Assembly (NCBI GenBank): GCA_030437565.1
Contig: CP129291.1
Coordinates: 1,302,001-1,366,000, forward strand
DNA from: Terrilactibacillus sp. S3-3
GTDB lineage: Bacteria; Bacillota; Bacilli; Bacillales; Sporolactobacillaceae
Direction of reading: 5' to 3'
DNA length: 64,000 bases
Part shown: positions 1 through 64,000 of the stretch, in pieces
Position numbering within the stretch: the first letter of the stretch is position 1
How the letters are laid out: the number at the start of each line of letters is the position of its first letter
Notes under the pieces: generated by a model
The model's database searches: none
The model's input: only the letters and a program-made list of their open reading frames with translations
What the model was told of the DNA's origin: nothing
Program-made: the position numbers and the translations under genes

Positions 1-1
1 G

Positions 2-444
2 GATCGCTTTAATCAGGGCGTCGGCCGCGATACAAACAACGTTGCACCATATACGGAACCACTTTCATATGAAAGTTCCAATACTGCACTTGCCAGGCGA
101 ATTGCGACTCGCGTCGATCAGATCAAGGGTATAAGAAGCAGCCAAGTGATTGTCACCCGGCAGCGCGTGGTTGTCGGTGCTAATGTGTCCAATCGCGCAG
201 CGAATACGCCGAAGCTTCATCGGCAAATCAAATCGGCTGTTACACCATATGCAGCCGGAAGAACGATTCAAATTACAACAGACAGAGACGTCTTGTTGGG
301 AGAATAACTAATGTTTCTAACCGGTTAAATGCAGGAGCAGCCACCAGAGAAACTCGGACCGATATTGCAGGGATTATAAGTGATTTGGGCAGAGGCGATT
401 TAAACAAAGCGGCAAGACGGCCGTTTGAAAATAATGTTAAATAG
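2..444 (+). CDS. coxA: YhcN/YlaJ-family spore protein (CoxA-like), 5' end missing
   Basis: Partial gene that enters from the left edge. The visible part has the YhcN/YlaJ pattern: an arginine-rich helix (ARRIATRVDQIKG) followed by a beta-rich VIVTRQRVVVGA stretch. Members are spore lipoproteins or cortex-associated proteins. In B. subtilis the family member CoxA (YrbB) lies immediately upstream of the yebC homologue, as here. One base appears to be missing near 283-298: the first frame stops at 307, while the next frame continues with a plausible C-terminal tail to a TAG at 442-444. The signal peptide and lipobox would be outside the window, so membrane anchoring cannot be checked. Family assignment rests on pattern plus synteny. 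Confidence 0.65.
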
Positions 445-450
445 GCTGAA

Positions 451-483
451 AAAGAGCAAGGGAGAACCTTGCTCTTTTTTTGC
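451..483 (+). terminator. Rho-independent terminator after coxA
   Basis: An 11-bp perfect stem (AAAGAGCAAGG / CCTTGCTCTTT) with a 5-nt loop is followed by a T run. It separates the spore gene from yebC. Confidence 0.85.
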
Positions 484-564
484 ATTTTAAAAATATGTAT
501 AATGGTAAAGGGACTTTACACGGTTGACTCTGTGGAGTAAATGTTATAGAGAGGGGAATACATG

Positions 565-1300
565 ATGTCAGGACATTCAAAGTGGAATAACATACAGCAT
601 AAAAAGAATGCTCAAGATGCCAAGCGCGGCAAGATATTCATGAAACTATCCAAGGATATTTTTCTAGCGGCCAAAACGGGCGGCGGCGATCCCGATATGA
701 ACGCCGGCCTGAGGCATGCCATAGATGAAGCGAAAGCGGCCAATATGCCGAATGAAAATATCTCACGTGCCATTAAAAAGCGACCGGAAATCTCGATGGT
801 GTGACTTATGAAGAAATCACTTATGAAGGCTACGGTCCGGGAGGCGTTGCCGTGATGGTCGAAGTTTTAACCGATAATAAAAATCGTTCGGCTTCTGAAA
901 TCCGCCACTCTTTTTCCAGAAACGGAGGAAATTTGGGGGAATCGGGCAGCGTGGCCTTTATGTTTGATAAGCAGGGGATTATCTCGATCGAAGCCTCGGA
1001 TACAATCGACGAAGAAGAAATGATGCTCGATGCCATCGATGCCGGTGCCGATGATGTTGAAAACGAGGACGGTGCTTATATCATTATTACGGCCCCTGAT
1101 GCTTTCGCCAAAGTGAAAAAAGTGCTTGAAGAAAAAGGCTATGCGATAAGCAGCGCTGAGCTGACGATGATTCCGAAAACAACGACTCAATTATCGGAAG
1201 CCGATCGTGAAAAAATGGAGCGTTTGCTTGACGCGCTTGAAAACAATGATGATGTTCAAGATATATACCATAATTGGAGGAAGAAAATAAGGCATCTTGA
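565..1300 (+). CDS. yebC: YebC/PmpR-family protein
   Basis: TACO1/YebC family. Members are translation or transcription modulators that act on ribosomes stalled at proline runs. The N-terminus [15 protein letters not shown] and the central [16 protein letters not shown] block are family signatures, and the length (about 245 codons) is typical. ATG 565 is preferred over ATG 562 because the AGAGGGG ribosome site is then 8 nt away. Two one-base deletions are likely. One is near 781, where AIKK should continue as [12 protein letters not shown]. The other is near 1276; restoring it gives YHNWEEEN and a stop at 1298-1300 instead of the poly-Phe read-through that ends at 1340. Confidence 0.9.
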
Positions 1301-1330
1301 TCATGGTGTGATCGGGCAGTTTTTTTTTTA
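1296..1330 (+). terminator. Terminator after yebC (first hairpin)
   Basis: CTTGATCA / TGATCGGG forms an 8-bp stem with two G-T pairs and a 5-nt loop, followed by CAG and ten T. It starts at the likely corrected yebC stop. Confidence 0.6.
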
Positions 1331-1347
1331 CTATGCTTGAATAGAAG

Positions 1348-1382
1348 GGGCATCTGCAGGCGGGGTGGGTGCTCTTTTTATT
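1348..1382 (+). terminator. Second hairpin terminator after yebC
   Basis: GGGCATC pairs with GGTGCTC across a 13-nt loop and is followed by TTTTTATTTTT. It probably backs up the preceding terminator before the ruvA promoter. Confidence 0.5.
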
Positions 1383-1495
1383 TTTAGGTAAGATATCGGC
1401 TTGTTCTTGCAAATTTGGGCTGGCAGCAGGGCAGGCGGTGCATCTGAGTAAAACCAGTACGGCGGGTCCCGCTGTCCGTCCATCGGTATAACTTT

Positions 1496-1525
1496 TTGAA
1501 GAAAAACCCGGCATTATGTTATGAT
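1496..1525 (+). promoter_or_regulatory. Sigma-A promoter for ruvAB
   Basis: TTGAAG (1496-1501) and TATGAT (1520-1525) are separated by 18 bp, about 40 nt upstream of the ruvA start. No LexA box was evident by eye. Confidence 0.6.
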
Positions 1526-1562
1526 GAGACTAGAAATTTTTTTGGATACGGGGAGAAGCCTT

Positions 1563-2161
1563 TTGATTGATTATATTCGCGGGAAAGTGACTTACCTTTC
1601 AAGTCAGGGGATTGTTGTTGAGCAATCGGGCATTGGCTATCAGATTCGCTGCGCCAATCCGTTTTCATTTCAAGCGTTATTGAACACGGAAACGACTGTC
1701 TATACCTATCAGTATGTCCGGGAAGATGTGATCGCACTTTACGGTTTCAAGACGAGAGAGGAAAGAGAACTTTTATTCAACTTTTGGGCGTATCCGGTAT
1801 CGGCCCAAAAGGCGGACTGGCTGTGTTAGCCTCCGGCCGTCCAGAGGCGATTGTGAAAGCGATAGAAGAAGAGGACGATGCTTATCTGACCAAATTTCCA
1901 GGAGTGGGCAAGAAAACAGCGCGGCAAATGATTTTGGATTTAAAAGGAAAATTTAAAGAATCTATAGGACTTTTTGATTTACCGGCGGGCGAAGGCGGTG
2001 CCGGGCAGCAGGCACCGGATTTGGCTGAAGCGGTGGATGCGCTTAAAGCGCTGGGTTATTCGGAAAAGGAAATCAATCGTATTCTGCCGGCGTTCCGCGG
2101 CAAAAATTTGACGGCTGAGCAATATATCAAAGAAGCCCTTGCGCTGATGCTGAATGGATGA
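1563..2161 (+). CDS. ruvA: Holliday junction DNA helicase subunit RuvA
   Basis: RuvA binds four-way junctions and loads the RuvB motor. The start is TTG 1563 behind GGGGAGAAG, giving [20 protein letters not shown], which matches the RuvA OB-fold N-terminus. Helix-hairpin-helix signatures GVSGIGPK and [11 protein letters not shown] are visible around residues 72 and 107, and a C-terminal domain ends in ALMLNG. One base is missing near 1781: the upstream frame reads FNFWAYPVS where [10 protein letters not shown] is expected, and runs to a false stop at 1829. RuvB follows 16 nt downstream with its own strong ribosome site. Confidence 0.92.
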
Positions 2162-2177
2162 TAGGAGGTGAGCGCGC

Positions 2178-3183
2178 TTGGAAGACGATCGGATCGTATC
2201 TAGTGAGTCAAAATCGGAAGATGAATCGATCGAAACATCGATCCGTCCGGACAGTCTTGCTCACTATATCGCAGAAGGAAGCGATCAAAGCGAATCTCAA
2301 AGTGTTTATTCAGGCGGCCAAAGAGCGCCATGAACCGCTGGATCATGTCCTCTTTTATGGGCCGCCCGGTTTGGGAAAAAACGACTTTGTCAATGATCAT
2401 CGCGAATGAGATGGGGGTTAACATCCGGACAACATCGGGACCGGCACTTGAACGCCCGGGAGATCTGGCGGCGGTGCTGTCGGCGCTTGAGCCGGGCGAT
2501 GTGCTCTTTATCGATGAAATTCATCGCTTGAACAGGAATGTAGAAGAAGTGCTTTACCCGGCAATGGAGGACTTTTGCCTGGATATTGTTCTTGGCAAAG
2601 GAGATACGGCACATTCCGTTCGGCTGAATCTGCCGCCTTTTACCCTCATTGGGGCAACAACAAGAGCGGGATATTTGTCGCCTCCGCTTCGCGATCGTTT
2701 CGGCGTTATCAACCGCTTGCAATTTTACAGTGCGGATGAGCTTGCTTTGATTGTTAAGCGAACGGCCCATGTCCTCTCGGTGTCAGAATCGACGAAGAGG
2801 CTAGTGCTGAAATCGCCAAACGATCGAGGGGGACGCCGCGAATTGCCAATCGCCTGCTCAGAAGAATCCGCGACTTTGCACAGGTGGCAAATGGCGGTAT
2901 CGTGAATAAAGAAGTGGCCGAGAAGGGGCTAAAGCGGCTGCAAGTTGATCAAGCGGGTCTCGATCACGTCGATCATCAGCTTCTAAAAGGGATGATTGAG
3001 AAATTTAACGGCGGTCCCGTTGGACTTGACACCATTGCGGCGGCGATCGGCGAAGAACGGCATACAATTGAAGATGTTTATGAACCTTATTTACTGCAAA
3101 TTGGGTTTATCCAGAGGACGCCGCGCGGGCGGATAGTGACAAATTTAGGATTCACTCATTTTAAAATGGAGCGGGAAGGTTAA
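2178..3183 (+). CDS. ruvB: Holliday junction branch-migration ATPase RuvB
   Basis: AAA+ motor of the RuvABC resolvasome. Walker A GPPGLGKT (about residue 60), Walker [10 protein letters not shown], sensor 1 GATTRAG and a C-terminal winged helix ending [11 protein letters not shown] are all present. The start is TTG 2178 behind ATAGGAGGTGAG; it gives [10 protein letters not shown] and then the [10 protein letters not shown] motif. Frameshifts are needed near 2271 (about two bases lost in the GQ codons), in the A run at 2375-2381 (one extra A) and near 2776 (one base lost). With these repaired the length, about 335 codons, is normal. Confidence 0.92.
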
Positions 3184-3188
3184 TGGAT

Positions 3189-3388
3189 ATGCTTGGATTT
3201 GGCAAAATTTTGATGATAGCCGGAGTGGTCCTTTTTCTCATCGGACTTCTCTGGCCGCTGGTCGGACGCCTTCCGGTGATATTTTTATCAAAAAAGGAAA
3301 CACGGTTTTCTTTTTTCCCGTTGTGACGTGTATTGTATTAAGCGTTGTGTTGTCGTTGATTTTTTATGTCATCAATCGATTTCGCTAA
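3189..3388 (+). CDS. DUF2905 small membrane protein
   Basis: Short protein with two membrane helices (GKILMIAGVVLFLIGLLWPL and a C-terminal FPVVTCIVLSVVLSLIF) around a GRLPGDIFIKKGN linker. This is the pattern of the DUF2905 family found next to ruvB/queA in many Bacillales. ATG 3189 is 9 nt from GGGAAGG; an ATG at 3183 overlapping the ruvB stop is also possible. One G is missing near 3275, since the unshifted frame loses the GDIF motif and stops early. Function unknown. Confidence 0.65.
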
Positions 3389-3407
3389 CTGAAAGAGAGT
3401 GCAAAAT

Positions 3408-5593
<2,186 letters not shown>

Positions 5594-5615
5594 CTTTGAA
5601 AGGAGGTCTGATTAA

Positions 5616-5940
5616 ATGGCCAGTATTGGAACAATACTTCCGCTTATTATTTTTATCGCCATTTTTTTTATTTTTTGCTTATTCGTCCTCAGCAAAAAAG
5701 AACAAAAGAAACACGTGCGATGCAATCGAGTTTGGCAAGAGGAGATAAAATCGTGACAATCGGCGGTTGCACGGCACGATTGATTCCCTGGATGATCAAA
5801 AGGTTGTCCTAAGGTGCGCCAATGCCAAACTGACTTTTGATCGCAATGCGATCCGCGGCGTTGAGAAAAAAGCTGCGGAAAAGCATGAAGCATCAAAAGA
5901 AGAAGCGCCTGCCGCTAAGCAGGAAAAAGCTGAAGAATAA
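5616..5940 (+). CDS. yajC: Preprotein translocase accessory subunit YajC
   Basis: Small single-span inner-membrane protein that associates with SecDF. ATG 5616 follows AAAGGAGG. The N-terminal helix [13 protein letters not shown] precedes the [21 protein letters not shown] linker and [15 protein letters not shown], all family signatures. Frameshifts near 5672 and 5765 break the reading frame; both occur at short homopolymers. The charged tail ([19 protein letters not shown]) is typical. Confidence 0.88.
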
Positions 5941-5977
5941 AGAATGGGGGCTGTCCCTAGAGAGCAGCCTGAAATAT

Positions 5978-6012
5978 AAAAATCGAGATGAGACCTTTTC
6001 ATCTCGATTTTT
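5978..6012. terminator. Bidirectional terminator after yajC
   Basis: A 14-bp perfect stem, AAAAATCGAGATGA / TCATCTCGATTTTT, with a 7-nt loop. A and T tracts on either side allow it to work in both directions, between yajC and the convergent membrane gene. Confidence 0.88.
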
Positions 6013-6094
6013 AATTTTACCAGTTTTTTTACCGCGGGAAAATGCCTCCTTTTTCATCCGTGCAGCCTTGGGAACCAAGGTTCGCCCGGATGGC

Positions 6095-6479
6095 TCAATA
6101 ACGGCGGGCAAAAAGATTAACGCCGATCACGCCTCCAATTGTGGAAGCCGCCACATTTCCGGTATAGAGGAGATATTGAACCGCGTCCCCCGTCCGATCG
6201 AATCCGAGAAACTGGAAACTGGATGCACATGATGAGCAGGCAATAAGAGAGACCTGTCAATAAACCGATGACACCCTTTTTCTTCTTCATTTTCATCCCG
6301 GAAATCAGGCCGCCGATAAACAGGGCAGTGAGCGAGATGATTGACGGAGCGAGTGTGAGACTGGACTCGGCCAGCGATGTAAATCTTAACAGCGTAGCCA
6401 AAAAGAAAGCTGAGAAGAGCACAATGATAAAAGCGGCGATCATCCCGTAACCAGCGGCCGTAAATAATCTTCTAGACAT
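6095..6479 (-). CDS. TIGR04086-family membrane protein (YrzE-like)
   Basis: Four predicted membrane helices, including GYGMIAAFIIVLFSAFFLA, LAPSIISLTALFIGGLISG and GVIGLLTGLSYCLLIMCIQF. The position between yajC and the DUF421 gene matches YrzE of B. subtilis. ATG 6479 (MSRRLFTAAGYG) follows a G-rich site; the frame is open further upstream. The C-terminus is broken by a perfect 7-bp tandem duplication (GAAACTG twice, 6208-6221). Without one copy, the frame reads on through a fourth helix to ...NLFARRY and a stop at 6095-6097. Function unknown. Confidence 0.65.
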
Positions 6480-6666
6480 TTTTTTACCCCCAAAGAGATT
6501 TTTCATTCCCACTGTCAGAAACCAGAAAGCCATCAATGGATCTTCCTCTTGATACAACTTATTCGAACTTGTCTCATGACATGACTTGAAAAAAACGGTT
6601 TTCATGAATCCCTTCCGAATAGCTCATACTAAATAAACGAATTCAGTTTTGAGAAAGGGGATCGGA

Positions 6667-7317
6667 ATGGTGGCAACCGTCATTTTAAGAACACTTTTTA
6701 TGTCTGTTCTTCTTCTAGTGGCTTTTCGGCTCATGGGAAAGAAAACAGTCGATCAATGGACGGGTTTTGACTTCGTCTTTTCAATCATGGCGACTGAACT
6801 CGCCATACTTTCCATTGAATCACCGGACAAACCGCTCGTCATGATGCTTGTTCCGATCCTCTTGTTATTTATCATGCAGCGCTTATTTACTTTTTTTTCG
6901 ACAAAACTCGCCTCAGGGAGCCGTATGTCCGATGAAAAACCGGCAACACTTGTCTATCAGGGCGTGATCGATGAGGAGAAATGTGCTCAGAAAAAAATCG
7001 ATGTTCATGATTTTCTAGAGCAATTAAAACGCCAAAATGTGGAACGCCTTAGTGATGTTGAATTTGCTATTCTGGAGCCGACGGGGGAAATATCGGTATT
7101 AACCAAAGAACGGCAAAAAGAAACAAATACGCCAGTGTCCCTCCCGCTTATTATTAATGGAAAAGTGTGCGAAGAAAATCTAAAAAAGATCGATCAAACC
7201 TCCTTATGGCTCAGGCAAGAGCTGCGTAAATTCGGTTACCGGGACATCAAAAAGATCGCCTACCTTGTCATCGACGAATCCGGCAATTTTTTTGTTGATC
7301 TAAAAACAAATGATTAG
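6667..7317 (+). CDS. DUF421 (YetF-domain) membrane protein, YrbG-like
   Basis: Intact protein of about 216 residues. Three N-terminal helices carry the family motif LLLVAFRLMGKKTVDQWTGFDFV, followed by a soluble YetF domain with DVEFAILEPTGEISVL and LPLIINGKV. ATG 6667 lies 6 nt after GAAAGGGG. Spore-formers carry several DUF421 paralogues, some linked to spore germination or the spore membrane; no specific reaction is known. Converges with spoVB, the two stops overlapping by 4 nt. Confidence 0.85.
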   Translation: MVATVILRTLFMSVLLLVAFRLMGKKTVDQWTGFDFVFSIMATELAILSIESPDKPLVMMLVPILLLFIMQRLFTFFSTKLASGSRMSDEKPATLVYQGVIDEEKCAQKKIDVHDFLEQLKRQNVERLSDVEFAILEPTGEISVLTKERQKETNTPVSLPLIINGKVCEENLKKIDQTSLWLRQELRKFGYRDIKKIAYLVIDESGNFFVDLKTND

Positions 7318-8867
7318 TTTAGCCATTTTCCAATGATCGGAATGCGCTTTAATTCCTCTTTCTTAATTAATCGAAGGAAGAGAGTCAGCGAGATATAAAA
7401 GAGAGCAACAATGCCTATAAGCGCCGCCGTACGGGGAAATAGTTCCCAATCTAGGAGAACCCGTTTATTGAGAAAATGAGCCAGCACACCTGAAGCCAGG
7501 ATGATCACTGCAATTTTGAAATAATCCTTTACGACTAGCGAGAAACCGATTGTTTTAATCACCGTGGCCCAGTGCAGCAGTGTGACAAGGACGACATTGA
7601 CAACGATGCCGAGCGCGGCCCCAATCATCCCGAATTCCGGCCGGCTGGCCAGTGCCCATATGGTCAGAATTTTGACGACAGCGCCGATAAGCGTGTTGAT
7701 CATCGCCGCCTTGGCCAGGTCAAGGGCTTGGAGAACGGCCTGCAGCGGCCCCTGAAAGTAAAAAAAGGAAAAGAATGGTGCCATGACATAAACATATTTG
7801 GCGGAAGAGGGAGAGTGATACATCAATGTCATGATCGGTTCGGCAAAAGAATAGGTGACGATAATCGAAAGCCCTCCGGTGAGCATCGCGATTTTCAATG
7901 CTTGATTAAGCCGGAAATGGATGAGGCTTTCCATTTTTCTGGCATGCGCTTCGCTAACTGCCGGGACCAGCGAGACATGGAGGGCATGTGTAATGAAGCT
8001 GGGCAAAATCAATAGCGGGATGGCATAGCCGCTCAGTTCCCCGTATTGTTTCGTGGATATGACCGTGGCGACGCCGGCAATCGCGAGACTTTGAGAGATG
8101 ACAATCGGCTCGAAAAAATTGCTGAGCGACCCGATTAGACGGCTGCCCATCGTCGGTAAGGCGACGGCGAGCAGCTGGCGGGCTGTCGACTTTCCTTGTT
8201 GAAGGTTCTTTAAGAATTCGGTACGGACTTTTATTCTTTTTCCTTTTTTAAACATGTACAACATATATATCAGAGAGGCAAGTTCTCCCAGCACGCCCGA
8301 AATCATCGCTCCGGCGGCGGCGTATTCAATGCCGAAAGGAAGCAGGCTATTGGCAAGGAAGGCAACGAGCGAAATGCGGATGATCTGTTCGATCACTTCC
8401 GAATAAGCATAGGGTTTCATGTGCCGCATCCCTTGGAAATAACCGCGTAATACGGAACTGATGGCAACGATAGGAATGATCGGAGCAATGGCTATTAAAG
8501 GATAGACGGTTCGCGGATCAGTAAAAACGGTTTTTGCCATTAAAGGGGTCAAAACGACCATCACGGCTGTAAGCGTCACGCTGAGCACGCCGACGATCGC
8601 AAAGGAAACGACGAGCACCCGTTTGATTTTTCTTCGATCGCCCAGTGCGTCCGCTTCCGCGACCATTTTTGAAATGGCAACGGGAAGTCCCATTTGAGTT
8701 AAAGTCACCGTGAGCAGCATGGTTGGATAAGCCATCATGAACAGGCCGACCCCCTCGTCGCCAATCACTCTAGAGAGGACGATTCGATTAATCATGCCCA
8801 GTATTCTTGTCAATAAGCCGGCAACTATTAATATGAGCGAACCGCGCAAGAAAGATTGTCTCGTCAT
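7314..8867 (-). CDS. spoVB: Stage V sporulation protein B (MurJ/Wzx-type flippase family)
   Basis: Polytopic membrane protein of the MOP superfamily, required for spore cortex peptidoglycan synthesis; a lipid-linked precursor flippase role is inferred from the family. The frame is intact over about 518 residues. It opens TRQSFLRGSLILIVAGLLTRILGMINRI and contains QMGLPVAISKMV and VLRGYFQGMRHMKPYA, conserved in SpoVB. Three consecutive ATGs (8873, 8870, 8867) follow AAAGGCGGG; 8867 gives the best spacing. It is one of the few long genes here with no frameshift. Confidence 0.9.
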   Translation of the reverse strand: MTRQSFLRGSLILIVAGLLTRILGMINRIVLSRVIGDEGVGLFMMAYPTMLLTVTLTQMGLPVAISKMVAEADALGDRRKIKRVLVVSFAIVGVLSVTLTAVMVVLTPLMAKTVFTDPRTVYPLIAIAPIIPIVAISSVLRGYFQGMRHMKPYAYSEVIEQIIRISLVAFLANSLLPFGIEYAAAGAMISGVLGELASLIYMLYMFKKGKRIKVRTEFLKNLQQGKSTARQLLAVALPTMGSRLIGSLSNFFEPIVISQSLAIAGVATVISTKQYGELSGYAIPLLILPSFITHALHVSLVPAVSEAHARKMESLIHFRLNQALKIAMLTGGLSIIVTYSFAEPIMTLMYHSPSSAKYVYVMAPFFSFFYFQGPLQAVLQALDLAKAAMINTLIGAVVKILTIWALASRPEFGMIGAALGIVVNVVLVTLLHWATVIKTIGFSLVVKDYFKIAVIILASGVLAHFLNKRVLLDWELFPRTAALIGIVALFYISLTLFLRLIKKEELKRIPIIGKWLN

Positions 8868-9231
8868 CATCATCCCGCCTTTAGAATAGTGCTTTCCGGT
8901 CTTACCAGAGGAGCCGTGTAAAAAGGAGTTCTTATCCAGATGCCCCGGCCGGCAGCTAGAATTTTTCCGACAAAGCGGCATTTTTTTTTTCATAAGCTCA
9001 TCCGAATGTTATTAATATATATGTTTAGTAGCGGGCCAAGCATGACAAGTTATTAGGCTCGGGAGGACGGCTGCAGGGGGGATTTTGCCATTTTTTAAAC
9101 CGGGCGGCTGCCGCTCAAGGAAACTTGAAGGCTTTCGGCAAGTCATGGTCCGTTCGCTGCCGGGCAAGCAAGATTGGTGTTTTGTATTGCCTATGACTTA
9201 TGCTATGATAGAGACTATGGGAGTGATCGGA
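8868..9231. other. Intergenic region between divergent spoVB and comN
   Basis: About 360 bp with no supported gene. It holds the spoVB ribosome site (8874-8880), an AT-rich stretch around 9010-9025 that could hold the spoVB promoter, and the comN promoter near 9182-9209. Confidence 0.5.
9182..9209 (+). promoter_or_regulatory. Possible sigma-A promoter for comN
   Basis: TTGTAT and TATGAT are separated by 16 bp, ending 22 nt before the comN ATG. Confidence 0.45.
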
Positions 9232-9513
9232 ATGGCGGAAAATTATGATGTAGAGAAATGGCGCAGCAATGGGCCGTTTTTGCAAAGCAAGCTGGAAGAG
9301 TTTAAATTGCTGGGCATTGAGCGCCTGACAATCGACGACCTGTGGCAGTTTGTGAAGGAAACGATAGAGTCGAAAAAAAAGGACAAGCCCGAGCAGCTTC
9401 ATCAGGTGGTTGCCCATGTGATGTCATTATCCGTGAATGATTATATGAATAAACTTCGGATGAATCTTTTTAAAGACAGCGACTTGCATTTGGACGATTC
9501 ACTTTTTAAATAA
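9232..9513 (+). CDS. comN: ComN/YrzD-type post-transcriptional regulator
   Basis: 93-residue soluble protein, intact. It matches the family of B. subtilis ComN (YrzD), which affects comE mRNA localisation or stability and sits between spoVB and secDF. The recognisable stretch is DDLWQFVKETIESKK followed by LHQVVAHVMSLSVNDYMNKL. ATG 9232 is chosen because the family begins here; the frame is open upstream. The comE genes it would influence lie at the other end of this window. Confidence 0.7.
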   Translation: MAENYDVEKWRSNGPFLQSKLEEFKLLGIERLTIDDLWQFVKETIESKKKDKPEQLHQVVAHVMSLSVNDYMNKLRMNLFKDSDLHLDDSLFK

Positions 9514-9615
9514 ACGTTCTCCTTGCAGGCAACGGGTTTTTCCAGCATTTTGACATTCTCAATTTTTGACTGATTTTACGTTTATTGGCGGCCGAGAGAA
9601 GGGGGAAAGAAAAGC

Positions 9616-10909
9616 ATGGTGAAAAAAGGACCGATTTTTTTTTTTTTGCAATTTTAATTGTTGCAGCGGTGATTCTTGGCCTTGTGACAATGCCCATTGT
9701 ACATAATGTGAAGTTAGGACTTGATTTAAAAGGCGGATTCGAAGTGCTTTATCAGGTGAAACCTTTGAAAGCGGGTCAGAAGATAGACCAGGATACGATG
9801 AAGAATGCCGTTGCGGCGATCAATAAGCGGATCAATGTGCTTGGCGTCAGCGAGCCCAATATTTCAATCGAAGACGGGCATCGGATCGATGTTCAGCTTC
9901 CAGGCGTGAAAAATGAGAAACGGGCGCGGCAGCTGCTGTCAACGACGGCTAATTTGTCTTTCCGTGATGTGAATGACAAGCTGATGCTCGACGGGTCGGA
10001 TTTAGAGCCCGGACAAGCAAAAGTCGCTTTTGACAATATGAACAAACCGATGGTTACACTAAAGCTGAAAAGCGCATCGAAATTCGCCGACGTCACCCAG
10101 AAGATTTTGAAGGAGGCGCCTAACAACGCCCTGGTTATTTGGATGGATTACCAAAAAGGGGATTCCTATAAAAAAGAAGTGAGCAAAAAAAATCCGAAAT
10201 TCATTTCCGACCCGAGAGTGAGTCAAGTGCTAAATACGAACGATGTGGAAATTACGGGCGATTTTACCTCAGCGAGCGAGCCAATACATTAAAAGATCTA
10301 TTGAACTCGGGGTCGCTGCCGGTAAAAATGAAGGAGATTTACTCGACATCGGTCGGCGCGCAATTCGGACAGGATTCGATGAAGGACACCCTTTATGCCG
10401 GTATGCTGGGCGTCGCCGTCATCTTCCTTTTCATGATGGCTTTCTATCGATTCGGCGGATTCATCGCCGACATTACGCTGATTTTCTACGTTTATATCGT
10501 CATGGGCGTATTTGTCGGCCTGCAGGCGGTACTGACACTGCCGGGTATTGCCGCCTTGATTCTCGGTGTCGGGATGGCGGTCGACGCGAATATCATTACG
10601 CTTGAGCGGATTAAAGATGAGCTTCGCAGCGGAAAATCGATGTTATCCGCGTTTAAAGCGGGCAGCAAGAGAGCACTGGGGACGGTTATTGACGCCAATA
10701 TGACAACGATCATTGCTGCCGCCGTATTATTTGTATACGGGACAAGCGCCGTTCAGGGGTTTGCCGTTATGCTGCTGATCAGCAACATCGTCAGCCTGAT
10801 CACGTCGGTTTTCGGTGCCCGGATGTTGACGAGCCTCTGGGTGAAAAGCGGGGCGCTGAATAACAAACCGGGATGGTTCGGTGTGAAGAGGAGCGATATC
10901 CGTGGATAG
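9616..10909 (+). CDS. secD: Protein translocase subunit SecD
   Basis: RND-type subunit that uses the proton gradient to pull secreted proteins across the membrane. Visible are the first helix, the SecD signature LGLDLKGGFEVLY, and a C-terminal half with GVAVIFLFMMAFYRFGG and the conserved VGMAVDANIITLERI. ATG 9616 is out of frame with the body unless the run of about 12-13 T at 9636-9648 is one base off. Two further losses near 10265-10285 separate TGDFT from NTLKDLLNSGSLPVK. Length is about 430 residues. It overlaps secF by 8 nt rather than being fused to it. Confidence 0.88.
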
Positions 10910-11855
10910 GAATAAGCAGGATTATAAACACTATAGCAAGTTTTACGATCGCCTGGATTTTATGAAATATCGAAAATGGTTTTTTGCTTTTTCGATCACG
11001 GTGACGATCATCGGCATTCTTTCATTATTTGTGTTTCGACTGAACCTCGGTATTGATTTTTCAAGCGGGACACGGGTCGATGTGATGGCCAATCATCCGC
11101 TTTCCGTTCAAAAGGTGGATGATGAGTTTAAGGCGATGGGCTATCGGCCGGAAAGACCGGTGCTGTCGGGGACAAAACATAACATCGCAACGATCCGGCT
11201 CAATGGTGAACTGAACCAAAAACAAATTGCCCAGGTCAAAAGCGTGATTAAGCAAAAATTCGGAGTTGAGCCGAACGTCAGCACTGTATCGCCCCAAGTA
11301 GGGCGCGATCTCGCCAAAAATGCTTTTTATGCCGTGCTGATCGCCTCTATTTTTATCATTATTTATGTATGGATTCGTTTTGAATTCTTGCAGGGGCTGG
11401 CTGCGGTTATCGCGCTGCTTCATGATGCCTTTTTCATCATCACGGTTTTCAGTCTATTGCACATCGAAGTCAATATTTTGTTCATCTCGGCGGTTCTGAC
11501 GATTATCGGCTACTCGATCAACGATACGATCGTCACGTTTGACCGAATTCGTGAAAATGTTAAGTTCAGCAGAAAAAGATTAACGACGCTGGAGGATTAC
11601 AGCTATATTGTCAATCTCAGCATTCGGGAAACGCTGACGCGATCGATCAACACGGTATTGACCGTCTTGTTCCCGGTTATCGCTTTGCTGATTTTCGGCA
11701 GCGAATCGATCCGCACGTTCACGGTCGCTCTGTTTATCGGTCTGCTTTGCGGTGTGTATTCTTCCGTTTTTATTGCTTCTCCGCTTTGGGCGGTGATGAA
11801 AGTTCATTACTTGGCAAGAAGAAAAAAAAAAAGAACGGTTCAGCCGCAAGCTTAG
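10902..11855 (+). CDS. secF: Protein translocase subunit SecF
   Basis: Intact 317-residue partner of SecD. Signatures: FRLNLGIDFSSGTRVDV near residue 50 and the transmembrane TIIGYSINDTIVTFDRIREN near residue 205. The start is GTG 10902, with AGGAGCG 8 nt upstream inside secD. B. subtilis has a single SecDF polypeptide; here a stop codon and an overlapping restart separate the halves. A frameshift artefact splitting a fused gene cannot be fully excluded, but the ribosome site argues for two proteins. Confidence 0.9.
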   Translation: MDRNKQDYKHYSKFYDRLDFMKYRKWFFAFSITVTIIGILSLFVFRLNLGIDFSSGTRVDVMANHPLSVQKVDDEFKAMGYRPERPVLSGTKHNIATIRLNGELNQKQIAQVKSVIKQKFGVEPNVSTVSPQVGRDLAKNAFYAVLIASIFIIIYVWIRFEFLQGLAAVIALLHDAFFIITVFSLLHIEVNILFISAVLTIIGYSINDTIVTFDRIRENVKFSRKRLTTLEDYSYIVNLSIRETLTRSINTVLTVLFPVIALLIFGSESIRTFTVALFIGLLCGVYSSVFIASPLWAVMKVHYLARRKKKRTVQPQA

Positions 11856-11877
11856 CCGTTAGAATAAGGAGGAAAGC

Positions 11878-11905
11878 CGGAAAGGATCATCCTTTCCGCC
11901 TTTTC
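11878..11905 (+). terminator. Terminator after secF
   Basis: CGGAAAGGA / TCCTTTCCG, 9 bp with a 3-nt loop, followed by CCTTTTCTCTTTT. Confidence 0.75.
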
Positions 11906-11951
11906 TCTTTTATCAGAATGTGAATGACTTTCAAGTTTTGGAGGTGCGTGT

Positions 11952-12332
11952 ATGAAACGGCAATGGGCGCTGCTTTTTGCGCTTGTTTTTATTTTGATTA
12001 TCGTGCTTTTTTCGATCGCCAATGTCGATATCGTGACGGTGAGTTTCCTGGTTGGCAAAACCCGCATGCCGCTGATCCTAGTGATTGTGGTTTCTGTTCT
12101 GTTCGGAGCTTTGATCATCGGTTCAGTGAGTTACCGGAAAATGATTCAGCTGCAGCGCGCACTGCAGCATTCGGAAAATGAACGAAAAAAAAAACTGCAG
12201 CTGGAGCTGCAGCGCCGGACAGCGGATGAAAGCCTCTCGGACACCGGAAAAGGTGAAAAAGAGGACGAAGAGAAGAAAAACAGCGAACCTGAAATGCCGG
12301 AGATGAGGCGTTCACGCCGCAGCAGGAGATAA
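11952..12332 (+). CDS. LapA-domain (DUF1049) membrane protein
   Basis: Two membrane helices (WALLFALVFILIIVLFSIANV and MPLILVIVVSVLFGALIIG) with the family's N-D-V-V-FL pattern between them, followed by a coiled-coil, highly charged tail ending RRSRRSRR. This is the LipopolysaccharideA-assembly (LapA) domain family; B. subtilis YrvD occupies the same place upstream of recJ. Intact, with a strong TTGGAGGTG site. Role in Gram-positives unknown. Confidence 0.75.
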   Translation: MKRQWALLFALVFILIIVLFSIANVDIVTVSFLVGKTRMPLILVIVVSVLFGALIIGSVSYRKMIQLQRALQHSENERKKKLQLELQRRTADESLSDTGKGEKEDEEKKNSEPEMPEMRRSRRSRR

Positions 12333-12380
12333 GTCAGCCTAAACAGGATAAGAATTTTTTCAAAGAGGTGTGAATGATTT

Positions 12381-14737
12381 ATGCTTAAATCCCGTACACG
12401 ATGGATGATGAGGCAAGCGGATGAAGACAAGGTCCGGGCGCTTTCCGAAGCGATCAATGTTTCACCGATCATCGCCCGACTGCTTGTTTCCAGAGGGATA
12501 GAAGACGCGGCACAAGCCGCTGTTTTTTTGCACCGGGAGAAGATGGATTGGCACGATCCAATGCTTTTGGACGGGATGGCTGGGGCCGTGAAAAGAATAC
12601 GGCGAGCGATAGAAAAGGGCGAAAAAATCGTTGTTTTTGGCGATTATGATGCGGACGGCGTGACATCCACTTCTCTACTTGTTCGCGCACTTAGAAAAAT
12701 GGGAGCGGACGTGTCTTTCTATATTCCCGATCGCTTTAAGGAGGGGTATGGGCCGAATGAACCGGCTTTAACAAGGATCAAACAGAACGGAGCGGCTCTT
12801 GTCGTGACGGTGGATACGGGCATTGCCGCCGCAGAAGAGGCCGCCTATGCCGCTTCGATCGGCCTGGATTATATTATCACTGATCACCATGAACCGCCCG
12901 CTTTTCTTCCGGAAGGCTACGCCGTCATTAATCCGAAAAAGAAGACCAGCACGTATCCTTTCAAAGGACTCTGCGGAGCCGGCGTCGCGTTAAAACTGGT
13001 TCAGGCTCTGATGGGCGATGTCCCGGATGATTTACTCAGTCTTGCCGCAATCGGCACGATCGCCGATCTTGTTCCGCTGGTTGACGAAAATCGACTGATC
13101 GCTGCAAAAGGTCTTTCAGAGATCGAGGGCGGCACATTTTGCGGAGTCGACGCACTTGTGAAAACATGCGGAAATGGCAAAAAAGTAGATAGTGATCTGA
13201 TCGGTTTTCAGCTTGCGCCGCGGCTTAACGCAGCCGGAAGGATGGCGCACGCCGATATGGCCGTCCGGCTGCTGCGACGGATGATGAAGCGGAGGCCGAG
13301 GCCTTGGCAGGGGAGCTGGATCAATTAAACAAAGAACGGAAAGCGACTGTCGAGACCATTGCCGGCGAAGCGGAAAAGCAGGCGCGGGTAGCGGCCGCCA
13401 AACATCAAAAAGCATTCGTTATTGCCGGAGATAATTGGCATCAAGGTGTGATCGGCATCGTCGCTTCGCGGATCGTAGAGACGTTTTACCGGCCGACTAT
13501 TATTTTAAGCATCGATCCGGAAACGGGTCTGGCCAAGGGGTCGGCCCGCAGCATCGACGGATTCAATCTTTATCGCGCGCTGTCAGACTGCAGCGGCTGT
13601 CTTAAACAATTCGGCGGACATGAAATGGCGGCCGGCATGACGCTGCCAAAGGACAACATTGCGTCATTCAGACTGCAGCTGAATCAAGTGGCTGAGGCGG
13701 TTTTGGATGAGCAGACATTGACACCCGTTCAGTGGATAGACAGCCGCTTCGAGGCCGATGAGGCGACGGTCGATCTCATTAATCAATTCGAACAGTTTGC
13801 CCCTTTTGGCACGGCAAACCCGAAACCGGTATTTCAGTTAGCAGCCGCTCCTTTTGCCTCTGCAAAAACCGTTGGACAAAGCGGCAATCATCTCAAAATG
13901 GTGTTCAAAGGTCATGAAGCAGCTTTGGACGGAATCGGTTTCGGGCTGGGCGCCCGAGCGGCCGAACTGGCAGCAGGCGACCATGTCAGCGCTGTCGGTG
14001 AACTTGGTGTTAATGAGTGGAATGGCTTTAGAAAGCCGCAGCTCTTTATTCATGATTTAAAGGTGGACGACTGGCAGTTGTTTGATTGGCGCCATGAACA
14101 GAAGATGAGAGCGAAGATTCGGCAATTGCCGGGTGATGAAACGACGCTGCTCGTCTTTCACCGCGAGACCGAAAAAGAAATCGGATTTCAGGATATTGAA
14201 GATGAACTGACTGTCTATGAAGCCGATTGCCCGATAATACGGGCGAATCTTGTTCTCCTTGATTTGCCGGATCATCTTTCGCAATTAGAAAAACTGGTTG
14301 CCATGAATCCCGGCATCGGGCGGATTTATGCCGTCTTTCATCACAGCAGGGAACACTTTTTCTCCGCTTTTCCAACTCGTGAACATTTTAAGTGGTATTA
14401 TGCGGTCATTAGGCGGGAACAATCTTTTCGCTTATCGCCGATGTTGAAACAGATTGCGAGATACAAAGGCTGGCAAATGGAAACGATTCAATTTATGACG
14501 AAAGTGTTTTTTGAACTGGATTTTGTTAAAATAGAAGGAGATGTGCTGATAAGCAACACGGCGCCGCAAAAAACGCCGTTAACCGCTTCAGAGACTTATC
14601 GGAAACAGCTTAATCAGATGCAGCTGGAAGATAGATTGTGCTATTCTTCGCTGTCCTCTTTGAAAGCATGGTTCAATGAAATAAGGCAAGGCGAATGTAC
14701 GCCGAGTGCGGAGGAGAAATCAGTTCATGGATTATAA
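12381..14737 (+). CDS. recJ: Single-stranded-DNA-specific exonuclease RecJ
   Basis: 5'-3' ssDNA exonuclease of recombination and mismatch repair. DHH-domain motifs are visible: VFGDYDADGVTS (about residue 75), VTVDTGI, ITDHHEPP and LAAIGTIADLVPL; the DHHA1 motif FGGHEMAAGMTL is near residue 420. A long C-terminal extension typical of Bacillales follows, total about 785 residues. One frameshift lies near 13279, within a G/C-rich repeat. The last 11 nt overlap apt. Confidence 0.93.
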
Positions 14738-15242
14738 AAAGTATATCGAGTCAGTGCAGGACTTTCCAAGCAAGCATTATTAATTTTCGGGATATTACAT
14801 CTCTCTTGCAGTATGGAACGGTGTATCAATCGGCGATAAAAGAGCTGGCCGAATTTGCCAGGGAAAAGCAGGCGGAAATCATTGCCGGTCCCGAAGCGCG
14901 CGGCTTTGTGATCGCCAGCCCCCTGGCTCTTTCAATCGGCGCCGGTTTTGTGCCGATTAGAAAAAAAGGCAAATTGCCGCGCGAAGTCGTTGAAGTCACC
15001 TACCAAAAGGAATACGGCCCGGATGTACTGGCTGTTCATAAAGATGCAATCCAACGGGGGGGCAGAGAGTGCTTATTGCTGATGATTTGCTTGCGACGGG
15101 AGGAACGATCGAAGCCTCGATTGAACTTGTGAAACGGCTCGGAGGCATTGTTGTCGGGCTCGCTTTTCTTATTGAGCTTGATGAATTGAAAGGGAGAGAA
15201 CGGCTCGGGGAATATGATATCCGATCGCTCATGACCTACTAG
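14727..15242 (+). CDS. apt: Adenine phosphoribosyltransferase
   Basis: Salvages adenine to AMP with PRPP. It starts [14 protein letters not shown] at ATG 14727 with a GGAGGAG site inside recJ. The core includes [31 protein letters not shown] and, after repair, the PRPP loop ([12 protein letters not shown]). Frameshifts occur near 14765 (between DFP and INFRDIT) and near 15055-15065 in a G run. Length is about 170 residues, as in relatives. Confidence 0.9.
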
Positions 15243-15252
15243 AGGTTCTTGT

Positions 15253-15280
15253 GGAGCGCTCATGACGGGCGCTCTTCATT
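15253..15280 (+). terminator. Weak terminator after apt
   Basis: GAGCGC / GCGCTC across a 9-nt loop, followed by TTCATTTT. The U tract is weak, so read-through into relA is plausible. Confidence 0.45.
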
Positions 15281-15411
15281 TTACCTTGAAAAATGGATAG
15301 AGCTCGGCAAGCGGACTGCCGGACCGGCAAAAACCGGGGATTTGGATGACGCGGCGAATGGCAGCCGTGCTGTGTGTAAATTCTTTTAAATCCGTATGAA
15401 AAAAAAAAAAC

Positions 15412-15440
15412 TTTACTTTATTACAATTTTCTTTAATAAT
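15412..15440 (+). promoter_or_regulatory. Possible relA promoter
   Basis: TTTACT and AATAAT with 17-bp spacing in an AT-rich stretch about 45 nt before the relA start. Confidence 0.4.
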
Positions 15441-15484
15441 AGAGAAAATAAGAGAAACAAGAATCCGCATAAGGTGATGGGTAT

Positions 15485-17661
15485 ATGACGATTCATGAAT
15501 TGATCGAAAAGGCTTCCTCGTATTTGGATGAAGACGATATTGAGGCGATTAAGGAAGCCTATGAGTTTGCTAAAGAAGCGCACAATGGCCAGTATCGCAA
15601 ATCCGGCGATCCTTATATTATTCATCCGGTCGAAGTCGCCGGAATCCTGGTGAGACTTAAGATGGATGCCACAACCATTGTCAGCGGTTTATTGCATGAT
15701 GTCGTAGAGGATACACCCATCACGCTTCCGGATATTCGCAAAAAGTTCGGCGAGAATGTGGCCATTCTTGTTGACGGCGTAACGAAATTAAGGCATTTCG
15801 AATATAAATCCAAAGAAGAACAGCAGGCGGAAAATCACCGGAAAATGTTTGTTGCTATGGCCAGGGATCTGCGCTGTGTGCTGATCAAGCTTGCCGATCG
15901 TCTTCACAATATGCGGACGCTGAAATTTATGTCCAAGGAAAAACAAATTCAAAAAGCGAATGAGACCCTTGAGATCTTTGCCCCCTTGGCTAACAGGCTT
16001 GGTATTTCAGCTATTAAATGGGAACTTGAAGACATTTCATTGCGCTATCTCAACCCCCAGCAGTACTACAGAATCGTCAACCTCATGAAGCAAAAAAGGA
16101 ATGAACGGGAAGCCTATATCCAGAAAGTGGTTGAAGAAGTCGCCAAACATGTGAAAGACGTTCATATTGCAGCTGAAATCTCCGGTCGCCCCAAACACAT
16201 TTACAGCATCTATCGAAAAATGGTCAATCAACATAAACAATTTAACGAAATCTATGATCTCTTTGCGGTCAGGATAATCGTCAAAAGCATCAAAGACTGC
16301 TATGCAGTCCTCGGCATTATTCACACGCATTGGAAGCCGATGCCGGGGCGCTTTAAAGACTATATCGCGATGCCCAAGGCCAATATGTACCAATCGCTGC
16401 ATACAACCGTGATCGGCCCCAAAGGAGACCCGCTGGAGGTACAGATTCGCACGGAAGAAATGCATGAGGTAGCTGAATACGGGATCGCCGCCCACTGGGC
16501 CTACAAAGAGGGAAAAAGCAAGAATATTAATAATAAATTTGAAGATAAACTGACGTGGTTCCGCGAGATTCTTGAATGGCAGAATGAAACGGAAGATGCC
16601 AAAGAGTTCATGGAATCTTTAAAGATGGACTTGTTTTCCGACACGGTTTTTGTTTTTACACCGAAAGGCGACGTGATTGAGCTGCCGGTCGGGTCTGTGC
16701 CGATTGATTTTGCTTACCGTATTCATACGGAAATTGGCAATCAGACGGTTGGATCGCGAGTTAACGGCAAAATCGTGCGCTTGATTGATTATCAGTTAAA
16801 AACCGGTGATATCGTTGAAGTCATGACAACAAAACATTCTTACGGTCCAAGCCGCGACTGGCTTAAGATTACGAAAAGCTCCGCTGCCAGAAATAAAATC
16901 AAACAATGGTTCAAACGGCAAAGGCGGGAAGAAAATGTGGCGAAAGGCCGGGAAATGATTGAAAAAGAACTCAAAAACCAAGGCTTCAGCGCCAAAGATA
17001 TTTTAACTGAGGAAAACATCGAGGGTGTGGTCAAGAAGTATAACTTCTCCCATGAAAATGAATTGTACGCGGCTGTCGGTTACAACGGCATTCCGACAAA
17101 ACAAGTTGTGTCGCGGCTGACCGATAAATTACGGAAGACGAAAGAGCCCGATCCGGAAGAGGTTCTTAAGGCTTTTCCGGATGTCAAAAATTATACAAGC
17201 CATCGCAAGCCGTCTTCGGGGGTTCGGGTCAAGGGTGTTGATAATTTATTAATCCGCCTGGCAAAATGCTGCAATCCGGTGCCGGAGACGCCATTGTCGG
17301 CTATATTACAAAAGGTCGCGGTGTGACGATCCATCGTGCGGACTGTCCCAATGTTCACAATGAGGAGAGCACGGAGCGTTTGCTCGAAGTTGAGTGGGAA
17401 AATAATGAGGAAAAGTCGAAGCAATATAATGTAGATATCGAAATTACCGGCTATGACCGCAGCGGACTGCTCAATGAGGTGCTGCAGTGTGTCTCGGAAA
17501 CGCATACGACAATTAATGCGGTTTCCGGTAAAGGGGACAAAAACAAAGTGGCGCATATCCATATGACGATTGCGATCAACAACATCAGCCACTTGCGGCG
17601 CGTTGTCGATCGAATCAAGCGGATTTCCGATATTTATTCTGTCCGCCGGGTCATGCAATAG
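15485..17661 (+). CDS. relA: Bifunctional (p)ppGpp synthetase/hydrolase
   Basis: Stringent-response enzyme of the Rel type. Domains in order: HD hydrolase ([41 protein letters not shown]), synthetase ([29 protein letters not shown]), TGS ([27 protein letters not shown], positions about 390-440) and C-terminal ACT. Both catalytic domains look complete, so hydrolysis and synthesis are expected. Start ATG 15485. One base is missing near 17282, where [12 protein letters not shown] should run on. Confidence 0.94.
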
Positions 17662-17682
17662 AAAGAGAAGGAGACGCGAGTG

Positions 17683-18131
17683 ATGAGAGTAGTTGTTCAG
17701 CGGTCGAAAGCAGCCAGCGTGACAGTTGATCATCAGATTGTCGGCCGGATCGATGCCGGGCTCATGCTGCTTGTCGGGATAATAAAAAAGGCGATACAAT
17801 GGATGATATTAAGTATGTTGCCGATAAAGTAGCTGGTTTGCGGATTTTTGAGGACAGCGAAGGAAAAATGAACCGGTCGGTCATCGACACTGGAGGCGGT
17901 GTGTTATCCATCTCGCAATTTACATTGTATGGCGATGTACGAAAAGGGCGGCGGCCGAGTTTTGGCGAAGCGGCCGGATCCGATGAGGCAAAACCTTTGT
18001 ACGAAGTGTTTAATAACTGTTTAAGGAGCAAGGGGCTGACTGTCGAAACGGGGATTTTTGGTGCGATGATGGACGTCTCTTTTACAAATGACGGCCCGGT
18101 CACGATTATTGTTGAAAGCAAAGAAAAATGA
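17683..18131 (+). CDS. dtd: D-aminoacyl-tRNA deacylase
   Basis: Removes D-amino acids from tRNA. N-terminal [15 protein letters not shown], then [20 protein letters not shown], which holds the conserved SQFTL and GxRPSF motifs. A frameshift near 17781-17790 separates LLVG from [11 protein letters not shown] 17683 sits behind AAGGAG. Lies 21 nt after relA, probably in the same transcript, as in B. subtilis. Confidence 0.9.
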
Positions 18132-18143
18132 TTAAATAACGTT

Positions 18144-18190
18144 TTTTTTTTTTTTGGGCGATCCTAACAGAAAAAGAAGGGATCGCCCGC
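18144..18190 (+). other. T tract followed by hairpin in front of a small ORF
   Basis: A run of about 14 T is followed by a near-perfect inverted repeat (GGGCGATCC / GGGATCGCCC, 14-nt loop). The T run precedes the stem, so it is not a terminator on the plus strand; on the minus strand the stem would be followed by A. The 3' arm overlaps the candidate ribosome site of the next ORF. Confidence 0.5.
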
Positions 18191-18191
18191 C

Positions 18192-18347
18192 ATGCGCACA
18201 AAACCATTACACTGGACGAAAATGGTCTACAAGCCGAATGAAACGAAAGAAGCTTTTCTTCTGCTGGAAATGAGTGACGAATCTCCGGATCCGACTCTTT
18301 TTCGAACAGAAAACATACCTGCGGAAAAAAGGAAACACAGGAGATAA
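18192..18347 (+). CDS. Small hypothetical protein (51 aa)
   Basis: Uninterrupted 51-codon ORF from ATG 18192 with AGAAGGGA about 9 nt upstream. It begins MRTKPLHWTKMVYKPNETKE and ends in a basic tail (AEKRKHRR). No membrane segment. I do not recognise it. It sits between dtd and repeat copy 1, whose first base lies only 4 nt after the stop. It could be real or chance; codon use looks ordinary. Confidence 0.4.
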   Translation: MRTKPLHWTKMVYKPNETKEAFLLLEMSDESPDPTLFRTENIPAEKRKHRR

Positions 18348-18350
18348 GCT

Positions 18351-18593
18351 GAAACTTCAATCAGTGGGGGCTTTTCGACGCACAGGAAGTGCTAGTGCAG
18401 GCGTTGCGACAGGACGTCGCGTTTTTAGCCTGCTTCATCCCCGACTGATTGTTAGCTCTTGCCCACAGGACGTGGCGGTTTTAGTCTGTGTTCCTAAGAT
18501 CAGGCTTTTACGGGCAGTTATCTCCTACCTATCTTCTTCGAACTCATTAAAGCCTTGAGGCGGGAGTCTTACTGCCCGTTAATGCGGGATAAA
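18351..18593 (+). repeat. Dispersed structured repeat, copy 1 (variant)
   Basis: First of three related intergenic repeats. It opens GAAACTTCAATCAGTGGGG and closes CCCGTTAATGCGGGATAAA. The outer stem CAATCAGTGGGG (18358-18369) pairs with CCCCGACTGATTG (18439-18451). Between these arms are extra hairpins GCAC-AGGAA-GTGC (18380-18392) and GCGAC-AGGAC-GTCGC (18406-18420), the latter nested in GCAGGC / GCCTGC. A third, CCAC-AGGAC-GTGG, follows at 18463-18474. The 3' half is a long stem, GGGCAGT-CTCC... / ...GGAG-ACTGCCC. Compared with the other copies, a segment has been lost between two AGGA hairpins and a new module gained inside the first stem. Confidence 0.85.
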
Positions 18594-18617
18594 GTTAGGC
18601 CTATCTTTTAGAACATC

Positions 18618-18646
18618 TTGACAATCGCCGGGATACTACGTAACAT
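18618..18646 (+). promoter_or_regulatory. Sigma-A promoter of the hisS-aspS T-box transcript
   Basis: Consensus TTGACA (18618-18623), 17-bp spacer and TAACAT (18641-18646), immediately upstream of the T-box leader. Confidence 0.7.
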
Positions 18647-18654
18647 AGAATAGG

Positions 18655-18937
18655 ATAAAATGATGTGAAAATGAAAACCGATGATAAAGACGAGTCATTA
18701 GCATGGCCGCCCTAAGAGAGGATTTGCCGCAGGCTGAGAGCAATCCGGCCGGCCTTAATGAACGGACACTTTGGAAGGTGCCCTCTGAAATCGACAAGAG
18801 ATTAGGAAGGGCCGCTCGCTGGGCGTTAACCGGTCCCGAGGAAGCCGCCCTCTTTGGCGCGCTTCAAAAAAGGGTGGCACCGCGGATTAATATTTCGTCC
18901 CTTGTTTGTTGTATTTACAATGAACAAGGGCTTTTTT
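18655..18937 (+). promoter_or_regulatory. T-box riboswitch controlling hisS-aspS
   Basis: tRNA-sensing leader. The T-box core AGGGTGGCACCGCGG is at 18871-18885. Stem I features AGAGAGG (18714-18720) and GGCTGAGAG are visible. The terminator stem CCCTTGTT / AACAAGGG followed by CTTTTTT spans 18899-18937. The presumed specifier region near 18760-18775 (AATGAACGGACACTTTGG) contains overlapping GAC (Asp) and CAC (His) triplets, so I cannot say by eye which tRNA is read. Both enzymes of the operon, HisRS and AspRS, would fit. Uncharged tRNA would stabilise the antiterminator and turn on the operon. Confidence 0.9.
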
Positions 18938-18984
18938 ATGCTATAAAAAGACATAAAAGCAGCGAAATAAAAAATCAGGCCAAG

Positions 18985-19100
18985 GCGTGAATTCGCCGGC
19001 GGGTAAACCTCAAATTCGCAGGTTAGGGCCTGAATCAGCGGTAAGGTTCCCAACCTGCGGCTAACCGGGCCTGAATATGCGAATCGCGGCGGCATGCGAG
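18985..19100 (+). repeat. Inverted and direct repeat cluster between T-box and hisS
   Basis: Short interleaved repeats: GGGCCTGAAT twice (19026-19035, 19067-19076), GCAGGTT / AACCTGC (19018-19024, 19052-19058) and GGTTAG / CTAACC (19021-19026, 19061-19066). These give at least two competing hairpins in the untranslated region after the attenuator. No ORF of note. Confidence 0.6.
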
Positions 19101-19186
19101 TTTAAAGACGGGTTTCTTGATTTTCATTTATCTTTTTAAAAAAAGATGTACAAGGTTGAGCAAATACAGCATGGGGAGGGATCAGA

Positions 19187-20453
19187 TTGACGATTCAGAT
19201 ACCTAGAGGAACGCAGGATATTTTGCCGGAGACGGTTGCCGAATGGCAAATGATTGAAGCGAAGGCGCGGGAAATATGCCGTCTGTTCAATTAAAAAAGA
19301 AATCAGAACGCCAATGTTTGAATACACCGATCTGTTTCAGCGCGGAGTCGGCGATACGACGGATATTGTTCAGAAAGAAATGTACACTTTTGAAGATAGA
19401 GGCGGAAGGAGCCTGACACTGAGGCCGGAAGGAACGGCGTCGGTTGTACGCGCTTTTGTCGAACATAAGTTGTTCGGCCGGCCCAATCAGCCGACAAAAC
19501 TTTTTTACATCGGACCAATGTTTCGTTATGAACGGCCGCAATCGGGGAGAATGCGCCAGTTCACCCAATTCGGCGTTGAGGCGTTAGGTTCAAGCGATCC
19601 GGCAATCGATGCCGAAGTGATCGCGCTGGCGATGACATTCTATCGTCAGCTCGGCCTAAAGAATTTGAAACTGGTGCTGAACAGTCTCGGCGATCCGGAA
19701 AGCCGCAAAGCGCACCGCGAAGCTTTAATCGCCCATTTCAAACCGTCGATTCATGAATTCTGCAAGGATTGCCAAAACCGGCTTGAGAAAAATCCGCTTA
19801 GAATTCTAGACTGTAAAGTGGATCACGATCACCCGCTAATGGCGTCGGCACCTTCCATTACGGACTATTTAAATCCTGCCTCGCACGACTATTTTGAACA
19901 AGTGAAAGCGATTCTTGATGACATGGGGATCGCCTACGAACTTGATCCGACACTTGTCAGAGGTCTGGATTATTACAATCACACGACGTTTGAAATCATG
20001 GGCGCCAGCTTTGGTGCGATCACGACGCTCACAGGCGGCGGCCGTTATAATGGACTGGTTAGTGAACTGGGCGGCCCTGAGACACCCGGCGTCGGTTTCG
20101 CTCTCAGCATCGAAAGACTCCTGCTTGCTTTAGAAGCGGAAAAGGTGACTTCAACAAATACGGAACGTTTAGACTGCTTCGTCGCGGCGATTGGCGACAA
20201 AGCGAAGCAGAAAACACCGGGTATCCTGTACAATTTGCGCCGCGCGGGGCTTAGCGCCGAGCGCGACTACATGGATCGAAAAGTCAAAGCACAGTTCAAA
20301 CAGGCCGATCGTTTATTGGCTAAATTCGTCATTGTTATTGGCGATGAAGAGTTGGAGAAACAGGCCGCCAATGTGAAAAACATGGCAACCGGCGAGCAAC
20401 AGGAAGTTTCTATTAGCGAACTTGTCGATTATTTAAGATCAAATATTAAATGA
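19187..20453 (+). CDS. hisS: Histidyl-tRNA synthetase
   Basis: Class II aaRS. The start is TTG 19187 after GGGGAGGG, giving [16 protein letters not shown]. Motif 2 region [25 protein letters not shown], the histidine A-box [14 protein letters not shown] and motif 3 [13 protein letters not shown] are present, plus a C-terminal anticodon-binding domain. One base is missing near 19292: FN is followed by a false stop where [12 protein letters not shown] should continue. First gene of the T-box-controlled operon with aspS. Confidence 0.94.
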
Positions 20454-20467
20454 TGAGGTGGAAAGGC

Positions 20468-22240
20468 ATGTATCGAAACGCATATTGCGGCGAATTAACG
20501 GAAGCACAGGCCGGACAGACAGTCAAACTGGCCGGCTGGGTTCAGCGAAGAAGAGATTTAGGGGGATTGATTTTCATTGATCTGCGCGATCGCAGCGGCA
20601 TCGTGCAAATCGTTTTCAATCCGGAAGTGTCTGAAGAAGCGCTTCATTTGGCAGAAGTCGTGAGGAGCGAATATGTCGTCACGGTTTCCGGCCAAGTGGT
20701 AAAACGAGACGAAGAGTCGGTGAATGATAAAATAGCAACGGGCCGCATTGAAGTGCTCGTGAGCAGCATGACGGTGCTGAACAAATCGAGACGCCTCCGT
20801 TTGCCATTGAAGATCATGCGGATACGTCCGAGGACGTACGGCTGAAATACCGTTATCTGGATTTACGGCGTCCGGAAATGCTGGAAACATTTAAAATGCG
20901 CCACCAAATCACGAGATATTTACGCCACTTTTTAGATGAAAAAGGCTTTATGGATATTGAAACGCCGATTTTAACGAAGAGCACGCCTGAAGGGGCGCGT
21001 GATTATCTCGTGCCAAGCCGCGTGCACCCTGGGGAATTTTATGCACTGCCGCAGTCGCCGCAATTATTCAAGCAGCTGCTGATGGTCTCGGGAATGGAAA
21101 AATATTATCAAATTGCCCGCTGTTTTCGGGACGAAGATTTGCGCGCCGACAGGCAGCCTGAGTTTACGCAAGTCGATATTGAAATGTCATTTTTTGAACA
21201 AGAACCTTTTATGACGATGATTGAAGACATGCTGGCCGGCCTCGTCAAAGAAGTTAAGGGGATTGATATTCCCCGGCCGTTCAAGCGCCTGCCGCCGTAC
21301 GCCGAAGCGATGGCTCGCTATGGCAGCGACAAACCGGATACGCGGTTCGGCATGGAACTGATTGATCTAACCGATATTGCGAGCGGCTGCTCATTTAAAG
21401 TATTCAATCAGGCAGCGGCCGGCGGCGGACAAGTGAAAGCCTTGAATGTTAAAGGCGAAGCGGCCCGCTATTCTCGCAAAACGGTTGAGGACCTAAAAGA
21501 GGTTGTAGCACCTTATGGGGCCAAAGGGCTGGCATGGATGAAAATTGAAGAGGGAACGATCAAAGGCCCGATTGCCAAATTCTTTGAAAAAGAAGTTGCC
21601 GATAGAATCATAGAAAGAACGGAAGCGGAGGACGGGGATTTATTGCTCTTTGTCGCCGATTCGAAAAAAAAGTGGTGGCCGACAGTCTTGGCGCCTTGCG
21701 CTTGAAATTAGGCAAAGATTTGAATCTGATCGACGAGTCGGCGTTTAATTTTCTTTGGGTTACGGAATTTCCGCTGCTTACTTATAGTGAAGAAGAGGGC
21801 GCTATCTTGCCGAACACCATCCATTTACGATGCCGATGGTCGAAGACTTGGATAAAATCGATTCGGATCCGGGCAGCGTCCGCGCTCAGGCATATGATGT
21901 CGTTCTTAACGGCTTTGAACTTGGCGGAGGGTCGCAGCGGATCTTCAAGCGCGACATTCAGGAAAAAATGTTCAAAGTGCTCGGGTTTACGAAAGAAAGA
22001 GCTGAGAGCCAGTTTGGTTTCTTAATGGAAGCCTTTGAATACGGCACGCCTCCACACGGCGGCCTTGCACTGGGCTTAGACAGACTTGTGATGCTGCTTG
22101 CCGGCCGCACGAATCTGCGCGACACCATTGCTTTTCCGAAAACAGCCAGCGCTTCCTGCCTGCTGACAAAAGCGCCGAGCGAAGTGAGCCAGGCCCAGCT
22201 TGACGAATTGCATTTGGATGTTGCCAGTTTGCTGAAGTGA
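20468..22240 (+). CDS. aspS: Aspartyl-tRNA synthetase
   Basis: Class IIb aaRS. The N-terminal OB domain ([20 protein letters not shown]) binds the anticodon. The catalytic core holds [10 protein letters not shown]-type and [19 protein letters not shown] motif 2. The bacterial GAD insert (about residues 290-420) and motif 3 [13 protein letters not shown] follow. ATG 20468 has GAGGTGG upstream. Frameshifts lie near 20790, 21668 and 21805; the repaired protein is about 590 residues, normal for bacterial AspRS. Confidence 0.94.
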
Positions 22241-22281
22241 CACCTGCTTAGCTGAACGCTCGCTCGGGAGCGGATGATGAA

Positions 22282-22300
22282 GACTCCGGCAGGGAGTTTT
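22282..22300 (+). terminator. Terminator after aspS
   Basis: ACTCC / GGAGT with a 5-nt loop followed by TTTTGCTT; short but correctly placed before the 6S RNA promoter. Confidence 0.5.
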
Positions 22301-22310
22301 GCTTAACCGG

Positions 22311-22340
22311 TTGCGGAAGGTTTCAAAATATGATATATTG
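22311..22340 (+). promoter_or_regulatory. Promoter of the 6S RNA gene
   Basis: TTGCGG and TATATT with 18-bp spacing; initiation is expected near 22347-22350. Confidence 0.55.
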
Positions 22341-22348
22341 AATATAGG

Positions 22349-22552
22349 AAATGAAAGAGAGTCCTGAGGTGTTCGTCGATAGCCGATATGTTTTGACCGA
22401 ACATTTTTGAATCGGGAGCTTAGAGTTTTCGCTCGGAGTATAAGCCTCATAGCGTTGGTGGACATACAATTAGCGAAGCAGGGCACCCACCTGCTGGAGA
22501 GCGGGTTTCAAAACGACGGTTGAAAACGGCACATTTGGGGCTCTCTTTTCTA
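22349..22552 (+). ncRNA. ssrS: 6S RNA (6S-1/BsrA type)
   Basis: About 200-nt RNA predicted between aspS and the next gene, the location of bsrA in B. subtilis. The ends close on each other (AAAGAGAG near the 5' end with CTCTCTTT at 22541-22548). Conserved-looking internal segments include GAACATTTTTGAATCGGGAGC and the 3'-side AAGCAGGGCACCCACCTG. 6S RNA mimics an open promoter and sequesters sigma-A RNA polymerase in stationary phase. The identification combines location, closing stem and motif; I could not run a covariance search. Confidence 0.8.
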
Positions 22553-22566
22553 TTGAGAAGAAATAA

Positions 22567-22597
22567 AAACGGCGGTTGCTGACCGCCGTTTTTTTCT
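22567..22597. terminator. Terminator between 6S RNA and rsfA
   Basis: AAACGGCGGT / ACCGCCGTTT with a 5-nt loop and a T run; A residues on the other side allow use by the convergent rsfA gene. Confidence 0.8.
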
Positions 22598-22605
22598 ATA
22601 CCTCA

Positions 22606-23315
22606 TTATTTTGCCATTTTTTCAAGATTTCCGTTCTTGTCCATTTTAAAAGTCGAACCTGCTGCACTGTCTTGGTCTTGAAAAGCAACCATGCGCCGCG
22701 CACGCTCCATGATGCCGATGAGCGATTGATAATCCTCTTCTATCGTCTGCTGTTTATTTTGAAGCGATTTGATCTCATTTTCCAGCGATGCCACTTTTGC
22801 TCCAATTTCTTTTTCTCTTCCGTCAGATGGGCATTTTCCTGCTCCAGTCTGGCGGCTCCATGACCACTCGTCTGCAAGTTTTGCAGAAAAGCGATGACAT
22901 CAGTCAAACTTAAAGCTCTTAAACTTAAGGCAGACGATTCCGAAACAGCCTCGTGTTGAATATCAGATTCCTTTTCAGGAAGCATAGTCAGAGGTTCTTG
23001 TTCAGCCTCACTGCCGGAATTCTCATATAATGCATGCGGTACAAACACGGGTTCTTTTTTCAAACTTTTGGCCCGCTGTTCGGCCCGTTTCCGTTGTTTT
23101 CGTTGTTTCTTGGCAATTTCAATTGCCTGTTCGTATTTTTTTCTTACAATTGCGTTCCAGCGAAATCCACAGGCAGCCCCTGTTCGGTTCAAGTTGTCGC
23201 CAACTTCTTCAAACGCTTCGAGCTGAGTGCTTCCTTCTCGAATATGTCTCAGGACGGTTTCGGCAAGCAATAAATCGTCCTCATGCGACCATGCATCTTG
23301 TCTCACTTTTGTCAT
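22606..23315 (-). CDS. rsfA: RsfA-family prespore transcriptional regulator
   Basis: N-terminal Myb/SANT-like DNA-binding domain (RQDAWSHEDDLLLAETVLRHIREG...GFRWNAIVRKKYEQAI), a linker, and a C-terminal coiled coil (LEQENAHLTEEKKKLEQK and MASLENEIKSLQNKQQTIEEDY). This is the layout of B. subtilis RsfA, a sigma-F-dependent regulator of forespore genes. ATG 23315 has AAGGAGAG upstream. One frameshift near 22795 splits the coiled coil. It is placed where B. subtilis has yrvM. Confidence 0.8.
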
Positions 23316-23454
23316 GATGAACTCTCCTTGTGTCTTTCTAATTGCCTTGATAGAAATCATTGACAAAAGATGTTTTTTTTTTATACACAAGGGCGGTATT
23401 TTTCTAGGTTTTGTCCGCTAGAATATCAGGGTGACAGCTTAAATGGGCCGTTTC

Positions 23455-24805
23455 TCAATGCCCTTTTTTCCTCCGTGTTTCAAAATAGTCGAGCCGCTTT
23501 GAGATGCTTTTTTCATAGCCTCGAGTTGTTGGTTGATAGAATTTTTTTGTTTGCAGATGATCTGGCATATACTGTTGAGGAACGTATCCTCCTTCAAAGT
23601 CGTGAGGATAGAGGTATCCTTTGCCGTGTCCGAGTTTTTCAGCACCTTTGTAGTGAGCATCTCGCAGATGAACGGGGACTTCGCCTGTTTTTTCTTTCTT
23701 CACACAATCCAGCGCCTGATCAATCCCGCGGACGACCCCATTACTCTTTGGGGCGGTGGCAATATAGAGAGCGGCTTCAGCGAGCGGAATACGCGCTTCA
23801 GGCAGGCAGGCCGATAAACGTCACCGCCGTGACGGCCGCCTCTGCAACCAGGAGTGCATTCGGATCGGCGAGTCCGACATCTTCCGCAGCGTGAATATAG
23901 ATGCGCCGGGCGATAAATTTAGGATCCTCGCCGGCAGTGATCATTTTGGCAAGCCAGTAGAGCGTTGCGTCCGGATCGGAGCCGCGCATGCTTTTAATGA
24001 ATGCCGAGACCGTATCGTAATGGTTATCGCCGGCTTTGTCATATTGAAGCACACGCTCCTGAATCGATTCTTCGGCAACGGCCTGATCAATGTGAATGAC
24101 GCCTTCTTTGTCCGGATCGGTGGTTAATACCGCGAGTTCCAGGGCATGGAGAGCGGTCCGGCTGTCGCCGTTCGCCACGCGAACAAGATGATCCAGTGCT
24201 TTTTCATCAATTGAGATCGCGTAGTCGCCGTAGCCGCGCTCTTTATCCTTAAGAGCGTTCGTCAAGATGCGGCGAATGTCTTGGTCGGAAAGCGGCGGCA
24301 AAAAAAAAAAACGAAAAAGGCGCGACCGCGAAAGCAGTGCGGGATTGATCTCAAACATGGGGCTTTCCGTTGTCGCGCCGATGAGAATGATCGTCCCTTC
24401 TTCAACCGAAGGCAATAATGCATCTTGCTGACTTTTATTAAAACGATGAATTTCATCGATGAAAAGCACCGTTTTTTGGTTATCATATTTCAGGCGCTCT
24501 TTTGCGCCGGCGATCATTTTACGCAAATCGCCGACACCGGACGTGACGGCATTCAGTTGTTCGAACCAGGCGGATGTCGTCCCGGCAATAATATGCGCTA
24601 ACGTCGTTTTTCCCGTACCCGGCGGACCAAAGAAGATCATTGGCGTCAATTTATCCGCCTGAATGGCCCGACGCAGCAGACGTCCTTTGCCGACAATATG
24701 ATCTTGTCCGACAAATTCATCTAATGTTCGCGGACGCATTCGATCGGCGAGCGGCCGCCCGGTTGTCCCCTCGCGATTTTCGGATGGGAAGTCAAACAAA
24801 TCCAT
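23455..24805 (-). CDS. rarA: Replication-associated recombination protein A (RarA/MgsA)
   Basis: AAA+ ATPase related to clamp-loader subunits that acts at stalled forks. Motifs: RPLADRMRPRTLDEFVGQDHI, Walker A FFGPPGTGKTTLA, Walker [20 protein letters not shown], sensor 1 GATTESP. The C-terminus (YLYPHDFEGGYVPQQYMPD) is diagnostic. ATG 24805 has AAAGGA at 8 nt. A third tandem AGGC unit at 23800-23811 shifts the frame; two units would give IGLPEARIPLAEAALYIATAPKS and restore the protein. RLFRFFFLPPL around a 13-base A/T run may also be a miscall. Confidence 0.92.
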
Positions 24806-25194
24806 CCCTATCATCCTTTCGCTGTTCATTTCTTAATAAAATAAGTTTTTACGGAATATGCAAGAACAAACCTATTCATGATATAATATCAGATGTTTAT
24901 TTTATTTTATCATATACAAGCGATACTCTCTTGTTTTCGGTTTTTAAGGCGGCGCCGAATGGGAAGGATGTTAGAGTAGGAAACAGTTGTTCAACGTATA
25001 ATAACGATCAGGATCAGTTTATCGCCGGTTTAAATAATGAACCAAAGATACTCGGAAATTTGCTCCGTTACGGAATATCCGATTAGCCCTAAAATCTCGG
25101 CCCTGCCGATTCTTGGCAGGAGCAGTAGGCAAAACCTTTTACATATGCGAAAATAGAGTTGACAATATAAGAAGAAAAAGAAGAGGTGCGGAGA
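24806..25194. other. Intergenic region between divergent rarA and cymR
   Basis: About 390 bp with no supported gene. It is AT-rich near 24880-24915. It holds a small hairpin, CCTGCC / GGCAGG (25104-25122), without a T run, and TTGACA at 25160-25165 lacking an obvious matching -10. I see nothing else that I can name. Confidence 0.4.
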
Positions 25195-25616
25195 TTGAAG
25201 ATTTCCACGAAGGGACGCTATGGTTTGACAATTATGATGGCTTTGGCCAAAAATAAAGGCAGAGGGCCGCTATCACTTAAAGCGATCGCTCATGAACACA
25301 CTTATCAGAACATTATTTGGAACAGTTGATCGCTCCGCTTAGAAACGCGGGACTTGTGAACAGTATCAGGGGAGCCTATGGGGGCTACGTACTGGCAAGA
25401 AATCCGAAAGAGATCACGGCGGCGGATGTGATTCGCGTGCTTGAAGGCCCGATTCAGCCGGTTGAGGTCATGGAGGATGACGACCCGGCAAAGCGCGAAC
25501 TGTGGGTAAAGATCCGCGATGCGGTCAAGGATGTACTCGAGGGGACAACGCTCGATGATTTGATTCATTTCGACCGCGATATGCATACTCAAGACCCCGA
25601 TATGTTTTATATTTAA
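25195..25616 (+). CDS. cymR: Rrf2-family cysteine metabolism repressor CymR
   Basis: Rrf2 winged-helix repressor that, with CysK as signal partner in B. subtilis, represses cysteine uptake and synthesis genes, including the yrrT-mccAB operon found downstream in this window. Start TTG 25195 behind AAGAGGTG gives LKISTKGRYGLTIMMALA. SIRGAYGGYVLA marks the wing, and RELWVKIRDAVKDVLEGTTL the C-terminal helix. The iron-sulfur cysteines of IscR are absent, as in CymR. One base is missing near 25293. Confidence 0.88.
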
Positions 25617-25646
25617 TTATAAGAAGAAGAAGGAGTTGATGCAGGC

Positions 25647-27963
<2,317 letters not shown>

Positions 27964-28045
27964 GCGGCAATATGAAATGCATACGCCTCTTTTGCTATAC
28001 TATAATCATTGGATAATTTTGAGCGGCTAAAGAGGAGAATGAGGA

Positions 28046-28729
28046 ATGAAGTTGGATAAAAATATGGAACAGGGTCTTAAGTTAATGAATGAGCGCCGCT
28101 ATGAGGAAGCGGCACGCGCCTTCGATCAAGCGATTGAAAGAGACCCCGTGAATCCTGTTGGTTATACAAATTTTGGAAATTTACTCATTGCGGTTCAGCA
28201 GCCGGAGCGTTCGCTCGCTTTTTTTGAAAAAGCACTGCAGCTCGATCCGGAGTTTGCTTCAGCCGCTTTTGGATACGGAAATGCTTTGTTTGAATGGCGA
28301 AGTATAAGGAAGCGATGGCCTGGTTTGAAAAGGCCCGGAAAGCCGGCTTGGATGACGGTGATTTTTTTTTACATGATCGGCTTATGCTGCCTGCAGCTTG
28401 AACAGTCCGGGAGAGCGCTTGCCGCTTTCCAACGGGCGGTGGAGCTGAATGCATCTGACACGGAAGCGCGGTTTCAATATGGCCTGATTCTCGCCAAGCT
28501 GGGGCAAATTGAGGCGGCGGAAAAGCAGCTCGGGCAAGTGCTGAAAGATGACGGGCCGGGCGGCCGCCATGCCGATGCCTATTATAATCTAGGCGTCATT
28601 GCGATGTATAAAGATGATGCAAAGGAAGCTTCGCGTTGTTTTGAAGAGGCGTTGAAACGGCAAAGCGGCCATATGCTCGCGGCGCATGCACTTGCTGAAC
28701 TAAAAAAAAGAAAAGAGGAAAAGCATTAA
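28046..28729 (+). CDS. Tetratricopeptide-repeat protein (YrrB-like)
   Basis: About 227 residues with roughly six TPR units, for example YEEAARAFDQAIERDPVNPVGYTNFGNLL and ADAYYNLGVIAMYKDDAKEASRCFEEAL. A scaffold role is inferred; B. subtilis YrrB sits at the same place before recD2. Two compensating indels (one base lost near 28297, one T gained near 28360) leave a wrong middle segment. The other frame there reads LFEMAKYKEAMAWFEKARKAGLDDGDFF, a clear TPR. TATAAT at 28001-28006 is the likely -10. Confidence 0.8.
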   Translation: MKLDKNMEQGLKLMNERRYEEAARAFDQAIERDPVNPVGYTNFGNLLIAVQQPERSLAFFEKALQLDPEFASAAFGYGNALFEWRSIRKRWPGLKRPGKPAWMTVIFFYMIGLCCLQLEQSGRALAAFQRAVELNASDTEARFQYGLILAKLGQIEAAEKQLGQVLKDDGPGGRHADAYYNLGVIAMYKDDAKEASRCFEEALKRQSGHMLAAHALAELKKRKEEKH

Positions 28730-28746
28730 GGGGGAAGGAGGCGGCG

Positions 28747-31101
28747 ATGATGGGACAAACTTCGATGGATTTATTCTCTGAAGAGCATAAATTTGTCAAA
28801 GGGGAGCCGGTTCGGATCATCTTCCAAAACACGGATAACGCCTATACTGTGATGATTGTCAAAATTTATGAAACGAACGAACCGATTGAAGAGAAGGACT
28901 TGACCGTTGTCGGTTTTTTCCCGACCATTCATTTACATGAGATGTATCATTTTTCCGGCAAATTAAAGATCCATCCGAGATATGGAAAACAGTATGAAGC
29001 CGACCATTACCGCAAATTGCTGCCTCACTCGAAATCGGGCGTCATTCAATATTTGTCGGGAGATTTATTTCCCGGCATAGGCGAGAAGACAGCCAAAAAA
29101 ATCGTCGATACACTCGGCGAAAATGCTATTTCCCGTATTCTGGATAATCCTGACTGTTTGAAAGAGGTAGACAAACTAGGTGAAGATAAAGCGGCGTTTA
29201 TAACAAATATTTTAATGGAAAATGAAGGACTGGAAAAGATATTGATCGGCCTGTCTGATTACGGCTTTGGCGCCCAGCTGTCGATGAAAATTTCAGACGT
29301 ACGGCGATACGGCCTTGAAAATCATCAGTGACAACCCTTATCAACTCATCCAGGACATCGAAGGCATCGGGTTCCAAAGAGCGGATGAACTGGCCAAAAC
29401 AATGGGCATATCCGGAAAACATCCGGAGCGTATTCAAGCGGCCTGCCTTTTCTGGCTTAATGAAAGAGCGATGAATGACGGCCATGTCTTCATGCCGCTT
29501 GATGAACTGACTCGCGCAGCGAAAGATTTATTGTCAACGCCTGACGAGACCGTTGAAGAAATCGATATTGTTCGTGAGCTGGATATGCTTGAAGAAGAAG
29601 AAAAAAATAGTTTTAGAGGAAGAAGATGTGTATTTGCCGCAGCTTTACTACGCGGAAAAAGGGATTGTCACGGGTATCAAAAAATTGACTTGCCAAACGG
29701 CTTTTCAAGAGGAATTTTCTGATGCGGAATTTTTGGCTGCTCTGGGAGAGGTTGAAGAAAAATTTCATATGCAATATGCGCAAAGCCAAAAAGAAGCAAT
29801 TAAACAAGCGATTCAATCACCGGTGATGATTTTGACGGGCGGGCCGGGAACGGGAAAAACGACGGTTATTCAAGGGATCGTCGATGTCTACGCTAAGCTT
29901 CACGACCTGTCCCTCAATCCTAAGGATTATGATGACGAACATCCGTACCCTTTTTTGCTTGTGGCTCCAACCGGCAGAGCGGCAAAACGGATGAATGAAT
30001 CGACCGGACTCCCGGCCGTGACGATTCATCGGCTTTTGGGATGGAATGGCGGCGCTGGTTTTGCTCACAGTGATGAAAATCCAATAGAAGGAAAACTGCT
30101 TGTCGTTGACGAGATGTCGATGGTCGATATTTGGCTGGCCAACCAGTTGCTTAAATCGCTGCCGGAGGATATCCAGCTAGTACTTGTGGGCGATGAGGAT
30201 CAATTGCCGTCGGTCGGTCCCGGCCAAGTGCTGAGGGACTTTCTTCAATCGGCGACAATCCCTGTTGTCAGGCTGACCGATATTTTTCGCCAATCCGAAG
30301 GCTCTTCGATCATCAGCCTGGCCCACCGGATCAAACAGGGGGAGATGCCGGACGATTTGCTGGCGCCCAAAGAAGACCGCCGTTTCTTTGAGTGCCATCA
30401 GCGCCAATTGGTCGATGCGATCTGCCAGATTTCCCGCAGCGCATACAAAAAAGGCTTCACGCCGAAAGATATTCAGGTGCTGGCGCCGATGTATCGCGGC
30501 AATGCCGGCATTGAAAAAATAAACGAAGCGCTGCAAGAGCTCTTTAACCCGCCTACAGACCAAAAACGTTCGATAACTTTTGGCGAGCGTTTTTTTCGAG
30601 TAGGCGACAAAGTGCTCCAGCTCGTCAATAATCCTGATGAACAAATATTCAATGGGGACATCGGCGAGGTGGCGGCTATTTTTAAAGCGAAGGAAACGGT
30701 GGATAAGGAAGATACATTGATTGCGCAATTCGACGGCATTGAAGTCAAATACTTGAAGCATGATCTTAATCAGCTGACGCTTGCCTATTGCTGTTTCGAT
30801 TCACAAATCGCAGGGCAGCGAATTTCCAATCGTCATTCTGCCGATTGTTAAAGGCTACCATCGGATGCTGCGCCGCAATTTAATTTATACGGCTGTCACA
30901 AGAAGCAAAGATTATTTGATCTTATGCGGCGACAAGGAAGCTTTCGAGTATGCGATTGAACACAATGATGTCGGAAAACGTCATTCCAATCTTGCGCGAA
31001 AATTGCGGGAGCGGCTGGCTGTATCCAGCGCTGGCCTAACGGAAAATGAGAGCCGGGCGGCGACTCCGAATGAAAAATCAGAGAGCCGACAAATGCAATG
31101 A
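28747..31101 (+). CDS. recD2: ATP-dependent RecD2 helicase (YrrC)
   Basis: SF1B 5'-3' helicase that functions outside RecBCD. An N-terminal OB-like region is followed by helix-hairpin-helix LFPGIGEKTAKKIVDTLG, Walker A LTGGPGTGKTTVIQGI (about residue 365), LVVDEMSMVDIWL, LVGDEDQLPSVGPG and, after repair, the C-terminal SIHKSQGSEFPIVI and YTAVTRSKDYLILCG. Frameshifts near 29298, 29610 and 30800. Length about 785, as in the YrrC group. Confidence 0.92.
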
Positions 31102-31103
31102 AA

Positions 31104-31137
31104 AGGCGCTTCCAAAAAGGAAGGGCTTTTTTTTTTG
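31104..31137 (+). terminator. Terminator after recD2
   Basis: GCGCTTCC / GGAAGGGC with one mismatch, 5-nt loop and ten T. Confidence 0.75.
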
Positions 31138-31233
31138 TTAACTGAACGGAACCGCGATCATGCCTCTAGGTATAAAAAGGGCCTGATATGGGCATCGTTG
31201 CTAGTAAATGAAAAACTAGCGAGGTGTAAAATC

Positions 31234-31431
31234 ATGAAATGCCCGAATTGCGGAGGCAAAAATTTAGGAAAAATAGGCGCCAATCAATATTATTGCTGGC
31301 AATGCTTTATTGAACTAACTTTGTCGGAAGGCAGGCTTTCCTTAAGTCAAGTCGAAGAGGACGGGACGCTGACAACTCTTGACGACTTGTTTGATGAGGT
31401 TGAACTGAAAGCTGAAGCGAACGGTTTTTAA
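31234..31431 (+). CDS. Small zinc-ribbon protein
   Basis: 65 residues, intact, behind a GCGAGGTG site. The N-terminal MKCPNCGGKNLG...YYCWQCFIEL has two CxxC pairs spaced as in a zinc ribbon; the rest is acidic (EEDGTLTTLDDLFDEVELKAE). Function unknown. Similar small proteins occur between recD2 and yrrI in related genomes by my recollection, but I cannot verify this. Confidence 0.7.
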   Translation: MKCPNCGGKNLGKIGANQYYCWQCFIELTLSEGRLSLSQVEEDGTLTTLDDLFDEVELKAEANGF

Positions 31432-31566
31432 GTATTTAAAAGCATAACAGCTCACGAGAAGGCAAGCCGAAGTTTTCTGCGCCACCGGCGGTTTGGCTGG
31501 CAAATTTTCTGAAATGACGGTCATGATTTTATTCTCTCCGGGTTACACTAAGCGCGGAGGGATTCC

Positions 31567-32640
31567 ATGATGAAATGGACGGCTATCCAGTGGCTTAAGA
31601 CTTTGACCATTCTGCTGCTCGTTTTTCTGAACGGCTATTTATTCTATAAACTGATGCCTTTTATCGGCGGCTTGCTGCATTTTGTTCTAAAAGTGCTGTT
31701 TCCCTTTATTATCGCGGCGATGATTGCATATTTGCTTCACCCCATTGTAGAGAGACTAAGCCGAGAGGGGATGCCGCGTGTACTGGCCTCTTATTATTAT
31801 CTATGCGCTTTTTTTCGGCATAACCGGTGTGGCTTTATTTAAAGGTGTTCCGGTTTTTTTGAGCGAATTGAGGGGCTTCGATGACGAGATCGCAAGCTAT
31901 GCAGCGATGTATCACAACCAGATGGATCATCTTTACCATACAACGCCGGAAGTCACGCATGATCATTTTAACCGGGTCATTGCTAAGGCTGAATTGGGAT
32001 TAAAGCATTTTATCGGTAAAATCGTCGCCTTTCTGACATGGATGTTTCAATCTTTCTTTACCCTGTTGATTATTCCTTTTCTGGCTTTTTACTTTTTGAA
32101 GGATGTAAACGGAATAAAAAAAAAGGATGCAGCCGGCTTGTCCCGCGCAAGTGGAGGAAAGAAGCGATCGATCTTTTCAGGGATATGGATCAGTCTCTCG
32201 GCAGCTATATCAGAGGACAATTGTATGTATGCGCCATTCTTTCCGTGATTGCGGCGGGAGGTCTATGGCTGTTAAAAGTACCCTATCCGCTATTTTTGGT
32301 ACTTTTATTGGTGCGACGGATATCATTCCCTATTTCGGCCCGCTCATTGGAGCTGTCCCCGTTGTTTTGCTGGCGGCGACCATTTCTGTCAGAACGGTGA
32401 TTTTTGTTTTACTTCTGGTCGGCCTGGTGCAGCTGCTTGAGGGGAATGTCGTTGAGCCGCTCATTGTCGGAAAAACCGTCGACATTCATCCGGTTTATAT
32501 TATGTTATCGCTGACTATTGGCGGCGAACTGGCCGGTGTTATCGGGATGCTGTTTGCGGTTCCCATTTTTTGTTGTTGGCAGAGTATTTATTCACCATCT
32601 GCGTGATCGATATGGCGGAGTGATTGACAAACAAGACTGA
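31567..32640 (+). CDS. AI-2E-family transporter (YrrI-like permease)
   Basis: UPF0118/AI-2E exporter family, with about eight membrane helices: LKTLTILLLVFLNGYLFYKL, VLFPFIIAAMIAYLLHPIVERL, an extracytoplasmic loop, and later the signature GATDIIPYFGPLIGAVPVV followed by GNVVEPLIVGKTVDIHPV. Frameshifts near 31785, 32120, 32265 and 32570 split it; the repaired end is VGRVFIHHLRDRYGGVIDKQD, stop 32638-32640. Substrate unknown; AI-2 export should not be assumed although luxS is nearby. Confidence 0.85.
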
Positions 32641-32653
32641 TCTCATCTATAAT
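32624..32653 (+). promoter_or_regulatory. Strong sigma-A promoter upstream of the alaS leader
   Basis: Perfect TTGACA (32624-32629) and perfect TATAAT (32648-32653) with 18-bp spacing. The -35 overlaps the 3' end of the permease gene. The transcript would begin near 32660, about 350 nt before alaS. Confidence 0.8.
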
Positions 32654-32659
32654 ATCGAC

Positions 32660-32944
32660 AGGATAATGAAACCGTGATGAAATATTAATAACGTATTGAT
32701 AGAGTATTGCCGTTTAGACCGTTCATGATATTAAGGACATATCCGCCAATCTTGTATGTGCGATTGGAGCAATGAGGGAACGGTGTGCCGCTCTAATAAT
32801 AAAGCCGAATGCATCCTTGCGGGATCGGATCCGCAGGCCATCGAAAGGCATCGCAGTCTTGTGTGTTTGACCTGCGCTCTCGTCCGGTGCCGTGTGATCG
32901 AAGAGCTTTCGTCCTTTCATGATGATGGGATGAAAGCTTTTTTA
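32660..32944 (+). ncRNA. Putative structured leader or small RNA in front of alaS
   Basis: The stretch runs from the promoter above to a clear intrinsic terminator, AGCTTTC (32904-32910) / GAAAGCT (32932-32938) plus six T. It contains several G/C-rich hairpins, for example TTGCGG / CCGCA near 32817-32835. No AGGGTGGnACCGCG T-box core is present, although alaS is T-box-controlled in B. subtilis. The region also holds a 64-codon ORF (32756-32950) with six cysteines (MCDWSNEGTVCRSNN...). That ORF has no ribosome site and ends within the terminator, so I favour RNA over protein. Confidence 0.5.
32902..32944 (+). terminator. Terminator between alaS leader and alaS
   Basis: AGCTTTC / GAAAGCT, extended inward by further pairs around a loop, followed by TTTTTT. 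It sits 65 nt before the alaS ATG, so alaS expression requires read-through or a second promoter. Confidence 0.7.
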
Positions 32945-33008
32945 AGTTAAATAGGATATACATAATAACCATCACGGTTTTCTACAATATAGGTTGGAGG
33001 TTCTTGTT

Positions 33009-35652
33009 ATGAAGCAACTCAGTTCTGCTGAGGTCAGACAAATGTTTTTAGATTTTTTTAAGGAAAAAGATCACAGCGTTGAGCCAAGCGCCTCGCTCAT
33101 CCCGGTTGATGATCCATCGCTTTTATGGATTAACAGCGGCGTGGCAACATTAAAAAAGTATTTTGACGGGCGGGAAGTGCCGCAAAATCCGAGAATTGTC
33201 AATGCTCAAAAAGCCATTCGCACGAATGATATTGAAAATGTCGGTTATACGGCCAGGCACCACACTTTTTTCGAAATGCTCGGAAACTTCAATCGGCGAT
33301 TATTTTAAAGAAGAAGCGATTACTTGGGCGTGGGAATTTTTGACGAGTCCGGACTGGATTGGCTTCGAACCGGACAAGTTATCGGTCACCATTCACCCGG
33401 AAGATGAAGAAGCCTATCGTTTTTGGCACGATAAAATCGGGATCCCTGATGAACGGATTGTAAAATTGGAACACAATTTCTGGGATATCGGAGAGGGCCC
33501 AAGCGGACCGAATACGGAGATCTTTTATGACCGCGGAGAAGCCTATGGAAATGACCCGGATGATCCGGAACTTTATCCGGGCGGCGAAAATGAACGATAT
33601 CTGGAAATTTGGAATCTCGTTTTTTCACAGTTCAATCACAATCCGGACGGCAGCTACACACCGCTTCCAAAAAAGAATATTGACACCGGAATGGGTTTGG
33701 AAAGGCTGGTCAGCGTCATCCAAAATGCGGAAACCAATTTTGATACCGATCTGTTTTTGCCGATCATACATAAAATTGAACAAATTTCGGAGTCCGCTAT
33801 GCGAAAGGTGAGCCTAACACCGCATTCAAAGTGATTGCCGATCACATCCGCACGGTGGCTTTTGCGATTGCCGACGGTGCACTGCCCTCTAATGAGGGCC
33901 GGGGATATGTGCTGCGAAGACTGATCCGCCGCGCTGTTCGTTTTGCGATGGATATCGGCCTTAACAAACCTTTTATGTATCAATTGGTTTCGATTGTCGG
34001 CGATGTGATGAAAGACTACTACAAAGAAGTGTCAGAAAATATGTCTTTTATTGAAAAAGTCGTACGCCGCGAAGAAGAACGCTTTCACGAAACGATCCAT
34101 GAAGGCCTTGCGATTTTGCAAGAATTGATCGAAAAAGGTAAAGAACAAAATGAAAAAGTGATTGCGGGAAGCGAAGTCTTTAAACTTTATGATACATTCG
34201 GCTTTCCTGTCGAGCTGACGGAAGAGTATGCGCGGAAAGAAGGACTTGCCGTCGACCATGAAGGTTTCGAAAAAGCGCTTGCCGAACAAAGAGAGCGGGC
34301 GCGCTCTGCCCGGCATGATCAGGAATCGATGCAAGTGCAAAATGAAACGCTGCGTAATATCACGACGCCGAGCGAATTCGTCGGTTACAGCGAACACAAA
34401 GTCAGCGATGCCAAAGTCACGGCGATTGTTCAGGACAACATTGCCGTGGACAGCGCTGTTCAGGGCGCAACAGTGCAAATATTGCTGGATCGCACACCTT
34501 TTTACGCTGAGATGGGCGGCGAAATCGCCGATGAAGGGCAGATTTATAATGATGAAACGCGGCTTGTCGTGAAAAATGTACAAAAAGCGCCGAACGGCCA
34601 GCACCTGCACACGGTTGTCGTTGAAAAAGGGGTTATTCATACCGGGGACGTATTCGAGGCGGTTATCGACGAGGAAAAACGGCTCGCCACACAAAACAAC
34701 CATACGGCGACACACCTTCTGCATCAGGCTTTAAAGGACACACTGGGCACGCATGTCAACCAAGCCGGCTCGTATGTATCGCCGGATCGGCTGCGTTTCG
34801 ACTTTTCTCATTTCGGTCAGGTGACAGAAAAGGAATTGAAGCGGGTTGAACGAATCGTCAACGAAAAAATTTGGGAACATCTTCCTGTTTCGACGATGCA
34901 AAAGCCGATTGAGGAAGCAAAGGCGATGGGGGCAATGGCGCTGTTTGGCGAAAAATACGGCAAAATTGTTCGGGTCGTCAAAGCCGGGGATTATAGTCTG
35001 GAGCTTTGCGGCGGCTGTCATGTGACGAACACCACCGAAATCGGACTGTTTAAGATCGTCTCTGAAGGCGGCATCGGCGCCGGAACAAGGCGGATCGAAG
35101 CACTTACTGGACGAAAGGCCTTTGAAAAATTAAATCATGATGTGACGGAACTGGCAGAAATCAGCCATATGCTTAAAATCAATATCGAACAAATCCCTGA
35201 ACGGCTCAATGTATTGCTCAAACAAATTAAGGATTTAGAAAAGGAAAATGCCGCACTTATGGCGAAACTAGGTAATGCGGAAGTAAGATGATTTGGCGAA
35301 GGATGTCAAGACTCAATCCGGCGTTGCTTTTATTGCCAAAAAAGTGGATGCTATGGACATGAATCAGCTGCGTTCCATGGTTGATCAATTAAAGAACCAA
35401 TCGAGTTCGCTAATTATCGTGCTTGCCTCAGCACAGAACGGGAAGGTCAATCTTGTGAGCGGCATCACTAAAGACCTCGTTTCCAAAGGATTCCATGCCG
35501 GTCAATTAGTCAAAGAAGTCGCCGTTCGCTGCGGCGGCGGCGGCGGCGGCCGTCCTGATATGGCACAGGCAGGCGGAAAAGATCCAAGCAAGATCGCCGA
35601 TGCTTTGAAGGCCGTCCCTGATTGGATTGACAAGGCAGCCAGGCAAAAGTAA
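33009..35652 (+). CDS. alaS: Alanyl-tRNA synthetase
   Basis: Class II aaRS with editing domain. N-terminal [23 protein letters not shown], motif 2 region [15 protein letters not shown], the [20 protein letters not shown] block, editing site [11 protein letters not shown] and downstream ELCGGCHV (zinc ligands), and C-terminal [20 protein letters not shown] 33009 lies after TTGGAGG. Frameshifts near 33286, 33803 and 35288. Length about 880, normal. Confidence 0.94.
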
Positions 35653-35770
35653 CAATCCGCTGGTTTAGAAAATGCAGCTGCCGTGAAAAAATGGCCTCTA
35701 GTTCCACTTTTTTTAAAAGGTTTTACAGACAGAAGGTATCAGAGGGATTTTGATGAGGGGATGGGAAAAA

Positions 35771-36033
35771 TTGGATAAAACAATGAAGTTTAATTTTTTG
35801 ATGAACAAGATAAACATAATGCAAGAGAAGTCTTGTTTAAAGTTTATGATGCCCTTCAAGAAAAAGGTTATAATCCCATTAATCAAATTGTTGGTTATTT
35901 GATATCGGGTGATCCAGCATACATCCCTCGGCACCGGGACGCACGGAAACTGATCCGCCGGATAGAAAGAGATGAAATTATAGAAGAGCTGGTCACGGCA
36001 TATCTTAAAGAAAAGTGGGACAGAAGAGAATGA
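35771..36033 (+). CDS. ireB: IreB-family regulatory phosphoprotein (YrzL)
   Basis: Small regulator phosphorylated by the PASTA kinase IreK in enterococci. The typical core [51 protein letters not shown] is intact. Start TTG 35771 (LDKTMKFNF) follows GAGGGGATGGGA. One T is missing near 35797, which breaks [16 protein letters not shown]. Overlaps ruvX by 4 nt, forming the conserved ireB-ruvX-yrzB cluster. Confidence 0.88.
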
Positions 36034-36458
36034 GAATTATGGGACTGGATTACGGGACAACGACAGTAGGTGTTGCGATCAGTGATCCGCTCGGCATAAC
36101 GGCCCAAGGCATTGAAACCATCCACTACGTTGAACATAAGAAACATGAAGTGTACGAACGGCTTTCCGAACTGATTAAGACATACGACATTGAGCGGATT
36201 GTCGTCGGACTGCCCAGACATATGAACGGAACGGAAGGATTGAGAGCTGAGGCATCAGCGCAGTTTGCCAAGGGGCTCAAAAGAAAGTATCAGCTGCCCG
36301 TTGATCTTTGGGATGAACGGCTGACAACGATGGAGGCTGAGCGGATTTTACTGGCAGCAGATGTCAGCCGCAAGAAAAGGAAAAAAGTAATTGACAAAGA
36401 AGCCGCTGTGCTGATTTTACAAAATTATCTTGACAGATTGGAGAAAAGCAAATTATGA
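36030..36458 (+). CDS. ruvX: Holliday junction resolvase-like RuvX (YqgF/YrrK)
   Basis: RNase H-fold nuclease family, implicated in pre-16S rRNA 5'-end processing. [19 protein letters not shown] (N-terminal acidic residue in GLDYG), [27 protein letters not shown] and a C-terminal [13 protein letters not shown], all in one frame. ATG 36030 is embedded in the ireB stop; GTG 36015 is possible. No frameshift. Confidence 0.92.
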
Positions 36459-36790
36459 GCGAACACAACCATTATCACATCAATGAGCCTAATCATGAGG
36501 AAGAGCAAGAGCGCATTATTATTCCCGGTGAAAATGGCGAAGAAAATCTGTTTGATATTTTGTTCACATTTGATGTTCCTGAAACGGGCAAATCATATGT
36601 CATCGTCGTACCGGTTGAAGAAGAGCAGGATGATGTGAGCGAGGATGAGGAAGAAGAAGTCTTTGCTTTCAGATATGAAGATACGGATGATGAATTTAAG
36701 CTCTTTCCGATTGAAACGGATGAGGAATGGGATATTGTGGAAGAAATGCTTAATACATTCAGCGAAGAAGAGGAAGAAGAAAGTGAGTAA
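36455..36790 (+). CDS. yrzB: DUF1292 protein (YrzB)
   Basis: Acidic 111-residue protein, intact, overlapping the ruvX stop by 4 nt. Contains the family pattern [24 protein letters not shown] and a C-terminal [13 protein letters not shown]. Conserved in the ireB-ruvX cluster; function unknown. Confidence 0.85.
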
Positions 36791-36791
36791 A

Positions 36792-36814
36792 CCCCTGGAA
36801 CAGGGGATTTTGCT
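36792..36814 (+). terminator. Short hairpin after yrzB
   Basis: CCCCTG gaa CAGGGG followed by ATTTTG; compact stem with a weak T tract directly at the yrzB stop. Confidence 0.5.
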
Positions 36815-36866
36815 ATTACTGCTCACTTCTTTTTGCCGTTTTTCTTCCGGAGAAACGAGGCAGCTA

Positions 36867-36946
36867 GGCATTAAGGCAGAAACGGATGGCGGGATGACGG
36901 CTTGCAGCCTTTGAAGCAGGGTACAAGAAATAATTGCCTTAATACC
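36867..36946 (+). repeat. Long-range inverted repeat before mltG
   Basis: GGCATTAAGGCA (36867-36878) pairs with TGCCTTAATACC (36935-36946) with one G-T, enclosing a 56-nt region that contains a further GGCTTGCAGCC hairpin. No T tract, so not a standard terminator. It is followed about 40 nt later by the mltG -10 box (TGTATAAT, 36987-36994). Confidence 0.45.
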
Positions 36947-37028
36947 GGCGAAAAGTCGATACTGATTTTTTTTTTTCTTGACTTAGTGTATAATGAATGA
37001 GGTTACTCTTTGAAAGGAGCGTCTCGTT

Positions 37029-38123
37029 TTGGAGTCAAGCAAAATTAATCATGTTCGACGTCTGACAGCAGGACTTATTCTGGCATTGGTTGCTGTCATT
37101 GTGCTGTCTGCTGCAGGCTTTGGCCTATACTTTAGACAGGCTCTCTCGCCGATCAATTCACAGAACAAAAAAGAAATGAAAGTGGTCATTCCGAGCGGTA
37201 CATCCGTTTCGGATATTAGTCGTATTTTGCAAAAAAAAGGATTAATCCGCGAGGCATGGGTGTTTCAATATTATGCTAAAATCAAGCATTTGAATCAATA
37301 TAGGGGGCGGGAACTTATTTTTTTTTCCCGTTCCATGTCCATCGGGCAAATGGTCCACGATCTTGAATCGGGCAAGCAAAGGCATGCCATCGTGCTCTCT
37401 GTTCAGGAAGGTCAATGGGTCAAAGATATTGCGGTCCAGATATCGAAAGTGTCGGGACTTAAGGAACAGGATGTATTGGACAAGCTCAGTGATCGGCATT
37501 ATATACAGACACATTACATGAAAAAAAATATCCTTTTTTAAGCCAGGCGATTTTGCAAAAAGGGATAAAATATCCGCTGGAAGGCTATCTGGCCCCGGGC
37601 ATTTATCCGCTTCCTAAGGGGCATATCACACTTGATATGATTATTGATAAAATGCTGGCCAATACGCAATCCACTATTGAAAAATATCAGGATAAAATCA
37701 ACAAAAACAAACAATTAGGATCGGTTCATAAATTGTTGACAATGGCTTCGCTGATTGAACAGGAAGCCCCGAGTTTCAAAGATCGGGAAAAGATTGCGGG
37801 TTTTTTACAACCGTTTAAATAAACAAATGCGGCTGCAGACGGATCCGTCTGTTGCTTATTCGATGCAGCGTCACGCGGTGCGAATTTATTATAACAATCT
37901 TAAAACAGATTCTCCGTACAACACGTATCGCAAAACCGGCCTTCCGATTGGCCCGATTGGAAATCCGAGTGCCAGTGCGATTGCGGCGGCACTCTCGCCG
38001 GTCAAATCGAATCATTTGTACTTTTATTCCAGGCCAAGCGGACAAATTCTTTATTCCGATACTTTCAAAAAACACGAAGCGATCATTAAGAAATATAAGC
38101 ATGAATGGGCGAATAAATCATAA
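37029..38123 (+). CDS. mltG: Endolytic murein transglycosylase MltG
   Basis: Membrane-anchored enzyme that cleaves nascent glycan strands. One N-terminal helix (LTAGLILALVAVIVLSAAGFGLYF) precedes a LysM-like domain (VVIPSGTSVSDISRILQKKGLI) and the catalytic YceG domain with LEGYLAPGIYPL, LLTMASLIEQEAPS containing the catalytic glutamate, and TGLPIGPIGNPSASAIAAAL. Start TTG 37029 after GAAAGGAG. Indels: a compensated pair near 37308-37330 (the alternative frame reads AGTYFFSRSMS), then near 37530 and 37800. Confidence 0.92.
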
Positions 38124-38144
38124 GTCCCGCGAAAGGCCAGAGTC

Positions 38145-38172
38145 TTGAGTCCCCGACGGCTGTTCATATAAT
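38145..38172 (+). promoter_or_regulatory. Promoter upstream of yrrM
   Basis: TTGAGT (38145-38150), 16-bp spacer, TATAAT (38167-38172), about 100 nt before the methyltransferase start. Confidence 0.6.
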
Positions 38173-38269
38173 GATCGGATCTCTTAGGGCTCCGTGCCGC
38201 CCGGCATTAACTTTTGGCAGCCGTTGGAACGGTCTATCTTTCTGCAATGAGCGGGAAAGGGGGAAAAAT

Positions 38270-38922
38270 ATGCCGGACTTTGCCAAACTGTCGGCATACA
38301 CCGCTAGCTTTATTCATGAATCGGACGAAAGAATAAGAGAAAAAAAAAAAAAAAAGCAAGAGAGCGCGGCATCCCAATCATTCAACCGGATTCGATCGCT
38401 CTTTTGCAGCAAATGATCAGGTGGATGAAACCACAACGCATTCTGGAAATTGGCACCGCAGTCGGCTATTCGGCAATCAAAATGTGCTGTTCGAAGAGTC
38501 CGTACACCGATATTGTTACAATAGAGCGCGATGAGAAGATGTTTCATGAAGCTTCGAAAAACATTAAACGATTGGGTCTCGAAAAGCATATCCGGCTGAT
38601 TTTTGGTGATGCGGGGGAAAATCTGCCCGAAGTGGAAGAGGAAGGGCCGTATGACTTGATTTTTATCGATGCAGCCAAAGCGCAATACCGCAAATTTTTC
38701 AACCGGTACGCGCCTATGCTTTCAAAAGGCGGAATGGTTGTGTCGGATAATGTGCTATTCCACGGATTAGTCGTTGATCCTGAGCATGAAACGGCAAAAC
38801 GGCTGAGGCGGCTGGCGGAAAAAGTAAATGATTACAACCACTGGCTATCAGAACATCCAGCGTTTGATACGGTTTTTTTAACAGTAGGTGACGGGCTTTC
38901 GATCAGTACAAAAAAATGCTGA
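38270..38922 (+). CDS. yrrM: SAM-dependent O-methyltransferase family protein (YrrM)
   Basis: Class I methyltransferase of the caffeoyl-CoA/catechol O-methyltransferase type. B. subtilis YrrM (TrmR) methylates 5-hydroxyuridine 34 of tRNA. SAM motif ILEIGTAVGYSAIKM, acidic VTIERDEKMFHEA, DLIFIDAAKAQYRKFF and SDNVLFHG are present. ATG 38270 follows AAAGGGGG. One frameshift lies in the run of about 15 A at 38340-38355; the repaired frame reads KARERGIPIIQPDS. Confidence 0.88.
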
Positions 38923-39196
38923 AGACAGCTGTGTCTGGTTCCTTAGAGACCCTGCGACTATACAGCACCGGCTAGATCTGATAGAATAGTTTCTGACACA
39001 AAAAGACTGATACGTGAATACGGTGGTACAGGTCTTGTTTATTATATGGTGCAATGAATAGTCGCAAATCTGGACTGTCGATAAATATCGCGTTTCTCCG
39101 GTCATTCCGTGAAACGCAGGGGCAGTTTCGCTGACGAAGTGAGAACTTGCCTGATAAAGAAAATATTGTATATGCTGAAAGAGGAGTGTGATTTTC

Positions 39197-39674
39197 ATGG
39201 CCGATAAAAAAATGCACTATATGACGGCGGAAGGAAAAGCAAAGCTGGAGCATGAACTGGAGTATTTAAAGACTGAAAAAAAAAGAAAAGAAGTTGTTGA
39301 AAAGAATTAAGATCGCCCGTGATTTTGGCGACCTCTCTGAAAACTCGGAATATGATGCGGCCAAAGATGAGCAGGCTTTTGTGGAAGCACGTATCCAACA
39401 ATTGGAACAAATGATCCGCAATTCCGTTATCATTGAAGACGATGAAACGACGGACGTCGTCAAAATCGGCAAATCGGTGACGTTCAAAGAATTGCCGGAC
39501 GGCGAGGAAGAAACGTATCAAATTGTGGGAAGTGCGGAATCGAATCCTTTCGAAGGCAAAATTTCTAACGACTCACCGATGGCCAAGGGACTTATTGGTC
39601 TGTCGGTAGGCGAAGAAGTCAGCGTATCGACACCGGGCGGCGATATTCGCGTTAAAATTTTGGCGGTTAAATAA
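39197..39674 (+). CDS. greA: Transcription elongation factor GreA
   Basis: Rescues backtracked RNA polymerase by stimulating transcript cleavage. The N-terminal coiled coil starts [19 protein letters not shown], and [22 protein letters not shown] carries the tip acidic residues. The C-terminal FKBP-like domain ends [12 protein letters not shown]. One base too many in the A-rich 39280-39305 stretch breaks the coiled coil. ATG 39197 after GAGGAG. B. subtilis genes yrrN, yrrO and udk that normally precede greA are not in the 270-bp gap upstream. Confidence 0.92.
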
Positions 39675-39739
39675 GACTATTCAGGTCATAATTTATATAT
39701 AGAGAATGCGTAAGAGCGGTTTGATCTCAAGCCGCCGAA

Positions 39740-39806
39740 AATACACGATTCGTCAAGGCGAGCACATGCAAATGATGATGTGCTCAGGCGGAGGTGTATT
39801 TTTTTG
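39740..39806 (+). terminator. Compound terminator after greA
   Basis: Outer stem AATACAC (39740-39746) / GTGTATT (39794-39800) enclosing an inner perfect stem GAGCACAT / ATGTGCTC, followed by a T run. It is preceded by a separate hairpin CGGTTTGA / TCAAGCCG around 39717-39734. Confidence 0.7.
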
Positions 39807-39860
39807 TTTAAATTGAATTTGTGCCGGGTCAGCAAGAATGATTTTCTTATAAGAGAAAGG

Positions 39861-40080
39861 TTTTATCCCGCATTAACGGGCAGTAAGACTCCCACCTTAA
39901 GGCTTCAATGAATTCGAAGAAGGTAGGTGGGAGATAACTGACCGTAAAAGCCCGATCTTAGGAACACAGACTAAAGGCGCCACATCCTGTGGCAACGTCT
40001 GTGTGACCCACGTCCTGTGGGCAAGAGCTAACAATCAGTGGGGGAGAAAGAAAACTCCCACTGATTGAAGTTTCACTTTA
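39861..40080 (-). repeat. Dispersed structured repeat, copy 2 (opposite orientation)
   Basis: Same family as 18351 and 61583, inverted. Plus-strand order: TTTATCCCGCATTAACGGGC, the CTCCCACC / GGTGGGAG long stem with inner GCTTC / GAAG, then CCACATCCTGTGG (39980-39992) and CCCACGTCCTGTGGG (40007-40021), and the terminal hairpin AATCAGTGGG / CCCACTGATT, ending GAAGTTTCACTTTA. On the minus strand the two small loops read CAGGATG and CAGGACG. The second is nested in ACACAGAC / GTCTGTGT. Best-preserved copy; all stems pair. Confidence 0.88.
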
Positions 40081-40123
40081 TGTTACAATAATTGTGTTGA
40101 TTATGATGAAGGAGGACGTATGA

Positions 40124-40725
40124 ATGAAAAAGGACAAGGCTGAAAAGTCTCCATCGCGCACTTCAAGACGCAAAAAAAGACCGATCGATGGCTCAACTGG
40201 GCGATTGCTATTGTTTCGATATTTATTTTGGTCATCGGTTGTGTCATATTGGTCTCCTTGTTAAAATCCCCTAGCAGCGATGTGGCTGCCACACATACAA
40301 CGTCTCATCATCAGCAAGAGAGCAAGAAAGAGACACAAGCGGCACAGTCATCAAAAAAGAAGGACTCTTCCGAAAAGGCGTCCAATACGGACAGCGAAGA
40401 CTCGGCAAATAAAGATAATGAAAGCAATGATTCAAGTGATAATGCTTCGAATGACACATCGTCTGATACTTCGTCGGCAGCAGATAGTGCCCATCATGCA
40501 TCCTATGACCAAGGGACGGCCGACTGGAACGCACAAGTTGGAGCCATCGCTTCGGCCACCGGTATTGATCAAAATAATATGGTGATTTACTGGTTAGGAA
40601 ACGGCGGCGCACCGAACAGTTCGCTGGCTAGAGTCGCTGCAAAAAGCGCGCCAAGCCAAAAATACGTGGTTCATTTAGTCTATAAAGGCGGCAAATGGCA
40701 GGCTGAAAGCGTACAAAAGCCATGA
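40124..40725 (+). CDS. yrrS: DUF1510 protein YrrS
   Basis: Membrane-anchored, low-complexity protein. Short basic N-terminus, one helix (LNWAIAIVSIFILVIGCVILVSLL), a Ser/Asp/Lys-rich linker (about residues 65-120), and a C-terminal DUF1510 domain ending YVVHLVYKGGKWQAESVQKP. ATG 40124 lies 8 nt after AAGGAGG. One frameshift around 40160 just before the helix. B. subtilis YrrS is encoded next to the PBP gene pbpI; no pbpI is present here. Function unknown. Confidence 0.78.
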
Positions 40726-40784
40726 CAACGATTTTTTGAGGTATACAGATATAATATAAGCTTTAACCGTATAAAAAAGGAATT

Positions 40785-40815
40785 GGCTGGGGATTTTAGC
40801 CCTCAGCCTTTTTAT
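40785..40815 (+). terminator. Terminator after yrrS
   Basis: GGCTGGGG / CCCTCAGCC stem around ATTTTAG, followed by TTTTTATT. Confidence 0.75.
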
Positions 40816-41061
40816 TCATTTTGGCCGGTTTATCATGGCTTTTTCCAGACTTAGAACAGGCTTCCATGATTTCTCCGGATTTGAATAGGCCGAGGTTCGT
40901 CATTCATTGAGGCGACTCGCAGATCGATCATATTGTGAGAAATAAGGACACTTTTTGATCATTGCAATTGGGTGGAAGGTGTGATATGTTGTAACCGTAA
41001 ACCCAATTAATCATACTAATATAGTATATATTTATTTTTAACAAATGGAGCTGAACAATGT
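40816..41061. other. Upstream region of the yrrT operon
   Basis: About 245 bp without a gene. The last 60 bp are AT-rich (ATACTAATATAGTATATA near 41013-41030) and likely hold the promoter; CymR binds AT-rich palindromes at this operon in B. subtilis, but I could not define a box. No S-box (SAM-I) core is visible. Confidence 0.4.
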
Positions 41062-41708
41062 ATGGGACGTGAGTTCGTCGATGACTTCGACCTGTGGGCC
41101 GATCATTATGATAATACGGTTCAAGGGGAAGACAGGCAATATCAGGAAGTATTCAAAGACTATGACATCATTCTGGACGAAGTCGCCGGACATACCATTG
41201 GAAACGTGCTTGAATTTGGCGTTGGCACGGGCAATCTGACAGAAAAATTGCTCCGATTGGGGCACAAGGTATACGGTGTTGAACCTTCAAAAAAAATGAG
41301 AGAAAAAGCGTTGGAAAAATTGCCGGATTTGCCGCTTCATGACGGTGACTTTTTGGAATTTCCCAAACCGGACGGACCGATTCAATCGATTGTCAGTTCC
41401 TATGCTTTTCATCATTTGACTGATAATGAAAAAAAACAGGGCAATAGAGAAATATAGCGGTTTTTTGCCCGTTGGTGGTAAAATAGTTTTTGCAGATACC
41501 TTATACGAGAATGAGATCGAAAAGCGGAAGATCTTGCTTTGGGCTAAAGAGCATCATTTTAATCACCTAGTAAATGATCTGCGGACGGAGTACTATCCGC
41601 TCAAAGCCACGCTTAATGAAAATTTTTCTGCACCATCACTTCGTTCCTTCTTTTCGGCAGCTCAACCGGTTTGTCTGGCTGATCATTGCCGAAAGGGTTG
41701 ACGAATGA
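41062..41708 (+). CDS. yrrT: SAM-dependent methyltransferase YrrT
   Basis: Class I methyltransferase, first gene of the homocysteine-to-cysteine operon. N-terminal [19 protein letters not shown] motif [31 protein letters not shown], then [13 protein letters not shown]. Frameshifts near 41435 and 41622; the repaired C-terminus reads [17 protein letters not shown] with stop 41706-41708. The methyl acceptor is unknown. Its product S-adenosylhomocysteine is the substrate of the next gene. Confidence 0.85.
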
Positions 41709-41734
41709 TGGCGAAGCTGGAGAGGAAGAAAAAG

Positions 41735-42460
41735 ATGAAAATCGGTTTAATTGGCGCCATGGATGAGGAAGTGGCCATTTTAAAAAGCAAAATGGCAGAT
41801 GTTCAAGAGCGGGAAGAAGCCCGCTGTCACTTTTATACAGGCAGGCTGCAGGGCTATGATGTCGTGCTGCTGAAATCGGGCATCGGCAAAGTGAACGCCG
41901 CAATGGGGACGACGCTCCTTATCCATGATTACCGGCCGGATGTCGTGATAAATACGGGGTCCGCGGGAGGATTTAATCCTGAACTTAAAGTTGGCGATGT
42001 CGTGATTTCTTCGGAAGTGCGTCATCATGACGTCGATGCCACCGTTTTTGGCTATGCATACGGCCAAGTGCCGCAGATGCCGGCCAGCTTTAAGCCAAGC
42101 CCGCTTTTGAGCGAACTGGCGGAAAAAGCGGCCAAGGCGGCCGGAGAAGCGGCGGTGGTTAAAGGACTGATTGTCACGGGGAGATTCTTTTATGGCGGAT
42201 GAGGATCGGGTGGCTTTTGTAAAGTCAAAATTTCCGGGACTTCAGGCAGCGGAAATGGAGGCGGCTGCCATCGCTCAAGTTTGTTATCAATTTGCGTTCC
42301 TTTCTTAATTATCCGATCACTATCCGATATTGCGGGAAAAGATTCGAATATCTCTTTCGATCAGTTTTTGGAAACAGCGGCCAAACATTCCGCATATTTT
42401 ATTTTATCAATTCTAAAGGAGCTAACCTCTTATGCCAACCAGAAAAAAAATGAACGTTGA
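41735..42460 (+). CDS. mtnN: 5'-methylthioadenosine/S-adenosylhomocysteine nucleosidase
   Basis: Removes adenine from SAH (giving S-ribosylhomocysteine) and from MTA. Starts [16 protein letters not shown] at 41735; in-frame ATGs at 41705 and 41708 exist. Core [25 protein letters not shown] and, after removing one extra A near 42183, the TGDSF motif, then [11 protein letters not shown] with the catalytic acid region and RSLSDIAG. Another base is missing near 42300. The corrected frame overlaps the luxS start by about 29 nt. Confidence 0.9.
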
Positions 42461-42903
42461 AAGTTTTAATTTGGATCACACGAAAGTGAAAGCACCCTAT
42501 GTCCGATTGGTCGGGATCACGGAAGGCACTCACGGCGACAAAATTTATAAATACGACGTTCGCTTTTGCCAGCCGAATAAGGAACATATGGAAATGCCGG
42601 CGCTTCATTCTCTCGAACATTTGATGGCAGAACATATTCGCAATCATATCGATAATATTTTCGATGTCGGTCCAATGGGATGTCAGACGGGATTCTATGT
42701 GTCTATCGTGAATAATGGCAGTTACGAAGATATTATCGATGCGCTTGAAAAAAAACGCTGAAGGATGTGCTCAGCGCAACGGAAGTGCCTGCCTGCAATG
42801 ATTTCAGTGCGGATGGGCAGCGAGCCACAGCCTTGAAGGTGCGAAAGACATTGCCAAAAAAATGCTTGAGCATAAATCAGAATGGACGGAAGTTTTTGCT
42901 TAA
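42432..42903 (+). CDS. luxS: S-ribosylhomocysteine lyase LuxS
   Basis: Splits S-ribosylhomocysteine into homocysteine and the AI-2 precursor DPD. Metal site [10 protein letters not shown] (HxxEH) and [11 protein letters not shown] are present; the second cysteine/metal region [21 protein letters not shown] appears after repair. Indels near 42750 and 42800. ATG 42432 after AAAGGAG. In B. subtilis luxS is elsewhere in the genome; here it sits directly between mtnN and mccA. Confidence 0.93.
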
Positions 42904-42932
42904 AGCGATTATACGTGGTTGGAGGCGTAAGC

Positions 42933-43848
42933 ATGAGGGTTTATCGAGATGTACACGAGCTGGTCGGCAGGACTCCGCTGGTTGAAATTCATGCTTACCC
43001 CCTTTCTGAGGGGGTTCATTTGTTTGCCAAGTGTGAATATTTCAATCCCGGCGGCAGTATCAAAGATCGATTAGGGGAACGTTTTGTACAGGAGGCACTG
43101 AAAAAGGGGAAAATCAAGCCCGGTGGCACCATTATTGAACCGACGGCAGGCAATACCGGTATCGGCATTGCTCTGGCCGCTGTCGGAAAAGGGATCCACG
43201 TTATTTTCTGTGTACCGGAAAAATTCAGTGTTGAAAAGCAAACGTTAATGAAAGCGCTTGGGGCAGAAATTGTCCATACTCCGACTGAAAAGGGGATGTC
43301 CGGGAGCGATCGAAAAGGCCAAGCAATTGCTGAAGGACATACCAAACAGCTACTGCCCCGATCAGTTTGAAAATCCGGAAAATCCGCAAACGTATTATCA
43401 TACACTGGGGCCGGAGATCTGGGAGGATCTTGACGGCAATATCGATGTATTGGTTGCGGGTGCCGGCAGCGGCGGTACATTTACGGGAACAGCCGAATTT
43501 TTAAAAAGCAAAAACCCGGCAATCAAGACCGCAGTTGTTGAGCCGGTCGGATCCATTTTAAACAGCGGAAAACCGGGATCACACCGGACGGAAGGTATCG
43601 GGATGGAGTTTATACCGCCTTTTGTTAATTCCGACTATTTTGATGCTATTCATACAGTTTCTGACGATGACGCTTTTCGCCGCGTGAAAGAAATGGCGGC
43701 AAAAGAAGGGCTGCTGGTTGGCAGTTCATCAGGTGCAGCGCTGCATGCTGCGCTGATCGAAGCGGCAGCGGCGGGACCGGGCACCAATATTGTGGTTATT
43801 TTTCCGGATTCCAGTGAACGTTATTTAAGCCAAAATATCTACGGGTAG
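42933..43848 (+). CDS. mccA: O-acetylserine-dependent cystathionine beta-synthase
   Basis: PLP enzyme of the cysteine-synthase fold; in B. subtilis MccA makes cystathionine from homocysteine and O-acetylserine. Motifs: PLP lysine in NPGGSIKDRLGERFV, substrate loop EPTAGNTGIGIALAA, PLP phosphate loop AGAGSGGTFTGTAEF and LLVGSSSGAAL. ATG 42933 after GGAGGCG. One frameshift near 43305 separates EKGMSG from AIEKAKQLL. mccB follows 12 nt later. Confidence 0.92.
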
Positions 43849-44994
<1,146 letters not shown>

Positions 44995-45009
44995 ATCAAA
45001 GTACAAGTA

Positions 45010-45040
45010 AACAGCCTCTTAATGAGGCTGTTCGCTTGTT
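45010..45040 (+). terminator. Hairpin after mccB
   Basis: AACAGCCTC / GAGGCTGTT, 9-bp perfect stem, then CGCTTGTTTC; the U tract is interrupted. Confidence 0.55.
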
Positions 45041-45154
45041 TCAGCAGTGATTCTGTCCGTGTTTTTCCGAGATTAATAGGCTTTTCTAATAATTTCCTCG
45101 ATCATTTTCCCTCTTTTCATGTTAAGGTTAGATAATAATAGGGAGGGATGGATC

Positions 45155-45391
45155 GTGAACGATAGAGACAGACAGAAAAACTTGTATTATAAAGTAACGG
45201 ATTATCGCCGATTTAGTTTCCTTTTCTTGTTCCTTGCCGTATTTTTATATGCCGGAACATGGATTCCTTTTCAGGGGAAGACTGAAGCAAAGCTGGAAAT
45301 ACTGTCGGTCGCCAGTTTCATTTTGATTTCGCTGGCTGCTTTAGCCTACTGGCGGATGGCGAAAGCTAAAAAACAACTGCAGCAATTGTAA
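45155..45391 (+). CDS. yrhC: YrhC-family small membrane protein
   Basis: 78 residues, intact, with two helices (FSFLFLFLAVFLYAGTWIPF and LEILSVASFILISLAALAYW) between charged ends. Last gene of the yrrT-mccAB-yrhC operon in B. subtilis, which supports the assignment. GTG 45155 follows AGGGAGGG. Function unknown. Confidence 0.7.
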   Translation: MNDRDRQKNLYYKVTDYRRFSFLFLFLAVFLYAGTWIPFQGKTEAKLEILSVASFILISLAALAYWRMAKAKKQLQQL

Positions 45392-45408
45392 ATATCTGAA
45401 TGTCGGAG

Positions 45409-45450
45409 CTTGGAAGGTAAGCATCATTTGCTGATTTTCCAGGTTTTTTT
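45409..45450 (+). terminator. Terminator after yrhC
   Basis: CTTGGAA / TTTCCAGG across a 20-nt loop followed by seven T. Confidence 0.6.
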
Positions 45451-45510
45451 ATATTCAGCCTATTAAAAGGCAGATGCCTGAAATTTTTAAGAAGTTCCGA
45501 GACACTAGAC

Positions 45511-45538
45511 TTGATTTCCGGCCGGATAATCGGACAAT
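45511..45538 (+). promoter_or_regulatory. Possible promoter of the SDR gene
   Basis: TTGATT (45511-45516), 16-bp spacer, GACAAT (45533-45538), about 50 nt before the ATG. Confidence 0.4.
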
Positions 45539-45590
45539 ATTGAAGTAAAGTTACAATCATACATAAAGAAAAAGAAGGGGCGACAGACAT

Positions 45591-46382
45591 ATGGAACTTG
45601 GATTAAAAGGAAAACGAGCGCTCGTCTTGGCATCGAGCCAGGGCCTTGGCAAAGCAATCGCCAGACAGTTTGTTTTGGAAGGCGTTGATGTTGTCATCGC
45701 CAGCCGCAGTGAAAAGAAACTGCAGGCCGCACAAAAAGAGCTGTCCGGACTGGGAGAAGGGAAAGTGACATTCAGGAAGGCGGACTTTCCAATCTAAGCG
45801 ATATTAAGGAGCTTGTCGGATTTGTAAAAGAACATTTCGGCGCTCTTGATATTCTTGTTAATAACGCGGGCGGACCGCCGAGCGGCTCGTTTTTTTCAAT
45901 GACGGATGAAGACTGGCAAAAAGCGTTCGAGCAGAATTTACTCAGCTATGTTCGGCTGATTCGCGCTACTGTTCCTCTGATTGAAAAAGCCAAAGACGGC
46001 CGGATCATCAACATTGCTTCTTCATCCATCAAGCAGCCGATTGATCATCTTGTTTTATCGAATACATTTCGTTTAGGCATCGTCGGATTGACAAAGACGT
46101 TGGCTACTGAATTGGCACCCAAAAATATTCTTGTTCATACCGTGGCTCCGGGGCGGATTGCCACTGATCGCGTTGCCCATTTAGACGAAGTACGCAGCAA
46201 AAATCAAGGGATCTCTCTCGAGGCGGTACGCGAGCAGTCACAGGCAGAGATTCCTTTGAAACGTTACGGAACACCGGCTGACTGAGTTTGCCCGGGTCGT
46301 GACGTTTCTGGCATCGGAGGCCTGCTCGTACATGACGGGAAGCTCAATTTTGGTTGACGGCGGATTGGTAAGAAGTATTTAG
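45591..46382 (+). CDS. Divergent short-chain dehydrogenase/reductase
   Basis: Rossmann-fold SDR. Cofactor loop LVLASSQGLGKAIARQF, ILVNNAGGPPSG, and a C-terminal SYMTGSSILVDGGL. The active-site region reads NIASSSIKQPIDHLVLSNTFR, with no canonical YxxxK after the serine: the expected position is SNTFR. A subgroup annotated as 3-oxoacyl-ACP reductase-like shares this substitution by my recollection, so classical chemistry is doubtful. Indels: one near 45788 and a tandem CTGA duplication at 46278-46285, which shifts the frame out of AEFARVVTFLASEA. Confidence 0.8.
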
Positions 46383-46471
46383 TTCAATCTAGAGGTTAAA
46401 AAACGAAAAACTATTTTGCAGATATTTTATTGCACCTTGTCCCATCGAAATGGTGATTAAAAAGGGAGAAG

Positions 46472-46511
46472 CCGCAGACCGGCATTTCGAAAAGTGGTCT
46501 GCGGTTTTTTT
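46472..46511 (+). terminator. Terminator after the SDR gene
   Basis: CCGCAGACC / GGTCTGCGG perfect 9-bp stem, 15-nt loop, seven T. Confidence 0.85.
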
Positions 46512-46668
46512 GCTTTTTGAAATTATGAATTTTTTTTATAATATGAGATATTCCTAAATTCGGGCATAAACGATTAAGACCTTGTTGCCGATGTAAGGGA
46601 AGTGCTGCTAAAAAAGGGTTTCTTCAAGTTAATAACGGGGAATTTTAATAAAGCGGCATTTTCAGGGA

Positions 46669-46690
46669 ATTTTCAACTTAGGTTGAAAAT
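46669..46690. promoter_or_regulatory. Perfect palindrome, possible operator
   Basis: ATTTTCAAC ttag GTTGAAAAT, a perfect 9-bp inverted repeat, about 280 nt upstream of the acetate carrier gene. No T tract follows, so an operator is more likely than a terminator. Confidence 0.5.
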
Positions 46691-46740
46691 ATATTTGTAA
46701 TAGCTGTACAACGAATCTGACTTTACTTTTTATCCATTAT

Positions 46741-46754
46741 TGAAAACGCTTTCT
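46741..46754 (+). promoter_or_regulatory. Catabolite-responsive element (cre)
   Basis: TGAAAACGCTTTCT matches the CcpA cre consensus TGWAANCGNTNWCA at all but the last position. It lies about 220 nt before the SatP-like gene, consistent with carbon catabolite control of acetate transport. Confidence 0.7.
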
Positions 46755-46916
46755 ATGCGCGAGTCAAAGCTTCCTAAAGGAGGTGGTGCTTCGAACGGAA
46801 TAGGTTCGTCATATAGTCTTGCCCTTCCTTGGTGGCAGCGAAGACATTTGCAACAGGAGTATTATTCATCGCCCCCAAACTCAACCGTAAAGGGAGGGAC
46901 TTTAGAAAAGTTCTGA
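46755..46916 (+). CDS. Possible 53-residue peptide upstream of satP
   Basis: Open frame of 53 codons directly after the cre site, starting MRESKLPKGGGASNGIGSSYS and containing LALPWWQRRHLQQEYY. No ribosome site precedes the ATG. An AAAGGAGGTGG at 46775-46785 lies inside the frame but leads to no usable start. Unrecognised; may be chance. Confidence 0.25.
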   Translation: MRESKLPKGGGASNGIGSSYSLALPWWQRRHLQQEYYSSPPNSTVKGGTLEKF

Positions 46917-46971
46917 ACAGTAGTGGAATTAGGTTGTGTGTATGATATCTTAAAACAGGAGGTAGCGAATA

Positions 46972-47553
46972 ATGAGTGAGAAAACTTCAAACTTGGCGGA
47001 TCCAGGAGCATGGGCGGTTACTGCCTTTGCGACGACATCATTTATGCTTGGAATGTATAATACAGGGCTCCTGCATAGCGGCGGCGCAGCGGTGGTTATC
47101 CCTGTTGCATTCTTTTTTGGTGGATTGATTCAAATTATTGTCGGAATCCTGGAGATTCTGCGGGGAAATATGTTTGGTGCAGTTGTCTTCGGAACTTATG
47201 GCCCTTTCTGGGTGATCTTTGCCGCAATTGAGACATGGTTTGGCAAAGACTTGGCGGCTGCGGACACTAGCGCTGCCCCCAGCCTGTTTCTTGCCATGTT
47301 TGCCGTGTTAACATTCTATATTTTCCTTGCATCCCTGCGAACGGATTGGACACTCGTCGTCATTTTTGCACTTATCTTTGTTGCTCTGGTCTTGCTCAGC
47401 ATAGGAGCAGCCTCGGGAGTATCTCTATACACAGTCATCGGCGGTTGGATTACCTTGCTTTTTGCTGTCATTGCTTGGTACCATGCAGCAGGAGATTTGA
47501 TAAACTTTACATTTGGCAAAAAAGTAGTGCCGCTTTTTCCGGTTCAGAAGTAA
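46972..47553 (+). CDS. satP: GPR1/FUN34/YaaH-family acetate uptake transporter
   Basis: Six-helix monocarboxylate carrier/channel. 193 residues, no frameshift. The N-terminal family motif (usually NPAPLGL) appears as LADPGAWAVTAF, followed by FATTSFMLGMYNTGL, GGLIQIIVGILEILRGNMFGAVVFGTYGPFW and a final AWYHAAGDL. ATG 46972 follows AGGAGG. Cre-linked, so probably induced when preferred sugars run out or when overflow acetate is reused. Specificity inferred from family only. Confidence 0.85.
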   Translation: MSEKTSNLADPGAWAVTAFATTSFMLGMYNTGLLHSGGAAVVIPVAFFFGGLIQIIVGILEILRGNMFGAVVFGTYGPFWVIFAAIETWFGKDLAAADTSAAPSLFLAMFAVLTFYIFLASLRTDWTLVVIFALIFVALVLLSIGAASGVSLYTVIGGWITLLFAVIAWYHAAGDLINFTFGKKVVPLFPVQK

Positions 47554-47651
47554 TCAATTTGCTCAATTAGGAAAATTTTTTGAGAATAAGGCTGACATCT
47601 GCTGCAGGATAGCGGTCCGGCCGCAAACCCGCTCAAAACTTTTTTTAGTTG

Positions 47652-47688
47652 AAACCGCAGGCCGGCATGATAAAGCCTGCGGTTTTTT
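47652..47688 (+). terminator. Terminator after satP
   Basis: AAACCGCAGGC / GCCTGCGGTTT, 11 bp, 12-nt loop, T run. Confidence 0.85.
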
Positions 47689-47761
47689 ATGATTGGCGGT
47701 GCAAAACCGCGGTCTTAAAGAGGCTGTCAATTACATGTTAGAAAAATAAGGATGGATGCGA

Positions 47762-48187
47762 TCATCCGGTATTTGCTGTTTCCTTTAGAGCTGAATAAAT
47801 GCGCTTCATAAATGTTTTCGAACCGGAACAATAATAATTAACTTTAGTCGATTGCGGGATGTTTTCAAGCCAAGAGTCATCGTCAGCAGTCGATGGCCTC
47901 GAAAAATAAGGAAAAGCATGGAATCGGTCATATGCTTGTTCTAGCTGAATGGCTTCAAGATTTAAGGGATGCATTAGTCCGCTCTCCGAGATGTAAAGAT
48001 AAACTACAGGTTGCTCAGGCCGGCGGTCAAGGATATTTTTCAGCCAGCCGAGGATGGAATCAGACGAGGTGCCGTCATCCACACAAACAACCATATTATC
48101 CGAAACACCATCCGCCGGCCAAGTATCGAACAATTTTCTGAAAGCGCTTTCTTCACTGGAGATTACTTCCATCATGTCTTGTGCCAT
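47762..48187 (-). CDS. Hypothetical protein with a ferredoxin-reductase-like NAD-binding pattern
   Basis: 141 residues, intact, with AAGGGAGGG 7 nt before the ATG. The second half resembles the NAD(P)-binding half of FNR-type flavoreductases: MVVCVDDGTSSDSILGWLKNIL where the usual GGIGITP loop would be, then VVYLYISESG, and a C-terminal VNYYCSGSKTFMKRIYSAL like the YxCGPxxMM motif. The flavin domain is missing, and glycine-rich and proline residues are replaced. Either a degenerate domain or an unrelated Rossmann-like fold; I do not claim activity. Confidence 0.45.
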   Translation of the reverse strand: MAQDMMEVISSEESAFRKLFDTWPADGVSDNMVVCVDDGTSSDSILGWLKNILDRRPEQPVVYLYISESGLMHPLNLEAIQLEQAYDRFHAFPYFSRPSTADDDSWLENIPQSTKVNYYCSGSKTFMKRIYSALKETANTG

Positions 48188-48307
48188 TTCGAGCCCTCCC
48201 TTAAGAACTTTGTTTTTTTATTATTATAATGTGGGAGGGGCGGTTTGAAAGACATAATGTGTGGCTATTTAATGAATTTTCGCATAAAGATAAAGAAGGT
48301 CTGAACC

Positions 48308-49012
48308 TTAATTCCTTTTTGGCTGACGATAAAATTCATTAAAAAGTTTCATCAAAGCCCTTTTTTCAATACGCGAAACGTAACTTCGGGAAATATTGAG
48401 TTTTTTAGCAATTTCCCGCTGAGTCAGTTCTTTCCGATTATCCAAACCGAAGCGGGCGATGACGACCTCTTTTTTCTCGTTCATCGAGTATGTGCAAATA
48501 CTCATAGATTTTCTTTTTCTCCATATTCAGCGTGATTTCATCCACGACATCTTTATTCGTTGATTTTAGAATATCGATCAAAGATATTTCATTGCCCTCT
48601 TTATCCTGGCCAATCGGATCGTTCAATGACACATCTTTGCGGGTTTTTTTCAAGCCGCGAAGATGCATCAATATCTCGTTTTCAATACAGCGGGCCGCAT
48701 AGGTTGCCAGTTTCGTCCCTTTTTCTGATGAGTAACTTTCGATTGCTTTGATTAAGCCGATGGTTCCTATGGAAATAGATCTTCACTGTCCTCTTTTGTG
48801 TTTTCAAATTTCTTGACGATGTGGGCAACAAGACGCAGATTATGTTCGATCAACTTGTTCCGGGATGATTCATCTCCGTCGGCCATTTTTATCAGGCAAA
48901 GGTGTTCTTCAGCTTCAGAAAGCGGCTGAGGAAAGGCATTTTTTTTTACATATGATACAAACAGCCAAAGTTCCTTAAATAAGTAAGCCATACCGCCGAC
49001 CATGGATAGCAT
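48308..49012 (-). CDS. sigK: RNA polymerase sigma-K precursor
   Basis: Late mother-cell sporulation sigma factor. The N-terminus [25 protein letters not shown] is a pro-sequence of the kind cleaved by SpoIVFB. Region 2 ([21 protein letters not shown]...[17 protein letters not shown]) and region 4 ([28 protein letters not shown]) are clear. Unlike B. subtilis there is no skin element splitting spoIVCB and spoIIIC. Indels near 48480 and 48768 break the frame. ATG 49012 follows AAGGAGG at 8 nt. About 235 residues. Confidence 0.93.
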
Positions 49013-49190
49013 ACTTTTTCCTCCTTGCCTTGGGCTTAAGCTCTTTCTTCTATTGTTATGACAGGTCGGCATGTCATGTGTCTGTCCTTGAAAGTTATTT
49101 TCCCTTTTTATCAGCATTTTTCAGTTATTTTGATTTTGAAGCTAACTCGGGCGTTAGCTAAAATAAAAAATAAAGGGGTGCGATCTTAAA

Positions 49191-49474
49191 ATGAAAAATG
49201 ACAAACATATTCACCTAATTGTTCACGGCCATGTTCAATCTGTTGGATTCCGCTATTATACATGGCAGATGGCGATGATAAAGAGAGGATAAGAGGCTGG
49301 GTTCGAAATACCCCAAATCATGCGGTTGAAGTTGTCGCCGAAGGCCCCGAGAGTTCGATAAACGCATTTATTGAGCTTGTCAAAAAAGGAAGCCCTTTAT
49401 CGCGCGTGGATAAAGTTGATTTAATGACCAGTGAAAAACTTGAGCATTTTAAAACATTCGAAATCCGAAATTAG
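49191..49474 (+). CDS. acyP: Acylphosphatase
   Basis: Small hydrolase of acyl phosphates. HLIVHGHVQSVGFRYYTWQMA carries the conserved arginine and phosphate loop (VQSVGFR), then GWVRNTPNHAVEVVAEG with the catalytic asparagine, and a C-terminal FKTFEIRN. One frameshift near 49262. Start ATG 49191 after AAAGGGG. Divergent from sigK. Confidence 0.88.
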
Positions 49475-49541
49475 GTTAAAATGAAAGTGAGATAAAGCAC
49501 AGATAAAAATGTGCACTAAACGATTAGGAGGCTGATTCACG

Positions 49542-50120
49542 ATGTACGATGTTGTCATCATAGGCGGAGGGCCGGCAGGCCAAAGCGCCGCCATTTTTAC
49601 GGGCCGAGGCGGCCTCAAGACATTGCTTCTGGATAATGAAAAGGGATTAACAAAACGGGCACTGTTAAAAAAACCATTATGGAGCAGGCGATGTTACCGG
49701 TGAAGAACTCGTATTAACGGGAAGAAAACAAGTGGAACAATCCGGAGCCGAAATCAAAAAAGCACAAGTCATCAATATTGGCAAAAAAGCGCTGAAGGAT
49801 TCTCGATTGAAACAGAAGAAAATCAAACCTTTGAAGCGAAGCAAGTGATTCTGGCGATCGGTGCGAACGCGAAACTGGCTGAGACGATCGGCTTAAAAAC
49901 GAAAGACGGTCAAGAGCGCTATGTAAAAACAATCATCGATACGGACAGCGCCGGTCATACGAGCGTGGAAGGAATTTGGGCTGCAGGCGTCGCAGCCGGA
50001 GTAAGCGTTCATACAATCGTGACGAGCGGCGATGGAGCGAAGGCAGCCATCAATTTATTAAGCGAGCTAAAGGGCGAACGTTATACGGATCATGAAGCTG
50101 TGCCGTCAGCCAAACATTGA
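49542..50120 (+). CDS. Short TrxB-like FAD/NAD(P)-binding oxidoreductase
   Basis: Starts [22 protein letters not shown] (FAD dinucleotide fold) and ends [30 protein letters not shown], the usual C-terminal FAD-contact helix of thioredoxin reductases. At about 193 residues it is far shorter than TrxB (about 310). The NADPH domain and the redox CxxC are absent. Frameshifts near 49665 and 49795. Single-domain pyridine nucleotide-disulfide oxidoreductase-like proteins of this size occur in Bacillales; function unknown. Confidence 0.7.
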
Positions 50121-50220
50121 TAGAGCAGAAAACCGGCAAAGAAGCGGACAGAAGACTAGTTACGTCCATCCGTAAGAATCTCCTCTATTCTTCAAAAGAA
50201 AACCCGCTCATCTTAAAACT

Positions 50221-50272
50221 ACCCTATAAGCAGGTATAAAGAATCCTGCTCTATAGGGTCCTTCTTTTTCTT
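50221..50272 (+). terminator. Strong terminator after the TrxB-like gene
   Basis: ACCCTATAAGCAGG / CCTGCTCTATAGGGT, 14 bp with one bulge, then CCTTCTTTTTCTTT. Confidence 0.8.
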
Positions 50273-50347
50273 TATAGAAAAATCGCCCAAACTTAGTGAA
50301 ATGAGCACAAATTTTCCGCATTGGCCCGGTCAAGCGAACGATTGCAA

Positions 50348-50356
50348 CATATAGTA
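50348..50356 (+). promoter_or_regulatory. Sigma-K-like -10 element before yjcZ
   Basis: CATATAGTA fits the CATAnnnTA pattern of sigma-K promoters about 30 nt upstream of the ribosome site; the -35 is not evident, so this is tentative. Confidence 0.3.
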
Positions 50357-50388
50357 AAGTGAATCTAAAATAAAGGAGCTGATAGGTG

Positions 50389-50478
50389 ATGGGTTATGCT
50401 GGCTACGGTTCAAGCTTTGCATTGATCGTCGTCTTGTTTATTCTTCTGATTATTGTTGGTGCAGCCTTCGTCTATTAA
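50389..50478 (+). CDS. YjcZ-family sporulation protein
   Basis: 29-residue peptide starting MGYAGYGSS with a single hydrophobic helix (FALIVVLFILLIIVGAAFVY). This matches the tiny YjcZ-type sporulation proteins very closely. AAAGGAG lies 8 nt before the ATG. A sigma-K-like -10 (CATATAGTA, 50348-50356) is upstream, though no clear -35 was found. Confidence 0.88.
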   Translation: MGYAGYGSSFALIVVLFILLIIVGAAFVY

Positions 50479-50494
50479 TGAATAAAACGTTTGA

Positions 50495-50529
50495 GAAAAG
50501 GGCCATTTCGAAAAGGGTGGCCCTTTTCC
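50495..50529 (+). terminator. Terminator after yjcZ
   Basis: GAAAAGGGCCA / TGGCCCTTTTC, 11-bp perfect stem with TTTTC tail. Confidence 0.8.
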
Positions 50530-50829
50530 AATGCAGGCTTAAACGGCGGACCTGAGGCCATTGACTTATTGTCGGAATCTTACAAAGCCGTACCCAAAGT
50601 CTTAAAACCGCGTAAGAAATGCGTTTTGAGCGCAGCCCATAGCAATGATCTTCTTTAGGTTGATTAAATAATCATCTGCTTCCTTTTTTTTTTTTTAATA
50701 AAAACTAAAAAAAAAACAGACAACCGGCAGCCAACAACGAGAGTGAACCCGGACAGGCTGTTTTTCAGAAGAAGGGTTTCAAGGTCTTAAGGAGATCATA
50801 CAAAATAAAGAAATCGTGCAAGACTGTCT
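50530..50829. other. Unassigned intergenic stretch after yjcZ
   Basis: About 300 bp with no supported gene. It contains homopolymer tracts (about 12 T at 50684-50696 and 10 A at 50708-50717) and GGCAG / ggCTGtttttc remnants that look terminator-like. Confidence 0.4.
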
Positions 50830-51140
50830 GACCACTCCCGATGACTAAAGTCACGGGGTTCTAAGGGATAGAGCAAAACTCTAGTCCGGTACACTTCTCT
50901 TAGGTATCTTATCTTTCCCTTAGGAAAGAGGTTACACGCAAAGCACTGGTGTACCCTTCCTAGAACTTCACGGACGTATTGCGTATGGCAAGGCACTTCA
51001 TCAAGCAAGCCCGAAGACTCCTTGTATGCTTACCGTTCCGATATTTATGTCGGTGCAGTCATTCCGACAGATTTGATTTTATGCGACAAACCAGCGCGGC
51101 AATTCCTCCCACTCGCTAAAGCGATGGGCTTCCTTACCTA
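50830..51140 (-). mobile_element. IS200/IS605-type element remnant (non-autonomous)
   Basis: About 310 bp bounded by two subterminal imperfect hairpins of the same design: CCCGATGACTAAAGTCACGGG (50837-50857) and CCCACTCGCTAAAGCGATGGG (51108-51128), each with a TAAA-containing loop and a bulge. IS200/IS605 ends use such hairpins for single-strand transposition. The minus strand holds a 70-codon spurious-looking frame (DEVPCHTQYVREVL...). No transposase (HUH) or TnpB motif survives. It is a different family from the CAGGA repeats. Confidence 0.6.
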
Positions 51141-51322
51141 ATACTCGTGAATTTTGTTTGGCAAAAGGCAGGGGACCGAGAGCTGAAACAAAGAACATGC
51201 GACTTTTTTCATGTTAAGGTTTATGAGATATGATTTCCAAAAAAAGAGGGTTTATCATTATCTCGCTTTCTAATGCTGAAGGGGGAGCGAAAAAAATCTA
51301 ATCTTATTTCAATAATACAAAG

Positions 51323-51457
51323 TCAGCTGTGGACTTTTACTTCTAAAGAACGTCTCTTGATTTCTTGTTCCATTAGTTTGATAAATTCTTTGCTCAATTT
51401 CAATTCCATGGCTTTAAAGTAAGATTCAATCAGGAGATCATCTGAGAGTTTTTCCAT
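51323..51457 (-). CDS. sda: Sporulation checkpoint inhibitor Sda
   Basis: 44-residue helical hairpin protein that blocks the sporulation kinases when replication is perturbed. [40 protein letters not shown] matches B. subtilis Sda ([14 protein letters not shown]...FIELIENEIKRRSL) along its length. The ATG is 51457. The only good ribosome site, AAGGAGGTG, lies about 22 nt upstream, unusually far; there is no alternative in-frame start at proper spacing. Next to yqeG, as in B. subtilis. Confidence 0.88.
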
Positions 51458-51635
51458 TATAACGACCGTTACCGGTTGACACCTCCTTAAACGACTGAAG
51501 TACAAATACTGCGCCGCGACATGACCCAGACCAAACGGAGCTTGCCGCTGAAGACGGACAATGCCGGTTACATTTGTTAGCCGGTCATCCTTATTCAGAC
51601 TTTAACACGAATACAGGCTGAGAACAACCGTTCTG

Positions 51636-51734
51636 ATATCCACAGTTACTGGTGGATATCTTGTGGGTAATTTGTTTATAACGTGAAAAAGCGGTATAAA
51701 TATAGAGTGGAAAATGTGTACAAAGTTATCCACA
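51636..51734. promoter_or_regulatory. DnaA-box cluster upstream of sda
   Basis: One perfect box TTATCCACA (51726-51734), two 8/9 boxes (ATATCCACA 51636-51644; TTACCCACA on the minus strand, 51662-51670) and weaker 7/9 matches at 51651-51659 and 51716-51724. In B. subtilis DnaA activates sda through such boxes, linking replication initiation to the sporulation block. Confidence 0.8.
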
Positions 51735-52185
51735 AAGATGGGGCTTGTCGATTTTTGTCGAATAATTTAGGTTCTGTTATTTAAAGAGTTTCCATACATT
51801 GATCATTTAAAGTAAAATGATTGGGGAATATATCGGCCTATTTTCACTACGGAGATATATTTGACGAACGCAACCGGGCAATTTTCAAGTGAGCGATAAT
51901 TGTCGAAAAATAGTTTTCTGTTCTTTCTGCTTTCCGCCTGAAAATCCACCGGCATGGTGAAAAGTGATTGAAAAAGACTTTTCTTTTCGTCATAATACAT
52001 AAATGGTATGGAAATTTTTGTTCTTGCTCGAGAACAGTCTTATAAAATATTGGATTTTTAAAATTTCAATGGAATACGTAAAGTTGTACAGGCAGTTTTT
52101 TTTCAATAATCATCTCGAAAGAATTTGAGATGCTTGGTAAAACAAACAACAAGTGGGAAAATAGTGTTAGAATATGAGGTGCTTA
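51735..52185. other. AT-rich spacer between sda region and yqeG
   Basis: About 450 bp. A 65-codon minus-strand frame (51803-52000) lacks a ribosome site and resembles nothing I know. TAGAAT at 52166-52171 may be the yqeG -10. Nothing else supported. Confidence 0.4.
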
Positions 52186-52707
52186 GTGATTGCTAAAAAA
52201 CAATTTTTGCCAAATGAACACTTTAAAAGTGTTTTGGATATTAAACCTGAACATCTGAAAGAGAAGGGCATCAAAGGCGTGATCACCGACTTGGATAATA
52301 CGTTAGTGGCCTGGAATCAGGAAGACGTCACCCCTGAACTGAAAGACTGGTTTGAACAAATGAAAGCCGCCGGAATTAAGATAACGATCGTTTCAAACAA
52401 TAAATTATCGCGAGTCAGGGCTTTCTCGAATCTTGTTGAACTTCCTTATATTTTCAGGGCAAGGAAACCGCTGCGCCGTGCTTTTAAGCAGGCGATAAAA
52501 AAAATGGGGCTAAGTAAAGATGAAGTGGTTGTGATCGGCGACCAGCTGATCACAGATATTTGGGGAGGCAACCGGGTCGGCGCTCACACCGCTTTGGTAG
52601 TTCCGATCGCCTCCTCGGACGGCTGGGCAACGCAATTTAATCGTAAAATGGAACGTTTCCTCTTTTCGGCCATGAGGCGAAGAGGATGGATAAACTGGGA
52701 GGATTAA
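52186..52707 (+). CDS. yqeG: YqeG-family HAD phosphatase (subfamily IIIA)
   Basis: Intact. HAD motif I GVITDLDNTLVAW, motif II ITIVSNNK, motif III/IV RKPLRRAFKQAIKKMG...VVVIGDQLITDIWGGNRVG. The family includes phosphatidylglycerophosphate phosphatases; the substrate here is not known. GTG 52186 (VIAKKQFLPNEHF) is preferred because GAGGTG lies just upstream; ATG 52174 is the alternative. It ends 3 nt before yqeH. Confidence 0.9.
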   Translation: MIAKKQFLPNEHFKSVLDIKPEHLKEKGIKGVITDLDNTLVAWNQEDVTPELKDWFEQMKAAGIKITIVSNNKLSRVRAFSNLVELPYIFRARKPLRRAFKQAIKKMGLSKDEVVVIGDQLITDIWGGNRVGAHTALVVPIASSDGWATQFNRKMERFLFSAMRRRGWINWED

Positions 52708-52710
52708 AGG

Positions 52711-53818
52711 ATGGAGGCAATTTATTGCGCGGGATGCGGCGTCAAAATTCAAACCGATGATAAGGGCGGACTGGGTTATGCTCCGCCGTCTGCCTTGAAA
52801 CGGGACCTGATCATTTGCCAGCGCTGTTTTCGGCTAAAACATTATAATGAAATAGCAGATGTTCCCATGACGGACGACGACTTCTTGCACCTGCTTTCCC
52901 AAATTGGTCAAACAGAGGCCTTAGTTGTGAAAGTCGTTGATATTTTTGATTTTAATGGCAGCTGGGTTCCCGGTTTGCAGCGGCTGGTCGGAAAAAATAA
53001 AGTCCTATTGGTCGGCAATAAGGCTGATCTTCTGCCAAAATCGACAAACCGGCAAAAAGTGATGAACTGGATGCGGCACACGGCCAAACAGCTCGGGCTG
53101 AAACCTGTTGATGTGCTGCTGATGAGTGCTGAAAAAAATCAAGGGATTGATGAGGTGGCTGAAGCGATCGATGTCCACCGCAGAGGAAAAGATGTCTACA
53201 TAGTCGGTTGTACAAATGTTGGCAAATCAACTTTTATTAATCATTTGATCCGCTCCATAACAGGAGAGAATGAATGACGTGATTACGACGTCGCGCTATC
53301 CCGGAACGACGCTCGATTTTATCGGCATTCCCCTTGAAGACGGACGAACGCTGTACGATACACCCGGAGTGGTCAACCCGGAGCAGGCTGCTCATTTCAT
53401 TGATCCAAGCGATTATAAAAAGGTGATGCCGCACAAAGAGATCAAGCCGAGGGTTTTCCAGTTGAATGAAAATCAGACCCTTTTCTTAGGCGGGCTCGCA
53501 CGCATCGACTATTTAGGGACGGGCAGGCGCTCGCTTATTGTCTATGCTGCAGATGATCTCTATATTCATAGGACAAAGCTTGAAAATGCTGATGAGCTTT
53601 ATAGAAATCAATATGGGCGGCTGCTTTCCCCCCCGAGTGATCCTGGTCAAGCACTGCCGGAAATGAGACGCCATGATTTTCACACTAAGGAGAAAGATAC
53701 GGATATTGTATTTTCAGGAATCGGATGGATCACCGTCAAGGGGGCCGGAGCAAAAGTAGCCGCTTATGCTCCGGAAGGCATTGGCGTTCGGATCCGCTCA
53801 TCAATCATAAAGGGGTAA
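52711..53818 (+). CDS. yqeH: Circularly permuted ribosome-biogenesis GTPase YqeH
   Basis: Needed for 30S assembly. N-terminal treble-clef zinc finger (IYCAGCGVKIQ...LIICQRCFRLKHYNE). The permuted GTPase order is G4 (LVGNKADLL), G5, G1 (VGCTNVGKSTFINHLI, about residue 173), G2/G3 (SRYPGTTLDFI, LYDTPGVV). One base is missing near 53272, between GENE and NDVITTSRYPG. About 370 residues. Co-transcribed with aroE (4-nt gap). Confidence 0.93.
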
Positions 53819-53822
53819 AATT

Positions 53823-54674
53823 ATGGGGAAATTGTTCGGGGTCATCGGCGATCCCATCGGTCATACGTTGTCGCCTGCTTTACATGAATTTTGGTATAAG
53901 AAGGATAAGCTGTCTCATCACTACCAAGCCTTTCATGTCTTGCCGGAGACTTTGCCTCAGGCGGTCAGTGGTATGAAGGCTTTAGGGATCAGCGGTTTTA
54001 ATGTAACCATACCACATAAAATGGCGATCATACCGCTGCTCGATGATATTGACGAAGAGGCGCGGATGCTTGGCGCCGTCAATACGGTCGTCAATGACGG
54101 CGGCCGATTCATCGGGTATAATACAGATGGTCTCGGCTTTTTAAAAAGCCTGCAAACTCGGTTCTCTCAGTTTCGAAAAGGCGAGCCGTATGTTTTAGTG
54201 ATCGGCGCGGGAGGGGCTGCGAAAGCGGTTGCGCTAACGGTTGCCAAATATCTGGCAGGCGGGCTGGATGTGGCGAACAGAACGGATGAAAAGGCTTTGC
54301 GCTTAAGCGCCGCCTGCAGCCGTTACTGCCCATCCAAAGTCATTCCTTTTGCGAAGGTACAAAATGCTGTGCCCGATTATGATCTCGTCATACAGGCTAC
54401 GTCTATCGGCCTCTATCCAAATATTGAGGAATCGCCGCTGACCATACATGGTGGCAAGTTAGGCACGGTTTTTGCCGATTTGATTTACCGGCCGTTTCAG
54501 ACGCGTTTTCTCAGCCAGGCAAAGAGGCTTGGCCATCCGACGATGGGCGGCTTGCCGATGCTTATTTATCAAGGGGCGCTCGCTTATCAGAAATGGCTGG
54601 GATATTTTCCGGATTTAGAGGGAACAGAAATGTTTTTAAAAGAGAAGATGGAGGATCCGCATGCTCACGAATAA
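53823..54674 (+). CDS. aroE: Shikimate dehydrogenase (NADP+)
   Basis: Fourth step of the shikimate pathway. Intact, 283 residues: FGVIGDPIGHTLSPALHEFWY substrate loop, FNVTIPHKMAIIPLLD with the catalytic lysine, GYNTDGLGF, NADP fold VLVIGAGGAAKAVAL, and MLIYQGALAYQKW. Slight 3' overlap with yhbY. Confidence 0.95.
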   Translation: MGKLFGVIGDPIGHTLSPALHEFWYKKDKLSHHYQAFHVLPETLPQAVSGMKALGISGFNVTIPHKMAIIPLLDDIDEEARMLGAVNTVVNDGGRFIGYNTDGLGFLKSLQTRFSQFRKGEPYVLVIGAGGAAKAVALTVAKYLAGGLDVANRTDEKALRLSAACSRYCPSKVIPFAKVQNAVPDYDLVIQATSIGLYPNIEESPLTIHGGKLGTVFADLIYRPFQTRFLSQAKRLGHPTMGGLPMLIYQGALAYQKWLGYFPDLEGTEMFLKEKMEDPHAHE

Positions 54675-54957
54675 GCAAAAAAAGTTTTTGAAAAAAGAAG
54701 CGCATCATTTAAAACCGATTTTTCAAGTAGGAAAGTCGGGATTGCATGATACAATCATAAAGGAATTGAACGCGGTGCTTGAAGCGCGCGAACTCATCAA
54801 AGTCGGGCTTCTGCAAAATACGGATGAAGTGGCTGAAGAGGCCGGCGTTCGCCTTGCACAGGCCATCGATGCCGAACTGGTCCAGGTTATCGGCCATACG
54901 CTTAGCCTGTATAAACAGTCAAAAGAACACAAACGGATTGAATTACCAAACGGATAA
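54661..54957 (+). CDS. yhbY: CRM-domain RNA-binding protein YhbY (YqeI)
   Basis: Intact 98 residues. CRM fold with LKPIFQVGKSGLHDTIIKELNAVLEARELIKVGLL, containing the GxxG loop (GKSG). Associates with pre-50S/30S particles. Overlaps aroE by 14 nt; nadD follows 12 nt later. Confidence 0.92.
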   Translation: MLTNKQKKFLKKEAHHLKPIFQVGKSGLHDTIIKELNAVLEARELIKVGLLQNTDEVAEEAGVRLAQAIDAELVQVIGHTLSLYKQSKEHKRIELPNG

Positions 54958-54969
54958 AAGGAAGATTTT

Positions 54970-55551
54970 ATGAAAAGAATTGGGCTTTTGGGAGGTACTT
55001 TTGATCCGCCTCATATCGGTCATTTGATGATCGCACAAGAGGCGCTTGAATCGTGCCATTTGGATGAAGTGTGGTTTTTACCCAGCTATATTCCGCCTCA
55101 CAAACATCGGAAAGTCGCCAGTACCGGTGTCCGGCATCGCGTGGAGATGGTCAGGCGGGCGATTGCGGACAATGAGCATTTTAAGCTGTCATTTGTTGAA
55201 GTGGAGAGGAAAGGCCGCTCTTACACCGTGGACACGCTAAAGGAATTAAAAACACAGTATCCGGATGATCAGTTTTTCTTTATTATTGGCGCCGATATGG
55301 TCAGTGATCTGCCGAATTGGCACAAAATAGATGAATTGAGCAGGCTTACATCATTTATTGGCTTTAAGCGTCCCGGATACACGATGTCTCCTCCCGTTGA
55401 TACGGATATAATTGCGATCGACATGCCGCAAGTAGATATTTCTTCCAGCTTCATTCGGGAAAGACTGAAAGCGAATCGATCGTGCCGTTATTTTTTGTGC
55501 CAATCTGAAAAAAAAAAATATATAGAGGAGCAGAAGTTATATGAAGATTGA
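54970..55551 (+). CDS. nadD: Nicotinate-nucleotide adenylyltransferase
   Basis: NAD biosynthesis. Motif GLLGGTFDPPHIGHLMIAQEAL with the HxGH of nucleotidyl transferases near residue 15, FIIGADMVSDLPNWHKIDEL, and C-terminal ISSSFIRERLKAN. The segment FLCQSEKKKYIEE around the T and A runs at 55491-55521 probably hides two compensating indels, since relatives read FVPESVxxYI. The 3' end overlaps yqeK by 11 nt. Confidence 0.93.
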   Translation: MKRIGLLGGTFDPPHIGHLMIAQEALESCHLDEVWFLPSYIPPHKHRKVASTGVRHRVEMVRRAIADNEHFKLSFVEVERKGRSYTVDTLKELKTQYPDDQFFFIIGADMVSDLPNWHKIDELSRLTSFIGFKRPGYTMSPPVDTDIIAIDMPQVDISSSFIRERLKANRSCRYFLCQSEKKKYIEEQKLYED

Positions 55552-56114
55552 TGAAGCAAAAGAAGCCGTTAAAGCGATCCTGCCTGCCAAGCGATTTAAT
55601 CATACTCTGGGTGTAGTGGAGACGGCTGAAAAATTAGCCGTGCAGTACGGGGCCGATGTTGAAAAAGCCAAGCTTGCCGCGATGCTGCATGATATTGCAA
55701 AATATTTTTCAAAAGAGGATCTGCAAGCGGTAATCAAACGGCGCAAGGATATTCCGGACGATTTTCTAAATTTTCATCTCTCTCTATGGCACGCTCCGGT
55801 GGGCGCGGCGTACGTTCAAGAACATTATAATATTCATGATCAAGCGGTTCTGGACGCGATCACCTACCATACGACGGGTAGAAAAGATATGACAAAGCTT
55901 GAAAAAATTGTTTTTTTTTTTGGCGGATTATATAGAACCGGGCAGAGATTTTCCCGGAGTGAACGAGGTCAGGGCGATTGCCGGACAAAGCCTGGATGAA
56001 GCTGTGATCAAATCGCTTGCGAACACGATCATTTTTTTGGTGCAAAAAAGGCAGCAAGTCTATCCTTTGACGTTAAATGCATATAATGATCTTATAAAAA
56101 AGGTAAGGAGTTGA
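55541..56114 (+). CDS. yqeK: HD-domain phosphohydrolase YqeK
   Basis: Diadenosine tetraphosphate hydrolase family (symmetrical Ap4A hydrolase of Gram-positives). HTLGVVETAEKLA, LAAMLHDIAKYF (HD pair), HAPVGAAYV, AITYHTTGR, and after repair ADYIEPGRDFPGVNEVR. A run of about 12 T at 55910-55921 is one base off. Between nadD and rsfS, as in B. subtilis. Confidence 0.92.
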
Positions 56115-56118
56115 CTTC

Positions 56119-56472
56119 ATGAGTAGTGAAGAATTGGTAAAATATTTTGCGGAAATTGCCGATGATAAAAAAGCTCAAGATATCGTGATACTAAAGATGA
56201 AAGGCATCTCGATCATTGCGGATTATTTTATCATTTGTCATGGCAATTCGGAAAAACAAGTACAGGCCATTGCCGACGCGCTGAAGGAAGCAGCAGAGAA
56301 AAAAGAGCTGGAAATTAAGCGCATGGAAGGCTATGACCAGGCAAGATGGGTACTTGTTGATCTGGGCGATGTAATCGCTCACGTCTTTCATAAAGATGAA
56401 AGAGATTATTACCAATTGGAAAAATTATGGGGTGACGCCCCTCTCTATACACTTGAAAAAAGACCGCTTTAA
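56119..56472 (+). CDS. rsfS: Ribosomal silencing factor RsfS
   Basis: Binds L14 and blocks subunit joining under starvation. Intact 117 residues: AQDIVILKMKGISIIADYFIICHGNSEKQVQAIADAL and ARWVLVDLGDVIAHVFHKDERDYYQLEKLW. Last of the yqeG-rsfS run; the yqeM methyltransferase that follows in B. subtilis is absent. Confidence 0.94.
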   Translation: MSSEELVKYFAEIADDKKAQDIVILKMKGISIIADYFIICHGNSEKQVQAIADALKEAAEKKELEIKRMEGYDQARWVLVDLGDVIAHVFHKDERDYYQLEKLWGDAPLYTLEKRPL

Positions 56473-56809
56473 CGTCTTATCGTTGCTTCAAAACGGCGGC
56501 CTGCTCCTTTAATGTTATTGACTGACCTTTACTATTGTCTGATCCCAAAACCAATGGCGGACTTGTTTTAACAGGACGGGTGAAAGCGGCTCGTCCTATT
56601 GGAATGGAGAAAAAAACGGATGACACGCAGGTGCATGTCATCCGTTCGCGGCGATCAGCAGACTCTCTAATAAAAATTGGAAAAAAAAAAAGGATTGCAC
56701 AGGTCTCTCGGCGAACTATATATTGCAGATGTTGCCCGCTGAAGGCTATCCGTACCCGAAACCTGGAATCCGCAAAAATTTATTTTGCAAGCATTATTTG
56801 AACTGCTGA
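56473..56809. other. Intergenic region between rsfS and comER
   Basis: About 340 bp with no supported gene. It contains AGGACG / CGTCCT around 56573-56599 and the comER terminator at 56610-56646. It may be the scar of the missing yqeM. Confidence 0.45.
56610..56646 (-). terminator. Terminator for comER (minus strand)
   Basis: Perfect 11-bp stem AACGGATGACA / TGTCATCCGTT with a 10-nt loop; on the minus strand it is followed by a T run. It lies about 165 nt past the comER stop. Confidence 0.7.
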
Positions 56810-57620
56810 TCAATCAATTTTTCTGTGATCTTCAAGAAATTTTTCCTGCGTTTTATTAAACAGATGTTCAAACATCGCTCCGCATTCACTTTCTAACACG
56901 CTGAGCCCCACCCCTGTAACCCCGCCTTTCACCGTTACTTTTTCTCGTAAAGAAGTCAATGTGTATGTTTTTTCTTCAAATAAGTTCCCCATGCCAATCA
57001 CCATTTCCGTGATTAATTCGGTTGCCTGTTGTTTGGTTATTTTCGTTGTTTTTACAGCTGCATCGATCATTTTCTCGAATAAAAAAGAGAGAAAAGCCGG
57101 ACCGCAGCTGGAAATATCGGAGGCAACGCGTGTGACGGGTTCATCGATCACGATAGGTTTTGAAATAGACCTTAGCAGTTGCAACAGATTTTTTCTTTGC
57201 AGCTGATCCATTCTCGAACCAAATGTCACCAGTGTCGAGCCTGACAGCGATTGGTTAACAATGCTGGGAATAACTCGGGCAGCGGCGCAGGGCACCGTTT
57301 TTTTAATTGCGGTGCGGTACTGTGATCGGACTCGTGATCGAGATGGCCAGCTGGTTCTTCCTCCAGTCTCTCCTGACGGTTTGCAGCAAAGGATACAGGT
57401 CCAAAGGTCTGGTGCACAGAAAGACAATATCGGCTTGTTTGACGACTTCGTGCGCGGACTCTGAAACTTGGAGAGCCGGGTGCTGCTCTTTAAGTCGATA
57501 GGCTTTCTCCGGTGTTCGGTTGGTTACGATAAGCTGGGAAGGAGGGAGTGCTCCGCTGCGAATGAAAGAGGCTGCTATCAGCGCGCCCATTTGCCCCGTT
57601 CCGATAATGCCAAGCTTCAT
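56810..57620 (-). CDS. comER: ComER, pyrroline-5-carboxylate reductase-like protein
   Basis: ProC-family protein divergently transcribed from comEA; named for the com locus, with a reported influence on sporulation rather than uptake. MKLGIIGTGQMGALIAASFI (NAD(P) fold), VTNRTPEKAYRL, then after a frameshift near 57320 the substrate domain VIDEPVTRVASDISSCGPAFLSFLFEKMIDAAV and VTVKGGVTGVGLSVLE. ATG 57620 after GAGGTG. Confidence 0.88.
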
Positions 57621-57720
57621 CCTGTTCACCTCAATCTGTCTTTTCTCCTTATAACACTGTATGAAATGTTTATTTATTTTATACGCCATTCTGTAGTAAC
57701 AAGAAAGAGGAGTGAAAAAA

Positions 57721-58382
57721 ATGAAGAAAATCTGGAATCAACGAAAAAAATGGCTGATTATGATCGCGGTATTGGCTCTGATCTTTTTTTTCTGGCAGTA
57801 TGAGAAGAAGGAATCGGCAATGAAGCAGGCGAAAGCGGAAAAAGAGGCTCAATTACTAGCGGCACCTAAAGAAGAGAAAAAGAAAGCAGCCTCCGGGCAG
57901 AACGGGGCGCAGTCTGTGCAAAACGATATTGTTGTAGATATTAAAGGAGAAGTGAAGCATCCGGGTGTCTATACTTTAACAACCGGGCTGCGTGTCAACG
58001 ATGCGATTCATCGCGCCGGCGGCTTTACAAGCAAAGCGGACGAAGAGCAAATCAATCTGGCACAGAAATTGACGGATGAAATGGTGATAGCTGTTCCCGC
58101 TCAAGGAGACAAGGGGCCTCAGGCAGGTGAAAACGAGTCAGTGCAGGTATCCGGGGAAGGGATGGAGGGTGCCGGCGGCGCGGAAAGTCAAGTTAACGTG
58201 AATACGGCGGATGCCGAAGAATTGCAGAAACTTCCAGGAATCGGGCCGGCAAAAGCAGCGGCGATCATCAGTTATCGCCAGCAGCACGGTTTGTTTAAAA
58301 AGGTGGACGATCTCTATCCAATGTAACAGGTATCGGCGAAAAATCGCTTGAAAGGATTAAGCCGCAGGCAAAAGTCAATTAG
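57721..58382 (+). CDS. comEA: Competence DNA receptor ComEA
   Basis: Membrane-anchored dsDNA-binding protein. N-terminal helix (WLIMIAVLALIFFFW), basic linker, SLBB domain (VVDIKGEVKHPGVYTLTTGLRVNDAIHRAGGF), and tandem helix-hairpin-helix VNVNTADAEELQKLPGIGPAKAAAIISYRQQHGLF. One or more bases are lost near 58315; the repaired end contains VTGIGEKSLERIKP with stop 58380-58382. ATG 57721 with AGGAG at 9 nt. Confidence 0.92.
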
Positions 58383-58475
58383 TCATAGAATTGAATTTAG
58401 GATGCACAGCATTTTTGACCGGTCTGATAAAATAGAGAAAGGCTAGTTTAGCGAATGAGAGAGAGGTTAACAGGA

Positions 58476-59054
58476 ATGAAAAGACTATCATGGGATCAAT
58501 ATTTTATGGCTCAAAGCCATTTATTGGCATCAAGGAGCACGTGTAATCGACTGGCGGTCGGGGCAACCATTGTCCGCGACAAACGGATTATTGCCGGCGG
58601 CTATAACGGGTCGATTTCGGGAGGCGTGCATTGCACCGATGAAGGATGCTACTTGATCGACGGCCATTGCGTCCGCACGATTCACGCCGAAATGAATGCC
58701 ATTTTACAGTGTGCGAAATTTGGCGCTCCAACAGCCGGAGCTGAAATCTATGTAACCCATTTTCCATGTGTCCAATGCTGCAAAGCGATTATCCAATGCG
58801 GCATCAAATCCGTCTATTACGCAACAGATTAAAAAAAATCATCCGTATGCGGTTGATTTATTTAAAAAAGCACAAGTAAATGTTAAGAAAGTCCCCTTTC
58901 ATAATTTTTTTGAACAGTCGGCGGCAAAAGATAATGAGCAAATGATGTTCATGGCTTCCGTATTAAAAAAACTTGAGGAATCCGGGACTGATGGAGAAGA
59001 GCTCATTGAATTAAGGAAAAAGGCGCAAAGTTTTTATTTGTGCGTGGCAAATAA
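58476..59054 (+). CDS. comEB: ComEB, dCMP deaminase-like
   Basis: Zinc deaminase family; HAEMNAILQC and PCVQCCKAII give the His and two Cys ligands plus the catalytic Glu. The gene is part of the com operon, but B. subtilis ComEB is not essential for transformation. Frameshifts near 58830 (VYYATD should continue YKKNHPYAVDLF) and near 59035. I infer the stop TAA 59052-59054, overlapping the comEC ATG as TAATG. Confidence 0.88.
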
Positions 59055-61363
59055 TGGCATTCGCTGGCAAATGGCATTTATTTGCAGCTACTGCTTGTTT
59101 TGCCGCATGGGCAGGGATTCGCGGGAATCAGGCGGTGCTGGTGTTCGGTTTTGCGGGTCTCATTCATTTTTTTTTTTATTATCCGTTCCTCTTATCGGCT
59201 GGCTGCAGCGCTTTGCTGCATCTTTTTACTTATATGGCTGGATTGTCAATATATCCAAAATAATCGTACCCGCTTCTCGGGAAGCGAGTCAGCTTTTTGG
59301 GGGGGAATTGATGTATCCCGCTGATTGATGGCCGAGATCTCACCTTTACTTTATTGACTCATGAGGGAGAAAAATTCAGGTCAAAGATCAAATGACATCT
59401 AAGTCGATGAAGCAGAGAATGGCAGCCGGTTTAAAGGTCGGCATGACCTGCCGGCTTTCCGGTCAGTTGTCCTTACCCAATCGCGTCACTAATTTTCATG
59501 GCTTTGATAATCGTGATTATTTGCTCCACCGGCATATCCATTGGATCCTTCAGTTAAAAAGCCCGCCCAATTGCCAAGACGGCGATCTTTCTTTTATGAA
59601 CCGTCTTAAAAGAATAAGGGCGGATCAAATGGAACGAATCAATCGCCTTTTTTCACAATCAGCCGGCGGGATGATAACAGCACTGATTTTTGGCGATGAA
59701 AGCGGCTTGTCGCCGGATCTTATCAGCAGCTATCAGACATTGGGCATCATTCATTTATTGGCTGTCTCCGGGATGCATGTCGTGCTGATTTTTGGAACCT
59801 TGTATATCAGCCTGCGGCTCGGGATTGTCAAGGAATACCTGATTCTATCCCTTGTTTTTTGTCTGCCTTTATATGTGGTCTTATCCGGATCCGCCCCGTC
59901 GATCGTCCGTGCAGGTTTGACCGCTTCACTCGTTTTGCTTGCAGCGCTCTTTAAAAAAAGGCGGCTGCCTTCTACAGATGCTCTAGGCCTAGCGTGCTGC
60001 GTGATGATTTTATATGATCCTCAGGTGCTGTTCGACCTTGGTTTCCAGCTTTCTTTTGCCGTGACCTTCATCATTTTGGTATCGGGACCGATAATAACGG
60101 GCCGGTATGCTTCGAGGATAACCAGAGTTGTTTTGTTATCGGCCGTCAGCCAGCTCGCTTCATTCCCCATTATCGTTGTAAATTTTTATCAGTTTTCACT
60201 TCTAAGTTTTTTTCTCAATCTGCTCTTTATTCCATTTATTACAATGGTAATAATGCCGGCCGTGTTTCTTGGCTTTTTTGCCGCTATCATTTGCCCCGAA
60301 ATCGTCCTTTCTTTTCCGATGCCATAGACCTTCTGCTTTACGGTCCGCATCGGCTGCTGCTCTTTTTTTATCAGCACCCCTTATTTTTGCTTAATTACGG
60401 CTCTCTTTCTCCTTTAATGCTGGTTTTGGCACTCGTCTGTATTTACGCCGTCTTATGTTTTTGGGAAAAATTTAAAGGGTGGTGGTCAAGTGCATTATTA
60501 GTCGGTTCTTTTTTAATCATTTATGGGTTTGTTGGCTTTATCGACAGCATCAATCCTTATGGCAGCGTGACTTTTCTAGATGTCGGCCAAGGTGACAGCA
60601 TTCTAATAAAGCTGCCGCATCAAGAAGGGACGGTGCTGATCGATACGGGAGGCACCATCCCTTATAAACAAGATGACTGGGAAAAAAGAAAAAAGCCGTT
60701 TGAAGTGGGCCGGGATGTGGTCCTTCACGAGATAAGGGCGCTGGGGATCCGCTCTATCGATACTGTTGTGCTGACGCATCGCGATTTTGACCACATCGGA
60801 GGCTGCAGGGGCTTGTCGGCCAGATCTCAATCAAAAGAATCGTGATCAGCCCTTATTTTGATCCGAACCATGCCGACCTGCAGATGTTCGAGAAGGCGAT
60901 TGAAGAAGGGACGAGAATCAAACAGATTAGAGCGGGAGACGTCCTGGATTTTAAGGAAGAGCAGTTTAAAGTGTTATCTCCGGCTGAGCGCAGCGATTCC
61001 AATGATAATTCCATCGTCCTTCAGGCGGTGATCGGCGGGCGAAAATGGCTGTTTACCGGCGATATGGGAAAAAAAGGAGAAGATATGCTGCTGGAAAGGG
61101 ACGCCGATCTGACAACCGATATATTGAAAGTCGGCCATCACGGCAGCAAAACCTCAACATCAAAAGAGTGGCTGGAACAGCTTAAGCCCGCTTTAGCCGT
61201 CATTTCCGTCGGGCGTTTCAACCATTACGGCCATCCGAACCCGGAAGTCATTAAGCGATTGAAGAGCCGTCATGTCCGAATTTTCCGAACCGATGAACAA
61301 GGAGCCGTTCAATTTTTTTTTATAAAATCAAGAATTGTGGCGATCAAAACGGTTGTGCATTGA
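59054..61363 (+). CDS. comEC: Competence DNA channel ComEC
   Basis: Polytopic DNA-uptake channel, about 770 residues. N-terminal helices (FAGKWHLFAATACFAAWAG...), an OB-like soluble domain, the competence domain (MITALIFGDESGLSPDLISSYQTLGIIHLLAVSGMHVVLIFG), and a C-terminal metallo-beta-lactamase domain (VTFLDVGQGDSILIKLP, LTHRDFDHIGG, VGHHGSKTSTSKEWL). Indels near 59270, 60320 and 60815. It forms comEA-comEB-comEC. Confidence 0.92.
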
Positions 61364-61512
61364 TCGATAGCGCCTTTCCAATATTTTTGCTATGCCTGTC
61401 AATCGTTGTCACCCATACTTTTAAAGCGCATAGGATACCATAAAGATACAAACAGAACATCGTCGTTCACGTATTGTCCTAGGCTATATGAGAGCGGCGT
61501 TCACATAAATCA
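61364..61512. other. Short intergenic region after comEC
   Basis: B. subtilis carries yqzM between comEC and holA; I found no equivalent here on either strand. Confidence 0.35.
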
Positions 61513-61548
61513 AAGGGGATTAGCTAAAACGGCTAATCCCCTTTTTCT
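61513..61548. terminator. Terminator after comEC
   Basis: AAAGGGGATTAGC / GGCTAATCCCCTTT, 13-bp stem with T run; A-rich on the other side. Confidence 0.85.
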
Positions 61549-61582
61549 AAATAAAAGATATGGGTAAATTTTCGCCATAAAG

Positions 61583-61796
61583 TGAAACTTCAATCAGCGG
61601 GGGTTTTCTTCCCTCCCCACTGATTGTTAGCTCTTGCCCACAGGACGTAGGTCACACAGACGTTGCCACAGGATGTGGCGCCTTTAGTCTGTGTTCCCAA
61701 GATCGGGCTTTTACAGGCAGTTATCTCCCACCATGCTTCTTCGAATTCATTGAAGCCTTGAGGTAGGAGTCTTACTGCCCATTAATACGGGATAAA
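61583..61796 (+). repeat. Dispersed structured repeat, copy 3
   Basis: Same orientation as copy 1. TGAAACTTCAATCAGCGGGG, terminal hairpin CAATCAGCGGGG / CTCCCCACTGATTG, then CCACAGGACGTAG (61638-61650) and the nested GACgttGCCAC-AGGAT-GTGGCgcctttaGTC (61659-61690). The long stem GGCAGT-CTCCCACC / GGTAGGAG-ACTGCC with inner GCTTC / GAAGC follows, ending CCCATTAATACGGGATAAA. Lies between the comEC terminator and holA. Confidence 0.88.
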
Positions 61797-61879
61797 AATA
61801 AAAACGGCCTCGTAGAAATTTTCTATACTTGCCACAATAGTCCTCGCGCGCTAAAGTAAGAGTAGAAAGAGGAGATGGC

Positions 61880-62905
61880 ATGCAAATCACGCAAAAAGAT
61901 TTGGCAATTCAAAAGCCCTTGGCCCCCGTTTACCTGTTATATGGAACACAGTCATATCTTATTCAATTGTTGAAAAAAAATATCGTTGCGGAAGCTTTGA
62001 CAAAAGATGAACGCGATTTCAATCTTTCGCGTTACGATATGCTGGAAGTTTCGGTTGAAGCGGCACTTGAAGACGCCGAAACACTTCCATTTATGGGAGA
62101 AAAAAGGGTCGTTATTTTGGAGAATCCCTATTTTTTAACAAATGAAAAGCCAAAAACCAAAGTTGAACACGACTTGGCCCGTTTCATTCATTATTTGGAG
62201 AATCCATCTCAAGATACCGTACTGATCATTTATGCCTTATATGAAAAACTTGACAAAAGGAAAAAAAATTAGTCAAGATATTGGAGAAAACAGCAAAGAC
62301 TTATGAACTGTCAAGACTGTCGGATTCTCTAGTTTTTCAGCTGCTTAAAACCATTGCCGGCAAGTATGGTGCGGTCTATACAAGAAGTGGCCATGAACAG
62401 CTCATCGCTTTGACGGGGCCGCATTTAATGCAGCTGGCTAATGAAGTGAAAAAATGTGCCCTCTTTTGCGGAGAGGAGCGGGAAATCGATCGGCAAGTGG
62501 TGCTTCAACTCGGTTCTCGTTCACTGGAGTCCAATGTTTTTTTTTTTGCTTGTTGACAAAATAATGAAGCGGCAAACGGCCGAAGCGCTGAAATTACTTC
62601 ATGATCTGGTCAAACAGAAAGAGGAACCGATCAAACTGCTGGCCTTGATTGCCCGGCAGCTGCGGATTGTTTATCAGGTCGGCCATTATCGAAAAGCCGG
62701 TTATACCCAGCAAAATATTGCCGGAAAAATCGGGGTTCATCCTTACGCAGTGAAGTTGGCCGCGGAGCAGACAAAATTTTACAGTCAAGAAGTACTGAAA
62801 GCGGCACTTTCGAAGTGTGCGGAAACGGACTTCCAAATGAAGATCGGTGCCATCGATAAAACGCTGGCGCTCGAATTGCTGATCCATCAGATTGGCGGCA
62901 GATAA
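61880..62905 (+). CDS. holA: DNA polymerase III delta subunit
   Basis: Clamp-loader wrench subunit. APVYLLYGTQSYLIQLLKK, FMGEKRVVILENPYFLTNEK, LTGPHLMQLANEVKKC, and the C-terminal domain HPYAVKLAAEQTKFYSQEVLKAAL...GAIDKTLALELLI. Frameshifts near 62268 and in the T run near 62545. ATG 61880 behind GAGGAG. About 340 residues, normal. Confidence 0.9.
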
Positions 62906-62908
62906 ATA

Positions 62909-62947
62909 AAAAAGAGGATTCCGCTGATTTGCGGATCCTCTTTTTTA
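62909..62947. terminator. Bidirectional terminator between holA and rpsT
   Basis: AAAGAGGATTCCGC / GCGGATCCTCTTT, nearly perfect 13-bp stem, with A and T tracts on its two sides; the genes converge here. Confidence 0.88.
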
Positions 62948-62955
62948 TTTTGCCA

Positions 62956-63222
62956 TTATGCCGTTAACTCGTTCAATTTTTTTGCTAAACGAGATTTTTC
63001 ATGTGCCGCTTTGTTCTTATGAATCAAACCTTTTCCGGCTGCTTTGTCGATTTTCTTTGTTGCGACAAGAAAGGCTTCTTTCGCACCGTCGAGATCTTTT
63101 TCAGCAAATTTAGTATTAAATGCTTTGATCGCCGTGCGCATTGCGGATTTAAACATGATGTTATGTTGACGGTTGGCATCACTTTTTTTCACGCGTTTGA
63201 TAGCAGATTTAATATTAGGCAT
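62956..63222 (-). CDS. rpsT: 30S ribosomal protein S20
   Basis: Intact 88 residues: [35 protein letters not shown]...[19 protein letters not shown]. Start 63222 with a strong TTAGGAGGTGAAAG site. Head-to-head with gpr, as in B. subtilis. Confidence 0.96.
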
Positions 63223-63349
63223 ACTTTCACCTCCTAATAAAAAAGGATAGTCGGTCACTTAATGGGCAAACGGGCTTTGGGCGGTTTTGACCGCAAAACA
63301 AAGCTGTCTGTCCCATAATTCGCTCGGGGACTCGTTCATGACAACCTGT

Positions 63350-63378
63350 ATTGTATCAAAGCCACCCCGCTTTTGCAA
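63350..63378 (-). promoter_or_regulatory. Sigma-A promoter of rpsT
   Basis: On the minus strand TTGCAA (63373-63378) and TACAAT (63350-63355) are separated by exactly 17 bp, about 130 nt upstream of the rpsT ATG, leaving a long 5' leader. Confidence 0.65.
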
Positions 63379-63518
63379 TATGAATGAAAAAAGTTAAATC
63401 AGGTCAAGCTGATATCAGAATCATTTTTTACAGAAAGAAAGCCGGAAACCGGGTCAAGCGCCAGGCCCTAACTGAAACGACAATCATACAAATTCGCACG
63501 GAAAGGGAGCTGATATCA

Positions 63519-64000
63519 TTGACTGATGAATTGGATATAAAATCTTTTCTGGTTCGTACGGACCTCGCGATCGAAGCTCAAGAAAGCTTGCCAAAGGATG
63601 CCGCCGATAAGTCACAATCCCGGCATCTGCAAGGTCTTGATCTGGAAACGTCCAATATAAAAGGGGTCAAATTGACACGAATGGTGATTAAACCGGAAGC
63701 GGCAAAGCGTCTGGGAAAAAAGCCGGGAAAATATTTAACATTTGAGGCACAAAGCCTGCGGACGGGAGACACCGAATCCCAGGAAGAGGTAGAGCAAGTC
63801 TTTGCGAAAAAATTTTGCCCGATTTTTAACCGAACTTAATATTTCGAAAGACGCCAGCTGTCTCGTTGTCGGATTAGGCAACTGGAATGTGACTCCTGAT
63901 GCCCTGGGCCCCAATGCGGTGGAAAACTTGCTGATCACAAAGCACTTGTTCGATTTGCAGCCGCAAAACGTACAGGACGGATACCGGCCTGTCAGCGCCA
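63519..64000 (+). CDS. gpr: Germination protease GPR (3' end outside the window)
   Basis: Degrades small acid-soluble spore proteins on germination; made as a zymogen in the forespore. [22 protein letters not shown] shows the propeptide region followed by the SFLVRTDLA start of the mature part, then [23 protein letters not shown] and [19 protein letters not shown] 63519 behind AAAGGGAG. One extra A near 63808 breaks [13 protein letters not shown]. No sigma-G promoter could be confirmed. About 160 of some 370 residues are present. Confidence 0.92.

What the first reader, a model, noticed from the sequence alone, without database searches (positions are those of the whole stretch)
61583..61796. 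Intergenic repeat family whose hairpin loops carry the CsrB-type CAGGA(N)G motif
Three related elements (18351-18593, 39861-40080, 61583-61796) each carry two or three small hairpins whose loop and closing pair read CAGGAC-G, CAGGAT-G or CAGGAA-G on one strand: 18380, 18406, 18463 (plus); 39980, 40007 (minus); 61638, 61663 (plus). CAGGA(U/C/A)G in hairpin loops is the repeat described for E. coli CsrB, the RNA that titrates CsrA. Firmicutes have CsrA, antagonised by the protein FliW, and to my knowledge no CsrB-like RNA. A multicopy element that, if transcribed in the right orientation, acts as a CsrA decoy or as a portable CsrA site would be new. The link to CsrA is inference; copies have only 2-3 sites, and the loop is one base shorter than the SELEX consensus ACARGGAUGU.
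Basis: partly seen in the sequence, partly recalled or inferred. Interest (0 to 1): 0.75.

Follow-up and report, generated by a model that had tools for sequence, protein, structure and literature searches.

The report
Known hairpin repeat nested in mobile DNA
The three elements are copies of a small mobile DNA repeat that carries a second, already catalogued hairpin unit (Rfam Bacillaceae-1); its resemblance to a CsrA-trapping RNA was proposed in 2014, and comparison of over a hundred copies mostly speaks against that role and for a repeat kept in shape as DNA.

Summary
All three loci carry paired hairpins with CAGGA(C/T/A)G loops. They match Rfam RF01690, Bacillaceae-1, which is modelled on the opposite strand. 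The genome holds about 40 such elements and 57 Bacillaceae-1 hits.

Anatomy: a ~157-bp hairpin repeat flanked by ATAAA, widespread in Bacillaceae and relatives and present empty in this genome at least 20 times. A separate ~60-bp Bacillaceae-1 unit sits in its hairpin loops, at several sites and in both orientations across genomes. The 18 kb copy carries two.

The CsrA-decoy idea is not new: Gardner and Eldai published it for the reverse complement of Bacillaceae-1 in 2014. Evidence against it here: the first G of GGA is replaced in 53 of 218 loops; stems show no strand preference (26 G-U versus 19 A-C) and few wobbles (1.6% versus 7.6% in tRNAs); gene orientation is unbiased; rRNA operons almost always transcribe the other strand; csrA-less genomes keep copies. 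In its favour: csrA is present here, and Bacillaceae-1 genomes usually have csrA, though this is partly taxonomic.

Best reading: a DNA-level, non-autonomous mobile hairpin. Mobiliser and loop reader are unknown.

The parts
61577..61796 (+). Composite mobile repeat, copy 3: ~157-bp host repeat (ATAAA flanks at 61577-61581 and 61792-61796) split by a Bacillaceae-1 unit
61637..61703 (-). Bacillaceae-1 unit (RF01690, 75.5 bits, model strand); CAGGA loops lie on the + strand
39862..40081 (-). Composite mobile repeat, copy 2 (ATAAA at both ends)
39955..40021 (+). Bacillaceae-1 unit (RF01690, 80.4 bits); CAGGA loops lie on the - strand
18344..18593 (+). Composite mobile repeat, copy 1, with two Bacillaceae-1 units (left flank ATAAG, right flank ATAAA)
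18377..18433 (+). 57-bp Bacillaceae-1 unit (GACGCAC subtype) inserted in the loop of the host 5' hairpin; RF01690 match 18379-18443 on the - strand
18461..18494 (+). Second Bacillaceae-1 unit in the usual middle site, internally deleted (28 columns missing), leaving one fused CAGGAC hairpin

Best explanation
Each locus is a nested mobile DNA repeat. SHOWN: (a) the outer part is a ~157-bp palindromic repeat flanked by ATAAA, which exists without any CAGGA hairpins at least 20 times in this genome and in many other genera; (b) the CAGGA hairpins belong to a separate ~57-66-bp unit, Rfam Bacillaceae-1, found in hairpin loops of that repeat at several positions and in both orientations, and also elsewhere, including tandem arrays and rRNA operon spacers; (c) the stems evolve by Watson-Crick-preserving changes with few wobbles and no strand preference, and the loop consensus is A-[G/C]-G-A-N, not strictly GGA. 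INFERRED: the hairpins are selected as DNA (single-stranded or cruciform hairpins recognised by an unidentified recombinase acting in trans, or kept perfect by template switching) and spread as non-autonomous elements; the ~40 copies here arose because one loaded host repeat was copied. The resemblance to CsrB would then be coincidental, or at most an occasional side effect when the CAGGA strand is transcribed.
For: Own-genome elements have sharp ends and unrelated flanks; empty host repeats in the same genome and in Lysinibacillus align around the insert; >100 stretches in other genera carry the host's first 25 bases; insertions at different offsets and in both orientations; six head-to-tail units of 63 bp at G000:C1:820242-820622. 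109 distinct copies: 1632 Watson-Crick, 26 G-U, 19 A-C (p = 0.37), wobble 1.6% against 7.6% in 36 tRNAs (p = 5e-13). Own copies: 14 G-U, 13 A-C. GGA is no better conserved than the rest of the unit in own copies (4.3% changed, p = 0.46). No gene-orientation bias, 0 of 30 inside a long ORF.
Against: No mobilising enzyme was identified: Y1 transposases are absent from genomes with 26-55 copies and no copy lies beside the four candidate RAYT genes. Loop positions 1, 3 and 4 are 93-99% conserved, so something reads the loop, and an RNA-binding protein is not excluded. The inserted unit varies about half as much as the host in own copies (4.0% against 7.9%), more constraint than a dead passenger should show. 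In rRNA operons the orientation is strongly biased and the unit abuts mature rRNA 5' ends. The sampled copies were mostly high-scoring, which favours perfect stems.
Confidence: 0.6

Rival explanations
1. CsrA decoy or portable CsrA site (first reader; Gardner and Eldai 2014): the CAGGA strand is transcribed and its paired GGA-loop hairpins bind a CsrA dimer.
For: Commonest loops are identical to the CsrB repeat CAGGA(U/A/C)G; csrA is in the genome; Bacillaceae-1 occurs in 74 of 207 csrA-positive but 3 of 141 csrA-negative genomes of the class, a stronger association than for the GGA-less host repeat (29 of 207 against 6 of 141; p = 0.026 for the difference); 103 of 109 copies keep at least one GGA loop.
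Against: First G of GGA replaced in 53 of 218 loops, whereas GGA was 100% conserved in CsrA SELEX (PMC7652899); an amplified CGA-loop subfamily in csrA-positive G089; the opposite strand is transcribed in nearly all rRNA-operon copies; csrA-negative G475 (7 copies, GGA mostly kept), G052 (10) and G053 (6) still carry copies; no strand bias in the stems; within-genus association with csrA not significant (p = 0.057, or 0.29 with one clade collapsed).
Confidence: 0.15
2. RNA element on the opposite (RUCCU) strand, as first annotated by Weinberg et al. 2010, with a role in rRNA operons such as leader or spacer processing.
For: RF01690 abuts the 5' end of 16S in eight G230 and three G043 operons and of 5S in G444, G453, G471 and G053, RUCCU strand sense.
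Against: G138 has the opposite orientation upstream of 16S; most copies are dispersed intergenic repeats with no orientation bias; no wobble excess on the RUCCU strand (19, against 26 on the other strand); many operons of one genome may derive from one insertion.
Confidence: 0.15
3. DNA site for a host protein (nucleoid, replication or repair factor reading cruciforms), spread by selection rather than by mobility.
For: Watson-Crick-preserving covariation without strand preference and conserved loop bases.
Against: Copy number varies from 0 to 57 within one order, and nested and tandem insertions look like mobility, not a fixed chromosomal site system.
Confidence: 0.1

Closest known systems
Rfam RF01690 Bacillaceae-1 RNA (Weinberg et al. 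2010)
   Same: The hairpin unit is a full-length match above the gathering score; two RUCCU-type loops on the model strand; some copies next to rRNA genes
   Different: Evidence here favours a DNA-level repeat over a strand-specific RNA; copies in this genome are nested in another repeat
Reverse complement of Bacillaceae-1 as CsrA-binding sRNA (Gardner and Eldai 2014, PMC4333381)
   Different: Copy-level tests here (GGA variability, strand symmetry, rRNA orientation, csrA-negative carriers) mostly count against it
bcr1 repeats of the Bacillus cereus group (PMC6542083, PMC3446304, PMC2267715)
   Same: Similar length (147-167 bp), stem-loops, dispersed intergenic copies, associated with a TTTAT motif (ATAAA reversed)
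   Different: No sequence match to the host repeat among B. cereus group plasmids; bcr1 is described as restricted to the B. cereus group, whereas this host repeat spans many other genera
Bhal-1 stem-loop family of Bacillus halodurans (PMC2267715)
   Same: 74 bp, 36 copies, structured; possibly the same unit
   Different: Sequence identity not checked here
REP palindromes mobilised by RAYT (Y1) transposases
   Same: Small dispersed hairpin DNA repeats, non-autonomous
   Different: No GTAG/CGTC foot seen by eye; Y1 transposase genes absent from some high-copy genomes, and no copies beside the RAYT-like genes examined

Membership tests
Rfam RF01690 Bacillaceae-1 | Covariance-model score above the gathering threshold over the full model | tested here: met
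   80.4, 75.5 and 57.6 bits against 35
Rfam RF01690 Bacillaceae-1 | It is a transcribed RNA on the model strand | tested here: inconclusive
   No wobble excess on either strand; RUCCU strand is sense in most rRNA operon copies; no transcript data available
CsrB/CsrC/RsmZ decoy RNAs | GGA in hairpin loops, conserved | tested here: not met
   First G of GGA kept in 165 of 218 loops; C, T or A in 53, while the following G and A are nearly fixed
CsrB/CsrC/RsmZ decoy RNAs | Discrete sRNA gene with promoter and terminator | tested here: not met
   No promoter-hairpins-terminator arrangement at 61.4-61.9 kb or at the six-unit array; consensus scans only
CsrB/CsrC/RsmZ decoy RNAs | csrA in the genome | tested here: met
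   G000:C1:2788600-2788760, split over two frames
CsrB/CsrC/RsmZ decoy RNAs | Binds CsrA | not testable with these tools
   Needs a gel shift or CLIP
bcr1-type repeats | Flanked by TTTAT (ATAAA) motif | tested here: met
   ATAAA or a close variant at both ends of the 39 aligned own copies; tandem copies share one ATAAA
bcr1-type repeats | Sequence homology to bcr1 | tested here: inconclusive
REP elements | RAYT/Y1 transposase in the genome and REP copies beside its gene | tested here: not met
   No Y1 match in G265, G199, G072, G297, G230; no copies within about 1 kb of four RAYT-like genes

The most novel reading that the evidence does not exclude
Bacillaceae-1 is not an RNA family but one of the smallest mobile DNA elements known: a ~60-bp two-hairpin unit with A-[G/C]-G-A-N loops that enters the loops of other hairpin repeats and rRNA spacers, moved in trans by an unidentified enzyme that reads the hairpin loops.
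Probability: 0.35. Interest if true: 0.6.

Novelty: new member of a known kind. Interest (0 to 1): 0.4.

Why it matters
Bacillaceae-1 is listed among the more abundant sRNA families (PMC9029176) and has been put forward as a CsrA sponge of Gram-positive bacteria. If it is a DNA-level mobile hairpin, counts of bacterial small RNAs and the search for CsrB-like RNAs in Firmicutes should be revised, and a new small mobile-element system would await its enzyme. If the CsrA link were true after all, the csrA-negative carriers and the CGA-loop subfamily named here are natural controls.

Tried and rejected
Promoter/terminator scans of a window copy and of the six-unit array showed no sRNA gene layout. 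RAYT/Y1 transposases as mobiliser: presence does not track copy number and no copies lie next to the RAYT-like genes. Host-repeat match around IS200/IS605-type tnpA genes: none. bcr1 homology through plasmids: none. One Bacillaceae-1 consensus in phages: none. Host-repeat sequence strings in the paper library: none. csrA co-occurrence was first taken as support for the decoy idea; the GGA-less host repeat shows the same direction of association, so part of it is taxonomic, but the association of Bacillaceae-1 is stronger and that remainder is unexplained.

Full report
OBSERVATION. Rfam identifies Bacillaceae-1 (RF01690) in all three, each time on the strand opposite to CAGGA: 39955-40021 (+, 80.4 bits), 61637-61703 (-, 75.5), 18379-18443 (-, 57.6; gathering score 35). 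The genome (one contig, 3.6 Mb, completeness estimate 76%, so probably many indel errors) holds about 40 copies of the 214-bp element, most 83-94% identical to the query, and 57 RF01690 hits. A csrA gene is present, matched in two adjacent pieces in different frames.

PRIOR WORK. The proposed mechanism is published: Gardner and Eldai 2014 (PMC4333381) found two CsrA-binding motifs in the reverse complement of Bacillaceae-1, noted that the discoverers were not confident of the strand, and proposed CsrA-binding sRNAs in Bacillales. A search for papers naming both Bacillaceae-1 and CsrA returned no experimental follow-up in the library.

ANATOMY. In relatives of the same family the query matches almost only as positions 1-50 and 120-214, without the middle. 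The missing middle is Bacillaceae-1. The outer part is a ~157-bp repeat, ATAAA-GTGAAACTTCAATCAGTGGGGG...CCCCCACTGATTGTTAGTTGAACCAATCGGGCTTTTACGGGCAGTT...ACTGCCCGTTAATGCGGG-ATAAA, whose first 25 bases occur exactly in more than 100 stretches from Niallia, Cytobacillus, Lysinibacillus, Oceanobacillus, Sporosarcina, Peribacillus and others. This genome itself holds at least 20 nearly full-length empty copies. The alignment of the three window copies with empty ones shows the insert directly: at 61 and 39 kb the unit takes the place of a few host bases at TTGAACC; at 18 kb a second, 57-bp unit (18377-18433) sits in the 5' hairpin loop, and the middle unit has lost 28 columns. Among 89 host repeats in named genomes at least eight carry Bacillaceae-1, four with it in one orientation and four in the other, at different offsets. 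Some junctions lose a few host bases and no target duplication is visible, so the insertion chemistry is not classical. Across 39 own copies the flanks are random and ATAAA lies at both ends; tandem host copies share one ATAAA.

DOES IT BEHAVE LIKE AN RNA? From 109 distinct copies of other genomes, 16 stem pairs each: 1632 Watson-Crick, 26 G-U, 19 A-C, 67 other. A-C on one strand is G-U on the other, so 26 against 19 (p = 0.37) gives no strand preference; own copies give 14 against 13. Wobbles are 1.6% of standard pairs, against 7.6% in 36 tRNAs of the same loci. Many pairs switch fully (for example C-G, T-A, A-T at one outer pair) with almost no wobble intermediates. This fits selection or correction at DNA level. 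Both strands fold about equally well as RNA and as DNA. Caveat: most sampled copies were top-scoring, which favours perfect stems.

IS GGA THE CONSERVED CORE? No. The loop is A-[G/C]-G-A-N: position 2 is G in 165 of 218 loops and C (42), T (8) or A (3) otherwise; positions 3 and 4 deviate in 7 and 6 loops. 53 of 109 copies have at least one loop without GGA, 6 of them in both. In csrA-positive G089 most copies of one subfamily carry CGA in both loops. CsrA SELEX gave 100% conservation of GGA (PMC7652899). In own copies GGA varies as much as the rest of the unit.

CONTEXT. Of 30 own copies none lies inside a long ORF; flanking genes are 11 ++, 9 --, 6 +-, 4 -+ relative to the CAGGA strand, no bias. 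In rRNA operons the unit abuts the 5' end of 16S (eight G230, three G043 operons) or of 5S (G444, G453, G471, G053), with the RUCCU strand sense; G138 has the CAGGA strand sense. A decoy in these operons would need the other strand. Operons of one genome are not independent events.

CO-OCCURRENCE WITH csrA. In the class sample Bacillaceae-1 is in 74 of 207 csrA-positive and 3 of 141 csrA-negative genomes; in the order sample 146 of 286 and 3 of 13. The GGA-less host repeat shows the same direction, weaker (29 of 207 and 6 of 141; csrA-negatives beyond those listed were inferred from absence in the list of positives). Stratified within six genera the association is not significant (p = 0.057; 0.29 with one clade collapsed). 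csrA-negative G475, G052 and G053 keep 7, 10 and 6 copies. This is the best remaining support for the CsrA idea and is not fully explained away.

MECHANISM. Shown: a nested, multicopy, precisely bounded hairpin repeat. Inferred: mobility in trans and DNA-level recognition of the hairpins. No enzyme was found; Y1 transposases do not track the copies. The conserved loop bases and the rRNA position are real features that the mobile-repeat reading does not yet explain.

VERDICT.

Noticed in passing
L092 1043-1423 (G000:C1:820242-820622): Six head-to-tail Bacillaceae-1 units with a 63-bp period, each with two CAGGA loops; no promoter- or terminator-like site belonging to the array found.
   Followed up: partly
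L103-L113 (G230, G043) and L136, L138, L139, L147, L156, L163 (G444, G471, G453, G053): Bacillaceae-1 lies flush against the mature 5' end of 16S or 5S rRNA, nearly always with the RUCCU strand sense; a possible role in rRNA processing is unexplained.
   Followed up: partly
L175 (G625:C1:1935451-1935901): The empty host repeat occurs in tandem, neighbouring units sharing a single ATAAA.
   Followed up: partly
L061/L062 (G000:C1:2788600-2788760): csrA is read in two frames; together with the 76% completeness estimate and many broken ORFs this suggests indel errors in the assembly.
   Followed up: no
window 22358-22545: 6S RNA (RF00013, 96 bits).
   Followed up: no
L237 (Bacillus sp. SD088): A Bacillaceae-1 unit that appears to carry a second Bacillaceae-1-like unit inside its own stem (nested within nested).
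   Followed up: no
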